From the NCBI GenBank assembly GCA_011391255.1, contig JAABQV010000005.1, positions 62,001 to 126,000 of the forward strand: a stretch of DNA of 64,000 nt, read 5' to 3'. A program made the position numbers and the translations under genes. Below are positions 1 to 64,000 of the stretch, in pieces (position 1 is the first letter of the stretch; each line of letters starts with the position of its first letter). This DNA comes from Dechloromonas sp. (GTDB lineage: Bacteria; Pseudomonadota; Gammaproteobacteria; Burkholderiales; Rhodocyclaceae). The notes under the pieces were generated by a model. The model saw only the letters and a program-made list of their open reading frames with translations. It did not search any database and was not told the origin of the DNA.

Positions 1-1038
1 TTCGGGCCGTTGCCGCCAGAGATGCGGGACGACACAGCTTTCATGGACCGTATCCACTGCTTCCTGCCCGGTTGGGATGTGCCGAAGCTCAATCCTGGGC
101 TATTTACCGAGCATTTTGGGCTGGTCAGCGATTTCCTTTCTGAGTGCTTCACCCAGCTGCGAAATCAGAGCCGTGTTTCGACGCTGCAGAGGCGAGTTTA
201 CTGGGGCGGCGCACTTTCTGGTCGAGACCTTAACGGGGTCAACAAGACAGTAAGCGGACTGCTCAAATTGCTGTACCCAAATGCTGATATGGTTGTCAGC
301 GACGAGGACCTTGAATGGGCCGTCCGCCTGGCGCTCGAAGTCCGCCGGCGGGTAAAGGAGCAGCAGAAGCGCATTGGTGCAGCAGAGTTTCGCAATACCC
401 ACTTTAGTTACACCATGGGCGCTGAGGGTGTCGAAAAATTCGTTAGTACCCCTGAACTGCAGAGTCAGGGCGGTATCGGTGACGAGCCGCTAGAGTGCGG
501 GCAGATTTGGACCTTGAGTCCGGGGGGGCAAGACGAGCACCCTGGGTTGTTCAGACTGGAAGCCACCGAAGGGCCTGGTAGCGGTGTTCGTGTGCTCAAC
601 AACCCAGTGCCAGCCCAATTCAAAGAGTCAATTCGTTGCGCTGAACAAAACCTCTATGCACGCGCCCAGCAACTGGTGGGCGACCGAGACCCACGCTCGC
701 ATGAATTCTCGGTCCAGTTGCGCGGTTTTGACGCCGCCAAGTCAGGTGCCAAGACAGGTGTTGCTGCGCTTATAGCGCTTGCCAGTGCGTTACTGAAAAA
801 GTCTGTTCGAGGTGGTTTGGTTGTGGTCGGCGAAGTCACTCTCGGAGGCACCATTGAACCTGTTCATAACGCAGTGACATTGGCCGAGATTGCTGTCGAG
901 AAGGGGGCTAAAGCTCTGCTGCTACCTGTTTCGTGTCGCCGGCAACTGTTCGACCTCTCTGACGATATGGCAACCAAGCTGGACATCGAGTTCTATCAGG
1001 ACGGGCGAGATGCGCTGCTAAAGGCGCTGGCTGAATAG
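1..1038 (+). CDS. brxL: BrxL, BREX Lon-like protein (3' part)
   Basis: The reading frame is open at the left edge, so the start lies outside; about 345 residues are visible. The first part (DTAFMDRIHCFLPGW) looks like the end of the AAA+ module of BrxL. The last ~110 residues align with the Lon protease domain (GEVTLGGTIEPV, then GAKALLLP). Where Lon has its catalytic Ser (PKDGPSAG) this protein reads AKSGAKTG, and where Lon has its catalytic Lys (GGLKEK) it reads HNAVTL, so the Ser-Lys dyad seems absent. BrxL is a component of type I BREX phage-defence systems and is usually the last gene of the locus, so the rest of BREX probably lies to the left. The alternative, an ordinary Lon, is unlikely without the dyad. 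Confidence 0.8.
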   Translation, partial: FGPLPPEMRDDTAFMDRIHCFLPGWDVPKLNPGLFTEHFGLVSDFLSECFTQLRNQSRVSTLQRRVYWGGALSGRDLNGVNKTVSGLLKLLYPNADMVVSDEDLEWAVRLALEVRRRVKEQQKRIGAAEFRNTHFSYTMGAEGVEKFVSTPELQSQGGIGDEPLECGQIWTLSPGGQDEHPGLFRLEATEGPGSGVRVLNNPVPAQFKESIRCAEQNLYARAQQLVGDRDPRSHEFSVQLRGFDAAKSGAKTGVAALIALASALLKKSVRGGLVVVGEVTLGGTIEPVHNAVTLAEIAVEKGAKALLLPVSCRRQLFDLSDDMATKLDIEFYQDGRDALLKALAE

Positions 1039-1142
1039 TAAGCTACTTAGGGCGCCGTACGAGAGCCGTAGTAAGTTCTGGTCAATCGAGCTTGGCGCCA
1101 AATCGCTCCGGTGGTTGCGACAGAGGGCTCTTTTGGTCATCC

Positions 1143-1455
1143 CAGATTTATTTAAAAGTGGGAATTTTCATCTCAAGTTTATTTTGAAATAGCTGCTAAT
1201 TTTGAGGTTTTCCTGCTTTTGGGGTGGGGGTAAGGCTTGTCGAGGTGGTGGAGTCCAGCCACGGATGGTGCATTTGCGTCATCCAAATGTACTGCTAATA
1301 AAAACCTGAGGTGGGTGGTTTGCCAAGTAGCGCAATGCACTTGGCCTTGGCTAAATGCCAATTGGAAGGCGCGGTACTCGTCGAGTCGGTGCCTCACCTC
1401 AGATTTATTTATCAACTCAAATCTTATTTGAGCATCTCAGAGTTTTATTTCAACT
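1143..1455. repeat. imperfect direct repeats, AT-rich
   Basis: CAGATTTATTTA occurs exactly at 1143-1154 and again at 1400-1411. Each copy is followed by CATCTCA and then a GTTTATTT-like run (near 1169 and near 1434). The two ~45-bp units flank about 210 bp. Origin unknown; they could be scars of a small mobile element or a local duplication. Confidence 0.5.
1306..1402. other. possible structured element
   Basis: An outer 8-bp inverted repeat (CTGAGGTG / CACCTCAG) closes a ~97-base segment that contains a 6-bp hairpin (CCAAGT / ACTTGG) and a short one around ACTCGTCGAGT. The shape recalls a folded RNA, but the segment does not fit a tRNA (no T-loop motif). It may equally be a degraded palindromic element. 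Confidence 0.25.
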
Positions 1456-1618
1456 CACCATCGCTTTTAGGAGGGCGGGTGGTTGACCAAAACTCCTAAC
1501 AAGTCACTTTAAGAATAAAATTTCAAGCATTGATTATTAAAGGTTATTTGAGACCGGTTTTGCCATATAAAAGCATCCTAAGTCATTGTTGTGTAAGAAA
1601 AAATTCCCAATTTCTCTA

Positions 1619-1647
1619 TTGACGCGCGAGGTTTCATGTCCTAAAGT
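1619..1647 (+). promoter_or_regulatory. candidate mraZ (dcw) promoter
   Basis: TTGACG at 1619-1624 and TAAAGT at 1642-1647 are separated by 17 bp. The -10 element overlaps the first MraZ box, which would suit autorepression of the dcw operon. Confidence 0.5.
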
Positions 1648-1692
1648 GGGAAAACGTGTTGAAAAGTGGGAAAACGGGGAGCGAGGCGGGAA
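1643..1692 (+). promoter_or_regulatory. MraZ box array
   Basis: An exact 14-mer, AAAGTGGGAAAACG, occurs at 1643-1656 and 1663-1676, and a weaker third copy (GAGGCGGGAAAT) begins at 1683, so the three units repeat every 20 bp. MraZ of E. coli is known to bind TGGGN direct repeats upstream of its own gene. The third unit contains the GAGG ribosome site of mraZ, so bound MraZ could block both transcription and access to the start. Confidence 0.7.
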
Positions 1693-2139
1693 ATGTTCGA
1701 GGGGGCGGCGGCACTCAGTCTGGATGCAAAGGGGCGACTTGCCATACCGGCAAGGCATCGTGAGTCCCTGCTCGCCGTCGCTGAGGGTTCGCTGGTTCTG
1801 ACCGCGCATCCGCATCGCTGTTTGCTCCTCTACCCTTCGCCGGCTTGGCAGCCGATTCGCGATCAGGTGCTTAAAGCCTCCAGCCTGGATCCGCGGGCTG
1901 CCTCGATCAAGCGCGTTCTGGTCGGTAACGCGCGCACTGAAGAACTGGATTCTGCCGGTCGCATTTTGGTCGCTAACGAATTGCGCGAATACGCCAATCT
2001 CGAAAAGACCGTTTATCTGGTGGGTATGGGTACCCATTTCGAAATCTGGAGTGAGGCGGGCTGGAAGCAGCAGAACGATATGGCTGCCGAGGCGCTTTCC
2101 GGTGAGTTGCCGCCCGGTCTCGGGGATTTGGTGCTGTGA
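1693..2139 (+). CDS. mraZ: MraZ, dcw transcriptional regulator
   Basis: DNA-binding protein of the SpoVT/AbrB swapped-hairpin fold that represses the dcw cluster it heads. The 148-residue protein has the two family DxxGR motifs, DAKGR at 11-15 and DSAGR at 86-90. I chose the ATG whose product begins [15 protein letters not shown], as in the family. A frame extends nine codons upstream, but that start would sit inside the MraZ boxes and has no ribosome site, whereas GAGG lies six bases before the chosen ATG. The stop overlaps the start of rsmH. Confidence 0.95.
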
Positions 2140-3062
2140 TCACGGGTGGCACCCATGTCACGGTGCTGCTCGAAGAGGCGGTGGAGTCCCTGGCGATCAA
2201 AGCTGACGGTATTTATATCGATGGCACCTTCGGACGTGGCGGCCATAGCCGACTGATTTTATCCAGACTCAATGAAAAAGGCCGTCTAGTGGCGGTTGAC
2301 CGTGACCCGCAGGCGATTGCTGTCGGTGCTGCGATAAAAGATTCCCGTTTCAGGTTGGTGCATCGTGCTTTTGGCGAATTGGCTGAAGCTGCGAATGAGG
2401 CTGGCGTCGAAAGTGCTGATGGGATTTTGTTTGATGTAGGGGTGTCGTCGCCGCAGATCGACGACGGGGAGCGCGGCTTTAGCTTCCGCCATGATGCACC
2501 GCTCGACATGCGGATGGATACCACGCAGGGCGAGACGGCGGCTGAATGGCTGGCGCGGGCTGAAATTAGGGACATAACGGAGGTCATTAGAAACTATGGC
2601 GAAGAACGGTTTGCTTTCCAGATTGCAAAGAAGGTTGTGGCTGCTCGGCTCGAACAGCCAATTGTCACAACAGCTCAGTTCGCGGCCATCGTACGCGCGA
2701 CCGTGCGCACCCGTGAGCCAGGGCAGGACGCGGCGACGCGCAGCTTTCAAGCTTTACGGATTCATATCAATCAAGAGCTCCGCCAGCTGGAGATAGCCTT
2801 GCCGCAAGCGCTTTCCCTGCTCAAGCCGGGCGGGCGCCTAGTGGTGATCAGCTTTCATTCACTGGAGGATCGGATTGTTAAAAACTTTATGCGTGACCAG
2901 TCGGTGGCTGATGATTTGCCCAAGGGGCTGCCGCTGCGCGCGGATCAGTTACCACAGCCAAAACTTCGCCTGGTCGGTAAGCAGATTCGTGCTTCAGCGG
3001 TCGAGGTGGCGGCTAATCCGCGGGCGCGCAGCGCAGTGATGCGCGTTGCAGAGAAAGTGTAA
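2136..3062 (+). CDS. rsmH: RsmH, 16S rRNA m4C1402 methyltransferase
   Basis: Cytosolic SAM-dependent enzyme (MraW) that N4-methylates C1402 of 16S rRNA. At 308 residues it has normal family length. The SAM-binding motif [11 protein letters not shown] is at about 28-38 and HSLEDR near residue 240. The start is GTG overlapping the mraZ stop by four bases, which suggests translational coupling; the N-terminus [10 protein letters not shown] matches the family. The stop codon shares one base with the ftsL start. Confidence 0.97.
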
Positions 3063-3361
3063 TGGTTCGTCTCAATATGCTCCTTCTTATGGTCGTGGTG
3101 ATTTGTGCGCTGGGTGTGGTGACCTCCCAGCATCGCGCGCGCAAGTTGTTCCAGGGGCTCGAGGGCGAGCAGGAAAAGGCGCGTCAGCTGGAAGTTGAAT
3201 ACGGGCAGTTGCAGTTGGAGATGTCTACTTGGGCAACCCATCCGCGAGTCGAGAAAATTGCCCGTGACCGGCTGCGGATGGGAATGCCGGGGACTTCTGG
3301 CCACCCCGTTCAGCCAGCGGCGGTGGTTGTTGCTCCGGTTAGCAAAAAGGGGGGGCGTTGA
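3062..3361 (+). CDS. ftsL: FtsL, division protein
   Basis: Small bitopic membrane protein of the divisome; FtsL works with FtsB and FtsQ to activate septal FtsW/FtsI. The 99 residues show the expected layout: short cytoplasmic start, one membrane helix (about 4-22), then a heptad-like coiled coil (about 27-60) and a short periplasmic tail (RLRMGMPG). Family sequences are poorly conserved, so position between rsmH and ftsI and the topology carry the call. Its stop overlaps the ftsI start by four bases. Confidence 0.9.
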   Translation: MVRLNMLLLMVVVICALGVVTSQHRARKLFQGLEGEQEKARQLEVEYGQLQLEMSTWATHPRVEKIARDRLRMGMPGTSGHPVQPAAVVVAPVSKKGGR

Positions 3362-5109
3362 TGGTTGTTCGTCGTCGCCCGCAGCGTGGCCATCGCTTTA
3401 CTGAAAGCCCGGTGTTGCAACTGGCGTTGCAGGGCTGGCGTTCGCGCACTGTCGGTTTGTTGCTGATGGGCGCTTTTTTGGCCTTGGTGGCGCGTGGTTT
3501 TTATTTGCAGGTGGTCAATAATGATTTCCTGCAAGAGAAGGGTGACTCCCGCTACCGTCGCGACATCGAGGTTTCGGCCTCGCGCGGCAAGATTACTGAT
3601 CGCAATGGCGACATGCTGGCGGTGTCGACGCCGATGAAATCGGTCTGGGCGATTCCCGGCGATGCGCGGACGATGGATGCGCCGCAAAAGAGACAGTTGG
3701 CAGCGCTGCTCGAGATGAATGTGCGCGAGCTCGATGGCAAGATTGCCTCGGAAAAGACCTTTGTCTTTGTCAAGCGCCAGGTGCCGCCGGAAACCGCAGA
3801 GCGCATCAGTCAGGCGAAGTTTCCGGGGATTCATCAGGAAAAGGAATATCGCCGCTTTTATCCAACTGGCGATATGACTGCGCACATTGTTGGCTTTACC
3901 GGCGTTGATGATAAAGGCCTTGAGGGTGTTGAGCTGGCGTTCCAGAAAAGCCTGCTTGGGCACCCGGGAAATCGCACGGTGATCCGTGACCGGCGTGGCG
4001 CTATTGTTGAGGACGTTGGCTCGATCAAGCCGCCGCAGGATGGTCGGGAGATCCGGCTGGCGCTGGATTCGAAGGTGCAATATCTGGCCTACAGCCATTT
4101 GAAAAAGGCGGTCGAGGAAAACAAGGCCAAGGCAGGCGGCATTGTCGTACTTGATGCGAAGACCGGCGAAATCCTCGCCCTCGCGAATCTGCCGACCTAC
4201 AACCCGAATAATCGTCAGAACCTTTCCGGTGCGCAGCTGCGCAATCGTGCGCTGACCGACACCTTCGAGCCCGGTTCGACCCTGAAGCCGTTTGCAGTGG
4301 CGATGGCCCTTGACAAGGGTAAATACCGCTATGACACGATCGTCAATTGTGCGCCCGGACGTTTGACCATCGGTTCGGCAACGATTTCCGACGCGCATCC
4401 CCACGGTGCCTTGACGGTGGCGCAGGTGATCCAGAAATCGTCCAACGTTGGTGCGAGCAAGATTGCCTTGAGCTTTCCGCCGCAAACGATGTGGGAAATG
4501 TTTGACGCGGTAGGTTTCGGTCAGGTGCCGCAGCTCGGCTTCCCCGGTGAGGTCACTGGCCGCTTGCGCCCGTGGAAGAGCTGGCGGCCGATCGAGCAGG
4601 CGACAATGTCTTATGGCCACGGCATCTCGGTCAGTCTGATTCAATTGGCGCGCGCCTATTCGGTCTTTGCGCGGGATGGCGATCTGGTGCCCTTGTCGCT
4701 GGTCAAAACCGATGCGCCAGTGGTTCACGGCGCGCCGGTGTTTTCGGCGCAGACCGCGCGCGAAATGCGCGCCATGCTGGAAATGGCCGCCGGGCCTGAA
4801 GGCACGGCACCCAAGGCGCGGGTGGCCGGCTATCGCATCGGCGGCAAAACCGGCACGGCACACAAGCTTGAGGCCGGCAATTACGCCAATAAGTATGTTT
4901 CCTCCTTTGTCGGCATCGCGCCGATTTCTGATCCGCGTCTGATCGTCGCGATCATGATTGATGAGCCAAGCGCCGGTAAGCATTATGGTGGCGACGTGGC
5001 GGGCCCTGTCTTTTCCTATGTGATGGGGGCGTCGCTGCGTACTTTGGGCGTGCCACCGGATGCGCCGATTCAGGTTGCCGAGGCCGGCGCGGTAAAGGGG
5101 CGGCTATGA
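3358..5109 (+). CDS. ftsI: FtsI (PBP3), septal transpeptidase
   Basis: Class B penicillin-binding protein that cross-links septal peptidoglycan. The 583-residue protein has an N-terminal membrane anchor (about 32-52), a pedestal domain and a C-terminal transpeptidase domain with all three active-site motifs: STLK with Ser307, SSN at 361-363, and KTGT at 497-500. A Lys/Arg-rich N-terminus (VVRRRPQRGHR) precedes the anchor, as usual. It overlaps both ftsL and murE by four bases. Confidence 0.97.
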   Translation: MMVVRRRPQRGHRFTESPVLQLALQGWRSRTVGLLLMGAFLALVARGFYLQVVNNDFLQEKGDSRYRRDIEVSASRGKITDRNGDMLAVSTPMKSVWAIPGDARTMDAPQKRQLAALLEMNVRELDGKIASEKTFVFVKRQVPPETAERISQAKFPGIHQEKEYRRFYPTGDMTAHIVGFTGVDDKGLEGVELAFQKSLLGHPGNRTVIRDRRGAIVEDVGSIKPPQDGREIRLALDSKVQYLAYSHLKKAVEENKAKAGGIVVLDAKTGEILALANLPTYNPNNRQNLSGAQLRNRALTDTFEPGSTLKPFAVAMALDKGKYRYDTIVNCAPGRLTIGSATISDAHPHGALTVAQVIQKSSNVGASKIALSFPPQTMWEMFDAVGFGQVPQLGFPGEVTGRLRPWKSWRPIEQATMSYGHGISVSLIQLARAYSVFARDGDLVPLSLVKTDAPVVHGAPVFSAQTAREMRAMLEMAAGPEGTAPKARVAGYRIGGKTGTAHKLEAGNYANKYVSSFVGIAPISDPRLIVAIMIDEPSAGKHYGGDVAGPVFSYVMGASLRTLGVPPDAPIQVAEAGAVKGRL

Positions 5110-6587
5110 GTTCAGTGCGCGAGATACTTGATCAGCTCGAAGGCGCCGGGGTCAATCCGACCGGGGTTGCCGATGATAGCCGCCAAGTGCAACCCGGCGA
5201 TTTGTTTCTCGCTTATCCCGGCGATCTTGCCGACGGGCGCCGTTACATTCCCGATGCGTTGGCGCGCGGTGCGGTTGCTGTGCTTTGGCAGGGTGACAAA
5301 AATTTTGCCTGGAATCCGGCGTTGACCGTAAGCAACCTTCAGGTGCCTGCTTTGCGGGCAATTGCCGGCCCGCTGGCGCATGCGGTTTATGCCCACCCGA
5401 GCGAGCGCCTCTCTTTGATCGCGATTACCGGTACCAACGGCAAGACGACGATTAGTCAGTGCATTGCTCAGGCCTATCCGAAATCGTGCGCGGTGATTGG
5501 TACTTTGGGTGCCGGCTTCCCCGGTGCGCTGGTCGAAACCGGATTTACCACGCCGGAAGCCTGCACACTGATGCGCTATCTCGCCGCCTTCGGTGATCAG
5601 GGCGCGGCCGCTTGCGCCCTTGAGGCCAGCTCGATCGGTATCGAAGAGGGGCGGATGAATGGTGCCCGTGTCGACGTTGCGGTATTCACCAACTTCACCC
5701 GCGATCATCTCGATTACCACGGCAGCATGGCAGCCTACGCGGCGGCCAAGCAAAAGCTTTTTATCTGGCCGCGCCTGCGTACTGCGGTGATCAACCTTGA
5801 TGACGAAATGGGCCTGCGGCTGGCTCGCGAAACGACCGCCAATCGCGTTCTTGGTTACGCAATCGGCGAGCCAAGACGTGATGTTCCCGCCCTGGTACGT
5901 GCCGAAAATCTGCATGAAACACCCTTTGGTCAGCGTTTCAGTCTGGTTTTGCCGAATGGCCGGGCAAGTGTTGATACGCCCTTGATTGGCCGCTACAACA
6001 TTTCAAATCTGTTGGCAGTTGCTGCTGTTCTGCACGATGCCGGCGTTCAGCCGGCTGAAGTGGCGCGTCGTCTTTCCGAGTTGCTGGCGCCACCGGGCCG
6101 TATGGAGGGGCTGGGTGGTATTGACGAGCCGCTGATTATTGTCGATTACGCCCATACACCGGATGCGCTTGAAAATGCCCTGAGCGCCCTGCGTGCTGTG
6201 GCGACGGCGCGTGGCGGTCGGCTGACCGTCATCTTTGGCTGTGGCGGAGACCGCGACCACGGCAAGCGCCCGTTGATGGGCGAAGTAGCTGATCGTCTGG
6301 CGGATCAGGTTTTGGTCACCAGCGACAATCCGCGCAGCGAGTCGGCGCAAAAGATCATTGAGCAAATCATCGCCGGTCTTCCCCAACTGGCAACGGAAAT
6401 TGATCGTGCAACGGCAATTCAAAGCGCCATTACAGCGGCCGATCAGCGCGACGTGATTCTTGTTGCCGGCAAGGGGCACGAGGCTTATCAGGAAATCAGC
6501 GGGATTCGTCAGCCGTTTTCTGATATCGAACAGGTACGTTCGGCACTTGCGGCGCGTCGTCCTCAGGCCAGGGAGATCGCCGCATGA
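5106..6587 (+). CDS. murE: MurE, UDP-MurNAc-tripeptide ligase (meso-DAP)
   Basis: Cytosolic Mur ligase adding the third amino acid to UDP-MurNAc-L-Ala-D-Glu. The ATP-binding loop GTNGKTT is at 109-115. The substrate motif DNPR at 407-410 is the version that selects meso-diaminopimelate rather than lysine, as expected for a Gram-negative cell wall. Length 493 is normal. Overlaps ftsI and murF by four bases each. Confidence 0.96.
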   Translation: MSSVREILDQLEGAGVNPTGVADDSRQVQPGDLFLAYPGDLADGRRYIPDALARGAVAVLWQGDKNFAWNPALTVSNLQVPALRAIAGPLAHAVYAHPSERLSLIAITGTNGKTTISQCIAQAYPKSCAVIGTLGAGFPGALVETGFTTPEACTLMRYLAAFGDQGAAACALEASSIGIEEGRMNGARVDVAVFTNFTRDHLDYHGSMAAYAAAKQKLFIWPRLRTAVINLDDEMGLRLARETTANRVLGYAIGEPRRDVPALVRAENLHETPFGQRFSLVLPNGRASVDTPLIGRYNISNLLAVAAVLHDAGVQPAEVARRLSELLAPPGRMEGLGGIDEPLIIVDYAHTPDALENALSALRAVATARGGRLTVIFGCGGDRDHGKRPLMGEVADRLADQVLVTSDNPRSESAQKIIEQIIAGLPQLATEIDRATAIQSAITAADQRDVILVAGKGHEAYQEISGIRQPFSDIEQVRSALAARRPQAREIAA

Positions 6588-7939
6588 ACTGGTTACTGTC
6601 CCAGGTAGCAGAAGCGACGGGCGGCCGTTTGCTGGGTGCTGATGTCGAAGTCAGCGGCGTGTTGACTGATACGCGCGCCATCGGCAGCGGGGATTTGTTC
6701 ATTGCCTTGCGCGGTGAACGCTTTGATGCGCACGATTTTCTTGAAGCTGCAGCCGTTTCGGCCTCGGCCTTGATGGTTCATGATGAAAGCAAGCTGCCGG
6801 CTGGTATCGCTGCCGTCGTGGTGGACGATACCCGACTTGCCCTCGGCCGTTTTGCAGCGGCCTGGCGCCGCCAATTCAATCTGCCGGTGATCGCGGTGAC
6901 CGGTTCCAACGGCAAGACGACAACCAAGGAAATGATCGCCGCCATTCTCAAGGCGGCTTTTGGTCCAGCGGTTTTGTCTACGCGCGGCAATTTGAACAAC
7001 GACATTGGCTTGCCGCTGACCTTGCTCGGGCTGCGTGCCTCGCATCGTGCGGCGGTAATCGAAATGGGCATGAACCATCCCGGCGAGATTGCCTATCTGG
7101 CGTCGATTGGTGCGCCGACAGTGGCCATCGTCACCAACGCCCAGCGTGCCCACCTCGAAGGGATGGGCGATCTGGACGAAGTGGCGCGGGAAAAGGGCAG
7201 TATTTTTAGTGGCTTGCAGGCGGACGGCGTCGCTGTGATCAATGCCGATGACGATTACGCCGGGCTCTGGCGTACGCTGGCTGGCGCCCACCAGGTTCGC
7301 AGTTTTGCGATTGATCAGGCCGCCGATGTTCACGGCGTGGTGCACCAGCGGGGCCTTGAAATCGCCATCACCCTGAGCGCGGTTGAAGGCACGGCCGAGA
7401 CCACATTGGCGATTCCCGGACGGCACAATGCGCGCAATGCCGTTGCTGCGGCCGCCGCCTGTTTGTCCGCCGGCGTTCCGCTGAGCGCCGTGGCCAGTGG
7501 GTTGGCAGCATTCTCCGGGGTCAAGGGCCGCTTGCAACGGCGGACCGGAAAAAACGGCGCCGAGATTCTCGATGACACCTATAACGCCAATCCGGACTCG
7601 GTACGTGCCGGCATTGACGTCCTCGCCGCCACCGTCGGGCGCAAATTGCTGGTGCTCGGTGACATGGGCGAAATCGGCGAGGCGAGCAGCCAGTATCACG
7701 ACGAAATCGGCGGCTATGCCAAGAGTCAGGGAATCGATCGTCTGTTTGCCCTCGGTGAGTCAGCGCAGCAGGCGGTACGCAATTTTGGCGAAGGCGCCAG
7801 GCACTTTGGCGATGTCGAAAAACTGATTGCTGCGGTCAACAAGGAATTGGGGCCGGAAACCACGGTGCTGGTCAAGGGCTCGCGCTTTATGAAAATGGAA
7901 CGGGTGTCTGACGCCCTTGCTTCTCAGGAGAAAAGCTGA
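6584..7939 (+). CDS. murF: MurF, D-Ala-D-Ala adding ligase
   Basis: Cytosolic Mur ligase that attaches D-Ala-D-Ala to UDP-MurNAc-tripeptide, completing the pentapeptide. The 451-residue protein has the loop GSNGKTT at 108-114, a central domain with [11 protein letters not shown] and MGMNHPGEI, and the C-terminal motif DTYNANPDS. It follows murE with a four-base overlap and shares a single base with mraY. Confidence 0.96.
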
Positions 7940-9042
7940 TGCTGCTGGCACTTGCTCAATGGCTGGCTCAGGACGTTCGATTCTTTAACGTCTTCAACTA
8001 CATCACGCTGCGCACCGTGCTGGCAGCGATGACGGCTTTGCTGATTTCTTTTGCTGCCGGGCCCGCTGTCATTCGCTGGCTGGCCGCCAAGAAAATCGGT
8101 CAGGCGGTACGCACCGACGGGCCGCAGACCCACCTTGTCAAATCCGGCACGCCGACCATGGGAGGGGTGCTGATTCTGATTTCCATCGGCCTGACGACAC
8201 TGCTCTGGGCCGATCTCACCAACAAGTACGTCTGGACAGTGCTGATCGTCACACTCGGCTTCGGCATCGTCGGCTGGTACGACGACTGGAAGAAAGTGGT
8301 TTATCGCGACCCGAAAGGCCTCTCGGCCGGCTGGAAATACTTCTGGCAGTCCGTCCTCGGTCTGGGCGCCGCACTGTTCCTCGCCTATTCAGCCAAGTCG
8401 GGTGCGCAGACCGAACTGATCGTACCCTTCTTCAAGACCATCGCTTACCCGCTCGGCATTATCGGCTTCATCACGCTGACTTACTTCGTCATCGTCGGTA
8501 CCAGCAACGCAGTGAATTTGACGGACGGTCTCGATGGTCTGGCGATCATGCCGACGGTGATGATCGCCGGCGCCTTCGCCATCTTTGCCTATGTCACCGG
8601 CCACGCGGTGCTCGCCAAGTACCTGTTCATACCATACGTGCCTGGCGCCGGCGAGTTGTGCATCTTGCTCGGCGCGATTGCCGGCGCCGGGCTTGGCTTC
8701 CTGTGGTTCAACGCCTATCCGGCTGAAGTGTTCATGGGCGACGTTGGCGCCCTTTCGCTCGGCGCGGCGCTTGGCACTGTGGCAGTCATCCTGCGCCAGG
8801 AAATTGTTCTGCTGATCATGGGTGGTGTTTTCGTTGTCGAAACCCTGTCGGTGATGTTGCAGGTTGGCTATTTCAAATACACCAAGAAAAAATTCGGCGA
8901 GGGCCGCCGCATCCTGCGCATGGCACCGCTGCATCACCACTTTGAGCAAACTGGCTGGAAGGAGACGCAGGTTGTCGTGCGCTTCTGGATCATCACCATC
9001 ATGCTCGTGCTGGTCGGGCTTTCTTCGTTGAAATTGCGCTAA
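7939..9042 (+). CDS. mraY: MraY, phospho-MurNAc-pentapeptide transferase
   Basis: Polytopic inner-membrane enzyme that makes lipid I from UDP-MurNAc-pentapeptide and undecaprenyl phosphate. The 367 residues contain about ten hydrophobic helices and the conserved acidic and His motifs of the family: DDWKK at 115-119, TDGLDGLA from 195, GDVGALSLG, and the HHH cluster at 332-334. The start shares a base with the murF stop and AGGAG lies just upstream (TCAGGAGAAAAGC). Confidence 0.97.
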
Positions 9043-10394
9043 TGGAACTCAGGGGCAAACGCGTTTTGGTGATCGGGCTCGGCGAGTCCGGACTGGCGAT
9101 GGCCAAGTGGCTGCATCGTCAGGGCGCCTTCGTGCGGGTTGCCGATTCGCGCGAGAATCCACCGAATGTCGACATGCTAAAAGCCGTCGCGCCGGCCTCC
9201 GTGTTGATTGCCGGGCCGTTCACGCAAGCGATCTTTGCCGGTATTGATCTCGTCGCGCTCTCGCCTGGGGTTCCCAAAGCAACGCCGGCAATTGTTGCGG
9301 TCAACCTGCCAATTGTCTCGGAAATTGAGTTTTTCGCAGCTGGCGTTCGTGAGCAAATGGCGGACTCGAAAATCATCGCGATTACCGGCAGCAATGGCAA
9401 AACAACGACCACCGCGCTGGCGACCCACTTGCTGAATGGTTCAGGCATTGGCGCCATCGCCTGCGGCAATATTTCACCCTCGGCGCTCGATGCCCTGATG
9501 GATGCTCAAGATGCCGGGCTGCAACCGGCGGTCTGGGTGGTTGAGCTTTCCAGCTTCCAGCTGGAGACAACATTCAATCTAAACGCCGAAGCGGCCACCG
9601 TACTGAATATTTCGGAAGATCACCTCGACCGTTACGAGGGTAGTGTGGCCAATTACGCGGAAGCCAAATCGCGCATCTTTCAGGGCAAAGGCGTCATGGT
9701 GCTGAATCGCGATGACGAATGGTCGCTGGCGAATGGCAAGTGCGGCCGCAAGATGATCACCTTTGGCCTCGATGCCGCGCCGCGCAATGTCGATTTTGGT
9801 TTGGTCGATGGCGTCATCGTCAAAGGAAAGACGTCGCTGGTTACGTTCAACGCGCTAAAACTGGCCGGTTTGCACAATGCTGCCAATGCCATGGCTGCTT
9901 TGGCCTTGTGTGAGTCGGTAGGTGCCGATCTGATGCGCATGGTTGAACCCCTGAAGTCCTTCGTTGGTCTGGCGCATCGCGTCGAAACCGTGGCTGAAAT
10001 TGACGGGGTGCTATACGTCGATGACTCGAAAGGCACCAATGTCGGTGCAACGCTGGCTGCCATTGAAGGCATGGGGCGCCAGGTCGCGATTATTTTGGGT
10101 GGCGAAGGCAAGGGGCAGGACTTTTCGCCGCTAAAAGGCGCGCTTGAGAAGCATGGTCGGGCGATTGCCCTGATCGGCCGCGACGCCGCCGCGATAGGTG
10201 TGGCACTTGAAGGCAGCGGCGTACCGACCCGCATTCTCGGCGACATGGAAGCGGCAGTTCGCTGGCTCGCTGCTCAGGCGCAATCCGGTGACTGCGTTCT
10301 GCTCTCGCCGGCCTGCGCCAGTCTCGATATGTACCGCAACTACGCACATCGCGCCGGGGCTTTTGTCGATGCGGTGAAGGGCTTGTCATCATGA
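9042..10394 (+). CDS. murD: MurD, D-glutamate ligase
   Basis: Cytosolic Mur ligase adding D-Glu to UDP-MurNAc-L-Ala. The N-terminal domain has the Rossmann-like start [10 protein letters not shown], the ATP loop GSNGKTTT is at 116-123, and the C-terminal domain has the motifs DDSKGTN and [12 protein letters not shown]. Length 450 is normal. It begins on the last base of mraY and overlaps ftsW by four. Confidence 0.96.
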
Positions 10395-11554
10395 TGCTCA
10401 GCGCCCTCGATTCGCCGCGCCGCGAAGTGCAGGAAATCGACTACGCCTTGCTGTGGAGCGTACTCATTTTGCTGTTTACCGGCCTCGTCATGGTCTATTC
10501 CTCATCCATTGCAACAGCTGAAGGCGGGCGCTTTACCGGCCATCAGCCGGCCTACTATCTGGTGCGTCACGGCGTATTTCTCGGTATCAGCGTCATTGTC
10601 GCAGCGGTTGCTTTTCAGGTGCCACTTAGTCTTTGGCAGAAATATTCACCCTACCTTTTCATGATTGGCGTCGTCCTGCTGGCGATCGTCCTGATTCCAG
10701 GTATCGGTAAAGAGGTCAATGGCGCGCGGCGCTGGTTGCCGCTCGGCTTCGTTAACCTGCAGCCGTCCGAGTTGATGAAGTTGTTTGCCGTGCTTTATGC
10801 CGCTGATTACACCGTGCGCAAGATCAATGTCATGCACGATCTCAAGCAGGCCTTCCTGCCAATGTTCGGCGCCATGGCGGTGGTCGGTATGCTGTTGCTC
10901 AAGGAGCCGGACTTCGGTGCCTTGGTCGTCATCATCTCGATCGCCATGGGCATCCTCTTTCTTGGTGGCTTGAAAGCGCGCTTGTTTGCGCTGCTGATCG
11001 TCGGTTTGCTGGCCGCCTTTGCGGTCATGATTATCGTCTCGCCATACCGGCGCGATCGTGTGTTTGGTTTCATGGATCCTTGGGCTGATGCTTTCGGACG
11101 CGGCTATCAGCTTTCGCACTCGCTGATTGCCTTCGGACGTGGTGAGTTGTTTGGCGTTGGTCTCGGCGCCAGTGTCGAGAAACTCTTTTACCTGCCGGAA
11201 GCTCACACCGATTTCCTGATGGCGGTCATCGCAGAAGAGCTTGGATTCATTGGCGTGTTGGCGGTAATTGCCCTGTTCGCCCTGCTGGTTCAGCGCGCCT
11301 TTGCCATCGGTCGTCAGTGCGTGCAACTCGATCGTCTTTATCCGGCACTCGTCGCCATGGGCATCGGCATCTGGTTTGGCGTTCAGTCATTCATCAATAT
11401 CGGCGTCAATATGGGGCTACTGCCGACCAAAGGACTGACCTTGCCGCTGATGAGTTTTGGCGGCTCGGGGATTCTTGCCAACTGCATCGCACTGGCCATC
11501 CTCCTGCGGGCGGATTGGGAAAATCGCCAATTGATGCGCGGGGGGCAGCCATGA
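10391..11554 (+). CDS. ftsW: FtsW, septal glycosyltransferase
   Basis: SEDS-family polymerase that forms septal glycan strands with FtsI. The 387-residue protein has about ten membrane helices and SEDS signatures: [14 protein letters not shown], the LQPSELMK segment, GRGYQ and the C-terminal PLMSFGGSG. Two ATG codons occur at the start; the first overlaps the murD stop. It overlaps murG by four bases. Confidence 0.95.
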
Positions 11555-12609
11555 GCCGCACGATCCTGGTCATGGCTGGCGGTACCGGCGGACATATCTT
11601 CCCGGCGCTGGCGGTGGCTCACAAAATGCGTGACGCCGGCTGGCGGGTTGTCTGGCTTGGCAATCCGGACGGGATGGAAGCGCGTCTGGTGCCGCAGCAC
11701 GGTTTTGAAATGGTCAATCTGAAATTTTCCGCCCTGCGCGGCAAAGGCTTGCTGCGCAAATTGTTGCTGCCGGTGAATCTGCTCAGAGGCTTCTGGCAGG
11801 CGCAAAAGGCGATTCGCCAGGTACGGCCGAACGTGGTGCTTGGTATGGGTGGCTATATCACTTTCCCCGGCGGCATGATGGCCTCGCTTTTCGGCAAACC
11901 ACTCGTTGTCCATGAGCAGAATTCCGTTGCCGGGTTGGCCAACCGGGTTCTCGCCGGCGTTGCCGACCGCATTGTGACCGGCTTCCCGGATGTCCTGAAA
12001 AAAGGTCTCTGGGCCGGCAATCCGGTGCGTCCGGAGATCGCCAAAATTGCCCCGCCAGCCGAACGCTTCGCCGAGCGTAGCGGCGCGCTGCGCCTGCTGG
12101 TGATTGGCGGCAGTCTCGGCGCCCAGGCGCTTAACGAGATGGTGCCGAAGGGCATGGCGTTGCTCGGCGAAAATGAGCAGCCACAAATCGTGCATCAAGC
12201 GGGTGAAAAGCATATCGAGGCGCTCAAGGCAGGCTATGCAGCGGTCGGCGTTCAGGCGCATTGCGTGTCGTTTATCGACGACATGGCCGGTGCCTACGAA
12301 TGGGCAGATTTGGTTATTTGCCGTTCCGGCGCGTTGACCGTGGCGGAGTTGGCGGCAGCCGGTGTCGCCAGCATTTTGGTACCTTTCCCGCATGCTGTTG
12401 ATGATCATCAGACCGGCAATGCCAAGTTTTTAGTCAATGTCGGCGGTGCTTTCCTGCTGCCGCAAACGGATCTGACGCCGGAAGCAATTGCCCTGATCCG
12501 TAACTACAGCCGCAGCCAGTTGCTGGAAATGGCCGAAAAGGCCCGCAGCATGGCCAAGCCCGATGCCACAGAAGAAGTGGCTAACATCTGCGCAGAGAGT
12601 GCGAAATGA
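11551..12609 (+). CDS. murG: MurG, lipid II synthase
   Basis: Peripheral membrane GT28 glycosyltransferase that adds GlcNAc to lipid I. The N-terminal glycine loop [10 protein letters not shown] is at residues 10-19 and the UDP-GlcNAc site motifs GGSLGAQ and [15 protein letters not shown] follow. The frame is open about 230 bases further upstream inside ftsW, but the family start [15 protein letters not shown] corresponds to the ATG that overlaps the ftsW stop by four bases. 352 residues is the normal length. Confidence 0.96.
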
Positions 12610-13997
12610 AACACAAGGTCAAACACATCCACTTTGTTGGTGTTGGTGGTTCCGGTATGAGTGGCATTGCTGAAGTCATGGCGCACCTCGGTTATACGGT
12701 CAGTGGCTCGGATATCGCGGCGAGCGCAACAACGCGCCGTCTGGAGGCGGAGGGAGTCAAAGTGATGATCGGCCATGCTGCCGAACATGCTGCTGGCGCT
12801 GATGCCGTCGTTACCTCGACAGCAGTCAAGGCCGACAATCCGGAAGTCGTTGCGGCGCGTGAGCGCAAGATTCCCGTTGTGCCACGGGCGCAAATGCTCG
12901 CCGAACTGATGCGTCTGAAGCGCGGTATTGCGATTGCCGGGACGCATGGCAAGACCACCACTACCAGTCTGGTCGCCAGCATTCTCGCCGAAGGCGGCAT
13001 TGACCCGACCTTTGTCATTGGTGGCCGGCTGAACGCAGCCGGCGCGAATGCGCGCCTCGGCAGCGGTGATTTCATCGTCGCCGAAGCCGATGAGTCGGAC
13101 GCCTCCTTCCTCTTCCTGTCGCCGGTCATTTCGGTCGTCACCAATATCGACGCCGATCACATGGAAACTTACGGCCACGATTTTGAGCGCCTCAAAGGCG
13201 CCTTTGTCGATTTCCTCAGCCGCCTGCCTTTTTACGGGGTTGCCGTGCTCTGCGCCGACGACCCGAACGTACGCGCGATCATGCCGCAAGTTTCCAAGCA
13301 GATTGTTACCTACGGTCTCTCGCCGGAGTGCAATTTCCACGCTGAAAACATCGTTGCCGAAAATGGAAAGATGCGATTCGACTGTGTCCGCGTCAATGGC
13401 TCGGTTTCCCGTCTGGCAATCACACTCAATACGCCGGGCTTACACAATGTATTGAATGCGCTAGCAGCGATTGCCGTCGCCACTGAAGTTGGTGTTTCTG
13501 ATGCGGCAATCATCAAGGCGCTTGCCGAGTTCAAAGGCGTTGGACGTCGCTTCCAGCAATACGGTGAAATCGCCCTGCGGGCAGGTGGCACCTTCACGCT
13601 GGTTGATGACTACGGCCATCATCCGGTCGAAATGGCGGCAACACTTGCCGCCGCGCGCGGTGCCTTCCCTGGCCGCCGCCTGTTGCTGGCCTTTCAGCCG
13701 CACCGCTACACGCGGACGCGTGATTGCTTCGAGGACTTCGTCAAGGTACTTTCCACGGTCGACGCTCTTTTACTGGCAGAAATTTATGCTGCCGGCGAAG
13801 CACCCATCGTTGCCGCCGACGCGCGTTCTTTGGCGCGGGCGCTGCGCCTGGTCGGCAAAGTTGAGCCGGTCTTTGTTGAAGATATCGCGGCAATGCCGCA
13901 AACAATTATGGACGTCGCTCAGGATGGCGACGTAGTGCTGTGCATGGGCGCCGGCTCAATCGGCGCGGTGCCGGGCAAAGTAGCGGAGTTCAAATGA
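12606..13997 (+). CDS. murC: MurC, UDP-MurNAc-L-alanine ligase
   Basis: First Mur ligase, cytosolic, joins L-Ala to UDP-MurNAc. It has the N-terminal dinucleotide-like motif [15 protein letters not shown], the ATP loop GTHGKTTT at 112-119, EADESD, and the C-terminal DDYGHHP motif. 463 residues. murB, often next to murC in other lineages, is not between murC and ddl here. Confidence 0.96.
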
Positions 13998-14899
13998 GCG
14001 GATTCGGTAAAGTCGCAGTTCTCTTCGGCGGCACTTCCGCTGAGCGCGAGGTCTCTCTCAATAGCGGCTCGCGCGTGCTTGCGGCGCTACTCGGGCAGGG
14101 CATCGACGCGCATCCCTTCGACCCGGCCGAGCAGCCGCTCGATGCGCTGAAGGGCTATAACCGAGCCTTCGTTGCCTTGCATGGTCGACATGGCGAAGAT
14201 GGGACGATTCAGGGTGCGCTGGAATTGATGCACATTCCCTACACCGGCTCCGGTGTCATGGCATCAGCGCTCGGCATGGATAAATTCCGCACTAAGTTAC
14301 TCTGGCAGGCGGCCGGCTTGCCGGTGCCCGAATACGCCTTGCTGACCGCCGACTCTGATTTCGCACAGGTTGAACAAAAGCTGGGCCTGCCGATATTCGT
14401 CAAACCGGCGCGTGAGGGCTCTTCAATCGGTATCAGCAAGGTGAAGAGCGCGGGTGGCTTGCAGCAGGCCTATGTCGAAGCGGCTAAATACGATGATTTG
14501 GTGATCGCCGAAAAAGGCGTCATGGGCGGCGAATACACTGTCGGCATCATCGGTGACGAAGCGATGCCGATCATCAAGATCGAGCCGGCCACCGAGTTTT
14601 ACGACTACGAGGCTAAGTACAACCGTGACGACACCCGCTATCTCTGCCCTTGCGGTCTGCCCGAAGCCAAAGAAATGGAAATTCGCAAAGGCGCCCTCGA
14701 TGCATTTCGCGTGCTCGGCGGCCGTGGCTGGGGTCGCGTCGATTTCCTGATGGATGAAGCAGGCAATCACTATTTCCTGGAGGCGAATACGGCGCCGGGG
14801 ATGACTGATCACTCACTGGTGCCGATGGCGGCCCGCTTCAACGGCCTCGAGTACCCGGCGTTGGTGCGCCGTGTGCTTGAGCTGGCAGCTAACGACTGA
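13994..14899 (+). CDS. ddl: Ddl, D-alanine--D-alanine ligase
   Basis: ATP-grasp enzyme forming the D-Ala-D-Ala dipeptide used by MurF. Motifs: [14 protein letters not shown] at the N-terminus, [18 protein letters not shown] in the central domain and [13 protein letters not shown] at the C-terminus. The ATG overlapping the murC stop gives the family N-terminus and a normal length of 301; the frame extends upstream into murC without support. DdlB type by its place in the dcw cluster. Confidence 0.95.
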
Positions 14900-14907
14900 G
14901 AGGATGC

Positions 14908-15648
14908 ATGTGGCAAAAACCGCACCTGATGAACGTGATTGCCGATGTGCTGATGCTCGTCGCAGCTGCCGCAATGCTTGCAGCAGTGGCGGTGTGGCTG
15001 GTGCGGGTGCCGTCGCTGCCGGTGCGTCAGGTGGTGTTCGCCGAAGCCTTGCCGCACACCATGCGGGCAGAGGTCGAGGAGTTGTTGCCGGCGGCGCTGA
15101 AAGGCAATTTCTTCAGCCTCAATCTGGAGATGGTTCGGCGGGCGCTGGAGCAGTTGCCTTGGGCGCGCAAAGTGGAAGTGCGGCGCATCTGGCCGGCGCG
15201 GCTCGAGGTGAGAATCGAGGAGCACCGTCCGGTGGCACGCTGGGGCGATACGAAGGGCGAACTGGTCAACAGCTACGGCGAAGTATTTGCTGCCAGTCTG
15301 GTCGCGCCAGAACTGGAGAGGTTGCCAGTGCTATCCGGTCCGCCGGGTACGGCAGCGGAAGTTTTGAAACGCTACAGCGAGTTGATTGGTGCCTTTCAGA
15401 AAATCGGAGAAAAGCCGGTGCAGGTGACCTTGTCGCCGCGTCTTGCCTGGCAGCTGAAGCTGGAGCATGGCATGTTGCTGGAATTGGGGCGCGAGCAGAC
15501 GAAATCGCCGATAGGTATTCGCCTTCAAAGATTCATCGAGGTTTATCCAGAGACGATTGGCAAGCAGCCAGCGCAGCCGAAAGTGGTGGATTTGCGTTAT
15601 CCGAATGGCTACGCGATTCGTGTCGCGGGCGAAGTGAAGGGGAAGTGA
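14908..15648 (+). CDS. ftsQ: FtsQ, division protein
   Basis: Bitopic divisome protein that recruits FtsB/FtsL. The 246 residues show a short cytoplasmic tail, one membrane helix (about 9-32), a POTRA-like segment (about 37-105, with VRRIWPARLEVRIEEHRPVA) and the FtsQ/DivIB domain. The gap to ddl is eight bases, with GAGAGG upstream of the ATG. Confidence 0.92.
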   Translation: MWQKPHLMNVIADVLMLVAAAAMLAAVAVWLVRVPSLPVRQVVFAEALPHTMRAEVEELLPAALKGNFFSLNLEMVRRALEQLPWARKVEVRRIWPARLEVRIEEHRPVARWGDTKGELVNSYGEVFAASLVAPELERLPVLSGPPGTAAEVLKRYSELIGAFQKIGEKPVQVTLSPRLAWQLKLEHGMLLELGREQTKSPIGIRLQRFIEVYPETIGKQPAQPKVVDLRYPNGYAIRVAGEVKGK

Positions 15649-15652
15649 GTAT

Positions 15653-16882
15653 ATGAGCAGGGAAAACAAGGATCTGGTGGTCGGGCTGGATATCGGTACC
15701 TCAAAAATCGTTGCGCTGGTTGCCGAGATCGATCAGGAGGGCCGCCTGAATATTATTGGCATGGGCTCTCAGGATTCGCGAGGCCTGAAGAAAGGTGTCG
15801 TCGTCAATATCGAAGAAACCGTGCATACGATCAGCCGTGTCGTGCAGGAAGTCGAGTTGATGGCCGACTGCAAGGTCAAGGATGTCTATACCGGGATTGC
15901 CGGCAGCCACATCAAGAGCTTCAACTCAAACGGTATGGTCGCGATCAAGGATAAGGAAGTGACACCGACTGACGTTGAGCGCGTCATCGAAACCGCCAAG
16001 GCGATGCCGATTCCAGCTGATCAGGAGATTTTGCACATCCTCACCCAGGAATTCGTCATCGACGGCCAGGACGGCATCCGCGAGCCAATCGGCATGAGCG
16101 GCATGCGCCTCGAAGTGAAAACGCACATCGTTACCGGTGCCATCTCGGCCGCGCAGAACATCGTTAAATGTGTGCGCCGCTGTGGTCTTGAAGTCAATGA
16201 CCTGGTGCTACAGCCACTGGCGTCCAGCTATGCCGTCTTGTCCGAGGACGAAAAGGATCTTGGTGTCTGCCTGATCGACATCGGGGGTGGCACTACGGAT
16301 ATCGCCGTATGGACGCAAGGTGCCATCCGCCACACCTCGGTAATCCCGATTGCCGGTGATCAGGTAACCAACGACATTGCCATGGCGCTGCGTACGCCAA
16401 CGCGCGAAGCCGAGGATATCAAGTGCAGGTACGGCTGCGCCCTGTCGCAACTGGCGGATGCCGCTGAAAACATGGAAGTTGCCGGGGTCGACGACCGTCC
16501 GAGCCGCAAGTTGAGCCGCCGTGCTTTGGCCGACGTGATTCAGCCGCGCGTCGAAGAGCTGTTTGAGTTGATTCAGAACGAGCTACGCCGGGCCGGGTTC
16601 GAGGAGGTGCTGTCGTCCGGCATCGTCCTCACCGGTGGAGCCAGTGTGATGCCGGGCATGGTCGAGCTTGGCGAAGAAATCTTTCACATGCCGGTGCGTC
16701 TCGGCAACCCCAAATACACCGGCAGTCTTGCTGACGTCGTTCAGAGCCCGCGTTTCTCAACCGCTTTCGGCCTGTTGCTTGAAGCGCAGGCACAACGCAA
16801 GCGTGGCCAGAAGATCAAGGAAAAGCAAAGTGCCAAAGATGTTTTCGACGGCATGAAATCCTGGTTTGCCAAGAATTTTTGA
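15653..16882 (+). CDS. ftsA: FtsA, membrane tether of FtsZ
   Basis: Actin-like ATPase that ties FtsZ filaments to the inner membrane. 409 residues with the phosphate-1 loop GLDIGTSKI near the start, the phosphate-2 loop DIGGGTTDIAVW and the adenosine motif LTGGASVMPG. The C-terminal amphipathic helix that inserts in the membrane is visible as MKSWFAKNF. It starts five bases after ftsQ. Confidence 0.96.
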   Translation: MSRENKDLVVGLDIGTSKIVALVAEIDQEGRLNIIGMGSQDSRGLKKGVVVNIEETVHTISRVVQEVELMADCKVKDVYTGIAGSHIKSFNSNGMVAIKDKEVTPTDVERVIETAKAMPIPADQEILHILTQEFVIDGQDGIREPIGMSGMRLEVKTHIVTGAISAAQNIVKCVRRCGLEVNDLVLQPLASSYAVLSEDEKDLGVCLIDIGGGTTDIAVWTQGAIRHTSVIPIAGDQVTNDIAMALRTPTREAEDIKCRYGCALSQLADAAENMEVAGVDDRPSRKLSRRALADVIQPRVEELFELIQNELRRAGFEEVLSSGIVLTGGASVMPGMVELGEEIFHMPVRLGNPKYTGSLADVVQSPRFSTAFGLLLEAQAQRKRGQKIKEKQSAKDVFDGMKSWFAKNF

Positions 16883-16912
16883 TTTATTACAGTTTTTTCA
16901 GAGGAGGTAGTC

Positions 16913-18106
16913 ATGTTTGAAATTATCGAGAAGGAAGAAGAGATCGGCACGATCATCAAGGTGTTCGGGGTCGGTGGTGCTGGTGGCAATGCCATTGAGC
17001 ACATGATTCATGAAGGGGTGAGCGGCGTGGAATTTATCGCCGCCAACACTGATGCCCAGGCACTCGCCCGCAATGCGGCGTCGAGCAAATTGTCACTGGG
17101 GAAAACCGGTTTGGGTGCAGGTGCCCGGCCGGAAAAAGGCATGGAAGCAGCGCAGGCGCATCGCGACGAAATTCGCGCCAGCCTGGCCGGTGCGCACATG
17201 GCCTTCATTACCGCCGGCATGGGCGGCGGAACAGGTACTGGCGCTGCTCCAGTAGTGGCTGAAATTGCCCGTGAAATGGGGATTCTGACGGTTGGTGTGG
17301 TGACCAAGCCATTCAGTTTTGAAGGCAACAAGCGGATGAAATCCGCTGAAGCCGGCATTGCCGAATTCTCCAAGCATGTTGATTCGCTGATCGTCATCCT
17401 CAACGACAAGCTGATGGAAGTCATGGGCGATGATGCCGATGTCGATGATTGCTTTAAAGCTGCTGACGACGTGCTGAAAAACGCCGTTGGCGGTATCGCT
17501 GAAATCATCACCTACCCCGGTCTGGTCAACGTTGACTTTGAAGACGTCCGCACAGTGATGGGCGAGATGGGTCGTGCGATGATGGGTTCTGCTGCTGCCG
17601 CAGGGGTTGACCGTGCCCGCATCGCCGCTGAACAGGCAGTCGCTTCGCCGCTGCTGGAAGGCATCAATCTTTCGGGCGCCAAGGGTGTGCTGGTGAACAT
17701 CACTGCCGCTAAGGGCGGCCTCAAGATGAAGGAGGTCAATGAGGTGATGAATACGGTCAAGGCCTTCGCGGCTGAAGACGCGCACATCATCTTTGGTGCG
17801 GTCTACGACGAATTGATGGGCGATTCCTTGCGGGTGACTGTGGTTGCTACCGGCTTGGGTCAGGTTGCTGCCGGGGTTCGGAGCAAGCCGGAGATGTATA
17901 CCCAGCCGGTTCTGGTGCAGCAACTGGCAACCGGTACCAGCGATGCGGTTGGCTTCAGCGCGACGCCGGATTATGCACAACTGGAAATGCCGGCTGTTTT
18001 GCGCGGTCGTGGCAGCAGTCAACGTAACGTGACGGTTGAAGCGCTGGCCAACAGCGGTGTTGACCGTTACGACATCCCGGCTTTTCTGCGCAAACAGGCG
18101 GACTGA
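16913..18106 (+). CDS. ftsZ: FtsZ, tubulin-like division GTPase
   Basis: Forms the Z ring. The tubulin signature GGGTGTG is at 104-110, and the conserved C-terminal peptide DIPAFLRKQAD, which binds FtsA and other partners, is intact at the end. 397 residues. An ideal AGAGGAGG ribosome site sits six bases before the ATG, stronger than elsewhere in the cluster, fitting the high FtsZ demand. Confidence 0.98.
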   Translation: MFEIIEKEEEIGTIIKVFGVGGAGGNAIEHMIHEGVSGVEFIAANTDAQALARNAASSKLSLGKTGLGAGARPEKGMEAAQAHRDEIRASLAGAHMAFITAGMGGGTGTGAAPVVAEIAREMGILTVGVVTKPFSFEGNKRMKSAEAGIAEFSKHVDSLIVILNDKLMEVMGDDADVDDCFKAADDVLKNAVGGIAEIITYPGLVNVDFEDVRTVMGEMGRAMMGSAAAAGVDRARIAAEQAVASPLLEGINLSGAKGVLVNITAAKGGLKMKEVNEVMNTVKAFAAEDAHIIFGAVYDELMGDSLRVTVVATGLGQVAAGVRSKPEMYTQPVLVQQLATGTSDAVGFSATPDYAQLEMPAVLRGRGSSQRNVTVEALANSGVDRYDIPAFLRKQAD

Positions 18107-18136
18107 CCGGGTAACACCTCTCTGAAAAAGGTTGGC

Positions 18137-18159
18137 GGCGCGTTGTGATACAATGCGCC
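18137..18159. promoter_or_regulatory. dyad over lpxC promoter -10
   Basis: Arms GGCGCGTTGT (18137-18146) and ACAATGCGCC (18150-18159) form a 10-bp stem (one G-U) with a three-base loop. The extended -10 element TGATACAAT (18146-18154) lies across the loop and right arm. It may be an operator, or a hairpin at the end of the ftsZ transcript; there is no T-run. No -35 match is visible. Confidence 0.45.
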
Positions 18160-18185
18160 GTCTCCCAATGTATTCAAGTACTTAA

Positions 18186-19100
18186 ATGCTTAAACAGCGT
18201 ACGCTCAAGACGATAATTCGCGCCTCCGGGGTTGGTTTGCACGGTGGTGTCAAGGTCAATATGGCGCTGCGCCCGGCTGCCCCGAATACCGGTATTGTTT
18301 TTCGTCGTGTTGACCTGCTTGAGCCGGTGGATATTCCCGCCAGGGCGATGATGGTTGGCGATACACGCATGTGCTCCTGTCTTGAAAAAGACGGGGCTAA
18401 AGTGGGCACCATTGAGCACCTGATGTCGGCGTTTGCCGGCCTTGGGATTGATAACGCCTGGGTTGATCTGGATGCGCCGGAAGTTCCCATCCTCGACGGC
18501 TCGGCTGCACCGTTTGTTTTCCTGATCCAGTCGGCTGGCATTGAGGAACAAAACGTAGCCAAAAAATTCATCCGCGTCACCCGGCCCATCGAGGTGCGTG
18601 ATGGCGACAAATGGGCGCGATTCGAGCCTTACGACGGTTACCGTCTGGCTTTCTCCATCGTTTTCAATCATCCGGCGATCGACAAATCGGCGCAAAAAGC
18701 CCAAATCGACTTTGCCGAGCAGTCCTATACCCGTGAAGTAGCCCGCGCCCGCACCTTCGGCTTTATGCAGGAAGTCGAATACCTGCGTGAAAATGGCCTC
18801 GCCCTCGGTGGCGGGCTGGAAAACGCGATTGTTCTCGACGAATTCCGTGTTCTCAACCAGGATGGTCTGCGCTACAGCGACGAGTTCGTCAAACACAAAA
18901 TTCTCGACGCTATCGGCGATCTTTACTTGCTGGGTAACCCCCTGCTCGCTTCGTATTCTTCGCACAAGGGTGGTCATGCGCTGAATAACCAACTCGCCCG
19001 TGAGTTACTGAATCACCCTGAATCCTGGGAGTTTGCGACTTTTGAAGTCGCCGCGCATGCCCCGGCCGGCGTGACGCGCTGGCTCAATCAGCCGGCCTAA
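18186..19100 (+). CDS. lpxC: LpxC, UDP-acyl-GlcNAc deacetylase
   Basis: Zinc enzyme for the committed step of lipid A synthesis. The 304-residue protein has the expected ligands: His in [15 protein letters not shown] and His/Asp in [15 protein letters not shown]. It also has [10 protein letters not shown]. It follows ftsZ after a gap with its own candidate promoter, an order common in Proteobacteria. Confidence 0.97.
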
Positions 19101-19106
19101 GCTGAG

Positions 19107-19295
19107 ATGTGGCTGCTACGCCTGCTGGCAGTCATTCTGGTGGTTGGGATAGGCGTCAGCCTGTTGACTTTTGCCTTCACCAGAAACCGCTATTACCTTG
19201 CGCTATCGTGGCGCCTTTTTCGCTACGGCGTTGTTTTCGCCTTGATCGTTTTTGCGCTGATGATTGTTGAGCGGGTCGCGGTTATTCCCGTTTAG
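19107..19295 (+). CDS. small two-helix membrane protein
   Basis: 62 residues, nearly all hydrophobic: one helix at about 3-24, a short loop with FTRNRYYLALSWRLFR, and a second helix at about 38-57. I do not recognise a family. It begins six bases after lpxC, so probably rides on the lpxC transcript, and its 3' end overlaps the convergent DUF721 gene by 14 bases. The place between lpxC and secA is where enterobacteria keep secM, but there is no arrest-like C-terminus or signal peptide, so that role is not supported. Confidence 0.55.
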   Translation: MWLLRLLAVILVVGIGVSLLTFAFTRNRYYLALSWRLFRYGVVFALIVFALMIVERVAVIPV

Positions 19296-19716
19296 CGGCA
19301 CGCGCCAGTAGATTGGCCAACGCCTCTTGCAAGGGGCCTTTTGGCATCGTTTCGGCGGTTGACCGCAACACCCCGCAAGCCACCGCAGAGAGCGGTTTCA
19401 GGGTTGAACTCGTTGATTGGTAAGGGATTTGGCGGGGTTGTACTTTTACCTCAATGACGTTACACTCCGCCCCGCCTTTAGATAACTCGCTGCACAAACG
19501 CTGACTCATCTGGCGAATCTTGGCAGCGACCGCGCCGTTATCGGCGTGGATAACGATTTTCCCTGACTTGTAATTGGCAACGTGTGCCGAGCTGCGAAAC
19601 CCCGCCGGGGCGATCGCTTCAAAGCGCCGTGAGAGCTTGAGCAACAGCCGCGCATGGGCCATCACCTTGCCGGCGGCAGCGTCGCTGTCGAGAAATTGTT
19701 CAGGCCCTTTGTACAT
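19282..19716 (-). CDS. DUF721 (DciA-like) protein
   Basis: 144 residues from the chosen ATG (MYKGPEQFLDSD). The central part (LHADNGAVAAKIRQ-like, with NYKSGKIVIHADN) matches the DUF721 family, whose best-known member DciA binds the replicative helicase DnaB. That the protein loads helicase here is inference. The frame also allows an ATG 14 codons upstream; neither has a clear ribosome site. It faces the M23 gene with only 10 bases between start codons. Confidence 0.75.
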   Translation of the reverse strand: MYKGPEQFLDSDAAAGKVMAHARLLLKLSRRFEAIAPAGFRSSAHVANYKSGKIVIHADNGAVAAKIRQMSQRLCSELSKGGAECNVIEVKVQPRQIPYQSTSSTLKPLSAVACGVLRSTAETMPKGPLQEALANLLARAAKRE

Positions 19717-19726
19717 AGGAGGTTCC

Positions 19727-20644
19727 GTGCAGATTATTCTGGTATCGCGCCATCTCAAGGCGGCGCGGACAATTACTATTATGCCCCGTCATCTGGTGAT
19801 GACGGTTGCGGCATTTTTGATGGCGGTATTTTTTACCTCGGCCGCTTTCTCTTGGTTGTCGGTTCATTTTCGTCTGCCGATCATTGAGGATTTGCTGACA
19901 TCAATTCAGCGCAAGGAGTCGCTCAAGACCCACGAGTACGTGACCAATAATTTGCAGATGATGGCTTCGCGCCTCGGCGAGTTGCAGGCGCAGGTGCTGC
20001 AGTTGGATAACCTCGGTGAGCGCCTCTCCAGACTGGCTGGTGTCAAGCCCAAGCCGGTGGTTAACGAAAAGCCCGGGCAGGGCGGCCCGTTTATTCCAGC
20101 CCCGATGGGGGCCAACGAGCTGCAGCGCGAAATTGAGCGTCTGGCGCAAACGGTCGATAACAAGGCTGAAGAACTCTCCTTGCTCGAATCAAAATTTCTT
20201 GAACAGCGGGTTAAAGAGCGGCTCTTGCCGACCACATTACCAGTCAAGAATGCGTTGTTGGGTTCAGGTTACGGCCATCGTTCCGATCCGATTGCCGGCC
20301 TGCGCGCCATGCACGAAGGCATTGATTTCAGGGCGGATACCGGCGAGCCGGTTTATGTTGCCGCCGATGGCGTCGTCGTGCTTGCCAGTTATCATCCGGA
20401 ATTTGGCAACATGATCGACGTCGACCACGGCGACGGTCTTTTGTCGCGCTATGCTCACCTTTCGCGGATGGATGTTTCAGCCGGGCAGATAGTCAAGCGC
20501 GGCAAACTGATCGGCGCTGTTGGAGCAACTGGGCGCTCAACGGGCGCTCACTTGCACTTTGAGGTCAGGATGTTCGGTGTCGCACAAAATCCTGCACTTT
20601 TTCTCAATAAAAGTAGCGAGTTTGTCCAGCTTAAGCGCCAATAG
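19727..20644 (+). CDS. M23 family peptidase (LytM domain)
   Basis: Membrane-anchored periplasmic peptidoglycan endopeptidase. From a GTG start with AGGAGG four bases upstream it has 305 residues: an N-terminal membrane helix (about 19-44), a coiled-coil region (about 60-160) and a LytM domain. The zinc motifs are intact (MHEGIDFRADTG and HLHFEV), so it is probably active rather than an EnvC/NlpD-like activator. Its frame is open further upstream, but the ribosome site fixes the start. It lies before secA, an order seen in related betaproteobacteria. Confidence 0.85.
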   Translation: MQIILVSRHLKAARTITIMPRHLVMTVAAFLMAVFFTSAAFSWLSVHFRLPIIEDLLTSIQRKESLKTHEYVTNNLQMMASRLGELQAQVLQLDNLGERLSRLAGVKPKPVVNEKPGQGGPFIPAPMGANELQREIERLAQTVDNKAEELSLLESKFLEQRVKERLLPTTLPVKNALLGSGYGHRSDPIAGLRAMHEGIDFRADTGEPVYVAADGVVVLASYHPEFGNMIDVDHGDGLLSRYAHLSRMDVSAGQIVKRGKLIGAVGATGRSTGAHLHFEVRMFGVAQNPALFLNKSSEFVQLKRQ

Positions 20645-20655
20645 TACCTAAGCTA

Positions 20656-20669
20656 TTGATTTTGATCAT
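20656..20669. promoter_or_regulatory. FNR/Anr-like box upstream of secA
   Basis: TTGAT, four bases, ATCAT matches the FNR consensus TTGAT-N4-ATCAA at nine of ten positions. Its centre is about 43 bases before the start point predicted from the downstream -10 element, near the usual activating position. A single match can be chance. Confidence 0.35.
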
Positions 20670-20690
20670 AATCGCCCCGCTGGGCTGGCG

Positions 20691-20699
20691 TGTTAGAAT
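20691..20699 (+). promoter_or_regulatory. candidate secA promoter (extended -10)
   Basis: TGT followed by TAGAAT is an extended -10 element about 40 bases before the secA ATG. No good -35 is visible, which would fit a promoter needing an activator or relying on the TG extension. Confidence 0.4.
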
Positions 20700-20738
20700 C
20701 ACAACTTTGTTGCTCTGCACAGCCTTGATACAAAGACG

Positions 20739-23450
20739 ATGATTTCCGGCCTACTCAAAAAGATTTTCGGCAGCCGTAACGACCGGCTCGTAAAACAGTA
20801 TTTTCAGACCGTAAAGCGCATTAATGCGCTGGAGCCGGCGCTCGAAGCACTCAGCGACGAGCAATTGCGTAGCAAGACAGACGAGTTTCGTCAGCGTCAC
20901 GCCGCCGGCGAATCCCTTGACGAACTGCTGCCAGAGGCGTTCGCGGTAGTTCGCGAAGCTGGCAAGCGCGAACTTGGCATGCGCCACTTTGACGTGCAGA
21001 TGATCGGCGGCATGGTGCTGCACGACGGCAAGATTGCTGAAATGCGCACCGGTGAAGGTAAAACGCTGGTTGGCACCTTACCGGCCTATCTCAATGCCAT
21101 TTCCGGCAAGGGCGTCCATGTCATCACGGTGAATGATTACCTGGCGACCCGCGACTCGGAGTGGATGGGACGTTTGCACCGTTTTCTCGGGTTGACCGTC
21201 GGCGTCAACTTGTCGCAAATGGATCATGAGGCCAAGCAAGCAGCCTATGCGGCGGATATCACCTACGGTACCAACAACGAATTTGGTTTCGACTATCTGC
21301 GCGACAACATGGTTTACACCGCCGGTGAGCGTGTTCAGCGCAGCCTGAGTTTTGCGATCGTCGATGAAGTGGATTCGATCCTGATTGATGAGGCGCGGAC
21401 GCCGCTGATTATTTCCGGCCAGTCCGAAGATCATACTGACCTCTATCTGCGGATGAAGGACGTGGTGCCCAATCTGTCACGGGCGCAGGAAGAAAAAGAC
21501 GAGGGTGATTATTGGGTCGATGAGAAGGGCCATCAAGTTCACCTTTCTGAAGCAGGTTACGAGCATGCCGAACAATTGCTGGCTGATTACGGGCTGCTCA
21601 AAGAAGGCTCCAGCCTTTACGATTCCGCAAATATTACGCTGATGCATCATCTCAATGCCGCCTTGCGCGCCATGACGCTGTTTCAGAAAGACCAGCAATA
21701 CGTCGTCCAGAACGGCGAAGTGATTATTGTCGATGAATTTACGGGCCGCCTGATGGCCGGTCGCCGCTGGTCGGATGGCCTGCATCAGGCGGTTGAGGCA
21801 AAAGAAGGCGTGCAGATTCAGGCTGAGAATCAGACGCTGGCCTCGATTACCTTCCAGAATTATTTCCGCATGTATGGCCGCCTCTCCGGGATGACCGGCA
21901 CGGCCGACACCGAAGCCTACGAATTCCATCAGATTTACGGGCTGGAAACCGTCGTTATCCCGACCCATCGTCCGATGGTGCGCAAGGATATGAACGATCT
22001 GGTTTTCAAAACGGCTGACGAAAAGCACACGGCGATCATTGCCGACATCAAGGATTGTTCGGCGCGCGGCCAGCCAGTGCTGGTCGGCACGACCTCGATT
22101 GAAGCCTCCGAATTGCTTTCCGGCCTGCTCGATAAAGAAAAATTGCCGCATTCAGTGCTTAACGCCAAACAGCATGCGCGCGAAGCGGAAATTGTCATTG
22201 AAGCTGGTCGTCCGGGGCAAATTACGATTGCTACCAACATGGCCGGCCGTGGTACTGACATTGTCCTGGGCGGAAGTATCGAAAAAGCGACCTCGGTAAT
22301 CAAGCATGACGAGTCGCTGCCGGAAGCCGAGCGCGACGCCAAAATTTCAGCGATGCGTGAAGAGTGGCAAGTCCTGCACGAGAGAGTGTTGGCGGCTGGA
22401 GGTTTGCACATCATTGGTTCCGAGCGTCACGAATCGCGACGCATCGACAACCAGTTGCGCGGCCGTTCAGGTCGTCAGGGTGACGCCGGGTCATCACGTT
22501 TCTATCTGTCGCTCGATGACCCCTTGTTGCGTATTTTCGCCGGCGAGCGTCTGCGCGCCATCATGGACAAGTTGAAAATGCCCGAGGGCGAGGCGATTGA
22601 GCATCCGCTCGTCAGCCGCTCGCTGGAGTCGGCACAGCGCAAGGTCGAAGCGCGCAACTTTGATATCCGCAAGCAGTTGCTGGAGTACGACGATGTCTCC
22701 AACGACCAGCGCAAAGTGATCTATCAGCAGCGCAACGAACTGATCGAAACCGACGACATTTCAGAAACCATTACCGCTATGCGCCAAAGCGTGATTGGCG
22801 AGATTTTCCGAGCGCACGTGCCGGCGGAATCGGTTGAAGAGCAATGGGATATGGATGGTTTGGAGCGTACGCTGGCTTCCGAATTGCAAATTGAAGCACC
22901 GGTGGCGCAGTGGTTCAAGAGCGAGCCGACGCTGGCTGACGATGAAATTCTTGAACGCATCCTGCAAGGGGCAGACGAGAGTTACCAGAGCAAAGTGGAT
23001 ATGGTCGGTGAAACGACCTTTCATCAGTTCGAGCGCAACGTCATGTTGCAAAGCCTCGATACGCATTGGCGTGAGCACCTTTCGGCGCTCGATCACTTGC
23101 GTCAGGGCATCCACCTGCGCGGTTACGCGCAAAAAAACCCGAAGCAGGAATACAAGCGCGAGGCTTTTGAGCTGTTCGAAGGTTTGCTCGATATGGTGCG
23201 CAAGGAAGTGACGCGCACTTTGTTCACCGTGCAGATCCGCTCGCCGGAAGATGTTGAGGAAGTCGCGCCGCACGCTGATGTACAGAACGTCCAGTATCAG
23301 CACGGCGCCTATGAAGAGGCTTCGCCAGAAGAGGCGGCTGAACGCCAGCCCAATCGGTCGGCCGATGCCTGGCCGAAGGTGGGGCGCAATGATCCCTGTC
23401 CTTGCGGCAGCGGCAAGAAGTACAAGCACTGCCACGGAAAACTGTCCTGA
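20739..23450 (+). CDS. secA: SecA, protein translocase ATPase
   Basis: Motor of the Sec translocon at the inner membrane. The 903-residue protein has the Walker A motif MRTGEGKT at 102-109, the [15 protein letters not shown] helicase motif, [10 protein letters not shown], the scaffold region and a complete C-terminal zinc-binding SEC-C motif ([14 protein letters not shown]) that binds SecB and lipids. Length is that of proteobacterial SecA. Confidence 0.98.
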
Positions 23451-23456
23451 CCCCCC

Positions 23457-23477
23457 AAGGCACCCGCGAGGTGCCTT
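23457..23477 (+). terminator. hairpin after secA
   Basis: AAGGCACC and GGTGCCTT form an eight-bp stem with a five-base loop directly after the secA stop. The following sequence has only a short T-run (CTTTT), so it may be a weak terminator or mRNA-processing stem before argJ. Confidence 0.5.
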
Positions 23478-23498
23478 GATGCTTTTGGAGCGATACAA

Positions 23499-24725
23499 AT
23501 GCCTGTTAATTACGCCACACCCGCCGCCGATCAACTCTTTCCGATCGCCGGTGTTCGTCTCGGTGTTGCCGAGGCGGAGATACGCAAAAAAAATCGTCGC
23601 GACCTGACGCTGGTTGCGCTGGATGCCGGCTGTACCGTCGCCGGCGTGTTTACCCAAAATCGTTTCTGCGCGGCGCCGGTTCAGTTATGCCGAAATCATC
23701 TCGCGACGGGCAAGGAAATTCGTGCGTTGGTGATCAATACCGGGATTGCCAACGCCGGCACCGGCGAGCCGGGGCGTCAGGCGGCGCAGGCCAGCTGCGA
23801 AGCGGTTGCTCAGTTGCTGGGAATTGCCGCCGATCAGGTGCTGCCTTTCTCAACCGGCGTGATTCTTGAACTTTTGCCGGTTGATCGCCTCAAGGCGGGC
23901 TTGCCGGCGGCACAGGCAAATCTCAAAGCCGACAACTGGCACGCTGCTGCACACGCGATCATGACCACTGATACCGTTGCCAAGGCGGCTTCGCGGATTG
24001 TTGCGGTCAACGGCAAAAAAGTGACCATTTCCGGGGTTTCCAAAGGTGCCGGCATGATCCGGCCGAATATGGCGACGATGCTGGGTTTTCTCGCTACCGA
24101 TGCCGGCATTGCCCAGCCCTTGCTTGACAAGCTGGCCAAAGAGGCAGCCGATGCCTCGTTCAACTGCATTACGGTGGATGGCGATACATCGACCAATGAT
24201 TCCTATGTGATGATCGCCAGCGCTCAGTCCGGTGCTATATTCAGTGCCGAAACCGATGCTGGCTGGGCTCAAGTCAAGGCGGCGATAATTGCCGTATCGG
24301 TAGAGCTGGCGCAGGCCATTGTTCGTGATGGCGAAGGGGCAACCAAGTTCATCACGGTGGCGGTCGAAGGTGGCAAGGATATCGAAGAATGCCGCAAGGT
24401 TGGCTATGCCATCGGCCACTCGCCGCTGGTCAAGACTGCCTTCTTTGCCTCCGACCCCAATCTCGGGCGCATTCTTGCGGCGATCGGCTATGCCGGCATT
24501 GCCGATCTCGATGTCGATGGCGTCAAGGTCTGGCTTGATGATGTTCTCGTTGCGGAAAAGGGCGGCCGGGCTGCCGCCTACAATGAAGAAGACGGGGCAC
24601 GGGTCATGGCGCAGGCCGAAATCACCGTGCGTGTCGACCTCGGTCGTGGTGCCGCGCGAGCCAATGTATACACCTGCGACTTCTCCTACGACTACGTCAA
24701 AATCAACGCGGATTACCGTTCGTGA
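23499..24725 (+). CDS. argJ: ArgJ, bifunctional ornithine acetyltransferase
   Basis: Cytosolic enzyme of the cyclic arginine pathway; it moves acetyl from N-acetylornithine to glutamate and may also use acetyl-CoA. 408 residues. The self-cleavage site between the two subunits is visible as NMATMLG with the nucleophile Thr193. [10 protein letters not shown] and DTSTNDS are also present. It overlaps the downstream permease by four bases. Confidence 0.96.
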
Positions 24726-25801
24726 GCGACATACGCCGTGACCTGACCAGAACGACACTGGCAATCATCTGCATCATTTTGCTGATCGCCTTGTCCTTGT
24801 GGGTCTTGCGCCCATTTTTGGCAGCCACGGTATGGGCGACGATGATCGTCGTCGCTACCTGGCCTTTGCTCGAATCCTTGCAGGCGCGCCTGGGCAATCG
24901 CCGGGCGCCAGCCGTTGCCTTGATGACGCTGGCGATGCTGTTGTTATTGGTGCTGCCGATGTGGCTGGCGATCGACACGATTGCCGAGCATTTTGATCAG
25001 GTGACGGATCTGGTCAAAGGGGTTGCCCATGATGGCGTACCTTCGCCACCCGAATGGTTGCAGGCTCTGCCGCTGGTCGGTGAGAAACTGGCGGCTAGCT
25101 GGACTCAATATGCTGCTGAAAGTCCCGGCGCGCTTGCCAGCAAAGTCACGCCTTACGCAACCGGTGCCGGTAGGTGGGTGCTCGGGCAGGTCGGCGGGTT
25201 CGGCGGCATGTTGATCCAGTTTCTGCTGGTCGTCATCGTCGCCGCCATTCTCTATTCGGGTGGCGAAACAGGCGCCCGCTTCGTGCGCCGTTTTGGTCGG
25301 CGACTGGCCGGTGAGCGCGGTGAAAACTCGATCATTCTTGCCGGCCAGGCGATACGTGGCGTCGCCCTCGGCGTTGGCGTTACGGCGATTGTTCAGACCG
25401 TGCTCGGCGGCATTGGTCTGGCCATCGTCGGCGTGCCGTTTGCCTCGCTGCTTTCGGCCGTCATGCTGATGCTCTGCATTGCGCAGATCGGGCCGATGCT
25501 GGTGCTCTTGCCGGCTGTCGCCTGGATGTACTGGACGGGCGATAACGGTTGGGCGACCTTCCTGCTGGTCTGGAGTTTAATCGTTGGCAGCCTCGACAAC
25601 GTCTTGCGCCCGATGCTGATCAAGCGCGGCGCCGATTTGCCTTTGCTGCTGATTTTTTCCGGGGTCATTGGCGGCATGCTCAGCTTTGGCCTGATCGGCA
25701 TCTTTGTCGGTCCGGTGGCGCTGGCGGTGACTTACACGCTGCTGCTGGCCTGGATCGAAGATGGCCTCGGTGAGGATAAGGATGACGTCGCCGCGACCTG
25801 A
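24722..25801 (+). CDS. AI-2E family transporter (YdiK/PerM type)
   Basis: 359-residue polytopic inner-membrane protein with about eight hydrophobic helices in the AI-2E transporter/UPF0118 pattern ([21 protein letters not shown] near the start; [18 protein letters not shown] and [10 protein letters not shown] near the end). Members export various small molecules or ions; substrate here is unknown. GTG start overlapping argJ by four bases suggests one transcript. Confidence 0.85.
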
Positions 25802-25863
25802 AATTTCCCTCCGCACCTTGTCGGATAAAATCCCCTATGCCCCATTACCAAGCTTAGAAAACC

Positions 25864-26271
25864 ATGGCTGAATCCACTAAAAAATCCCCGATTTTCGCTA
25901 TCCTGACCTTTCTGGTTGTCGCAGCCTTGCTCTTTGCCGCCTACATCTGGCTGGCCTTGAGCTGGAGCTACTCGGTCGGTGATCGCGCCGGCTTCATGCA
26001 GAAATTTTCGGAAAAAGGCTGGTTGTGTAAAACCTGGGAGGGTGAGCTTTCACTGATTGCCATCCCCGGCGCGGCGCCTGAGAAGTTCATTTTCTCGGTG
26101 CGTGACCCAGCGGTGGCCAAGCAGATCGAAGCGCAAATGGGCAAGCGTGTCTCGCTCAATTATCAGCAGCATATCGGCTTGCCGACCTCGTGTTTTGGCG
26201 ACACCCAGTACTATGTTATTGGTGTCAAAGAGGTGATAACCAACAACACCGGTCGCGATCTTCTGCCCTGA
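25864..26271 (+). CDS. conserved membrane-anchored protein, unknown
   Basis: 135 residues: one N-terminal membrane helix (about 10-32) and a ~100-residue soluble part with motifs GWLCKTWEGELSL, FSVRDPAVA, and GLPTSCFGDTQYYV. Two cysteines could pair outside the membrane. I know similar proteins in betaproteobacteria only as hypothetical. It stands alone after the permease and converges on the methyltransferase gene. Confidence 0.7.
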   Translation: MAESTKKSPIFAILTFLVVAALLFAAYIWLALSWSYSVGDRAGFMQKFSEKGWLCKTWEGELSLIAIPGAAPEKFIFSVRDPAVAKQIEAQMGKRVSLNYQQHIGLPTSCFGDTQYYVIGVKEVITNNTGRDLLP

Positions 26272-26279
26272 GCGTTACC

Positions 26280-26876
26280 TTATTCGGCGCGATGTAGTTG
26301 AATCAGCCGAAACCAGCCGCCAGCCAGGGCTGGCTGATCGTGAATCAGGCGCAGGGCCGGTGTCTGGCTGAGCGTATCCTCAAAGACCACATCTAACCGG
26401 GTCGCCAGTCTGCGCAGAATCGGGTTGGCCAGTCTACGCAAGGGCGCATGTTGTCCGGGGCGCAAGAACTTATCAAAAATCAGCACGTGGCCACCCGGTT
26501 TCAGAATGCGGGCAATTTCCCGCAGGCATGAGGTCGGTTCGGGAACGACTGCCAAAATCAGATGCAGAACCGCGGCATCGAAACTGGCATCGGCAAAAGG
26601 CAAGCTCTGTGAGTCTCCGAGCACCGGGACAAAATCGACCTGGCCGGCACGCGGCAGGGCGCGTCGCAGCATCGCCTGGTTCAGGTCGATGCCGACGTAA
26701 TCATGCTGCGCTGGCAAATGCGGCAGGTCGAGTCCGGTGCCGATTCCGGCTAGCAAGACCTTCCCGGCTTTTTCCGGGAGTCGGCTCAGGCTGTGCTTGC
26801 GCGCGGCTCGCGTCGCACGCTCAATCGCCGCGTCGTAAAACGGGGCGATCAGCGTGTAGGTGTGCTTCAGGCTCAA
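26280..26876 (-). CDS. class I SAM methyltransferase
   Basis: 198 residues with a class I Rossmann fold: LLAGIGTGLDLPHLP (motif I), YVGIDLNQ (acidic loop), LGDSQSLPFADASFDAAV and RILKPGGHVLIFDKF. The general layout resembles phospholipid N-methyltransferases and UbiE-like enzymes (Methyltransf_11); substrate cannot be read from sequence. It overlaps apaG by four bases and so is likely co-translated. Confidence 0.8.
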   Translation of the reverse strand: MSLKHTYTLIAPFYDAAIERATRAARKHSLSRLPEKAGKVLLAGIGTGLDLPHLPAQHDYVGIDLNQAMLRRALPRAGQVDFVPVLGDSQSLPFADASFDAAVLHLILAVVPEPTSCLREIARILKPGGHVLIFDKFLRPGQHAPLRRLANPILRRLATRLDVVFEDTLSQTPALRLIHDQPALAGGWFRLIQLHRAE

Positions 26877-27256
26877 TGCAGTGCGCGCGGGCTGGCGAGG
26901 ACGAATTCAGGAATGTCGGCCGGAAAGTGTGTGCCGTCCTCGGCAACCATCTGATAGCTGCCCTTCATGGTGCCGATGGGCGTCGTCAGCACCGAGCCGC
27001 TGGTATATTGAAAGCTCTCCCCAGGTTGTAACAAGGGTTGTTTGCCAACCACGCCGAGCCCACGTACTTCCTGAACGCCATTGTTGGTGTCGGTAATGAT
27101 CCAGTGCCGGGAAACCAGTTGCGCGGCGATTTCTCCAAGGTTCTTGATCGTTACGGTGTAACTGAAGACGTAGCGATCATTTTCCGGGTCCGACTGATCG
27201 GCGATGTAATGCGGCAGTGCCTGAATGTCGATCTGATATTTTTCTGTATTGGGCAT
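26873..27256 (-). CDS. apaG: ApaG
   Basis: 127 residues matching the ApaG family, an immunoglobulin-like fold (FSYTVTIKNLGE, LVSRHWIITDTNNGVQEVRGLGVVG split over the family core, GTMKGSYQMV). In enterobacteria apaG lies with rsmA and apaH; here it precedes a methyltransferase. Biochemical role uncertain; links to Co/Mg resistance and Ap4A metabolism are from the E. coli operon. Confidence 0.93.
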   Translation of the reverse strand: MPNTEKYQIDIQALPHYIADQSDPENDRYVFSYTVTIKNLGEIAAQLVSRHWIITDTNNGVQEVRGLGVVGKQPLLQPGESFQYTSGSVLTTPIGTMKGSYQMVAEDGTHFPADIPEFVLASPRALH

Positions 27257-27390
27257 GATTTGTGTTTTCTGTTCTTGATAAGCGTGCTGGCGATTGGCCG
27301 AGGGAGGTGAGCGGTTTTGTCTTCGATCCCGGCAACCGCATTATGTTCCCATTTGCTCATGCGAACTGCCTGCGGCAATGTTGCAATGGC

Positions 27391-27420
27391 TGGACAGTGC
27401 TAATCGCGATGCGCTAGTAT
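27391..27420 (+). promoter_or_regulatory. candidate trpE promoter
   Basis: TGGACA (27391-27396) and TAGTAT (27415-27420) with an 18-bp spacer would start a transcript about 50 bases before the leader peptide. A second -35-like TTGACG lies at 27430 without a good -10. Confidence 0.35.
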
Positions 27421-27475
27421 CCGATTTGCTTGACGGCTTACTGGCAAGCCTCACCATTAAAGACCTCGACGATAA

Positions 27476-27532
27476 ATGATGACACTGCGACTCTGGAACA
27501 AACGCCAAGCCTGGCAACGCTGGCGCCCCTGA
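27476..27532 (+). CDS. trpL: trp leader peptide
   Basis: An 18-codon frame reading MMTLRLWNKRQAWQRWRP, with Trp at positions 7, 13 and 16, ends 73 bases before trpE. Three Trp codons in 18 is far above chance and typical of attenuator leaders. The ribosome site is weak (AAAGA is too far), which counts against it. After the stop come competing complementary segments and a hairpin followed by five T. Confidence 0.65.
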   Translation: MMTLRLWNKRQAWQRWRP

Positions 27533-27595
27533 TTCCCTTTGACGCGCCTTTTTCGGCGCAAAAACGCAGTTGACCGCAATAGCTTGTCATTTTTG
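27521..27595 (+). promoter_or_regulatory. trp attenuator region
   Basis: GGCGC over the last Trp codon (27522-27526), GCGCC (27544-27548) and GGCGC (27555-27559) can pair 1:2 or 2:3, and TGAC/GTCA plus inner GC/GC (27571-27589) form a hairpin followed by TTTTT (27590-27594). CAAAAA (27559-27564) can also pair with TTTTTG next to the trpE ribosome site GAGG. Which fold stops transcription or hides the ribosome site cannot be settled by eye. Confidence 0.5.
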
Positions 27596-27605
27596 AGGCA
27601 TCACC

Positions 27606-29081
27606 ATGACTGAAACAGAATTTAACACCCTGGCCGCGCAAGGCTACAATCGTATTCCAGTAACGCTGGAAACCTTTGCCGATCTCGATACGCCGCTTTC
27701 GATTTATCTCAAACTGGCCAATACGCCGTTTACCTACTTGCTTGAGTCGGTGCAGGGCGGTGAGCGCTTTGGCCGTTACTCGATTATTGGTCTGGCGGCG
27801 CAAACCCGCATTATCGTCAATGGCCATCAGGTCCTGGTGCTGACCGGCAACCGGGTGGCCGAGCGCGAAGATGATACCAATCCGCTGGAGTTTATCGGTA
27901 AGTTCATGCAACGTTTTCGCGCAGCACCGCAAGCCGGCTTGCCGAGGTTTTGCGGTGGTCTGGTCGGTTGTTTTGGCTACGATACGATTCGCTACGTTGA
28001 GACCAAATTGACGCGCACCAGCAAGCCGGACGATATCGGCACGCCGGATATCGGCTTGCTGCTCTCCGAAGAAATCGCCGTCGTCGATAATTTGTCCGGC
28101 AAGCTGACGCTGGTGGTTTATGCCGAGCCGGGCTTTCCCGGTGCCTACCAGAAAGCGCGGGCGCGACTTAAGGAATTGCTGGTTAGGCTGCGGGCGCCGG
28201 TCATCATCCCCAGTGAGCAGCCCGCCCATTCCGAAGCTGCTGTCTCCACTTTTGGCGAAGCGGCCTTCAAGAAGGCGGTGCTCAAGGCCAAGGAATACAT
28301 CACCGAAGGCGATGTAATGCAGGTGGTTCTCTCGCAGCGCATGACCAAGCCCTTCCACGCCAGCCCGCTGGCGCTCTACCGCACGCTGCGCAGTCTCAAC
28401 CCGTCGCCCTACATGTTCTACTTCGATTTCGAGGATTTTCATGTGGTTGGCGCTTCGCCGGAAATTCTCGTCCGTCTCGAAGGCGACCGCGTCACCGTGA
28501 GGCCGATTGCCGGCACGCGCAAACGCGGTGCCACACCGGAAGAAGATGCCGCGCTGGCTGCCGAACTGCTGGCGGATGAAAAGGAGCGCGCCGAGCATAC
28601 CCAGTTGCTTGACCTCGGGCGCAATGATTGCGGCCGCATCGCCAGGATCGGCACCGTCAAGCTTACCGAAAACATGATTGTCGAGCGTTACTCGCACGTG
28701 ATGCACATCGTCTCCAACGTCGAAGGCCGTTTGCAACCGGGGCTCGATGCCCTCGACGTGTTGAAGGCGACCTTCCCGGCCGGCACCGTGTCCGGCGCAC
28801 CGAAGGTGCGGGCGATGGAAATCATCGACGAACTGGAACCGGTCAAGCGCGGCATCTACGCCGGTGCAGTCGGCTACCTTGGTTTCCATGGCGATATGGA
28901 TATCGCCATCGCGATCAGAACTGCCGTGCTGAAAAACAAGCAACTCTACGTTCAGGCCGGCGCCGGAATCGTCGCCGATTCCGATCCGCATTCGGAATGG
29001 GTCGAAACCCAGAACAAGGCACGCGCGGTGTTACGGGCGGCTGAGCTGGCCGAACAGGGGCTGGATACGCGCGTTGATTAA
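27606..29081 (+). CDS. trpE: TrpE, anthranilate synthase component I
   Basis: Converts chorismate to anthranilate with TrpG supplying ammonia. The 491 residues have the N-terminal feedback-site motif [15 protein letters not shown] (Trp binding), and the chorismate domain motifs [24 protein letters not shown] and [17 protein letters not shown]. Start chosen at the ATG with GAGG seven bases upstream. Regulation likely by the leader peptide and by Trp feedback. Its partner trpG is 6.6 kb away. Confidence 0.97.
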
Positions 29082-29146
29082 GTCAGGTGACTGCTAACGG
29101 GCGGAGTTAGAGCAGACACCCTGAAAGATGAAAATCATGCCCGTTT

Positions 29147-29187
29147 CCCTCTCCCCCGCCCATCTCCCGCAGGCGGGCGAGGGGAGC
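29147..29187. repeat. C-rich palindromic repeat copy 1
   Basis: CTCCCCCGCCC and GGGCGAGGGGAG face each other around CATCTCCCGCAGGC. The right end (GCGGGCGAGGGGAGCAA) closely matches the right arm of the larger palindrome inside hrpA (GGGGGCGAGGGAGCAA), so both belong to one dispersed family. Confidence 0.55.
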
Positions 29188-29193
29188 AAAATG

Positions 29194-29210
29194 TAGTCGC
29201 TACGCGACTA
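29194..29210. terminator. hairpin between trpE and PAP2 gene
   Basis: TAGTCGC and GCGACTA form a seven-bp stem with loop TAC, between two convergent genes. No T-run on either side, so termination is plausible rather than certain. Confidence 0.4.
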
Positions 29211-29215
29211 TCACG

Positions 29216-29893
29216 CTACCGCAGCCATTTGAGGCGCCGGAATGCCCATTCGGTCAGCCACAGGCTGAAGTAGGTGGCGAACCAGGCGAAGATGGTGTCG
29301 GAGAGGAAGTGTCCGCCGGGCACCATGCGAACCAGCGCAAAGAAGGCGCCAAAGCCAATGCTGGCGAGCAGCCAGCGTCGCCGGACGGCGGGTGCGCCAA
29401 GCCAGCCAAAAGCCATAATGAAGGATGCTGTGGCGACGTGGCCGCTGACAAACGAACAGTTCTGCTCGCATTGGTCGGCTGGAATGAAGGCCGGTGTGAA
29501 CTGTTTGCTGCCGCCGAACTGTTCGATATTGACTGGTCTGGTGCGGCCGGAATGTTCTTTCAGCGTCGCATCAACCAATAAAATCGGGCCGGCCAGCGCA
29601 CCGCAGAGAAGAAATCCGACGCTGGCCTGTTTTGCCTTCAAGGCAGGAAAGCGCCGCCGGAAACCGAGAAGCCAGAGTATCAGCAGCGTTACCAGTAGCC
29701 CTTGGCCGAGCCGTGGCAAACCACGATAAGGAATGGCCAGCCAGATGTCCTGACGACTCAGCGCCCACTGCCCGTTGCCGCGATAAAACCAATTGGCGAC
29801 GGTGAGGTCGATCTGCGGCAGGGCGATGAAGAGCGCCGCCAGTGAAAGGCAGGCGATCAGCGCAATGCGAAGCTCAGTAACCCTTGAAGTCAT
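29216..29893 (-). CDS. PAP2-family lipid phosphatase
   Basis: 225-residue polytopic membrane protein with all three PAP2 motifs: KEHSGRTRP, FVSGH and RMVPGGHFLSD. Such enzymes dephosphorylate lipid phosphates, for example undecaprenyl diphosphate or lipid A. Start taken at the Met before TSRVTELR; it overlaps the upstream glycosyltransferase by 20 bases, so the three reverse genes look like one operon for modifying envelope lipids (inference). Confidence 0.85.
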   Translation of the reverse strand: MTSRVTELRIALIACLSLAALFIALPQIDLTVANWFYRGNGQWALSRQDIWLAIPYRGLPRLGQGLLVTLLILWLLGFRRRFPALKAKQASVGFLLCGALAGPILLVDATLKEHSGRTRPVNIEQFGGSKQFTPAFIPADQCEQNCSFVSGHVATASFIMAFGWLGAPAVRRRWLLASIGFGAFFALVRMVPGGHFLSDTIFAWFATYFSLWLTEWAFRRLKWLR

Positions 29894-31346
29894 GGAGCAG
29901 GTAGACATCCATTGTGCGGCTGGTTTGCGAGTCGAGGTCTGCGTGCAGCCCACCCAGTTTGGTCAGCGAGGTGAAACGGCGCGCGAATTCATCGCCAGGT
30001 AGATCCTGGGTGATAAGAATTGCATCCTTGCCGATGTAAGGACGGAGATCGGTGCTCAACTTGTAGTGATCGCTGGTAATCCCGCTGGGGTTCCAGCTGG
30101 CGGCAGGCGGCTTGATCTCGCGCAGTTCGTAGAGCATGTGGGCGAGCAATGTCCGGTTGTCGGCGATCAGAACGGCGTCCGGGTAGGCGAGCAGAATGGG
30201 CTTCAATTGGCGGCCAATCTCATCCCAACCTCGGGCGCGGGTGAATGGGTCTTTTTTTGCCGGATTTTCGGCGTTAACCGCAGCAAGCACCTGAGGCCAG
30301 TGATAAATCGCGCCAACCAGCAATAGATTGATCGCCAGTGCCAGAATCAACAGACGTTTTTTCTCTCTCTGCAAAAGCCAGGCGACGACAACGATAGTCG
30401 CCGGGGCAAATACCGGCGCTGCCCAGTTGGCGTTGGCGTTGCTCTTCATCGCTTGCGCCGAGACGACGATCCACAGCGGCAGGGCAAACCAGAGCAGGAG
30501 GCGGGTTCGGTCATCGCGCCAGCTTTGCCTGGCTTGGCTTAACGCAATGAAAAATACGCTGCCTAATACCGGGCCGAAAGAGATCCATTGTGCCGCCCAG
30601 AACTCGCCGAGCGCCTTGAGGCCGCCGCCGGCCTTTTTATTCAGGGTGATATCGGCGGTGTGTTTCAGGGTGGGAAAGTCGTGAGTGATATTCCAGTAAA
30701 TGTTGGGCGCCAGAATCAACAGTGCCAGCCCAGCGGCGAGCCATGGCTTGGCTGTGGCAAGGCGCGGCCGATGAAAGGCTAGCAGGTGCAAAAAGGCAGC
30801 GGCAAGCCAGACGGCCATGGTGTACTTCGAGAGCAGGCCGAGGCCGCAGAGTGTGCCAAGCAGCAGCCAGTCACCCCAGCTATCGCTCTCAATGGCACGC
30901 AGGTACGCCAGCAAGGCCAGCGCCCAGAAGAGGGTGAGCAGGGCATCGGTGGAGACGAAAAGGCCGAGCCAGGAGAACATCGGCAGGGTCAGTACGGCAA
31001 GAGCAGACCAAAAAGCGGTGCGTTCGTCGTAAAGGCGGCGGGCAATCGCCCAGCAGGCGGCGGCGGTGAGCGGATAGCACAGCATCGCCAGCGCTTTGAC
31101 GCCGAGCACACCGCTGCCAAACAGGGCCGTCGATAGCCAGATCAGTACGGCAATGCCGGGCGGCTTGGAGAAGTAGCCCCAGTCAAGGTTTTCAGCCCAT
31201 GTCCAGTATTGGGCTTCGTCGATGTAAAGCGTTATGCCGAGGTGAGGAACGACCCAGAAGCGCCAGGTGAGCAGGACGGCGCTTATCCCGAATAGCCACC
31301 GGACGCCAAATTTCTCGATCATTCGGCCGTCGACCGCAAGCATCAC
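29874..31346 (-). CDS. GT39/ArnT-like membrane glycosyltransferase
   Basis: 490 residues with about ten to twelve membrane helices. The N-terminal LYIDEAQYWTWAENLDWGYFS region with conserved acidic residues and the following KPPGIAVLIW segment are typical of the PMT_2/ArnT family, which moves sugars from polyprenyl-phosphate carriers to lipid A or proteins. Paired with a DPM1/ArnC-like enzyme that would make the carrier-bound sugar. The exact sugar and acceptor are unknown. Confidence 0.85.
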   Translation of the reverse strand: MMLAVDGRMIEKFGVRWLFGISAVLLTWRFWVVPHLGITLYIDEAQYWTWAENLDWGYFSKPPGIAVLIWLSTALFGSGVLGVKALAMLCYPLTAAACWAIARRLYDERTAFWSALAVLTLPMFSWLGLFVSTDALLTLFWALALLAYLRAIESDSWGDWLLLGTLCGLGLLSKYTMAVWLAAAFLHLLAFHRPRLATAKPWLAAGLALLILAPNIYWNITHDFPTLKHTADITLNKKAGGGLKALGEFWAAQWISFGPVLGSVFFIALSQARQSWRDDRTRLLLWFALPLWIVVSAQAMKSNANANWAAPVFAPATIVVVAWLLQREKKRLLILALAINLLLVGAIYHWPQVLAAVNAENPAKKDPFTRARGWDEIGRQLKPILLAYPDAVLIADNRTLLAHMLYELREIKPPAASWNPSGITSDHYKLSTDLRPYIGKDAILITQDLPGDEFARRFTSLTKLGGLHADLDSQTSRTMDVYLLHDFKGY

Positions 31347-32353
31347 GCTGATTTGTGCCAGCCTTCGTCAGCGTCCAGCGCGCGTTCGGGGCGTGCCGAA
31401 TAGGAGCGTACGGTGCCGGATTCGAAATAGATGCGCGCCATCAGTTCGGACAAGACACCGGTCGTGATGAAATGAAGGCCGGCAATCAGGCCGCCAATGC
31501 TGACAATCAGCAGGGGGCGGCCACCAATGTTCTCGCCGAGGCCAAATTTTACCCAGGCCAGCCAGACCATGATCAATCCGGAAATGGCGGTCAGGCCGAG
31601 GCCGATGCCGCCGAAAAAGTGGCCAGGGCGGGCGCGGAAACGCATGAAAAAATAGACAGCGATCAAATCCAGGATGACGCGGAAAGTGCGCGAGATACCG
31701 TATTTCGAGACACCGGCGGTGCGTGCGTGATGGGTCGTCGGTTCCTGGGCGATGCGCCGTGGGGTCGTTACCGTTGCCAGCCAGGCCGGGATGAAGCGGT
31801 GCATTTCACCATACAGGCGAACACTCTTGATCACGCTGCCGCGAAAGGCTTTCAGGCTGCAGCCGTAATCGCGCAGCTTGACGCCGGTCATGCGGGCAAT
31901 CAGCTTGTTGGCGATCTTCGAGGGAATCTTGCGCAGGAACAGGCCATCCTGACGATTCTGGCGCCAACCGGCAACGAGATCGAGGTCTTCGTTGAGCAGG
32001 CGTGCGACCATGCGTGGAATGTCGACCGGGTCGTTCTGCAAGTCGCCATCCATGGTCACAATCACGTCACCGCGAGCGGCGTCAATACCGGCTTGCATGG
32101 CAGCAGTTTGCTTGAAATTCCGCGTCAGTTCGACCAGGCGGACATGCGGGCCGTATTCTCTGGCAGATTGCAGGGCGCGATCAACCGTTGCGTCACTGCT
32201 GCCGTCATCAACCAGAACCAGTTCCCACGGATTTTCGTAAGCTTCCAGCGCCTCGTGTACCCGTTTGACCAAGGGCGCGATGTTTTCTTCCTCGTTATAG
32301 AAAGGAACGACGATGGAAAGGCTGTGGGAGGGCATCGGGATTGCGGCGTTCAT
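31343..32353 (-). CDS. GT2 polyprenyl-phosphate glycosyltransferase
   Basis: 336 residues from the Met of MNAAIPMPSHSLSIVVPFYN. GT2 motifs: VPFYNEEENI, LVDDGSSDAT, MDGDLQNDP, and two C-terminal membrane helices (about 235-320) as in ArnC, GtrB and DPM1-like enzymes. It likely charges undecaprenyl phosphate with a sugar for the next gene. The frame is open 50 codons further upstream, but that would run into the gltI promoter. Confidence 0.88.
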   Translation of the reverse strand: MNAAIPMPSHSLSIVVPFYNEEENIAPLVKRVHEALEAYENPWELVLVDDGSSDATVDRALQSAREYGPHVRLVELTRNFKQTAAMQAGIDAARGDVIVTMDGDLQNDPVDIPRMVARLLNEDLDLVAGWRQNRQDGLFLRKIPSKIANKLIARMTGVKLRDYGCSLKAFRGSVIKSVRLYGEMHRFIPAWLATVTTPRRIAQEPTTHHARTAGVSKYGISRTFRVILDLIAVYFFMRFRARPGHFFGGIGLGLTAISGLIMVWLAWVKFGLGENIGGRPLLIVSIGGLIAGLHFITTGVLSELMARIYFESGTVRSYSARPERALDADEGWHKSA

Positions 32354-32447
32354 CGGTGAATCCAGCGTGAAAGCGTGCATTTTAGTCGAAAAGGGCTGGG
32401 CGGTGGCAGCTTGGAGATGGCGCGTCCGGCGCTTAAAGTAGGTTTGC

Positions 32448-32463
32448 CGGCACGCCCCTTGCG
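32448..32463 (+). promoter_or_regulatory. sigma-54-type promoter of gltI
   Basis: CGGCACG, four bases, TTGC: GG and GC are spaced 10 bp apart as required, and only the first base differs from the TGGCACG-N4-TTGC consensus. It lies 40 bases before the gltI ATG. Nitrogen-controlled amino-acid transporters are often RpoN dependent. Confidence 0.65.
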
Positions 32464-32502
32464 TATAAACTGTTTGTAAAGCCGATTGGCGGCGGAGACA
32501 CA

Positions 32503-33402
32503 ATGAAAAAATTTGCCCTTGCTACTGCAGTTGCCACCACCCTCAGCGTCAGCTTTGCTATGCCTGCCCAGGCGCAGGAGTCTGCAACCCTCAAGAAGAT
32601 CAAGGATGCGGGCAGCATCACCCTTGGTCACCGCGAGTCATCGATTCCTTTTTCCTACTACGACGATAAGCAGCAAGTCATTGGTTATTCCCATGAATTG
32701 ATGTTGCAGGTGGTTGCCGACATCAAGGCAAATCTCAAACTGGCCAAGCTGGACACCAAATTGATGCCGGTTACCTCATCCAATCGCATCACCCTGGTGC
32801 AAAACGGCACGATTGATATCGAGTGTGGCTCCACCACCAACAATACTGAGCGCCAGAGACAGGTCGGTTTCTCGACCACCATCTTTGTTATTGGTACCAA
32901 GTTGATGGCCAAAAAAGATGCTGGCGTTAAAGACTTTCCCGATCTCGCCGGTAAAAATGTCGTCACCACCGCCGGTACGACTTCCGAGCGTCTGATTCGC
33001 AAGATGAATGAAGAAAAGGGAATGAAGATGAATATCATTTCCGCCAAGGATCATGGCGAAGCTTTCCTGACGCTGGAAACAGGCCGCGCCGTTGCCTTCA
33101 TGATGGATGATGCGCTGCTTTACGGTGAAATCGCCAAAGCCAAGAAGCCGGGTGATTGGCTGGTGACCGGTACCCCGCAATCCAAGGAAGCCTATGGTTG
33201 CATGCTGCGCAGGGATGACCCGGAATTCAAGAAAATGGTTGACGCTTCTTTGACCAAGGCAATGACTTCCGGCGCGGCTGAAAAAATCTACGCCAAATGG
33301 TTCATGAGCCCGATTCCACCGAAGGGCCTGAACCTGAACATGGCCTTGTCTGACGAGATGAAGGCAACCTTCAAAACGCCGAACGACAAAGCGTTTGAAT
33401 AA
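32503..33402 (+). CDS. gltI: glutamate/aspartate-binding protein GltI
   Basis: Periplasmic solute-binding protein of a polar amino-acid ABC transporter. 299 residues with a signal peptide (cleavage after MPAQA-QA, about residue 24), then SBP_bac_3 motifs (LGHRESSIPFSYYDDKQQVIGYS; GTIDIECGSTTNNTERQ). Resemblance to E. coli GltI and the GltJ/K/L genes after it support glutamate/aspartate as substrate. Confidence 0.92.
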   Translation: MKKFALATAVATTLSVSFAMPAQAQESATLKKIKDAGSITLGHRESSIPFSYYDDKQQVIGYSHELMLQVVADIKANLKLAKLDTKLMPVTSSNRITLVQNGTIDIECGSTTNNTERQRQVGFSTTIFVIGTKLMAKKDAGVKDFPDLAGKNVVTTAGTTSERLIRKMNEEKGMKMNIISAKDHGEAFLTLETGRAVAFMMDDALLYGEIAKAKKPGDWLVTGTPQSKEAYGCMLRRDDPEFKKMVDASLTKAMTSGAAEKIYAKWFMSPIPPKGLNLNMALSDEMKATFKTPNDKAFE

Positions 33403-33415
33403 GGCTTAGTCATGC

Positions 33416-33451
33416 GCCCCGCTTCCCCGTTTCGGGGGCGGGGCCTTTTTT
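33416..33451 (+). terminator. hairpin between gltI and gltJ
   Basis: GCCCCG plus CCCC pair with GGGG plus CGGGGC around GTTTC, followed by TTTTTT. An intra-operon terminator or 3' stabiliser here would give more binding protein than permease, a common arrangement. Confidence 0.75.
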
Positions 33452-33469
33452 CGCAAGCGAGGGGGGTTC

Positions 33470-34207
33470 ATGGGTTACCAATGGAATTGGGGTGTTTTCA
33501 TGCAGCCCAGCGGGACCGGCGACGACACCTATCTGAGCTGGATGTTTGCCGGCTTTCAAATGACCATCGCGCTGTCGCTCAGCGCCTGGGTGCTCGCCCT
33601 GATACTGGGGGCGCTGATCGGTGTTTTGCGCACGGTGCCCAATAAAGCATTGGCCGGCATAGCGACGGCTTATGTTGAGCTCTTCCGTAACATCCCGCTG
33701 CTCGTGCAGTTGTTCATCTGGTATTTCGTTTTGCCTGAATTGTTGCCGGAGAGCCTGGGCAACGCCTTCAAGCAGTCGAATCCGATAATGCAGCAATTCT
33801 TGGCCTCAATGGTTTGCCTCGGTTTGTTCACCAGTGCGCGCGTCGCCGAGCAGGTCAGGGCCGGGATCAACTCGTTGCCCAAGGGGCAGAAAAATGCCGG
33901 GCTGGCGCTCGGTTTTACCTTGCCGCAAACCTACCGCTTTGTGATGTTGCCGATGGCCTTCCGGCTCGTCGTGCCGCCGCTGACCTCTGAGTTTCTCAAT
34001 ATTTTCAAGAACTCTGCCGTCTGTTCGACCATCGGTTTGCTCGAGCTCGCCGCTCAGGGTCGGCAGCTGGTCGATTACACCGCTCAGCCTTATGAGTCCT
34101 TCATTGCTGTCACCGTTGCCTACGTGATGATCAACGTCGTCATCATGATGCTGATGCGCCGCCTGGAAACCAAAGTCGCCGTCCCCGGCTATATTGGAGG
34201 AAAGTAA
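33470..34207 (+). CDS. gltJ: GltJ, amino-acid ABC permease
   Basis: 245-residue inner-membrane permease with about five helices and the EAA loop ([19 protein letters not shown]). N-terminus YQWNWGVF and the motif [13 protein letters not shown] match GltJ of E. coli. GAGGGG lies just before the ATG. Confidence 0.93.
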
Positions 34208-34208
34208 G

Positions 34209-34889
34209 ATGCACGAATTTGATTGGTCCTCCATACCCGGCGCGCTTCCCTTCCTTTGGGACGGCATGAAGATTTCGCTGGAAATCACCATTCAGGCGGT
34301 CATTTTCGGCATCGTCTGGGGCACTTTGCTGGCCATGATGCGGCTTTCGTCGGTCAAGCCGCTGTCGTGGTTTGCTGCTGGTTACGTCAATTTTTTCCGC
34401 GCCATCCCCTTGGTCATGGTGCTGCTGTGGTTCTTCCTGATTGTTCCGAAATTCATCGAGCAGTTGTTCGGCCTGCCCTCCGGTACGGACATGCGACTGG
34501 CTTCGGCGATGATTGGCTTTGCGCTGTTTGAGTCGGCTTATTACTCGGAAATCATCCGCGCCGGTATCCAGAGCGTGCCAAAGGGGCAGATCGCCGCCGC
34601 TTCGGCGCTCGGCATGACCTATAGCCAGTCGATGCGCCTCGTCTTGCTGCCGCAGGCTTTCCGCAACATGGTGCCACTGCTCCTGACGCAAGCCATCATC
34701 CTCTTTCAGGATACTTCGCTGGTCTATGTTTCGGCGCTCGCCGACTTCTTCGGTGCCGCCTACAAGGTCGGTGACCGTGACGGCCGTCTGGTTGAGCTGT
34801 TGCTCTTTGCTGGTGCGGTTTATTTCGTGATCTGCTTCTCTGCCTCGCAGATCGTCAAGCGCCTCCAGAAAAAATATCACCCGGCCTGA
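34209..34889 (+). CDS. gltK: GltK, amino-acid ABC permease
   Basis: Second permease of the transporter, 226 residues, with the EAA loop ([19 protein letters not shown]). Start at the ATG one base after the gltJ stop, with GGAGG eight bases upstream; an in-frame ATG five codons earlier lies inside gltJ without a ribosome site. Confidence 0.93.
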
Positions 34890-34913
34890 TGGCTGCGTCC
34901 AAGGAATAATTCC

Positions 34914-35642
34914 ATGATCAAAATGACAAATGTCAGCAAGCAGTATGGTGACTTCAAGGTGCTCACCGAGTGCAGCACCACGGTCAGCAAGGGTGAGGTG
35001 ATTGTCGTTTGCGGGCCATCCGGCTCGGGCAAGTCGACCCTGATCAAATGCGTGAACGGCCTTGAGCCGTTCCAGTCAGGCGAGATCATTGTTAACGGCA
35101 TCTCGGTTGGTGATCCGAAAACCAATCTCTCCAAGCTGCGCGCGCATGTCGGCATGGTGTTTCAGAATTTCGAGCTGTTTCCGCACATGAGCATTACCGA
35201 GAATCTGGTCATTGCCCAGACCAAGGTGCTCGGCCGTAGCAAAGATGAGGCGATGGAGAAGGGCATGAAACTGCTCGACCGCGTTGGTCTCAAGGCGCAG
35301 GCCGACAAGTTTCCCGGCCAGTTGTCCGGCGGTCAGCAACAGCGTGTGGCGATTGCCCGGGCGCTGGCGATGGATCCGATCTGTATGCTGTTTGACGAGC
35401 CGACTTCAGCGCTCGACCCGGAAATGGTCAATGAAGTGCTTGATGTGATGACCGAACTGGCCAAGGAAGGCATGACCATGATGTGTGTGACGCACGAAAT
35501 GGGTTTCGCCAAGCGGGTTGCACATCGCGTGATTTTCATGGATCAGGGGCGCATTGTTGAAGATGACAGCAAGGAGGCTTTCTTTGCCAATCCGCGCTCC
35601 GAGCGTGCCCAGCAGTTCCTGGCCAAGATTCTGCAGCACTAA
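34914..35642 (+). CDS. gltL: GltL, amino-acid ABC ATPase
   Basis: Cytosolic ATPase of the transporter. 242 residues with Walker [10 protein letters not shown] at 34-42, Q-loop [10 protein letters not shown], signature LSGGQQQRV, Walker [12 protein letters not shown] and the switch His in VTHEMGFA. Completes gltIJKL. Confidence 0.95.
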
Positions 35643-35727
35643 GCGCTCGTAGCATGAGGTTCCTTCCGACGCGTTTATGAGCGAAAATAATGCTCTTGGG
35701 CGCGCCACAAAGAGGGTTGGGTAATTC

Positions 35728-36300
35728 ATGCTGCTAATGATCGACAATTACGATAGCTTCACCTACAACATCGTCCAGTATTTTGGCGAGTTGGGGCAGG
35801 AGGTGAAGGTCTATCGCAACGATGCCATCACCGTTGAAGAAATCGCCCGGCTCAAGCCCGAATATCTGGTGATTTCGCCGGGCCCATGCGCGCCGGCGCA
35901 GGCGGGGATTTCGCTGGCCGCGATTCGTCAGTTGGCCGGCAAGATTCCCCTGCTCGGTGTTTGTCTTGGCCACCAGTCGATTGGTGAAGCCTTCGGTGGC
36001 AGGATCGTGCACGCCAAGCAATTGATGCATGGCAAGGTTTCTGCGGTCAACCACCAAAATGAGGGTGTTTTTAAGGGCTTGCCAAACCCGCTGACCTGTA
36101 CTCGCTACCACTCGCTGGCCATCGAGCGCGAATCGCTCCCTGATTGTCTGAAGATTACGGCCTGGACGGATGATGGCGAGATTATGGGCGTTCGCCACAA
36201 AACGCTGGCTGTCGAAGGCGTTCAGTTTCACCCCGAATCGATCCTGACCGAACGCGGTCACGATCTGCTCAAGAACTTTTTGGACGAATTCAAGCAATGA
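35728..36300 (+). CDS. trpG: TrpG, anthranilate synthase component II
   Basis: Class I glutamine amidotransferase giving ammonia to TrpE. Catalytic Cys79 in GVCLGHQS and the His/Glu of FHPES are present; DNYDSFTYN at the N-terminus is typical. It may double as PabA, as in other bacteria with one copy. 190 residues; overlaps trpD by four bases. Confidence 0.96.
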
Positions 36301-37325
36301 CCCCGCAAGCCGCCCTCCAGCGTGTCATCGAACATCGCGAAATTTTTCATGACGAAATGGTCGCGCTGATGCGCCAGATCATGAACGGCGAAGTGTCGCC
36401 CGTTATGATCGCCGCGATCATTACCGGCCTGCGCGTCAAGAAGGAAACCGTCGGTGAAATCGCCGCCGCTGCCAGTGTCATGCGCGAACTGGCGACGCCG
36501 GTCAAAATGCCCTACGACAACCGCTTCGTCGATATCGTCGGCACTGGCGGCGATTCGGCGCATAGTTTTAATATTTCGACGACCTCGATATTTGTCGCCG
36601 CCGCCGCCGGTGCCAAGGTCGCCAAGCATGGCGGGCGCAGCGTTTCCTCCAGCTCCGGTAGCGCCGACGTGCTTGAAGCGCTGGGCGCCAACATCATGCT
36701 GTCGCCCGAGCAGGTTGCCGCCTGCATTGAGCAAACCGGCATCGGTTTCATGTTCGCCCCCAATCACCACAGCGCCATGAAGCACGTTGCTCCGGTGCGC
36801 CGTGAAATGGGCGTGCGCACGCTGTTCAATATTCTCGGGCCGCTCACCAACCCGGCGAGTGCGCCGAATACGCTGATGGGCGTTTTTCACCCCGATCTCG
36901 TCGGTATTCAGGTGCGCGTCATGCAGCGCCTCGGTGCCGAGCGAGTGCTGGTCGTGCACGGTCGCGACAATCTCGACGAAATCTCCCTCGGGGCAGCCAC
37001 CCTGGTTGGTGAGCTGAAAAATGGCGAGGTTACCGAGTACGAAGTGCATCCCGAAGACTTTGGTCTGCAAATGATGTCGCTGCGCAACCTGCGCGTCGAT
37101 GGCGCCGAAGAGTCCAAAGCCGCGATGCTCGGCGCCCTCGACAACAAACCCGGTGCGCCGCGTGAAATCGTCTGCCTCAACGCCGGCGCCGCGCTCTACG
37201 TCGCCAATGTCGCCGACAGCATCGGCGAGGGCATCGCCAAGGCGCGCGAAGCCATTGCCAGCGGTGCGGCGCGCGCCAAGCTGGCGCAGTTTGTCGAAGC
37301 TACCCAACGCCTGGCCGCCAAATGA
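36297..37325 (+). CDS. trpD: TrpD, anthranilate phosphoribosyltransferase
   Basis: Second enzyme of tryptophan synthesis. 342 residues with the PRPP-binding motif [32 protein letters not shown] and the metal-site DE pair (RDNLDEIS). Overlaps trpG and trpC by four bases each. Confidence 0.97.
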
Positions 37326-38110
37326 GCGATATCCTCAACAAGATCATCGCCACCAAGCACAAGGAAATCGCTGCCGCACTGGCCGTCAAGCCGCTCGCTG
37401 TTGTTGAAGCCGAAGCCGCTGCCCAGTCCGCGCCGCGCGATTTCGTCGGCGCTATCCGCGACAAGCTTGCGCACGGTCAACCGGGAATAATTGCCGAAAT
37501 CAAGAAGGCCAGTCCCTCCAAAGGCGTCATCCGGGCGGATTTTCATCCGGCCGAGATTGCCCGCAGTTATGAGAAATACGGTGCTGCCTGTCTGTCGGTC
37601 CTGACTGACAGGCAATATTTCCAAGGCTGCCCTGAGTATCTGCAAGCCGCCCGCGCTGCCTGCCAGCTCCCGGCCTTGCGCAAGGATTTCATGGTGGATA
37701 GCTACCAGGTCGCCGAAGCCCGCGCCATGGGTGCTGACGCCATTCTCCTGATCGCCGCCGCGCTGAGTTTGCCGGCAATGCAGGCGCTCGAGGCGCAGGC
37801 CAACGATTACGGCATGGCTGTGCTGGTTGAGGTGCATAACGGCGAAGAGCTTGACGCCGCCTTGCAACTCAAGACGCCGCTGCTGGGGATCAACAATCGC
37901 AACCTGCGCACCTTCGACGTCACTCTGGCAACGACCATCGGTTTGCTTTCGCGGATACCGTTTGACCGCATCGTTGTGACCGAGAGTGGCATCGTCAAGC
38001 CGGAAGATGTTGCCTTGATGCGCCAGCATCAGGTGCAGACTTTTCTGGTCGGTGAGGCCTTTATGCGCGCTCCGGAGCCGGGCATCGAACTGGCGCGTTT
38101 GTTTGCCTGA
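37322..38110 (+). CDS. trpC: TrpC, indole-3-glycerol phosphate synthase
   Basis: TIM-barrel enzyme, 262 residues, closing the indole ring. Motifs: [50 protein letters not shown] and VTESGI. No TrpF domain is fused, unlike in enterobacteria. Confidence 0.97.
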
Positions 38111-38205
38111 GTGGCGCGTTCAGACAGGCTCTGACCTTAGTCGTATTGACCGCAGCGGCGGCGACTGACAGACTGACGTAAGCTGTTTCAGACAGCGGAG
38201 GTTCG

Positions 38206-39516
38206 ATGAGTCAGCAGGAGTTTTTCAATTCCATGAGAAGTGCCGGGTTTCGTCCAGACGACGACGATGAAACACGCCTGAGAAAATCGCTGCTGATTTT
38301 CGCGACCGGGCTGGTCAGTATGGGGGCAATGCTTTGGCTGTTCCTTTACTGGCAAATGGGGCCGCAATTTTCGTCGACCGTGCCCTTTGTCTTTCAGATT
38401 ATGCTGATTACCAATCTGCTGTTTTTTTTCAAGACCGGAAATTTTGAGTTCTTTCGCTACTCGCAACTCGCGCTGTTCTTGTTTTCGCCTTTTGTCATTC
38501 AGTGGGGTATCGGCAATTTCATCACCGCCAGTGGCACCAGTCTTTGGGGCTTGTTGGCGCCAATTGGTGCGGTGCTGGTTTTTGGTGCCCGCGAATCAAC
38601 CGCCTGGATTTTTGCCTATATTTTCTTGACGGCACTCTCCGGGTTTTTTGATTATTACCTTGCTGATAGCCTTCAGCCCGCTGCTCAAGTAGTGCCGACG
38701 CGCGTCAGCGTTTTCTTTTTTGCGTTGAATTTCGCGGCCATTTCGAGCATTGTTTATTTGCTGCTGCGCTACGCGACTCAGGAAAAGGCAAAAATTGAGG
38801 CAGCGCTCGTCGAAACCCATCGCCTCCTGCAGGACGAGCAGGATCGCTCTGAACGGCTGTTGTTAAATATTCTGCCGGGGCCGATTGCCGAGCGCCTCAA
38901 GCATGATAAGCAAACGATCGCCGACGGCTTTGCCGATGTGACGGTAATGTTTGTCGATATTGTCAATTTCACCAAAGTGGCTGAAGGCCTGACGCCGCAA
39001 CAGGTATTCTCGATGCTTAACCGGATTTTTTCGTCGTTTGACGAACTGGCCGAGCTGTTTGGCACCGAAAAAATAAAGACCATTGGTGATGCCTACATGG
39101 TTGCCGGTGGCCTGAATAACGATCAGGGAAATTACTCAAAGGCGATTGCTGACCTGGCACTCGCCATGCGTGATCTGCTACAGCACGATTTCAAGATTAA
39201 TGACATGCGCCTTGAGGTGCGTATTGGTATCGGCACTGGTCCGGTGGTCGCCGGGGTGGTTGGCAAGAAGAAATTCATTTACGACCTCTGGGGCGACACG
39301 GTCAATCTCGCCAGCCGGATCACCAGCGAGGGGGTTCCCGGTATGGTACAGGTCGACGAGGCGACTTACCGTCGCCTGCTTCCCCACTTTGAATTCCATG
39401 AGCCGCAGGTGGTTTACCTGAAGGGCAAAGGAAATACCGTGGTTTATCGCTTGCTGGGGCCGCGTCAGGCCTCGTCCGCCGGCGAGAAGCCTAGTCTGGG
39501 GCTGCCGTCAGTTTGA
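38206..39516 (+). CDS. class III adenylate cyclase, membrane-bound
   Basis: 436 residues: six membrane helices (about 28-190), a linker helix (RSERLLLNILPGPIAERLK) and a C-terminal CYCc domain. Metal-binding Asp in VMFVDIVNFT and in GDAYMV, the base-selecting Lys in EKIKTIGD and Asp in YDLWGDTVNLASR point to ATP rather than GTP. A good ribosome site (GCGGAGG) precedes the ATG. Its last 26 bases overlap the convergent histidine kinase gene. Confidence 0.9.
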   Translation: MSQQEFFNSMRSAGFRPDDDDETRLRKSLLIFATGLVSMGAMLWLFLYWQMGPQFSSTVPFVFQIMLITNLLFFFKTGNFEFFRYSQLALFLFSPFVIQWGIGNFITASGTSLWGLLAPIGAVLVFGARESTAWIFAYIFLTALSGFFDYYLADSLQPAAQVVPTRVSVFFFALNFAAISSIVYLLLRYATQEKAKIEAALVETHRLLQDEQDRSERLLLNILPGPIAERLKHDKQTIADGFADVTVMFVDIVNFTKVAEGLTPQQVFSMLNRIFSSFDELAELFGTEKIKTIGDAYMVAGGLNNDQGNYSKAIADLALAMRDLLQHDFKINDMRLEVRIGIGTGPVVAGVVGKKKFIYDLWGDTVNLASRITSEGVPGMVQVDEATYRRLLPHFEFHEPQVVYLKGKGNTVVYRLLGPRQASSAGEKPSLGLPSV

Positions 39517-41167
39517 AGCTGACGGCGCCTGGGGAATTTTCTTTCAGCTTCAACTGGTAGCCATTCGCCGCTGCTTGCTGCGCCGCGTGATAGAGGCCAA
39601 TGCCGAGCCCGTCTTCCGATGTGATCGGTGCGTGCAGCAGGGAGTTGGCGCGGGCAGCCGGAATTACACTACCGTCGTCTGAAATGGTAAAACTGGCTTG
39701 GTTACGGTCAACGCCGAAAACAGCTGAGATTTTTAACCCGTGCTCGCGCTGCCGTTTATTCAAGGCATTCTGAATCAGGTTGTCGATCACGCTATCGAAT
39801 AGGTTGATCAATAGGCCGGGTGTCTGATCGGGAAGCTTGCCCCAGTCAATATCGCTGCCCGCATACCGTGCTTGGACGTCCTCCCACCAGGCGCGAGCCG
39901 GAACGAGTTCGAGATTATCCAGTTGCGGACGCTGTAATTTCTCCAGCGTCGCCTTCAGGCGCTCGGTAATCTGCGGCAGTTGGCGGGCAAAAAGCTGCGC
40001 CTTGCCCTCCGGGTCGCCGGGCTGCGTTGCGGCGTAACAGAGCGTCTGCAAAGATTGCAGCAAATTCTTGACGTCATGGGTAACGCGGGCGCCGGTCTCG
40101 TACACTGCTTGCAGGTAACTCATTTGCTGAAGTTGGTGGGTTTGAAATTTAACCAGATAAAATTCAGCGGCCAAACGTAGTAACCAAGCCACGTGCCATT
40201 CCATGGCGGGTGCCGGCGGCGAGCGGAAATACACGGTAATGCCAACTTGATCACGTTTAAGCGTCTGATGAAAATCGGCTGAATCGCCAAAGCGGCCTGA
40301 CTCACCATTTGCCTCCCAGCTCGCACCCAGTACCCAGGGCAGACGGTCAAGCTGGCGCACGATCTGCTCGAGAAAGCGCGTTGGATGGGCTTCGCGCTCG
40401 CTGATTTCGGCAAGCTGAATCAGCCATTGTTCGAGCGGCAAGCCAAGTGAAAGCAGGTAACGGGTGAGCAGTGAGCCGACCCCGGACACCCCCGCGCGCG
40501 GATTCCATGCCCAAGCTAGCAGCAGGAGTGCACCGGCCATGGCAAATGAGGTTCTGATCAGCGATTCGACGTAACTGACGGCGGCGATTTGCATGTAGGC
40601 CAAGCTGCCCAGTACAAAAACGGCCAGTGCGAGAAAGACCGTTAAGCCATAAAACAGATCAAAGGCATCCCCTGCTCGCCGGCGCATCGCTTCGGCCGGA
40701 AAGAGTAAAAGTAGTGGCAGTAAAACCGGCAGCAGGAGGGCGATGCTTTCCCGGGGTAACGGATCCAGTGTGACTTGGGGTGAAATTTCGGGAACCACGC
40801 CAAATATGGTCAGGCAAACCAGATAGCCAAACGCAAAAAGATAGCCGGCGCGCTCAAGTCGCGGGCCCGTCCATAACACCCTTCCACCGATGACCGCAGC
40901 CAATGCGCCACACCAGATCAGCAGCAGCCAAGGGCTGAGGAGGATTGTGGAAAGGACAGCTACGGCAGCTAGTGCGAGCGTTTGCTGCCAATTGATTTGC
41001 CTTTCGCCAGCGACGAAAGGTTGCCAGATCAGGAACAGGCCGAGTGCCCCCAGCCAAAGAATGCGCACCGCCGGGATTTGCCAGCCCCCGAAAGCCAGTG
41101 CATGCAGCAGCAAAAGGTGGCCGGCCAATAGCAATTGGGCGCGTGGGTTGGGTAGAATTTTCATCAA
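39491..41167 (-). CDS. orphan sensor histidine kinase
   Basis: 558-residue membrane protein: eight to ten N-terminal helices (about 10-245), a GAF-like region (about 265-350), the H box VTHDVKNLLQS (phospho-acceptor His), N box LIQNALNKRQ and G boxes ISDDGS and GLGIGLYHAAQ. The overall layout is reminiscent of PrsK-like kinases. No response regulator is adjacent. What it senses is unknown. Confidence 0.82.
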   Translation of the reverse strand: MMKILPNPRAQLLLAGHLLLLHALAFGGWQIPAVRILWLGALGLFLIWQPFVAGERQINWQQTLALAAVAVLSTILLSPWLLLIWCGALAAVIGGRVLWTGPRLERAGYLFAFGYLVCLTIFGVVPEISPQVTLDPLPRESIALLLPVLLPLLLLFPAEAMRRRAGDAFDLFYGLTVFLALAVFVLGSLAYMQIAAVSYVESLIRTSFAMAGALLLLAWAWNPRAGVSGVGSLLTRYLLSLGLPLEQWLIQLAEISEREAHPTRFLEQIVRQLDRLPWVLGASWEANGESGRFGDSADFHQTLKRDQVGITVYFRSPPAPAMEWHVAWLLRLAAEFYLVKFQTHQLQQMSYLQAVYETGARVTHDVKNLLQSLQTLCYAATQPGDPEGKAQLFARQLPQITERLKATLEKLQRPQLDNLELVPARAWWEDVQARYAGSDIDWGKLPDQTPGLLINLFDSVIDNLIQNALNKRQREHGLKISAVFGVDRNQASFTISDDGSVIPAARANSLLHAPITSEDGLGIGLYHAAQQAAANGYQLKLKENSPGAVSFKLTAAPD

Positions 41168-41318
41168 GTTAGTGAATCAAGGTGTTCATTTTTCGACAGA
41201 TGTCAGAGGAGTGACGGCGGGGTGGCGTATTTAATCAGGATTTGGCGTTTTGTATGACCTTTGGGCTAGGCATGAAATGTGCTGGTGCCTTAGTAAGTAA
41301 ATTAACACGGAGAATGAC

Positions 41319-41981
41319 ATGAAAAACAATCAAGGAGGCTTCACTTTGGTTGAGATCGCCATCGTTTTGGTGATTATCGGCCTGTTGCTGGGTGGGGTAT
41401 TGAAGGGGCAGGAGTTGATTAATAGTGCCAAGGTGAAAAGTCTGGCGACTGATTTCAAGAATGTTCCGTTGGCCATCTATGGTTATCAGGATCGTTTCCG
41501 TGCTGTGCCAGGCGACGATCTGCGTGCGCAGACCAATCTTCCCGGTGGCCTTGCAGCCGATGCCGGCAACGGAAATGGTCGTATTGACGGTGAGTGGAAT
41601 TCGCAAACAGCGACTGACGAATCCGCAAAATACTGGCGTGCTGTTCGGCTGACCAATTTCCTCGCCGGGCCGACCGATATGGCTCAGGCTGAGTACTATC
41701 CGATCAATGTCGAAGGCGGTCGGATCGGTCTGACCGGTGCAATCACTGCGCAAATTCCTGTTACTGGCATGACAGGAACCTATGTTTTTTGTTCCAGCGG
41801 TATTTTGGGTAAGTTTGCCCGTCAACTTGACGCCACCTTGGATGACAACAATACGACGACAGGTTCGGTTCGCGTGCGAGCCTTGGTGACTGGTGGAACG
41901 GTTGCCGCCCCTGCTGCTGCCATAGCATCGACCACCGCCGATTTTGATACAACCGGTTATACTGTTTGCATGACTTTTTGA
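41319..41981 (+). CDS. type IV pilin-like (prepilin) protein
   Basis: 220 residues with a short charged leader cut by prepilin peptidase at GG before FTLVE (Glu5 present) and a 20-residue hydrophobic helix (IAIVLVIIGLLLGGVL). The globular part has two Cys near the end (YVFCSSG and TVCMTF) that may form the D-loop disulfide. No assembly genes are near, so it is a stand-alone minor pilin or pseudopilin. Confidence 0.85.
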   Translation: MKNNQGGFTLVEIAIVLVIIGLLLGGVLKGQELINSAKVKSLATDFKNVPLAIYGYQDRFRAVPGDDLRAQTNLPGGLAADAGNGNGRIDGEWNSQTATDESAKYWRAVRLTNFLAGPTDMAQAEYYPINVEGGRIGLTGAITAQIPVTGMTGTYVFCSSGILGKFARQLDATLDDNNTTTGSVRVRALVTGGTVAAPAAAIASTTADFDTTGYTVCMTF

Positions 41982-42001
41982 TTACAAACTGACTGTTTAT
42001 C

Positions 42002-42024
42002 AGCCCGCTTCAGCGGGCTTTTTT
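42002..42024 (+). terminator. terminator after pilin gene
   Basis: AGCCCGC and GCGGGCT with loop TTCA, followed by six T. Clear rho-independent form. It also abuts the 3' end of the convergent antiporter gene. Confidence 0.9.
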
Positions 42025-43981
42025 ATTTCTGCAGCAGTCTTTCCTCGGCGGCAGTGACGCCCTCTGTGTCGCCCAGTACCACGACCACATCGCCTTCCTC
42101 AAGCAGCGTTTCCGGTGCCGGTTCGACGGCACGAATTCCCCGACGGCGAATGGCGCTGACTTCGCAGCCGAGTTGTTCGAGGTTGAGTTTGTCGAGTGTC
42201 ATCCCGATTGCTGCTGCGCCCGGCGTCAGCCAGATTGAATGCAGGCGGGGCTGGTGTTCGTCGTCGTCGTCCCATTCGCGATCTGTGGCGCCGTGATAAA
42301 AGCCGCGTAGCAGGCTGTAGCGTTGTGAACGCGTTTGGCGGATGCGTTTGAGCACGCGATTGATCGGGATGCCAACCAGAACCAGCGCGTGCGAGGCGAG
42401 CATCAGGCTGGCCTCAAGGGCTTCCGGGACGACTTCGGCGGCGCCGGCGCGAGTTAGTCTTTCCATGTCGCGTTCGTCAATGGTGCGAACGATCACCGGC
42501 ACTTCGGGGCGCACTTCATGTACGTGGTGGAGGATTTTTTCCGATAGCGGCGTGTCGCTGACCGTGATGATAACGACGCTGGCTCGCATCAGTCCGGCAG
42601 CGATCAGTGCTTCTTTGCGCGAGGCGTCGCCAAAAACCACCGCCTCGCCGGCGCCAGCAGCTTCGCGGACGCGATCCGGGTCGAGATCAAGGGCGATGTA
42701 ATTGATGTTTTCCTGAGTAAGGAAGCGCGCCAGATACTGCCCGTTACGGCCGAAGCCGCAAAGGATGGCGTGCTTTTCGGTGCCCATCGACTGCGCGGCG
42801 ATTTGCGTCAGTTGCATCGAGCGCATCAACCATTCATTGGCGACGAAGCGCATGACGACTTTTTCACTGTAATGAACGATAAAGGGAGCGATCAGCATTG
42901 AGAGCACCAGCGAGGTGAGGGCAACCTGTTCGATTTCTTTGGGTAGGTGGGCGATCTCGCCCAGCAGCACAAAACCGAATTCGCCGCCGGCACAAAGCCA
43001 GAGCGCTGAGCGCACAGCGTTACCGGGGCTGGAGCCGAGCTTCCACGACAGTATGCCGACAACCACCGCCTTGATCGTCAGCAAGGCGCTTAATACCAGG
43101 AGAACTTGCCACCACAAGCTGATGACAATGTTCACGTCGAGTTTGACGCCGATGGTGACGAAAAACAAACCCATCAAGACGTCGCGGAAAGGTTTGATAT
43201 CTTCTTCCACCTGCAGGCGGTATTCGGTTTCAGAGATCAGCATACCGGCAACGAATGCCCCCAAAGCGAGCGAGAGGCCGGCTAGTTCGGTCAGATGGGC
43301 GAGGCTGAGGGTGATCAGTAGCACATTGAGAACGAACACTTCAGACGACTTGGCGCGGGCGACGATGTGAAACCATTTGCGCATCAGTTTTTGGCCGAAA
43401 ACCAGAATGATGGCCAGCACAACAACCGCTTTGAGCAGTGCAATGCCCATCAACATCGCCAGCTTTTCCGGCGGCTGCGTCAGGGAAGGAATCAGAACCA
43501 GCAGGGGTACCACCGCAAGATCCTGAAAAAGCAGTACGCCCATGATTTCGCGACCATGTGCCGAATCAAGCTGCATCCTCTCGGAGAGCAGCTTGGTTAG
43601 TACGGCAGTGGACGACAATGCAAAGACGCCGCCCAGCGCAATGCCAAATTGCCAACTGACACCAAAGAGCATGACCAGGCTGGTAAGAAGGATCATGCTG
43701 AGCAAAACTTGCAGGAGGCCGAGCCCGAAAACGATGCGCTTCATCGCATAAAGTTTGGGTAGCGAGAATTCGAGGCCGATCGAGAACATCAGGAAAACGA
43801 CACCGAATTCAGCCAGCGCCTGGGCGCGCGTGATGTCGGTCATCAGATTGAGGGCGTGCGGGCCGATCAGGCTACCAACCAGCAAATAGCCGAGCACCGG
43901 CGGCAGATTGAAGCGGCGGAAGATAACCACCGCCAAAACTGACGCACCGAGTAGCAGGAGGGCGAGGGAGAGTGTGCTCAA
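42023..43981 (-). CDS. Kef-type cation:proton antiporter with RCK domain
   Basis: CPA2 antiporter, 652 residues from a TTG start with AAAAGG four bases upstream; the frame is open 40 codons further but that part crosses the kdsD promoter and start. Twelve or so helices (about 5-385), then a TrkA-N/RCK domain (HAILCGFGRNGQYLARFL) and a TrkA-C domain at the end (PGAAAIGMTLDKLNL). Similar to KefB/KefC and YbaL; exact ion and gating ligand unknown. Confidence 0.88.
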   Translation of the reverse strand: MSTLSLALLLLGASVLAVVIFRRFNLPPVLGYLLVGSLIGPHALNLMTDITRAQALAEFGVVFLMFSIGLEFSLPKLYAMKRIVFGLGLLQVLLSMILLTSLVMLFGVSWQFGIALGGVFALSSTAVLTKLLSERMQLDSAHGREIMGVLLFQDLAVVPLLVLIPSLTQPPEKLAMLMGIALLKAVVVLAIILVFGQKLMRKWFHIVARAKSSEVFVLNVLLITLSLAHLTELAGLSLALGAFVAGMLISETEYRLQVEEDIKPFRDVLMGLFFVTIGVKLDVNIVISLWWQVLLVLSALLTIKAVVVGILSWKLGSSPGNAVRSALWLCAGGEFGFVLLGEIAHLPKEIEQVALTSLVLSMLIAPFIVHYSEKVVMRFVANEWLMRSMQLTQIAAQSMGTEKHAILCGFGRNGQYLARFLTQENINYIALDLDPDRVREAAGAGEAVVFGDASRKEALIAAGLMRASVVIITVSDTPLSEKILHHVHEVRPEVPVIVRTIDERDMERLTRAGAAEVVPEALEASLMLASHALVLVGIPINRVLKRIRQTRSQRYSLLRGFYHGATDREWDDDDEHQPRLHSIWLTPGAAAIGMTLDKLNLEQLGCEVSAIRRRGIRAVEPAPETLLEEGDVVVVLGDTEGVTAAEERLLQK

Positions 43982-44034
43982 GGGGCCTTTTGCGAAGTCG
44001 GGTATACTTGGGTCATCATAACCGCAGCCAGCCC

Positions 44035-45033
44035 ATGAATCCAAGCCCATCCGCCCCTCAATTTTCGCCGGAACGCGCGCTGGCGCTGGGTCGCCAGACA
44101 CTCAGCATCGAGGCTGCTGCGGTCGACGCCCTGAAAGACCGGTTAAATGCCGATTTTTCAAATGCTGTCGGATTGATTCTGGCCAGTCAGGGGCGCTTGA
44201 TCGTCAGTGGCATGGGCAAGTCGGGTCACATTGCGCGCAAGATTGCGGCGACCATGGCGAGTACCGGTACGCCGGCCTACTTTGTTCATCCGGCTGAAGC
44301 CAGCCATGGCGATCTCGGTATGATTACCCGCGATGACGTGCTGCTGGCGTTGTCGAATTCCGGCGAGTCTGAAGAGTTGTTGCGCATTGTGCCGCTGGTC
44401 AAGCGCTCAGGCGCGCGGTTGATCGCGATGACCGGCGTGCCTGGCTCAACCCTGGCGCGGGAGGCCGATGTCCATCTCGATGCTGCTGTCGCGCAGGAGG
44501 CTTGCCCGCACAATCTCGCACCGACGGCGAGCACCACCGCAGCCCTCGCGCTGGGTGATGCCCTGGCAGTGGCTTTGCTTGATGCGCGCGGCTTCAGTCC
44601 GGATGATTTTGCCCGTTCGCACCCCGGCGGCTCGCTCGGTCGCCGCTTGTTGACCCATGTCCGTGATGTGATGCGGCCGGCGGATCGGGTGCCGATGGTG
44701 CGCCCCGGTACTGACATCAGCGCGGCGATTATCGCGATGTCGCGGGGTGGTCTCGGGCTGGTGGCGATTACCGATGCCGCCGGCAAGGCACTGGGGATTT
44801 TTACTGATGGCGACTTACGCCGCGCCTTTGAGAAGAAGCTTGATCTGCAATCCGGCATCATCGACGCGATCATGCACCCGAAGCCCCACACTATCGGCCC
44901 CGACCGACTGGCGGTGGAGGCGGTCGAGATGATGGAGCGCCTTCGCATCAACGCCTTGCTGGTGACCGATGCCGGCGATTGTGTCGCCGGCGCTTTGAAT
45001 ATGCATGACCTGTTTGCGGCCAAGGTGATCTGA
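44035..45033 (+). CDS. kdsD: KdsD, arabinose-5-phosphate isomerase
   Basis: Makes arabinose-5-P for Kdo synthesis. 332 residues: SIS domain (SGMGKSGHIARKI, HPAEASHGDLGMI) then two CBS domains (DVMRPADRVP; DAIMHPKPHTI). A TATACT -10-like element lies 27 bases upstream. The ATG of MNPSPSAPQFS gives family length. It shares its last base with kdsC. Confidence 0.95.
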   Translation: MNPSPSAPQFSPERALALGRQTLSIEAAAVDALKDRLNADFSNAVGLILASQGRLIVSGMGKSGHIARKIAATMASTGTPAYFVHPAEASHGDLGMITRDDVLLALSNSGESEELLRIVPLVKRSGARLIAMTGVPGSTLAREADVHLDAAVAQEACPHNLAPTASTTAALALGDALAVALLDARGFSPDDFARSHPGGSLGRRLLTHVRDVMRPADRVPMVRPGTDISAAIIAMSRGGLGLVAITDAAGKALGIFTDGDLRRAFEKKLDLQSGIIDAIMHPKPHTIGPDRLAVEAVEMMERLRINALLVTDAGDCVAGALNMHDLFAAKVI

Positions 45034-45560
45034 TGGATGCTCAAACTCGCGCTGCCGGCATCAAGCTCGTGGCTTTTGATATTGATGGTGTGATGACCGA
45101 TGGTGGCTTGCATTACACCGATGATGGTGGCGAACTCAAAACCTTCAATGTGCAGGATGGCCTCGGCCTGGTTTTGATGCGCCGTGCCGGTTTCGAGCTG
45201 GCCATTGTTACCGGGCGAACCTCGGGGGTCGTTGCGGCGCGTGCCGCTGACCTGGGGATTCAACACGTTTATCAGGGGGTGGCCGACAAGCGCGCCGCCG
45301 TGACTGATCTGCTAGGCAAGCTGGGGCTGGCGTGGCCGGACTGCGCTTTCATGGGCGATGATCTGATTGATCTATCGGTGATGGCCGAATGTGGTTTGGC
45401 GATTGCGCCAGCCAATGCCCGACCCATCGTCAAGGCGCGGGCGCATCTGCTGACTGAAGCTGGTGGTGGGCATGGCGCCGTGCGTGAGGCTTGCGAATTC
45501 ATCCTGACCGCGCAAAGGAAGCTGGACTCAGCTTTTGCCCCCTATCTCGCCAAGCCATGA
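45033..45560 (+). CDS. kdsC: KdsC, Kdo-8-phosphate phosphatase
   Basis: HAD-family phosphatase removing phosphate from Kdo-8-P. 175 residues with nucleophile motif FDIDGVMTDG and the metal motif MGDDLIDL. No cap domain, as usual. Overlaps lptC by four bases. Confidence 0.95.
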   Translation: MDAQTRAAGIKLVAFDIDGVMTDGGLHYTDDGGELKTFNVQDGLGLVLMRRAGFELAIVTGRTSGVVAARAADLGIQHVYQGVADKRAAVTDLLGKLGLAWPDCAFMGDDLIDLSVMAECGLAIAPANARPIVKARAHLLTEAGGGHGAVREACEFILTAQRKLDSAFAPYLAKP

Positions 45561-46138
45561 AAAACTGGCCCAGTAATATTTTTCCGGTTGTTTTGCTGGC
45601 GCTCCTGACGGCGCTCAGTTTTTGGCTGCAAAAGGTGGTTGACCGTGGCGAAACACCGCAAGAGAAAGTTGTCCGCCATGATCCGGATACGGTGATTGAA
45701 AACTTCACTGCGCGCCGTTTTGATGAATTTGGCAAGGTGAAATACCGGCTGATTGCGCCGTACATGAGCCATTTTCAGAGCGATGATTCCTCAGAGCTCA
45801 AGTTGCCGACGCTCGTTACTTACCGCCTGGATGCACCACCGGTGACAATCTCCGGAGATCATGCCAAGGTTACGTCCAAGGGCGAGGTTGTCTATTTGTG
45901 GGGCAACGTTGTCGTCACTCGCGAGGCGACGCCCGAGCGCCCGGCGCTGACTGGTACGATGCCGGACCTGACTGTCCAGCCGGATGCTGGCACCGCGTTT
46001 ACCAATAGCCCGGTTGAAATCACTCAGGGGCAGTCCTGGGTCAAGGGCGTCGGGATGCAGATCGACAACAAAGCTTCCACCTTCGCGTTGCAATCACAGG
46101 TCACCGGCCTCTATTTCCGAACCAGGGAACCCCAATGA
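45557..46138 (+). CDS. lptC: LptC, LPS transport protein
   Basis: Bitopic inner-membrane protein linking the LptBFG pump to LptA. 193 residues with one N-terminal helix (about 8-24) and a beta-jellyroll with the family feature FTARRFDEFGKVKYRL. Start at the ATG overlapping kdsC. Confidence 0.92.
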   Translation: MKNWPSNIFPVVLLALLTALSFWLQKVVDRGETPQEKVVRHDPDTVIENFTARRFDEFGKVKYRLIAPYMSHFQSDDSSELKLPTLVTYRLDAPPVTISGDHAKVTSKGEVVYLWGNVVVTREATPERPALTGTMPDLTVQPDAGTAFTNSPVEITQGQSWVKGVGMQIDNKASTFALQSQVTGLYFRTREPQ

Positions 46139-46734
46139 GCTTGCGTATCCTTACTTTCTTAGTTGCTACTTTGATCTCCGGCGCGGCGATGGCTGAGCGG
46201 GCAGACCGTGGCAAGCCTCTGCAAATTGAGGCGAATCGTGTCTCAATTGACGATGCCCAGAAAATCCAGATTCTCGAGGGCGATGTCATCCTGATCAAAG
46301 GAACCATGGTGCTCAAGGCTGACCGTGTGGTGGTCACCGAGGATCAGTACGGTTTCCAGAAGGGCACGGCTTTCGGTGGCAAAGATGGCCTCGCGCGCTT
46401 CCGTCAGAAGCGCGAGGGGCTGGAAGAGTACGTTGATGGTGAGGCTGAGCGTATCGAATACAACACCAACAATGAAGTTGCCGAGTTGTTCCATCGCGCC
46501 TGGGTCAAGAGTGGCGATGATCAGGTCAAGGGCGATTACATCTGGTATGACGGCATCAGCGAAAAGTACCTGGTGACGGTTGGTGATCCGGTCAATCCAA
46601 AAGGGCCGCCGGCGCGCGTCCGTGCCATTATTCAGCCGAAGAACAAGGGCGAGCCGCCGCCCGCTGCGCTCAAGGGCAATCCGCTTGATCTGCGTGGTGC
46701 AACTACTTTAAGTGCGCCGCCCGGTCGCGAATAA
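46135..46734 (+). CDS. lptA: LptA, periplasmic LPS bridge protein
   Basis: 199-residue OstA-like protein with a signal peptide (cleavage after AAMA, about residue 20). Core motifs: QIEANRVSIDDAQKIQ, LEGDVILIKGT and VTEDQYGFQKG. Carries LPS between LptC and LptD. lptB and rpoN, which usually follow lptA, are missing here; the phasin promoter comes next. Confidence 0.93.
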   Translation: MSLRILTFLVATLISGAAMAERADRGKPLQIEANRVSIDDAQKIQILEGDVILIKGTMVLKADRVVVTEDQYGFQKGTAFGGKDGLARFRQKREGLEEYVDGEAERIEYNTNNEVAELFHRAWVKSGDDQVKGDYIWYDGISEKYLVTVGDPVNPKGPPARVRAIIQPKNKGEPPPAALKGNPLDLRGATTLSAPPGRE

Positions 46735-46824
46735 AGCCGCGAAAGCTGCCGAAAGCATGCTGCCGCAAGCGTTCGCTCAGTTGCCTTAAGGCACTCCTAA
46801 GCCGCTGTTTGTATTGCCTAACCA

Positions 46825-46839
46825 GCGGTGGTGCACCGC
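46825..46839. promoter_or_regulatory. candidate phasin operator
   Basis: GCGGTG and CACCGC form a six-bp inverted repeat with a three-base centre, 12 bp upstream of the phasin -35. The 12-mer TGGTGCACCGCA within it is also found upstream of the gene at 63507-63785. A PHA-responsive repressor such as PhaR is a reasonable candidate binder, by inference only. Confidence 0.5.
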
Positions 46840-46850
46840 ACAAAAAAGTG

Positions 46851-46878
46851 TTGACAACGGGATTTTCGTCGTTATAAT
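46851..46878 (+). promoter_or_regulatory. phasin promoter, full consensus
   Basis: TTGACA and TATAAT, both perfect, with a 16-bp spacer. It is the best sigma-70 promoter in the window and fits the abundance of phasins. TGCAGTGCA just downstream (near 46890) may be an operator half. Confidence 0.9.
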
Positions 46879-46959
46879 GGAATGCATGGTGCAGTGCAGC
46901 ATTTGATTTAAAGATGCGCGCCGCCACTGATTAACCACCCATCTATTAGGAGACTCACC

Positions 46960-47508
46960 ATGTTCAAGACCCCCGAGCAATTCGCTGCTGCCAACAAATC
47001 TACGGTTGATTCCCTGCTGTCGCTGGCTAACACCGCCCTCGCTTCCGCCGAGCGTATCGCTGCCCTGAATCTGAATACCGCCCGTTCCATGATGGAAGAC
47101 GGTGTCTCTGGCGCCAAGGCCATGATGGGCGCCAAGGATGTGCAGGAAGCCATCTCCATTCAGGCTTCCCTGACCCAGCCGAATGTTGAGAAAGCTGTTG
47201 CTTACTCACGTTCTGTCTATGAAATCTCTGCCCAGACCCAGGAAGAGATGGCCAAGATGGTTGAATCCCAGTTTGGCGATTTCCAGAAGACGGTTGCTGA
47301 CCTGCTCGACAAGGCTGCCAAATCCGCACCGGCTGGTTCTGACGTGGCTGTTGCCGCTGTCAAGTCTGCTATCGCTGCTGCCAATTCTGCTTTCGACAAT
47401 ATGAACAAGGCTGCCAAGCAAGTTGCTGAAATCGCCGAGTCCAATGTTGCTGCTGCTACCAATGCAACCGTCAAGGCTGTTGGTGCATCTGCTGGCAAAA
47501 AGAAGTAA
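46960..47508 (+). CDS. phasin family protein 1
   Basis: Amphipathic, almost entirely helical protein that coats polyhydroxyalkanoate granules. 182 residues with the phasin_2 pattern (MFKTPEQFAAANKS; LNLNTARSMMEDG; AVAYSRSVYEISAQTQEEM) and an Ala-rich, Lys-ended tail (ASAGKKK). AGGAG precedes the ATG. Paralogous to the next gene. Confidence 0.92.
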   Translation: MFKTPEQFAAANKSTVDSLLSLANTALASAERIAALNLNTARSMMEDGVSGAKAMMGAKDVQEAISIQASLTQPNVEKAVAYSRSVYEISAQTQEEMAKMVESQFGDFQKTVADLLDKAAKSAPAGSDVAVAAVKSAIAAANSAFDNMNKAAKQVAEIAESNVAAATNATVKAVGASAGKKK

Positions 47509-47530
47509 TTTTTAGTATTAGGCTGTAAAA

Positions 47531-47555
47531 GCCCCCGCGAGACTGGGGGCTTGTT
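47531..47555 (+). terminator. terminator between phasin genes
   Basis: GCCCCC and GGGGGC around GCGAGACT, then TTGTTT. Probably partial, letting some transcription reach the second phasin, which has no promoter I can see. Confidence 0.8.
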
Positions 47556-47590
47556 TCATCCACACCCACCAAAACAAACTGGAGAAGATG

Positions 47591-48166
47591 ATGACCAATC
47601 CGAATGTCGAACAACTGGCTGCCGCTCAAAAAGCTAACGCTGAAGTCATGATGGCCCTGTTGCGCACCGCGTTCAACGGTGTCGAGCGCCTGACCGCCCT
47701 GAACATGGCTGCCTCACGTGAATTTTTCAACACCACCGTTGCCGGTACCCAGCAACTGTTGTCAGCCAAAGATGCTGCTGAAATGGCCAAACTGAACAGC
47801 AACCTGGCTCAGCCGGGCGCTGAAAAGTGGATGGACTACTCGCGCACCGTGTATGACCTGGTTGCCCAGATGCAGCAGGAAGTTACTTCTGTCATGGAAG
47901 CCCAGTACAGCTCTTTCCAGAAAAACGCCAGCACTGCTGTTGAGAAGGCTTCTGCCTCCGCTCCGGTCGGTGGTGACGTTTTTGCAGCCACCATGAAGTC
48001 GATGATGGATGCCTCGACCAAGGCTTTCACCAACATGTCCGGCATGGCCAAGCAGCTGACCGACATTGCTGAAGCCAACATGCAAGCTGCGGGCAAAGCT
48101 GTTGCCGTCAAAGCCACCCCGGCCAAGAGCGCGACCGCTGCTGCTGCCAAGAAGTCTGCCAAGTAA
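47591..48166 (+). CDS. phasin family protein 2
   Basis: 191 residues, same plan as the preceding gene (MTNPNVEQLAAAQKAN; LNMAASREFFNT; WMDYSRTVYDLVAQMQQE) with an Ala/Lys-rich tail (AAAAKKSAK). Two ATGs are adjacent; I take the second because GGAG is six bases before it and only three before the first. Confidence 0.92.
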   Translation: MTNPNVEQLAAAQKANAEVMMALLRTAFNGVERLTALNMAASREFFNTTVAGTQQLLSAKDAAEMAKLNSNLAQPGAEKWMDYSRTVYDLVAQMQQEVTSVMEAQYSSFQKNASTAVEKASASAPVGGDVFAATMKSMMDASTKAFTNMSGMAKQLTDIAEANMQAAGKAVAVKATPAKSATAAAAKKSAK

Positions 48167-48190
48167 TTCCGGCGTTATGCGTTAAAGAAA

Positions 48191-48217
48191 ATGCCCGCGA
48201 AACTCGCGGGCATTTTT
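48191..48217 (+). terminator. terminator after phasin 2
   Basis: ATGCCCGCGA and TCGCGGGCAT with loop AAC, followed by five T; ten-bp stem. It lies between convergent genes and could work both ways (AAAGAAA precedes it). Confidence 0.92.
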
Positions 48218-48244
48218 ACGTCGACCGTAACAGTCGCCTGTTGA

Positions 48245-49012
48245 TCAAGGGCGCCAGACCCAGGTGATCTCGCGCCGCTCGACTTCCCGGCGAATTTCTT
48301 CCATCGCCTGATCAACCAGCAGTGGCTCGCCTTCAACGCCCAGCTCTAGATGGCGACGTTCGCCATCCTTGATCGATGGCAGCGAGAACAAACGTAGTGT
48401 CGGGTAAGTCGCGACGATTTTCTCCATAAGGTCGAGCAGGGCGCTCTCGTAAGCCGTCGGGCCGGTCAGCAGGAAGGCTTTTTCTATGGTGGCTTCGACG
48501 GCCTTGAACTGATCCTGATAGAAGCTATCAAGCGCCCATTCGATCATCGGGTGCGCCATCTGTGGGAAGCCCGGCACAAAATAGTGGTCATTGACCGTGA
48601 AACCGGGAATCCGGTTGAAGGGATTGGGGATGATCTTGACTCCGGCCGGGAAAGTGACCAGCAGCTTGCGTTTATCGGTGATTTCATCCTCGCCGGGGAA
48701 GCGTGCTTTTAGTTCTTCGTAGCCGTTCGGGTGGAGTTCCAGTCCGACGCCGAGCGCCGCAGCAACCGCCTGACGGGTGTGATCATCCGGCGTATTACCG
48801 ATGCCGCCGCAGGAAAAAACCACGTCGCCAGCCGCCATCGTGCGTTGATAGGTGGCGGCGAGGCGTTCACGGTCATCGCCGAGATACTCAACCCAGCTCA
48901 GACGCAGGCCGCGTTGGCCGAGCATCGCGACGATGCGTTCAAAGTGCTTGTCCTGACGTTTGCCGGAGAGAATTTCATCGCCGATGATGACGGCGCCAAA
49001 AGTGCGACTCAT
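48245..49012 (-). CDS. CinA/MoaB-like molybdopterin-binding protein
   Basis: 255 residues. The N-terminal domain is the MoCF_biosynth fold (GDEILSGKRQDKH; FSCGGIGNTPDDHTRQA) as in CinA, MoaB and FAD synthetase N-domains. The C-terminal half lacks the CinA deamidase domain. Function not determined. Overlaps the next upstream gene by four bases. Confidence 0.83.
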   Translation of the reverse strand: MSRTFGAVIIGDEILSGKRQDKHFERIVAMLGQRGLRLSWVEYLGDDRERLAATYQRTMAAGDVVFSCGGIGNTPDDHTRQAVAAALGVGLELHPNGYEELKARFPGEDEITDKRKLLVTFPAGVKIIPNPFNRIPGFTVNDHYFVPGFPQMAHPMIEWALDSFYQDQFKAVEATIEKAFLLTGPTAYESALLDLMEKIVATYPTLRLFSLPSIKDGERRHLELGVEGEPLLVDQAMEEIRREVERREITWVWRP

Positions 49013-49743
49013 AGATGATCTCCCAAGATGGTAACCAGCGCACCATCTCGCGAACGGCGCAGGGCCTCGAGGCCGTAATGGACGAACGACAAGGCGGTGA
49101 GCGCCGGAATCAAAAGGCCAAGCAGTGGAATATGGGCGAGCAGCGCCATGGTCAGGCCGAGCATGAATAGCGGTGTTTTGTGGCGCCGCTTGAGGTCAGC
49201 CCACTCATCCTCGGTGGCGTGCATGGATAGCGCATCGTAGGCGAAGGTGCGGCGGTTCAGCCAGGCCATCAGCAGCATCGGCAGAATCAGCGAGAGGCCG
49301 GGGATCAGCCAGAGGGGCAGGGTAAGCAGCCAGGCGGCGACAAATAAAATCGAGGCTAAAACGCTGTTGACCGTAGCCGCCGTAAAACTGTCGGCACCCA
49401 TCGCTGCAACATCGTGGTATTCGGTCGCGGCGAGGTGTTTCAGCATTAGCGGCAGAATGAGGATGGCGGCGAGTAGCGAAGCGGTCAGGTAGGCGGCGGC
49501 GAAGATTGCCATCCAGCCACCGAGGTAGGCCAGTGCGTAAGCCAGCCAGAGCAGGCCCCAACTGATCAAAAGCGTCATCGGCGGGTAGATCATCATGACT
49601 TCGACCAGCGCGCTGAGGCCCCAGATGGCGAGACCTACGGTTAGCAGCAAGGAAAATAGTGCCGGGATCAGCACGAAGATCCAGATTTTCCCTTGGCGCA
49701 AACTCGATAGCGTGCGTGAGAGGGCGAGCATCACCTCAGCCAT
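49009..49743 (-). CDS. EI24-domain membrane protein
   Basis: 244-residue inner-membrane protein with five to six helices, matching the EI24/CysZ-like family (LRQGKIWIFVLIPALFSLLL; FAYDALSMHATEDEWADL). CysZ members carry sulfate, but many EI24 proteins in betaproteobacteria are uncharacterised. It overlaps the hrpA stop by eight bases. Confidence 0.8.
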   Translation of the reverse strand: MAEVMLALSRTLSSLRQGKIWIFVLIPALFSLLLTVGLAIWGLSALVEVMMIYPPMTLLISWGLLWLAYALAYLGGWMAIFAAAYLTASLLAAILILPLMLKHLAATEYHDVAAMGADSFTAATVNSVLASILFVAAWLLTLPLWLIPGLSLILPMLLMAWLNRRTFAYDALSMHATEDEWADLKRRHKTPLFMLGLTMALLAHIPLLGLLIPALTALSFVHYGLEALRRSRDGALVTILGDHL

Positions 49744-52700
49744 GTTGAATTCCTTCCCATTGTTTTTGCAGGCGCTTGGTCGAGACCGGCGTCGGCGTTT
49801 TTAATTCCTGAGCAAACAGGCTAACGCGTAATTCTTCCAGCAACCAGCGGAACTGGTCAATCTGTGGATCGATTGTGCCCAACTTGGCGAGCTGAATGGC
49901 GCGCCGTTCGTAACTCGTCCACAGCGGCGTGTATTCGGCGAGCAGACGTGCATCACGCGTCGGGTCGCTCTTCAGCTTGTCGAGCCGGACTTGCACCGCC
50001 TTGAGGTAGCGCGGGAAATGTTGCAGGCGCTCGAACGGGGTTTCGGCAATAAATTGTTTGCTGATCAGGCGCTTGATTTGCACCTCAATATCCAGCGTGG
50101 CCGCCGCGTGCACTTTGAAGGGCGGCAGCTTTTTGACCATCGCCTGCCACTCCGTCAGCACGGTACCGACCAGCCGGCAGACCTCCTGCATGATCAGCCC
50201 GAGCCGTGCCTTGCTGTCGCCGCAACGGCTCTTGAAGGCGTTCGGCGTCGTCGGCAACGGCTCGCTGAGGCAGGCGCGCTCGAAAGTCAGGGCGACCAGC
50301 TGGTTTTTGAGATCGTCACTGCTGCCCAGCGCCATGTATTGCATCGCCATCTGGCTGAGGCCGGGGATGTTCTTGTCGAAGTACTTCACCTGGTCGCGAA
50401 ACTGCAGCATGAAAAGACGGAGCAGGCCGGCGCGATGGGCGGCGGCGGCTTCCTCGGCGGAATCGAAAACTTTCAAGCTAACGCTTTCGCCATCGTCGGT
50501 CAGGCCGGGGTAGCCGAGGATGGTTTGCCCCGCCACAGGGACCTCCATCAGCTCCGGCAACTCGCCAAAAGTCCAGTCGGTCAGCTTGGTAAACTCGGAT
50601 GGCGTTTCGTGCAGCTCGGCGAACTCGTCCTTGGCCTGACGCCCCCACTCGCTGCGCAAGGCAACCAGACTGCGCTGCATATCAAGCTGGCGGCCATGCT
50701 CGTCGATCAGCTTGTAGTTCATCGAAAAATGCAAAGGCAGCGCGTCCGGCCGGAAGGCATCCGGCGTCACCGCCCAGCCGCGTGCATTGAGGCCGCGCGC
50801 TTCGAGGATGTGCTCGATCAAGGGCATGATCAACCCCTGATTCAGCTTCTTTTCCTTGCCGGCTACGGTCAACAGGAATTCTTCGACAAAATCCGGTACT
50901 GGCACCAGCTTGGCGCGGATCTTCTGCGGCAGTGTTTTGATCAGCTGAACCAGCTTTTCCTTCAACAAACCCGGCACCAGCCACTCCATACGCAGCACCG
51001 GAATCTGGTTCAGTTGCGCCAGCGGCAGCGTCAGCGTCACGCCGTCGCGCGGCGAGCCCGGCTCGAAGTGGTAGCTCAGCGGGTAATCGACACCACCAAC
51101 TTTGAGGTGATGCGGGAAAGCCTCGGTGGTGACGCCGGCCGCCGAGTGGCGCATCAGATCGTCTTTGGCGAGGAACAGCAGCTTGGCGTTGTCGAGTTCC
51201 GCTGCCTTGCGCCAATGGTCGAAGGTTGCCCCGTTGTGAATGCCTTCGGGAATCAGGTGGTCGTAAAAAGCAAAAATCAGCTCGTCATCGACCAGCACAT
51301 CCTGCCGGCGCTGCTTGTGTTCGAGGTGCTCGATCTCTCGGATCAGCCTTTGGTTGTGCTGAAAGAACGGCCAGCGCTTGGCAAACGCCTCGTCGATTTC
51401 CTCGCTGACCAGCCCCTGGCGGATGAAGATTTCACGCGATTCGGCCGGCGCCATCGGCCCGTAATGGATGCGCCGTTTCGGGTTGATCACCACGCCGTAA
51501 AGCGTCGTCCGCTCCCAGCCGGAAACCTGCATCGCCTTCTTTTCCCAATGGGCATCGAAGTACTGGCGCTTGACAAGGTGAGCGCCCACTTTCTCCAGCC
51601 AGTCCGGTTCAATGCGGGCGACGCAGCGGCCAAAGAGGCGGGTTGTCTCGGTAATCTCGGCCGCCATGATCCACTTGCCAGCCTTCTTTTGCAGCGGTGA
51701 CGACGGGTGAATCAGATAACGAATGCCGCGCGCACCAAGGTAGTAACCGGACTCATCGGCCTTGCAACCAATATTCCCCAAGAGGCCAGCCAGCAGGGCT
51801 TGGTGGATGACATCGTACCTATCCTCCCCTCGCCCCCTCGGGGAGAGGGGCCGGGGGAGAGGGGGGCTTTGAGCATTGTCGCCAATCCGCCCCCTCTCCC
51901 CAGCCCTCTCCCCCGATGCGGGGGCGAGGGAGCAAGTGTCCTCGCCTTTTATCCACCCCAACTCCGCAACCATCGCATGCAACTGCCCATGCACCTCGCG
52001 CCATTCGCGCATGCGCAGGTAGGAGAGGAAATGTGCGTGGCAATTGTCGATCAGCTGCTTGTTCGATTTCTTGTGTTCGACGGCGTTCTGGAACCAGTTC
52101 CACAACTTCCACCAACTGAGGAACTCGGATTTTTCGTCAGCAAACAACTTGTGCTTTTCATCGGCCGCCTGTTGGCGTTCCTGCGGCCGTTCGCGCGGAT
52201 CTTGCGCCGAGAGGCCGGCGGCGATCACCATCATTTCCTTCAAGCAACCCAAATCGCGGGCGGCAACCAGCATGCGGCCAATGCGTGGGTCGAGCGGCAG
52301 TTTGGCCAGCGATTGGCCAATCGGCGTCAGCACATTGTCGTCGTCGAGCGCACCGAGCTCCTGCAACAGCGCGTAGCCGTCGGTGATGGCCTTGGCCGGC
52401 GGCGGCTCGATGAAGGGAAAACTCTCAACATCAGTCAGACGCAGCGACTTCATGCGCAGGATGACGCCGGCCAGGCTGGAGCGGAGGATTTCCGGGTCGG
52501 TGAACGGTGGCCGCGCGTTGAAATCCAGCTCGTCGTACAAGCGGATGCAGACGCCCGCCGCGACCCGGCCGCAACGTCCGGCGCGCTGCCGCGCCGCCGC
52601 CTGCGAGATGCGTTCGATCTGCAACTGCTCAACCTTGTTGCGGTACGAGTAACGCTTGACCCGTGCCAGCCCGGTGTCGATCACGTAGCGGATGCCTGGA

Positions 52701-53791
52701 ACGGTGAGCGAGGTTTCGGCCACGTTGGTCGCCAGCACGATGCGCCGCTGGCCGCCCGAGGGTTTGAAAATGCGATCCTGATCGCCGGCCGAGAGGCGCG
52801 AAAAGAGCGGCAGGATTTCCGGGGCGTGAGCGCTCGACAATCCGGGGCGAGCCAGCGCATGTTTGCGCAAAGCCTCCGCCGCCTCGCGGATTTCACGTTC
52901 ACCGGGCAGGAAAACGAGGATGTCGCCGCTGCCCAGTCGCGCCAGTTCGTCCGCCGCATCGACAATCGCGTCGTAAAGATCGCGCTCGTCATCCTTCTTG
53001 GTGACATCCTCGACCGGCCGGTAACGCACGTCGACCGGGTAGAGCCGGCCGGAGACCTCGATCACCGGCGCGCCGCTGAAGTGTTGCGAAAAGCGCTCGG
53101 CATCAATGGTCGCCGAGGTGATGATGACTTTGAGGTCAGGGCGCTTGGGCAGCAATTGCTTGAGGTAACCGAGCAGGAAATCAATGTTCAGGCTGCGCTC
53201 GTGCGCCTCGTCGATGATGATTGTGTCGTAGGCGCTCAAATACGGGTCGGACTGCGACTCGGCAAGCAGGATGCCGTCGGTCATCAGCTTGACCCAGCTA
53301 TCAGGCGAGCTGCGATCCTGAAAACGGATTTTGACGCCAACGCCACTGCCGACCTGCGTTTTTAGTTCATGCGCCAGCCGCGTGGCGACCGAGCGGGCGG
53401 CGAGCCGGCGCGGCTGTGTATGGCCGATCAGGCCGCGGGCACCGAGGCCGAGCTCAAGACAGATTTTGGGGAGTTGGGTAGTTTTGCCGGAGCCGGTTTC
53501 GCCGCAAACGATCACCACCTGATTGTTCAGAATCAAGTCAGCAATATCGGCTCGGCGCTCATTAACAGGTAAGTCGGGCTGGAAATCCGGCTTCGGCAAT
53601 TTGCCGCGCCGCTCGGCTACCGCCGCCCGCGAGGCGGCGAACAAGGCAGCCAGATCGGCCTGCATTTTTTGCCGCTTTTCCCCGGTTGACCGCGACAACT
53701 CCCGCTGTAAGGCGCGCAAACGCTTGATGTCTCGGGTCAGGCAAAAGTTTTCCGGCGCATCAGCCTGATTGCTGCTCTTTGTAATTTTCAT
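49736..53791 (-). CDS. hrpA: HrpA, DEAH-box RNA helicase
   Basis: Large ATP-dependent helicase (1351 residues) linked in E. coli to rescue of stalled ribosomes and mRNA processing. Walker A GETGSGKT at 98-105, DEAH at 194-197, helicase C motif QRAGRCGR, then HA2, OB and the long HrpA C-terminal domain. Residues about 620-657 ([13 protein letters not shown]-type) come from a palindromic repeat inserted in frame and are absent from the usual family alignment. The start is only four bases after the intI stop and has no strong ribosome site, so expression may depend on transcripts from the integrase side. Confidence 0.95.
51824..51932. repeat. 109-bp palindromic repeat inside hrpA
   Basis: Two C/G-rich arms of about 44 bp (left arm starting CTCCCCTCGCCCCC, right arm ending GGGGGCGAGGGAG) face each other around a ~22-bp centre. 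The element is read through in frame by hrpA and encodes a Pro/Arg/Gly-rich peptide. A shorter relative lies after trpE. Confidence 0.75.
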
Positions 53792-53795
53792 CGCT

Positions 53796-54779
53796 TCAAA
53801 TATCTAACGGGCTAACTACACCTCGGCCGCCACGGTTCAGGACATGCGTGTAAATCATTGTCGTCTGCACATCGGCATGGCCGAGCAATTCCTGCACGGT
53901 ACGAATATCGTAGCCAGACTGCAGCAAATGCGTCGCGAAGGAATGGCGAAACGTATGTGGCGTTGCCAACTTGGCAATACCGCTCGCCATCACCGCCTTC
54001 TTCACCGCCCGCTGCAACAGCTTCTCATCAATATGATGGCGCCGCTCGGTGCCACTTCGAGGATCAATCGAATAACTCCCTGAATTGAAAATGTACTGCC
54101 AGGCCCAGTCGACCGCAGCATTCGGATACTTTCTATCCAGCGCATCGGGTAAATAAACCGACGCCAAGCCCTTGGCGCGATCCTCTTCATACAAGCGCTG
54201 GCGTATTTTAAGGTGCGCCCGCAAAGCTTCAACCAGAGACTGCGGCAACATCGTGACGCGATCCTTGGCGCCCTTTCCATCGCGGATCAAAATCTCAGCC
54301 TGCTCGAAATCGACATCCTTCACCCGTAGGCGAACGCACTCCATCAAGCGCATCCCTGTTCCGTACAGCAAGCGCGCCATCAAGCCATAAACGCCGCTCA
54401 TGGCCTCCAGCACCGAAACCACTTCCTGCCGCGTCAACACCACCGGCAAGCGCTGCGGCGTTTTCGCCCGAACGACATTATCCAGCCAAGGCAGATTGAT
54501 CGCTAAAACCTCGCGATACAAAAACAGCAAGGCCGACAACGCCTGATTTTGGGTTGAAGCCGCCACCCGCCCCTCAACTGCCAAATGCGTCAAAAACGCC
54601 TCAAGCTCAAGAACGCCCATCTCGCGCGGATGCCGCTTGTCATGAAAAATGATGAAGCGGCGAATCCACTGGACATATTGCGTTTCAGTCCGGATACTGT
54701 AATGCTTCAAACGAAGCCGATCACGCACCTGATCAAGGAGCTTCGGCTGCTGCGGGGTTGCAGGTGTCTCGGCGGTCAC
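53796..54779 (-). CDS. intI: integron integrase IntI
   Basis: Tyrosine recombinase of 327 residues. Catalytic residues by eye: Arg144 (GTGMRLME), Lys169-172, His275 and Arg278 ([12 protein letters not shown]), His301 ([10 protein letters not shown]) and Tyr310 (MIYTHVL). The extra patch that marks integron integrases is present between about 203 and 250 ([19 protein letters not shown], then RSGTERRHH). Start is GTG (TAETPATPQ); ribosome site weak, so the true start could differ by a few codons. It appears intact and is transcribed away from the cassettes, as usual. No LexA box was seen upstream. Confidence 0.95.
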
Positions 54780-54884
54780 ACTATTTTTATCCGTGTAAAT
54801 GGAATCAATATGTTAGCAGTTTATTTCAGTTCTTATACACCTGAGCGAGTGGAAGTAGACACCGTTCAAGGTGTCTACTAAACG
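54780..54884. other. attI region
   Basis: Recombination point G|TTATGC after base 54884. Five bases before it ends a perfect 10-bp inverted repeat: AGTAGACACC (54854-54863) and GGTGTCTACT (54870-54879) with loop GTTCAA. No convincing cassette promoter (Pc) was found here; TATACA at 54834 lacks a -35. Confidence 0.75.
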
Positions 54885-54967
54885 TTATGCCTTACATCCG
54901 GCGCCGTCTCACCAGCGCCGACTTTTCGCCAACACCGCCGAGATCGGCATCGTTTAAGGAGTTCAAG

Positions 54968-55333
54968 ATGAGGTTTGCTTCGTTTTTTCTGGTTGCCGTT
55001 GTGCTCGTGACCGCCGTTCCAGCCAACGCAGGCACTTTTGGGGAAGATTGCCGCGCCTACGCAAAGGCTATCTTTGCCGTCGCGGAAGCCCGCGACAACC
55101 TGGATGATCCCTCATGGGAAAAGCTTCTTAAGCTTCACCCAATCTTGGAGGAGATAAAGAAGAAGGAAGGCCGAGGGCTTCTATACGCCCAGATGATCAA
55201 CCTTCGCGTGATCAACAAGAACGCCAGTCCTCGTGCGCTAATGACCAACAGCTACGATAGCTGCATTTCCGGCACTGCTGGTTTCTGCATGCTCTATAAC
55301 CAAGGGTGCGGTCCAAAGGGAGACTCCAAATGA
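54968..55333 (+). CDS. cassette 1: secreted Cys-containing protein
   Basis: 121 residues with a clear signal peptide (cut after VPANA, about residue 21). The mature ~100 residues carry four Cys, one near the start (GEDCRAY) and three near the end (DSCISGTAGFCMLYNQGC), which suggests disulfides in the periplasm. AAGGAG precedes the ATG. Family not recognised. The downstream gene overlaps by four bases, so the cassette is bicistronic. Confidence 0.75.
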   Translation: MRFASFFLVAVVLVTAVPANAGTFGEDCRAYAKAIFAVAEARDNLDDPSWEKLLKLHPILEEIKKKEGRGLLYAQMINLRVINKNASPRALMTNSYDSCISGTAGFCMLYNQGCGPKGDSK

Positions 55334-55527
55334 CAACCGTAACAATCGAAATTCCAGAAATCCCCCACGGCCATGGCCTTTCCTTCAAGAAGGGGATCGC
55401 GGATGGTTTGCTCGACTGCCGGGACCACGAATCAACCCCTCATGAAACTCACTCGGCAAGCTACCAGCGTGGTATTGAGGTTGGCATTGAACTGAAACAC
55501 GAAATTGCCAAACTCGTTAAGGCATAA
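55330..55527 (+). CDS. cassette 1: small protein, unknown
   Basis: 65 residues, acidic/His-rich middle (DCRDHESTPHETHS), no membrane helix or signal peptide. Start overlaps the preceding stop (ATGA), indicating coupled translation. Its TAA stop lies inside the left core of attC1. Not recognised. Confidence 0.6.
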   Translation: MTTVTIEIPEIPHGHGLSFKKGIADGLLDCRDHESTPHETHSASYQRGIEVGIELKHEIAKLVKA

Positions 55528-55585
55528 CCCGGCAGTCCACACGGACGCTGCGCGATAAAGCCGCGCAGCGCCGGTGACTTCTACG
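55522..55585. repeat. attC1 recombination site
   Basis: Left core GCATAAC is the exact complement of GTTATGC at the start of cassette 1. Inner stem CGCTGCGCG / CGCGCAGCG. Right end G before TTAGGC of the next cassette. Contains the shared 26-bp core (55543-55568). Confidence 0.9.
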
Positions 55586-55606
55586 TTAGGCGCCATTATT
55601 CATCAG

Positions 55607-55635
55607 GTGACAAAAGGCACACAAAAGAATAGACT
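55607..55635 (+). promoter_or_regulatory. promoter of the cassette 2 toxin-antitoxin
   Basis: GTGACA (55607-55612), 17 bp, TAGACT (55630-55635). The predicted start point falls on or next to the ATG of the toxin gene, which has no ribosome site, so the message may be leaderless. Confidence 0.5.
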
Positions 55636-55641
55636 TTCTAC

Positions 55642-55935
55642 ATGAAACCATTTCGCTGGAACCACGACAAGAACGAAGTGCTGAAGAAAGATCGCAGCAT
55701 CTCATTTGAAGAAGTGGTGCTTGCGATTGAAGCCAACGGTTTGCTGGATGAGTTACAGCATCCCAATCCCGAGAAATATCCCAACCAATCAGTTCTTGTT
55801 GTGGCACTTGATGGCTACGCCTACTTGGTGCCTTATGTCGAAGAGCAGGACTACTACTTCCTGAAGACCGTCATCCCAAGTAGAAAAGCCACCCGAGACT
55901 ATTTATTGAGGAACCATCCTAATGAAAAAGCTTGA
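55642..55935 (+). CDS. cassette 2: BrnT-like toxin
   Basis: 97 residues. The opening FRWNHDKNEVLKK, then SISFEEVVLAIE, LVVALDGYAYLVPYV and a C-terminal IPSRKATRDYL follow the RelE-fold BrnT pattern, a ribonuclease toxin. Toxin before antitoxin, with a 14-base overlap, is also the BrnTA order. Similarity is moderate; another RelE-like subfamily is possible. Confidence 0.7.
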   Translation: MKPFRWNHDKNEVLKKDRSISFEEVVLAIEANGLLDELQHPNPEKYPNQSVLVVALDGYAYLVPYVEEQDYYFLKTVIPSRKATRDYLLRNHPNEKA

Positions 55936-56245
55936 TCAATTTGAAGAGGATATTCTGTCCGATTACGACAAAGGTGAACTCAAGTCGACTTCGCCTTCAA
56001 AAACCGAACTGGCCAAATTTAAGGCGGCGGCGACGGCCACCTTCATTAAGGACCGTCGTATCAATATCAGGTTATCGTCCCCTGATCTGATGGATATTCA
56101 GGCGCGGGCGTTAGAGGAAGGCATTCCTTACCAGACGTTTATCGCCAGCGTTCTACATAAATTCGCATCCGGCCGACTGATCGAAAAGCCATCCAGCCTA
56201 ACCCCGCGCTCAACCGGACGCGCCGAAAAGCGGCGCGCCGGTTAG
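55922..56245 (+). CDS. cassette 2: CopG/BrnA-like antitoxin
   Basis: 107 residues: acidic N-terminus that would wrap the toxin, then a ribbon-helix-helix DNA-binding part (RRINIRLSSPDLMDIQARA, GIPYQTFIASVLHKF). The last ~15 residues (LTPRSTGRAEKRRAG) are encoded by attC2, where the TAG stop lies, so the tail changes whenever attC varies. Probably autorepresses its operon. Confidence 0.82.
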   Translation: MKKLDQFEEDILSDYDKGELKSTSPSKTELAKFKAAATATFIKDRRINIRLSSPDLMDIQARALEEGIPYQTFIASVLHKFASGRLIEKPSSLTPRSTGRAEKRRAG

Positions 56246-56252
56246 CTCAACG
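56196..56252. repeat. attC2 recombination site
   Basis: Left core GCCTAAC complements GTTAGGC at the start of cassette 2. L-boxes CTCAACCGG and CCGGTTAGCTC, inner stem GCGCCG-type, right end G before TTAGAA. It lacks the 26-bp core of attC1/3/4, so this cassette probably came from another array. Confidence 0.9.
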
Positions 56253-56282
56253 TTAGAAACATGAGCGCAGATCAGTAATCAA

Positions 56283-56567
56283 ATGAAAAAATTGATAATT
56301 TTCGCGATGCTCGTGGCGTTTGGTTGGAACTACTACCAAAAAGGCGCCTCTTCTAGGCAAGCACAAATTCAAATAGAACCTCAAGCCTTTCAGGCGCCAG
56401 TATCTTTAGCTAATCAGCCGACAGAGAGTTTTTCTTGTGACGGTCGGCAACATTGCAGCCAAATGCGCTCAAGAGCAGAAGCCGAATTTTTCCTTAAGAA
56501 CTGTCCAGGCACAAAAATGGATGGCGACAATGACGGGATACCTTGTGAAAACGACTCAAGGTTTTAG
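56283..56567 (+). CDS. cassette 3: Excalibur-domain protein
   Basis: 94 residues: N-terminal membrane or signal helix (KKLIIFAMLVAFGWNYY), a linker, then an Excalibur calcium-binding domain (CDGRQHCSQM, AEFFLKNCPG, and the DxDxDG loop DGDNDGIPCE). Likely exported, with calcium and disulfide-stabilised domain facing outward. Role unknown. Such domains often end nuclease or cold-shock-like proteins, but here the domain stands alone. Confidence 0.82.
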   Translation: MKKLIIFAMLVAFGWNYYQKGASSRQAQIQIEPQAFQAPVSLANQPTESFSCDGRQHCSQMRSRAEAEFFLKNCPGTKMDGDNDGIPCENDSRF

Positions 56568-56587
56568 AGCAAACCTCAGCAGCATGT

Positions 56588-56669
56588 GTCTAACCCGGCG
56601 CTCAACCTCGCTCCCTCCGGTCGCTGGACGCTGCGCGATAAAGCCGCGCAGCGCTGGTGACTTTTAACG
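56588..56669. repeat. attC3 recombination site
   Basis: Left core GTCTAAC matches six of seven bases expected from GTTAGAA. Contains the shared core at 56626-56651 (same bases as in attC1), right end G before TTAGGT. Confidence 0.88.
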
Positions 56670-57071
56670 TTAGGTTTCGAGCAGGGCGGAGCGGAGGCCA
56701 AGATGGTGCACAAACGGATCAAAATCTCGGTCGCTGTAGAGCAAGATGAAACCGCTTTCGATACAGCGGGTGGCAATGACGGTATCGATGGTTTTGCGTA
56801 TGGTGATTCCTTGCCCTCGCAAGATGCGGAAATTCCTCGCTGCTTGAATAGCAACGTCCTGACCGCCAAGCTCAACTATCAGCAAAGATGTCAGCAACCT
56901 CCTGGCTTCGTTGAAATCGCGCTCACTTCCAAATCCCTGAAGCACTTCAGTGAGAATGAGGTCGCCCACGGAAATCGGCTCGCTGCTAAGCAATCTATCA
57001 AGTTTCTCCGTTTGAGGAGACTGCGTGCCCCGAAAGTAGTCAATCCAGACACTCGAATCAACCAAAATCAC
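56670..57071 (-). CDS. vapC: cassette 4: VapC toxin
   Basis: PIN-domain ribonuclease toxin of 133 residues with all acidic residues: Asp5 (LVDSSVW), Glu42 (LTEVLQG), Asp96 (TIDTVIA) and Asp114 (YSDRDF). Read against the cassette direction. Its TAA stop is formed by the first three bases (TTA) of the cassette, so recombination at the boundary also defines the end of the protein. Overlaps vapB by four bases. Confidence 0.92.
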   Translation of the reverse strand: MILVDSSVWIDYFRGTQSPQTEKLDRLLSSEPISVGDLILTEVLQGFGSERDFNEARRLLTSLLIVELGGQDVAIQAARNFRILRGQGITIRKTIDTVIATRCIESGFILLYSDRDFDPFVHHLGLRSALLET

Positions 57072-57262
57072 TTGTCAGTCCTCATCTGTTCCAGATCACC
57101 CTGCCAGTCCAGCTTCCCACGGAAGCCCCGAATCTCTTCTTGCTGGCGTAAATGCAACAAAGTTTGGAGGCCAAGTTCAACCGCTTCACGCTTGGTTTTG
57201 AGGCCAGTCAGGCGGAGTGTTTCGCTCATCAGTTTGTCGTCAATTACGATATTGGTGCGCAT
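57068..57262 (-). CDS. vapB: cassette 4: VapB antitoxin
   Basis: 64-residue antitoxin with a VapB ribbon-helix-helix start (RTNIVIDDKLMSETLRLTG, KREAVELGLQTLL) and a toxin-binding C-terminal tail (GFRGKLDWQGDLEQMR). Would repress the operon through the operator that covers its start. Confidence 0.9.
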   Translation of the reverse strand: MRTNIVIDDKLMSETLRLTGLKTKREAVELGLQTLLHLRQQEEIRGFRGKLDWQGDLEQMRTDK

Positions 57263-57319
57263 AATGTGTATCCTTTATAATATATATACACATTATAGGT
57301 AGTATTTCTTTAATTCGCA
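57261..57319 (-). promoter_or_regulatory. vapBC promoter and operator
   Basis: Perfect 11-bp inverted repeat ATAATGTGTAT (57261-57271) and ATACACATTAT (57286-57296) spans the ribosome site and touches the vapB start codon. On the minus strand TATAAT (57297-57292) follows TTGCGA (57319-57314) with 17 bp between. Confidence 0.8.
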
Positions 57320-57386
57320 ATCTACCCGGCGCTCAACCTCGCCCCTTCGGTCGCCGGACGCTGCGCGATAAAGCCGCGCAGGCCGG
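57320..57386. repeat. attC4, partly eroded
   Basis: Shares the 26-bp core (57356-57381) and CGGCGCTCAACCTCGC left box with attC3. The left core is degenerate (ATCTACC) and the right side is short: CCGG runs straight into TTGGGC, where attC1 and attC3 have an additional ~9 bases, so L' and R' seem merged by a deletion. Confidence 0.75.
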
Positions 57387-57395
57387 TTGGGCGTC

Positions 57396-57650
57396 TCAGT
57401 AGTGAAAACGCAACTGAGCAATCAACAGGTCATCACCTTCAACGCGGTACACCATGCGATGCTCATCTGTTATGCGGCGTGACCAAAAACCCGATAGTGC
57501 ATGTTTCAATGCCTCAGGCTTGCCCACTCCCTCGAAAGGTTCGCGTTGTGTTTCACGAATCAGCTTGTTTATCCGCTCAACCATCCTCCTGTCCTGTTTT
57601 TGCCAGTACAGGTAATCTTCCCATGCCTCCTCTGAGAAAATCAGCTTCAC
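57396..57650 (-). CDS. yoeB: cassette 5: YoeB toxin
   Basis: 84-residue ribosome-dependent mRNA endonuclease of the RelE fold. Length and active site match E. coli YoeB: Glu46, Arg65, His83 and Tyr84 (LSGFWSRRI, DEHRMVYRV, RFHY). Read against the cassette direction; overlaps yefM by four bases. Confidence 0.95.
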   Translation of the reverse strand: MKLIFSEEAWEDYLYWQKQDRRMVERINKLIRETQREPFEGVGKPEALKHALSGFWSRRITDEHRMVYRVEGDDLLIAQLRFHY

Positions 57651-57898
57651 TTTGCCAATTCCCGCTCAACGCCCTTTCCAGCGTTCAGTTGTGCAGCCGC
57701 CGAAAGCAAACGCTTGGCGTTCGCCGGAGTGCGCAAAAGATAAGCTGTTTCCTCAAGCGCTTTGTAATCTTCAAGCGAGAGCATAACCACGGCTTGATCG
57801 CCATTGCGCGTGATAATCAAAGCTTCGTGGTTGTTACAAACCCGATCCATGGTGCTGGCAAGGTTTGCGCGAACAGTGGTGTAAGTCATAGCATCCAT
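57647..57898 (-). CDS. yefM: cassette 5: YefM antitoxin
   Basis: 83-residue Phd/YefM antitoxin (YTTVRANLASTMDRV, ALIITRNGDQAVVMLSLEDY, EETAYLLRTPANAKRLL). Start at the ATG with GGAGG seven bases upstream; the frame extends 12 codons further, into the operator. Confidence 0.93.
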   Translation of the reverse strand: MDAMTYTTVRANLASTMDRVCNNHEALIITRNGDQAVVMLSLEDYKALEETAYLLRTPANAKRLLSAAAQLNAGKGVERELAK

Positions 57899-57911
57899 TT
57901 TTCTGCCTCCA

Positions 57912-57954
57912 GATATGTACGCTTTAATGTACATATCAAACCACTGATTGTCCA
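57912..57954 (-). promoter_or_regulatory. yefM-yoeB promoter and operator
   Basis: GATATGTAC (57912-57920) and GTACATATC (57929-57937) form an inverted repeat carrying the TGTAC(A) core that YefM is known to bind. Minus-strand TGGACA (57954-57949) and TACATT (57931-57926) are 17 bp apart, so the operator covers the -10. Confidence 0.78.
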
Positions 57955-57975
57955 GAGAAAATCAGCTGACACGAC

Positions 57976-57990
57976 GCCCAACGATTAGGG
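57976..57990. repeat. collapsed attC5, end of array
   Basis: GCCCAAC is the exact complement of GTTGGGC at the start of cassette 5, but it is followed at once by GATTAGGG instead of a hairpin. The inner palindrome seems lost, so this cassette could no longer be excised alone. Confidence 0.65.
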
Positions 57991-58048
57991 TTCGATCGTG
58001 TAAATTGGAGACAGAGCGCGGTTTCCCGTCGGGAGGCCGTTTGATTAC

Positions 58049-58273
58049 TTACCCGCCGCGCTTCTTGCTGTAAGTTTTGAACACCGCTTTGGCGTCGCGG
58101 CCGGCGCGCTCAAGGGTACAGATGGCGGGGTCATCATCGTGGCCGCTAAAAAAATCGTCTTCCTGCGCCTGCATCACCATGGCGATTGCCTGCTCGTCAC
58201 GCAGCGCATAGCGCTCCGTGAGTTGCGTGGTGACTTCGTCGAGGTGTTCTTCGTAAGTCATATGGGCGGACAT
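58049..58273 (-). CDS. small acidic protein, unknown
   Basis: 74 residues (MTYEEHLDEVTTQLTERY, DDFFSGHDDDPAIC), no membrane segment. Not recognised. 15 bases after the next gene, so likely one operon with it. No clear ribosome site; a second ATG four codons in is possible. Confidence 0.55.
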   Translation of the reverse strand: MSAHMTYEEHLDEVTTQLTERYALRDEQAIAMVMQAQEDDFFSGHDDDPAICTLERAGRDAKAVFKTYSKKRGG

Positions 58274-58288
58274 GGCTGAGTGGTTGCC

Positions 58289-58573
58289 TTAGTGGGCAGC
58301 TTTTTTCTCGTTGGCCAGCGCGGTTTCGGCGATCTCGCGATAGAGCGAGGCGACTTGGCCGGCCAGTTGTTCAAATTCCGGATGACGTTGCAGCATCGGC
58401 ATGGCTTGTAGCGAGTCAGTCAGCAGTTCCTGCATGAAGGCGAGGTCAAATTCGTCGAAGACTTCGCCCTGGTCAACTTTGGCTTTGAGCGCCAGCGCAC
58501 GCGGTAGGCGTTGTGATTCGAAACGCTCCATCAAAACTGCCAAAACGCCTTTTTCGTCTTCCATGTTGCTCAT
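58289..58573 (-). CDS. small helical protein, unknown
   Basis: 94 residues, predicted helical, with FDEFDLAFMQELLTDSLQ and a Lys-rich end. Good ribosome site (AAGGAG, seven bases). Similar proteins occur in other betaproteobacteria as hypothetical, to my memory. Same strand as DUF779 and the aldehyde dehydrogenase. Confidence 0.65.
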   Translation of the reverse strand: MSNMEDEKGVLAVLMERFESQRLPRALALKAKVDQGEVFDEFDLAFMQELLTDSLQAMPMLQRHPEFEQLAGQVASLYREIAETALANEKKAAH

Positions 58574-58630
58574 TTGTTGTCTCCTTGTTTAGGTCTCAGT
58601 AGCAAGAGTTTATCACCAGCTGAAAGCGCA

Positions 58631-58996
58631 CTATGGCGCCGTCTTGGCTAGTTCTTCCAGTTCTTGTGCGGTGAATACCCGGGAACGGGTATGAAAGGCC
58701 TTGCCTTCCGAGCCTTCCAGCGAAAACGTGCCGCCGTGACCATCAATGACGTCGATGATCAGTTGCGTGTGTTTCCAGGTTTCAAACTGCGATTTGCTCA
58801 TGTAAAACGGCACACCGCCGATGTCGCCAAGGTGGACGTCGCCCTGGCCGATGGTCAGATCGGTGGGCAGGTAGCAGTTGGCGGCGCTGTTGTCGCAGCA
58901 GCCGCCGGATTGGTGAAACATCACTTCGCCGTACTGGCCTTGCAGTTTCTTGATCAGCTCGAGCGCAGCGGGGGTGGCAATGACGCGGTCAACCAT
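58631..58996 (-). CDS. DUF779 protein
   Basis: 121 residues with a Cys-rich patch (QSGGCCDNSAANCY) and GDVHLGDIGGVPFYM. DUF779 genes regularly sit beside aldehyde dehydrogenases of the ExaC/AldB group, as here; a role in metal or aldehyde handling is speculative. AAGGAG precedes the ATG. Confidence 0.88.
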   Translation of the reverse strand: MVDRVIATPAALELIKKLQGQYGEVMFHQSGGCCDNSAANCYLPTDLTIGQGDVHLGDIGGVPFYMSKSQFETWKHTQLIIDVIDGHGGTFSLEGSEGKAFHTRSRVFTAQELEELAKTAP

Positions 58997-59076
58997 GATT
59001 TCTCCTTGAAAAAACGGGGCGGTTGCCCGCCCCGGAAAGTGTTACCCGAAGGTGCCCAGAGAACCCGTTAAATCAA

Positions 59077-60597
<1,521 letters not shown>

Positions 60598-60656
60598 TTT
60601 TGTCTCCGATATTTTTACGAATGAGTGAATGAGTTACCCGAAGGGTGGTACTCCTT

Positions 60657-60673
60657 ATCAAGCCCCGTGCCAG
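60657..60673 (-). promoter_or_regulatory. sigma-54-type promoter of aldehyde dehydrogenase
   Basis: On the minus strand CTGGCACG, four bases, TTGAT: matches the TGGCACG-N4-TTGC consensus except for one base, with correct spacing. Fits control by the divergent AcoR-type activator. Confidence 0.75.
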
Positions 60674-60745
60674 CCCAGAAAATGCTCGCTATCTATATGA
60701 TTTAAATAATTTGTGCCAAAAACTGCCGTTGACCGTAACAGGTGC

Positions 60746-60785
60746 TGTGACGTTGCGTTCCGCGACAGTTGTCACAAAATGGAAC
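60746..60785. promoter_or_regulatory. interleaved dyads, candidate activator sites
   Basis: TGTGAC (60746-60751) with GTCACA (60771-60776), and GTTCC (60757-60761) with GGAAC (60781-60785), both with 19 bases between arms. They lie ~75-110 bp upstream of the sigma-54 element, a normal enhancer distance. Confidence 0.45.
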
Positions 60786-60882
60786 ACTTGAGCGTGCGCT
60801 AGCCTAATTAGCCTTGGCGCGCTCCGCTTAAAGCCTATACTCGGCAAAAAACGGGCAACGACCCGGCGAGGAGATGAGACAA

Positions 60883-62790
60883 ATGCGCACCCACACCCCG
60901 GCAGCGGCGCCGCTATTGCGCCAGGCGCGGAACAAATTGCTTGAAGACGGCGATTTCCCCGCCGGGCATATCGACGAACGGCTGGCTCGTTCATGGCGGC
61001 GCAGTCTGGCGGCGGGGCTCTCGCCGACCGAGCGGCTTTCCAACGTCGATAATCTTTCCGGTTCCCAACTACAACGCTCGCTGGCGCGCAATCACGATCT
61101 GGTGAGCCACTCGCGGCCGGTGATGGAATACCTCTTCGAGCAGGTGCGGCAAAGTCAGAGCATGGTCATCCTCGCCGATAATCGTGGTGTCCTCATGCAT
61201 ACGCTCGGCGATGTCGATTTTCTTGGCAAGGCCGAGCGCGTTGCCTTGATGTCCGGCGCCAGCTGGCACGAGCAGCAGCGCGGCACCAACGCCATCGGTA
61301 CGGCGCTGGCCGAGGCCGCCGGTGTCGAAATTCACGGCTCCGAACATTATCTGGAGCGCAACGGTTTCCTGACCTGTGCCGCCGCCCCCATCGTCTCGGC
61401 GACCGGCGAACTGCTCGGCGTTCTCGATATTTCCGGCGACCAGCGCAGCCGGCATCCGCACACCTCCGGGTTAGTCAATACGGCGGCGCGGATGATTGAA
61501 AACCGGCTGGTGCTGGCCGCCAGCCAGCGCCAGATTCGCCTGCATCTGCATGCCCAGCCGGAAGGTATTGGCAGCGTCGTTGAGGGCATCGTCGCACTTT
61601 CCGAGGATGGCTGGATCGTCGGCGCCAACCGCCAGGGTTTGGCCTACCTCGGGCTGGCTGCGGTCGACATCGGCGCGACGCCGATTTTTCGCGTGCTCGA
61701 TGTTCGGCTTGAACAAATTTTGGCCCGTTTTCAGCGTCGACCGCAACAGCCCATACTGCTGCATCGCCACGACGGCATGGCGATATATGCGCAGGTTCAT
61801 GCCGAATTCAAGACGCCCGTCGCGGTACAGCGCCTGCCGGAAAAGCCGGCGCAAGATGCGCTAAGTAAACTCGATACCGGTGATATTCGTTGGTCGGCCG
61901 CCGCGGGCAAGGCGCGACGCATCGCCGGCAAGCCGATTCCGCTGTTACTACTTGGCGAGTCCGGTGTCGGCAAGGAGTTGTTTGCGCGCGCCGTCCATGA
62001 GTCGTCGCCACAGAAAAATGGCCCATTTGTTGCCATCAACTGCGCCGCCTTGCCGGAGAATCTGATTGAGGCTGAACTCTTCGGTTACAGCGCCGGCGCC
62101 TTCACCGGGGCGGCGAAAGAGGGGCGCCCCGGCCGCCTGCGTGAGGCCGAGGGTGGCACGCTGTTTCTTGATGAGATCGGTGACATGCCGCTGACCATGC
62201 AGACCCGTCTCCTGCGCGTCTTGCAGGAACGCCAGGTGACGCCGCTGGGTGGCGGCCAGTCGGTCAGCGTAAATTTTTCGCTGATCTGTGCGACGCACAG
62301 CAACTTGCGCGAAGCCGCCGAAGCCGGGCGCTTCCGTAGCGATCTCTATTACCGGATCAACGGCCTGACGCTCAATTTGCCGGCCTTGCGCGAGCGCAGC
62401 GATTTTGTTCCGCTGGTCGAAAAACTGCTTGATGAACTCTTTCCGGATGGTCATCTGCATTTGGCACCGGAACTGTTGACGCGGCTGGCAGCCTACCGCT
62501 GGCCGGGTAATCTGCGCCAGCTGGCAAGCGTTTTGCGCACCGCCGTGGCAATGCTCGATTCTGATGAAACGAGAATTGACTGGCCGCACCTGCCCGACGA
62601 TCTGCTTGATGAGTTGAGCAAGGCCCCGGTCAAGCCGGCTTCAGTGGTCGCTGCGCAAAATCTAGATGAGCGCTCGCGTCAGGCCATTCACGAAACCCTG
62701 GAAGACTGTCGCGGGAATGTTTCAGAAGCCGCGCGCCGCCTCGGGATCAGCCGTCAGACCATGTATCGAAAGCTGAAAAATCAGGACTGA
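60883..62790 (+). CDS. AcoR-type sigma-54 activator
   Basis: 635 residues: GAF-like sensor region (about 70-200), an AAA+ core with Walker A GESGVGKE near 358-365, GAFTGA at 405-410 that touches sigma-54 and Walker B GGTLFLDEIGD, and a Fis-type helix-turn-helix at the end (NVSEAARRLGISRQTMYRKL). I take the second ATG (nine bases after GGAG); the first lies directly on the ribosome site. Probably activates the divergent aldehyde dehydrogenase genes. Confidence 0.9.
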   Translation: MRTHTPAAAPLLRQARNKLLEDGDFPAGHIDERLARSWRRSLAAGLSPTERLSNVDNLSGSQLQRSLARNHDLVSHSRPVMEYLFEQVRQSQSMVILADNRGVLMHTLGDVDFLGKAERVALMSGASWHEQQRGTNAIGTALAEAAGVEIHGSEHYLERNGFLTCAAAPIVSATGELLGVLDISGDQRSRHPHTSGLVNTAARMIENRLVLAASQRQIRLHLHAQPEGIGSVVEGIVALSEDGWIVGANRQGLAYLGLAAVDIGATPIFRVLDVRLEQILARFQRRPQQPILLHRHDGMAIYAQVHAEFKTPVAVQRLPEKPAQDALSKLDTGDIRWSAAAGKARRIAGKPIPLLLLGESGVGKELFARAVHESSPQKNGPFVAINCAALPENLIEAELFGYSAGAFTGAAKEGRPGRLREAEGGTLFLDEIGDMPLTMQTRLLRVLQERQVTPLGGGQSVSVNFSLICATHSNLREAAEAGRFRSDLYYRINGLTLNLPALRERSDFVPLVEKLLDELFPDGHLHLAPELLTRLAAYRWPGNLRQLASVLRTAVAMLDSDETRIDWPHLPDDLLDELSKAPVKPASVVAAQNLDERSRQAIHETLEDCRGNVSEAARRLGISRQTMYRKLKNQD

Positions 62791-62849
62791 CTGACGAACG
62801 ACTGGCCGTGCTCGCTGTCCATTTTGCTTGTGCTCGAGAATAGGCAGTC

Positions 62850-63467
62850 ATGTATCACGGAGAGAAATTTAACGCCTGGACGCATCTGATCGGTGCCTTG
62901 CTCGCCCTGAGCGGCGCGGTCTGGCTGCTTGGCGTGGCCGTAGCAAGCGGTGACGGCTGGAAGATATTCAGCATGTGCGTCTATGGCGCGACGCTGGTTG
63001 CGCTCTACAGTATTTCGACCGTCTATCACAGCGTGCGCGGGCGGGCAAAGCGCATCCTGCGCAAGCTCGACCATCTCTCGATCTACTTGCTGATCGCCGG
63101 CAGTTACACCCCGTTTTGCCTGATCAGCCTGCGTGGGCCATGGGGCTGGTGGCTTTTCGGCATTATCTGGACGCTGGCCGTGGTCGGTATGTTGCAGGAA
63201 ATCAAGCCGCGCTCCGAGGCGCGGGTGATGTCTTTGGTGATTTACGCGGTGATGGGCTGGATCGTGCTGGTGGCGGTCAAGCCGCTACTCGCCAATCTCG
63301 GCGTGGAGGGTTTCATCTGGCTGGCAGCGGGCGGCGCTTTTTATACGCTGGGTATCGTCTTCTTCGTTTTCGACGAGCGCTTCCGGCACTGGCACGGCAT
63401 CTGGCACCTGTTCGTGATCGCCGGTAGCCTGATGCACTTCATTGCCGTCCTGTTTTACGTGCTTTGA
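62850..63467 (+). CDS. hemolysin III family (TrhA/YqfA) membrane protein
   Basis: 205 residues with seven helices and the PAQR/HlyIII motifs: the N-terminal NAWTHLIGA, STVYHSVR, LDHLSIYLLIAGSYTPF and the C-terminal WHLFVIAGSLMHF. Related proteins affect membrane fluidity; haemolysis is not implied. Confidence 0.93.
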   Translation: MYHGEKFNAWTHLIGALLALSGAVWLLGVAVASGDGWKIFSMCVYGATLVALYSISTVYHSVRGRAKRILRKLDHLSIYLLIAGSYTPFCLISLRGPWGWWLFGIIWTLAVVGMLQEIKPRSEARVMSLVIYAVMGWIVLVAVKPLLANLGVEGFIWLAAGGAFYTLGIVFFVFDERFRHWHGIWHLFVIAGSLMHFIAVLFYVL

Positions 63468-63506
63468 TTGAGGCGAGGTAATCCCGCTTCAATCATGGCG
63501 CAAGAC

Positions 63507-63785
63507 TCAGGGGCGACGATCCTGCGGATTCCAGGAAAATAATGAGCGTGCCGTTTCGTTCATGCGCGTCAGGGCAGGTTCAATGGATTCTGAAAACGGT
63601 TTCTGGCTGGCCTGCGGGTTCCATGCAAAAAGCGGGCGCAGCATTTCGCTGAAGGCGTGTGCGCCAACGGCGGTGCTATCGGCGGCCAGTTTGGCAAACA
63701 AGCCGGCGCGCTCGATCAGTGCGCTGTTGAGATCCTGAGTTGCCGATGCAAGAACTTCGTTTTCCGGGGTTTTGGTTTTAGCCAT
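63507..63785 (-). CDS. small protein with repeated LFxWNPQ motif
   Basis: 92 residues. The motif LFAWNPQ and LFSWNPQ occur about 30 residues apart, each after a helix (FSEMLRP, MNETARS). Helical and soluble. GGAG lies upstream of the ATG. Upstream it shares the 12-mer TGGTGCACCGCA with the phasin promoter region, so a link with PHA granules is possible; otherwise not recognised. Confidence 0.6.
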   Translation of the reverse strand: MAKTKTPENEVLASATQDLNSALIERAGLFAKLAADSTAVGAHAFSEMLRPLFAWNPQASQKPFSESIEPALTRMNETARSLFSWNPQDRRP

Positions 63786-63804
63786 GATGAACTCCAATTT
63801 TGTT

Positions 63805-63820
63805 GCGGTGCACCATAATA
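63805..63820 (-). promoter_or_regulatory. motif shared with phasin promoter, and -10
   Basis: On the minus strand TATTAT is followed by GGTGCACCGCA, the same motif as at 46829-46840. No clear -35. Confidence 0.4.
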
Positions 63821-63881
63821 GCACGCTGCAACCCGGATTCTTGTTTCCCCGGAGGATTCATTTAGCCATGGGCGATCGGGC

Positions 63882-64000
63882 TCAAGACCAGATCCGCGTC
63901 GCCCCTACCGTCATCAGGCCGAGATAGGTGGCGGTCAAAGATCCGGCGAGATGGATGGACGCCAGGCCGATGGCTATTGCCGGCTGGCCGGCCAATAGCC
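63882..64000 (-). CDS. membrane protein fragment (3' end)
   Basis: 38 codons enter from the right edge and end at TGA. The product is hydrophobic (IAIGLASIHLAGS, TATYLGLMTVGA) and would be the last helix of a membrane protein. Family cannot be told. Confidence 0.45.
   Translation of the reverse strand, partial: LLAGQPAIAIGLASIHLAGSLTATYLGLMTVGATRIWS

Follow-up and report, generated by a model that had tools for sequence, protein, structure and literature searches.

The window, a stretch of 64,000 nucleotides, belongs to a Dechloromonas-type betaproteobacterial chromosome and carries an integron integrase gene (intI), an attI site and five cassettes directly upstream of hrpA (Table 1). The intI stop codon lies 4 bp away from the hrpA start codon. 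The gene product scores 495 bits against the integron-type tyrosine integrase family TIGR02249 (cut-off 265), its residues 15-325 match the Vibrio cholerae IntI (PDB 2a3v) with 318 bits, and the frame holds no internal stop; the integrase is thus intact, as an earlier sequence-only reading of this DNA had claimed. The same reading placed an attI junction here, and a site with the core G/TT indeed adjoins intI. It contains a 9-bp inverted repeat (GTAGACACC-N6-GGTGTCTAC, 54855-54878), and its boxes and inverted repeat are recognisable in all 13 relatives that we picked for alignment. No LexA box within one mismatch of the consensus was found at the window's intI. On the other side of the array, orf94 lies near hrpA in several relatives, and orf74 stands alongside orf94 in one of them (G017). 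With an intact integrase frame, a conserved attI and three complete attC sites, the array between hrpA and orf74 is a sedentary chromosomal integron of the usual betaproteobacterial kind. It is a real and known kind of system and, as a single locus, an ordinary small chromosomal integron, in agreement with the earlier claim.

Table 1. Features of the integron and its flanks, in window positions
Feature	Position	Strand	Description and basis
hrpA	49736..53791	-	DEAH helicase; left chromosomal flank
intI	53796..54779	-	Integron integrase, 327 aa, GTG start; TIGR02249 and PDB 2a3v matches
attI	54833..54890	+	TTATACACC box, inverted repeat, core G/TT at 54884
Cassette 1	54885..55585	+	Secreted-type protein and 65-aa ORF; no Pfam family
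attC1	55522..55591	+	Complete; R1 87.2 bits, E 2.7e-22
Cassette 2	55586..56252	+	BrnT-like toxin 55642-55935, CopG-type antitoxin 55922-56245, sense to array
attC2	56196..56258	+	Complete; R1 66.4 bits
Cassette 3	56253..56669	+	Excalibur-domain protein 56283-56567; PF05901, 44.3 bits
attC3	56588..56675	+	Long form, complete; R1 51.9 bits, match from 56600
Cassette 4	56670..57386	+	VapC 56670-57071 (-), VapB 57068-57262 (-); PF01850, NF047959, PF09957
attC4	57320..57392	+	Eroded, central hairpin kept; R1 on hairpin 57354-57386, 39.7 bits
Cassette 5	57387..57982	+	YoeB 57396-57650 (-), YefM 57647-57898 (-); PF06769, TIGR02116, PF02604
attC5	57973..57982	+	Remnant, R'' box only (GACGCCCAAC), from sequence; hairpin and R' lost
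orf74 and orf94	58049..58573	-	Short chromosomal genes; right flank

The attC sites were assessed with a covariance model (R1) trained on 25 attC, none from the window, taken from relatives by blastn-short searches; training was limited to short-form sites because MAFFT misplaced the R'' box of long-form attC. Run on the genome, the model finds attC1 to attC3 complete, attC4 in part and attC5 not at all, with the foldable sites in one orientation. The R'' box of attC3 more likely begins at 56588, and the model match (56600-56675) begins at an alternative R''. The match of attC4 covers only model positions 19-52; its R'' has lost one A from TAAC, and L' is missing, with CCGGTT directly against GGGCGTC. 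The remaining R'' box of attC5 is the perfect inverse of the cassette 5 start, GTTGGGCGTC (57386-57395). Erosion of the distal attC sites, as noted earlier, is therefore confirmed by the missing L' of attC4 and the bare R'' of attC5, and for the same reason the description of five attC-bounded cassettes was overstated beyond the three complete sites. Elsewhere in the genome, one isolated attC was found, on contig C47, among the best 150 of 3056 first-look candidates scored with R1. Rfam, searched over 12 kb (50000-62000) at E up to 1, placed no family on any attC; its 29 matches all lie on a palindrome within hrpA and look like chance. Two simpler scans were set aside: a strict RYYYAAC/GTTRRRY scan, which picked up pairs at attC3 and attC4 alone, was too narrow, and one with loose core pairing gave too much noise.

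The L' loss of attC4 would fit a deletion between two GTT triplets, and the loss of hairpin and R' from attC5 a deletion between two CAAC repeats. Alternatively, cassette 5 may have entered at a secondary site within attC4 and not by attC x attI recombination, so that it had only one usable site to begin with; such an insertion is described in the excerpted account of PMC2426708, and the junction of CCGGTT with GGGCGTC, with R' rebuilt at a non-original GTT, speaks for it. One would then expect the displaced L'-R' remainder of attC4 beyond cassette 5, where none is seen, and the R'' of attC4 is damaged too, which looks like decay. We regard secondary-site entry as very unlikely.

Cassettes 2, 4 and 5 had been proposed to carry toxin-antitoxin (TA) modules, which is upheld for VapBC, for YefM-YoeB and, marginally, for a CopG-type antitoxin. 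VapB and VapC form an adjacent pair (NF047959 167 bits, PF01850 for the VapC/PIN domain 43, PF09957 for VapB 62) antisense to the array, with a promoter-like site at 57320-57292. YoeB and YefM likewise adjoin each other (PF06769 135 bits, TIGR02116 119, PF02604 84); a TGTAC palindrome lies at 57915-57934, and the probable start of YefM is 57898 and not 57934. In cassette 2, the antitoxin reaches 28.5 bits against a PF12441 cut-off of 28 and adjoins a small toxin-like ORF, as in CopG-type pairs. The naming of that ORF as BrnT did not hold at the Pfam level (20.5 bits, cut-off 34.5), and a profile of four homologues gives no better match than E 0.18, to a PDB chain called "toxin". Proteins 67-82% identical to it occur in three other attC-linked loci, and the pair with CopG is kept in L135, L159 and L280. 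The ORFs of cassette 1 comprise a secreted-type protein (54965-55333) with, by eye, a signal-like N-terminus and a 65-aa ORF (55330-55527). PADLOC returned no matches for the nine cassette ORFs.

TA modules thus occupy three of the five cassettes. In the arrays of twelve relatives the count is at least 1 of 58 cassettes (P = 0.001, Fisher's exact test), and across 15 genomes of the genus that are nearly closed it is no more than 2 of 177 (P = 1e-4), both P values being post hoc, as the array was chosen because it is TA-rich, and both samples excluding seven TA-bearing attC clusters later found by a YoeB search. Outside the genus, 13 complete small arrays hold four toxin matches among 30 cassettes, against which the excess is marginal (P = 0.04); this set leaves out L103, L124, L131, L143, L146, L177 and L178 as genus-locus duplicates or for odd attC orientation. 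Because antisense TA pairs can escape greedy ORF picking, the scans took in every ORF of 55 aa or more in genus arrays and most ORFs of at least 60 aa in the others, where an ORF lying mostly within another of 2.5 times its length was dropped. Pfam listings by alignment cover the best 25 of 27, 44, 46 and 33 families, so that TA counts there are minimum values. The dominance of TA in this array accordingly stands against the genus samples and is marginal against the outside set. Could the array simply have happened to take up three TA cassettes, with neutral decay of its distal attC and no TA role in persistence? According to passages of PMC7370490 and PMC8618304, few known cassette functions are commoner than TA, the outside-genus rate of 4/30 yields three or more of five with probability 0.02, and the array was selected as unusual. 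The low TA rate in the genus samples and the bias of YefM-YoeB towards the distal position in other genus arrays weigh against chance, and we consider it unlikely.

That positional bias emerged from homologs of the cassette 5 toxin. Sixteen relatives have a YoeB at least 83% identical to it. In seven of them, the flank examined contains model-detected attC, and in three further ones an attC half-site lies just before the yoeB stop (P < 0.05, corrected for position and not for number of loci), so that YefM-YoeB bears attC traces, in differing states of decay, in 10 of the 16. The other six, in which no trace of attC reaches P < 0.05, could simply be chromosomal TA loci. The unit's own attC is complete in G003 and G026, partial in G010, G014 and G075, not recognisable in G006, G096 and G034, and reduced to R'' in the window. 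Among eight attC-linked arrays, YefM-YoeB is the distal-most recognisable cassette in six (about 1.8 expected, P = 0.001), or in five of seven with the window left out (P = 0.005), where a cassette with a decayed attC is "last" by construction. Insertion at attI moves older cassettes distally in any case. TA cassettes may survive unusually long at the distal end. The placement of YefM-YoeB at the distal end beside an eroded attC is also a result in favour of the sequence-only reading.

That reading suggested that TA cassettes kept the array in place after most of its cassettes were lost. Spelled out, a once-long array would have shrunk and its TA cassettes would have halted the final loss, stabilising the remainder through post-segregational killing. 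The TA fraction above the genus samples and the distal-most YefM-YoeB in six of eight arrays speak for it, as does G017: its hrpA locus has no integrase, and the sole attC found there is a relic that follows another, different YefM-YoeB pair. The excerpts of PMC11551772 and PMC11023631 report that TA stabilise the V. cholerae superintegron. The supposed loss of most cassettes finds no support at the hrpA locus of relatives, where uncut arrays hold 4 to 11 attC (G072 left out of the count), giving no sign that the five-cassette array was formerly longer. Nor does the comparison with relatives, which gives mixed evidence, show that persistence depends on TA. In the 15 nearly closed genomes (G020 only 86% complete, G063 in two contigs), the best 150 first-look candidates per genome yielded at least 75 attC clusters with 177 cassettes; an earlier genome-wide search, scoring the best 66 per genome, likewise gave minimum attC counts. 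Sixty of the 75 clusters have no integron integrase within them or within 1 kb. Neighbouring ORFs of 55-150 aa gave 215 short paired candidates, among which one Phd/YefM-type antitoxin, one HTH_3 protein and no toxin family were found; the same filter picks up 27 of 29 known TA genes, and the two that escape it are YoeB, one with an in-frame stop. Since most clusters lie integrase-free with almost no TA pairs, relics last without recognisable TA as a rule, and TA-based retention is not general in the genus. A TA unit should moreover shield itself and the DNA between TA units, while proximal cassettes would still be singly exchangeable, and the decay of attC should by itself be enough to fix cassettes 4 and 5 in place. 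The claim that TA kept this array in place is not borne out, and we judge such rescue of a shrinking array improbable.

We therefore favour, as likely, a sedentary integron in which the TA excess reflects capture from the cassette pool together with better retention of TA units distally, an account of those cassettes and not of the array. As judged from its sequence, IntI should remain capable of insertion at attI and of excising cassettes 1-3, and cassettes 4 and 5 would no longer be excisable singly, because attC4 has lost its L' box and attC5 its hairpin and R'. VapBC and YefM-YoeB probably have promoters of their own that drive transcription opposite to the array. The excess would most likely stem from a pool in which such TA units circulate, and would be increased by better retention at the old, distal end, because a cell that excised or deleted an expressed pair would suffer for it, and the pair would therefore last until its attC decays. 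The end state of a retained unit would be a plain chromosomal gene pair. TA would then be the reason that these particular cassettes remain, and are not a shown reason for the presence of the array.

A further possibility, which we hold only tentatively, is that TA cassettes are terminal anchors that outlive their arrays: they move distally, their excision is harmful, their attC are lost and they end as chromosomal TA pairs. If so, integrons would be a regular source route of chromosomal TA loci, stray ones included, and the window would show the penultimate stage. The YefM-YoeB series, spanning 17 genomes of one genus, is material for judging this. If TA cassettes stay distally while attC decay, such loci would form a natural record of integrons becoming fixed chromosomal genes.

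An integron integrase with a chromosomal cassette array is likewise described for Methylobacillus flagellatus and for Dechloromonas aromatica, of the same genus as the source of the window; the excerpted account names efflux, protein-folding and other genes and no TA (PMC2426708), compared with three TA cassettes of five here. CALIN, attC clusters without integrase, as described in excerpts on Xanthomonas (PMC12444791) and found in the genus surveyed, where some hold YefM-YoeB units, resemble the window in leaving cassettes in the chromosome; the window differs in its intact integrase frame and attI. The V. cholerae superintegron shares TA cassettes within a chromosomal integron, and by the excerpts of PMC11023631 and PMC11551772 its 179 cassettes include 19 TA, scattered along the array, whereas the window has five cassettes, with TA in 2, 4 and 5 and decay of both distal attC.

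The integron of the window, in a betaproteobacterial genome, is flanked by hrpA on one side and by two short chromosomal genes on the other. Its integrase ORF is uninterrupted (327 aa; 495 bits against TIGR02249), and the V. cholerae integrase of solved structure was aligned with residues 15-325. The attI core upstream of intI was recognisable in 13 of 13 relatives picked for alignment, and consists of an ATACACC box, a 9-bp inverted repeat and, after the repeat in nearly all of them, a CGTT core, with variation at some bases. The attC sites were searched with a covariance model trained on 25 short-form attC from relatives and none from the window; blastn-short searches using the attC of the window had supplied the training loci, so that the model is independent of the window in sequence, not in choice. 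End-to-end matches were obtained for attC1 (87.2 bits), attC2 (66.4 bits) and attC3 (51.9 bits), but only the central hairpin of attC4 was matched (39.7 bits, model positions 19-52, whether or not filters were applied), and GATTAGGG, the sequence after the end box of cassette 5, is not an attC. The small integron proposed in the sequence-only reading is therefore real and well formed in its integrase, attI and first three attC, and no attC is found after the last cassette. By eye, the R'' box of attC4 lacks one A and its L' box is missing, which would fit the deletion of roughly 11 nt between two GTT; attC5 resembles a fusion of R'' and R' at a CAAC repeat, with one base inserted, perhaps reached through a deletion. 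Cassette 5 is marked as a real cassette by its start GTTGGGCGTC and end GACGCCCAAC, which are perfectly inverse and each unique on the plus strand of the window (64 kb). Elsewhere in the same genome, at least one isolated attC was found (51.6 bits) when the best 150 of 3056 first-look candidates were scored.

Features in the window and at other loci
Feature	Location	Remark
intI, including the gap to hrpA	window 53791-54779	4 bp from integrase end to hrpA start codon
Palindromic repeat in hrpA	window 51837-51917	long, in frame; encodes an SPRGRGE-type peptide
Palindrome ATGTACGCTTTAATGTACAT	window 57915-57934	overlaps the first YefM codons of the initial ORF call
Isolated attC	contig C47 of the window's genome, 5400-5466	
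VapBC pair of relative G034	L299:6027-6683	VapC 77%, VapB 84%
YefM-YoeB pair and attC relic (29.7 bits) of relative G017	L085:1479-2211	hrpA locus without integrase
Loci with the intI-helicase arrangement		L081, L082, L083, L090, L092, L097, L189, L198, L225, L234, L135, L153, L157, L160

Toxin-antitoxin (TA) genes occupy three of the five cassettes. Cassette 2 encodes a BrnT-like protein whose Pfam score stays below the cut-off and a CopG antitoxin that barely exceeds it, and cassettes 4 (VapBC) and 5 (YefM-YoeB) both run antisense to the array; cassette 3 has an Excalibur domain, and cassette 1 matched no Pfam family. Promoter-like sites precede both vapB and yefM, but the region contains hardly more of them than chance would give (4 found versus 2.6 expected). 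YefM probably starts at 57898, because a palindrome overlaps the earlier codons and similar palindromes precede yefM in relatives. They are visible in 11 of 16 relatives; in four others the printed stretch starts beyond the palindrome position, and in G022 the palindrome is degraded.

The TA share of the array is high for the genus. Among 41 attC-bounded cassettes at eight hrpA loci, including the integrase-less locus of G017, Pfam searches of every ORF of 55 aa or longer (best 25 of 27 families considered) gave one TA pair, the YefM-YoeB of G017, and no toxin was found by Pfam in the 17 cassettes of four arrays elsewhere in the genus. The array is thus TA-rich as first noted (3/5 versus 1/58 cassettes; P = 0.001, Fisher's exact test), although every enrichment P value is post hoc, and TA-bearing clusters identified subsequently are not part of the genus sample. 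Thirteen complete arrays from outside the genus, with at most five attC each, contained four toxin matches in 30 cassettes (P = 0.04 against the window), and a further 28 arrays, of which 27 have under 3 kb of sequence past the last attC, contained at least four toxin matches (one HigB, three BrnT) and some antitoxin families in 118 cassettes.

The sequence-only reading held that most cassettes had been lost. Of 76 genomes of the genus, counting that of the window, 72 yielded HrpA, and the locus was inspected in 70 of 71 relatives, four of these stretches being too short to tell. An integrase adjoins hrpA in 10 of the 70 (nine near full length, one a fragment). The arrays there carry 11 (G005), 10 (G097), at least 7 (G090, up to a contig end), 5 (G024, one a weak match) and 4 (G071) attC; contig ends leave 2 in G082 and 1 in G007. 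Because the uncut arrays carry 4 to 11 attC, five cassettes are not a small remnant for the hrpA locus, and the supposed loss finds no footing there. The hrpA locus of G017 also has, by eye, an apparent C-terminal remnant of a second toxin. An intI directly upstream of hrpA also occurs in an Accumulibacter contig and another Rhodocyclaceae contig, and in two Geobacter contigs an integrase gene precedes a helicase gene whose product is 36-37% identical. Rfam microRNA matches on the palindromic repeat within hrpA were dismissed as chance. No literature tying integrons to hrpA was found, as judged by titles.

YoeB of at least 83% identity was found in 16 relatives, the G022 copy having an in-frame stop. 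The fetched flank of yoeB contains an attC in seven of them; in G071, G075 and G092 a half-site above background immediately precedes the yoeB stop (P < 0.05 after correction for position, with no correction for how many loci were tested), and the remaining six show no attC trace beside yoeB at P < 0.05. G003 and G026 have a complete attC belonging to the unit itself; in G010, G014 and G075 this attC is partial, and in G006, G096 and G034 it is unrecognisable. YefM-YoeB is the last recognisable cassette in six of eight arrays (window, G006, G010, G026, G034 and G096; not in G003 and G014), against 1.8 expected (P = 0.001); the bias persists with the window excluded (5/7, P = 0.005) and with G034 also excluded (4/6, P = 0.009), in a test made conservative by arrays cut at contig ends and generous by decay of distal attC. 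The integrase matches of G026 and G006 are broken pieces. In G003 the cluster also holds a BrnT-like/CopG cassette (82% and 86%). The VapBC pair of G034 begins directly after a single attC, and no attC was found beyond it in the fetched stretch. There is some support for the narrower, testable idea that TA cassettes are long-lived at the distal end of arrays.

The further claim, that TA cassettes kept the array in place, is not supported. Fifteen nearly closed genomes of the genus yielded at least 135 attC with the model at E 1e-5, in 75 clusters, 44 with a single attC; a looser search of the fetched stretches (L300-L374) gave 177 cassettes, with 32 clusters of a single attC. An integrase match lies inside 13 stretches and less than 1 kb from two more, which leaves 60 of 75 clusters without an integron integrase; one of these 60 has an integrase some 6 kb away and may be part of that integrase's array. 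These chromosomes normally contain stray cassettes. Among 215 short ORFs in pairs, located within the cassettes or immediately past them, Pfam searches detected one Phd/YefM antitoxin, one HTH_3 protein and no toxin family; applied to 29 known TA genes as a control, the ORF filter retained 27. Relics persist without recognisable TA, which is evidence against the causal claim.

Among titles listed on integron TA, stability, array size, CALIN (attC clusters without integrase) and Dechloromonas, none presents TA cassettes as distal anchors, which is no proof of absence. TA cassettes of the V. cholerae chromosomal integron are the subject of two studies (PMC11551772, PMC11023631), and recombination in chromosomal integrons is described as governed by TA cassettes (Sci Adv 2024, adj3498, as cited in PMC11023631). 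A survey of SOS control of integrons exists, and a 2008 integron survey includes D. aromatica (PMC2426708). More than half of X. campestris arrays are reported to carry a symE toxin gene (PMC12444791), and TA, including BrnT/BrnA and YoeB/YefM, are listed among common cassette functions (PMC7370490, PMC8618304). The integron of the window is a known kind of system.
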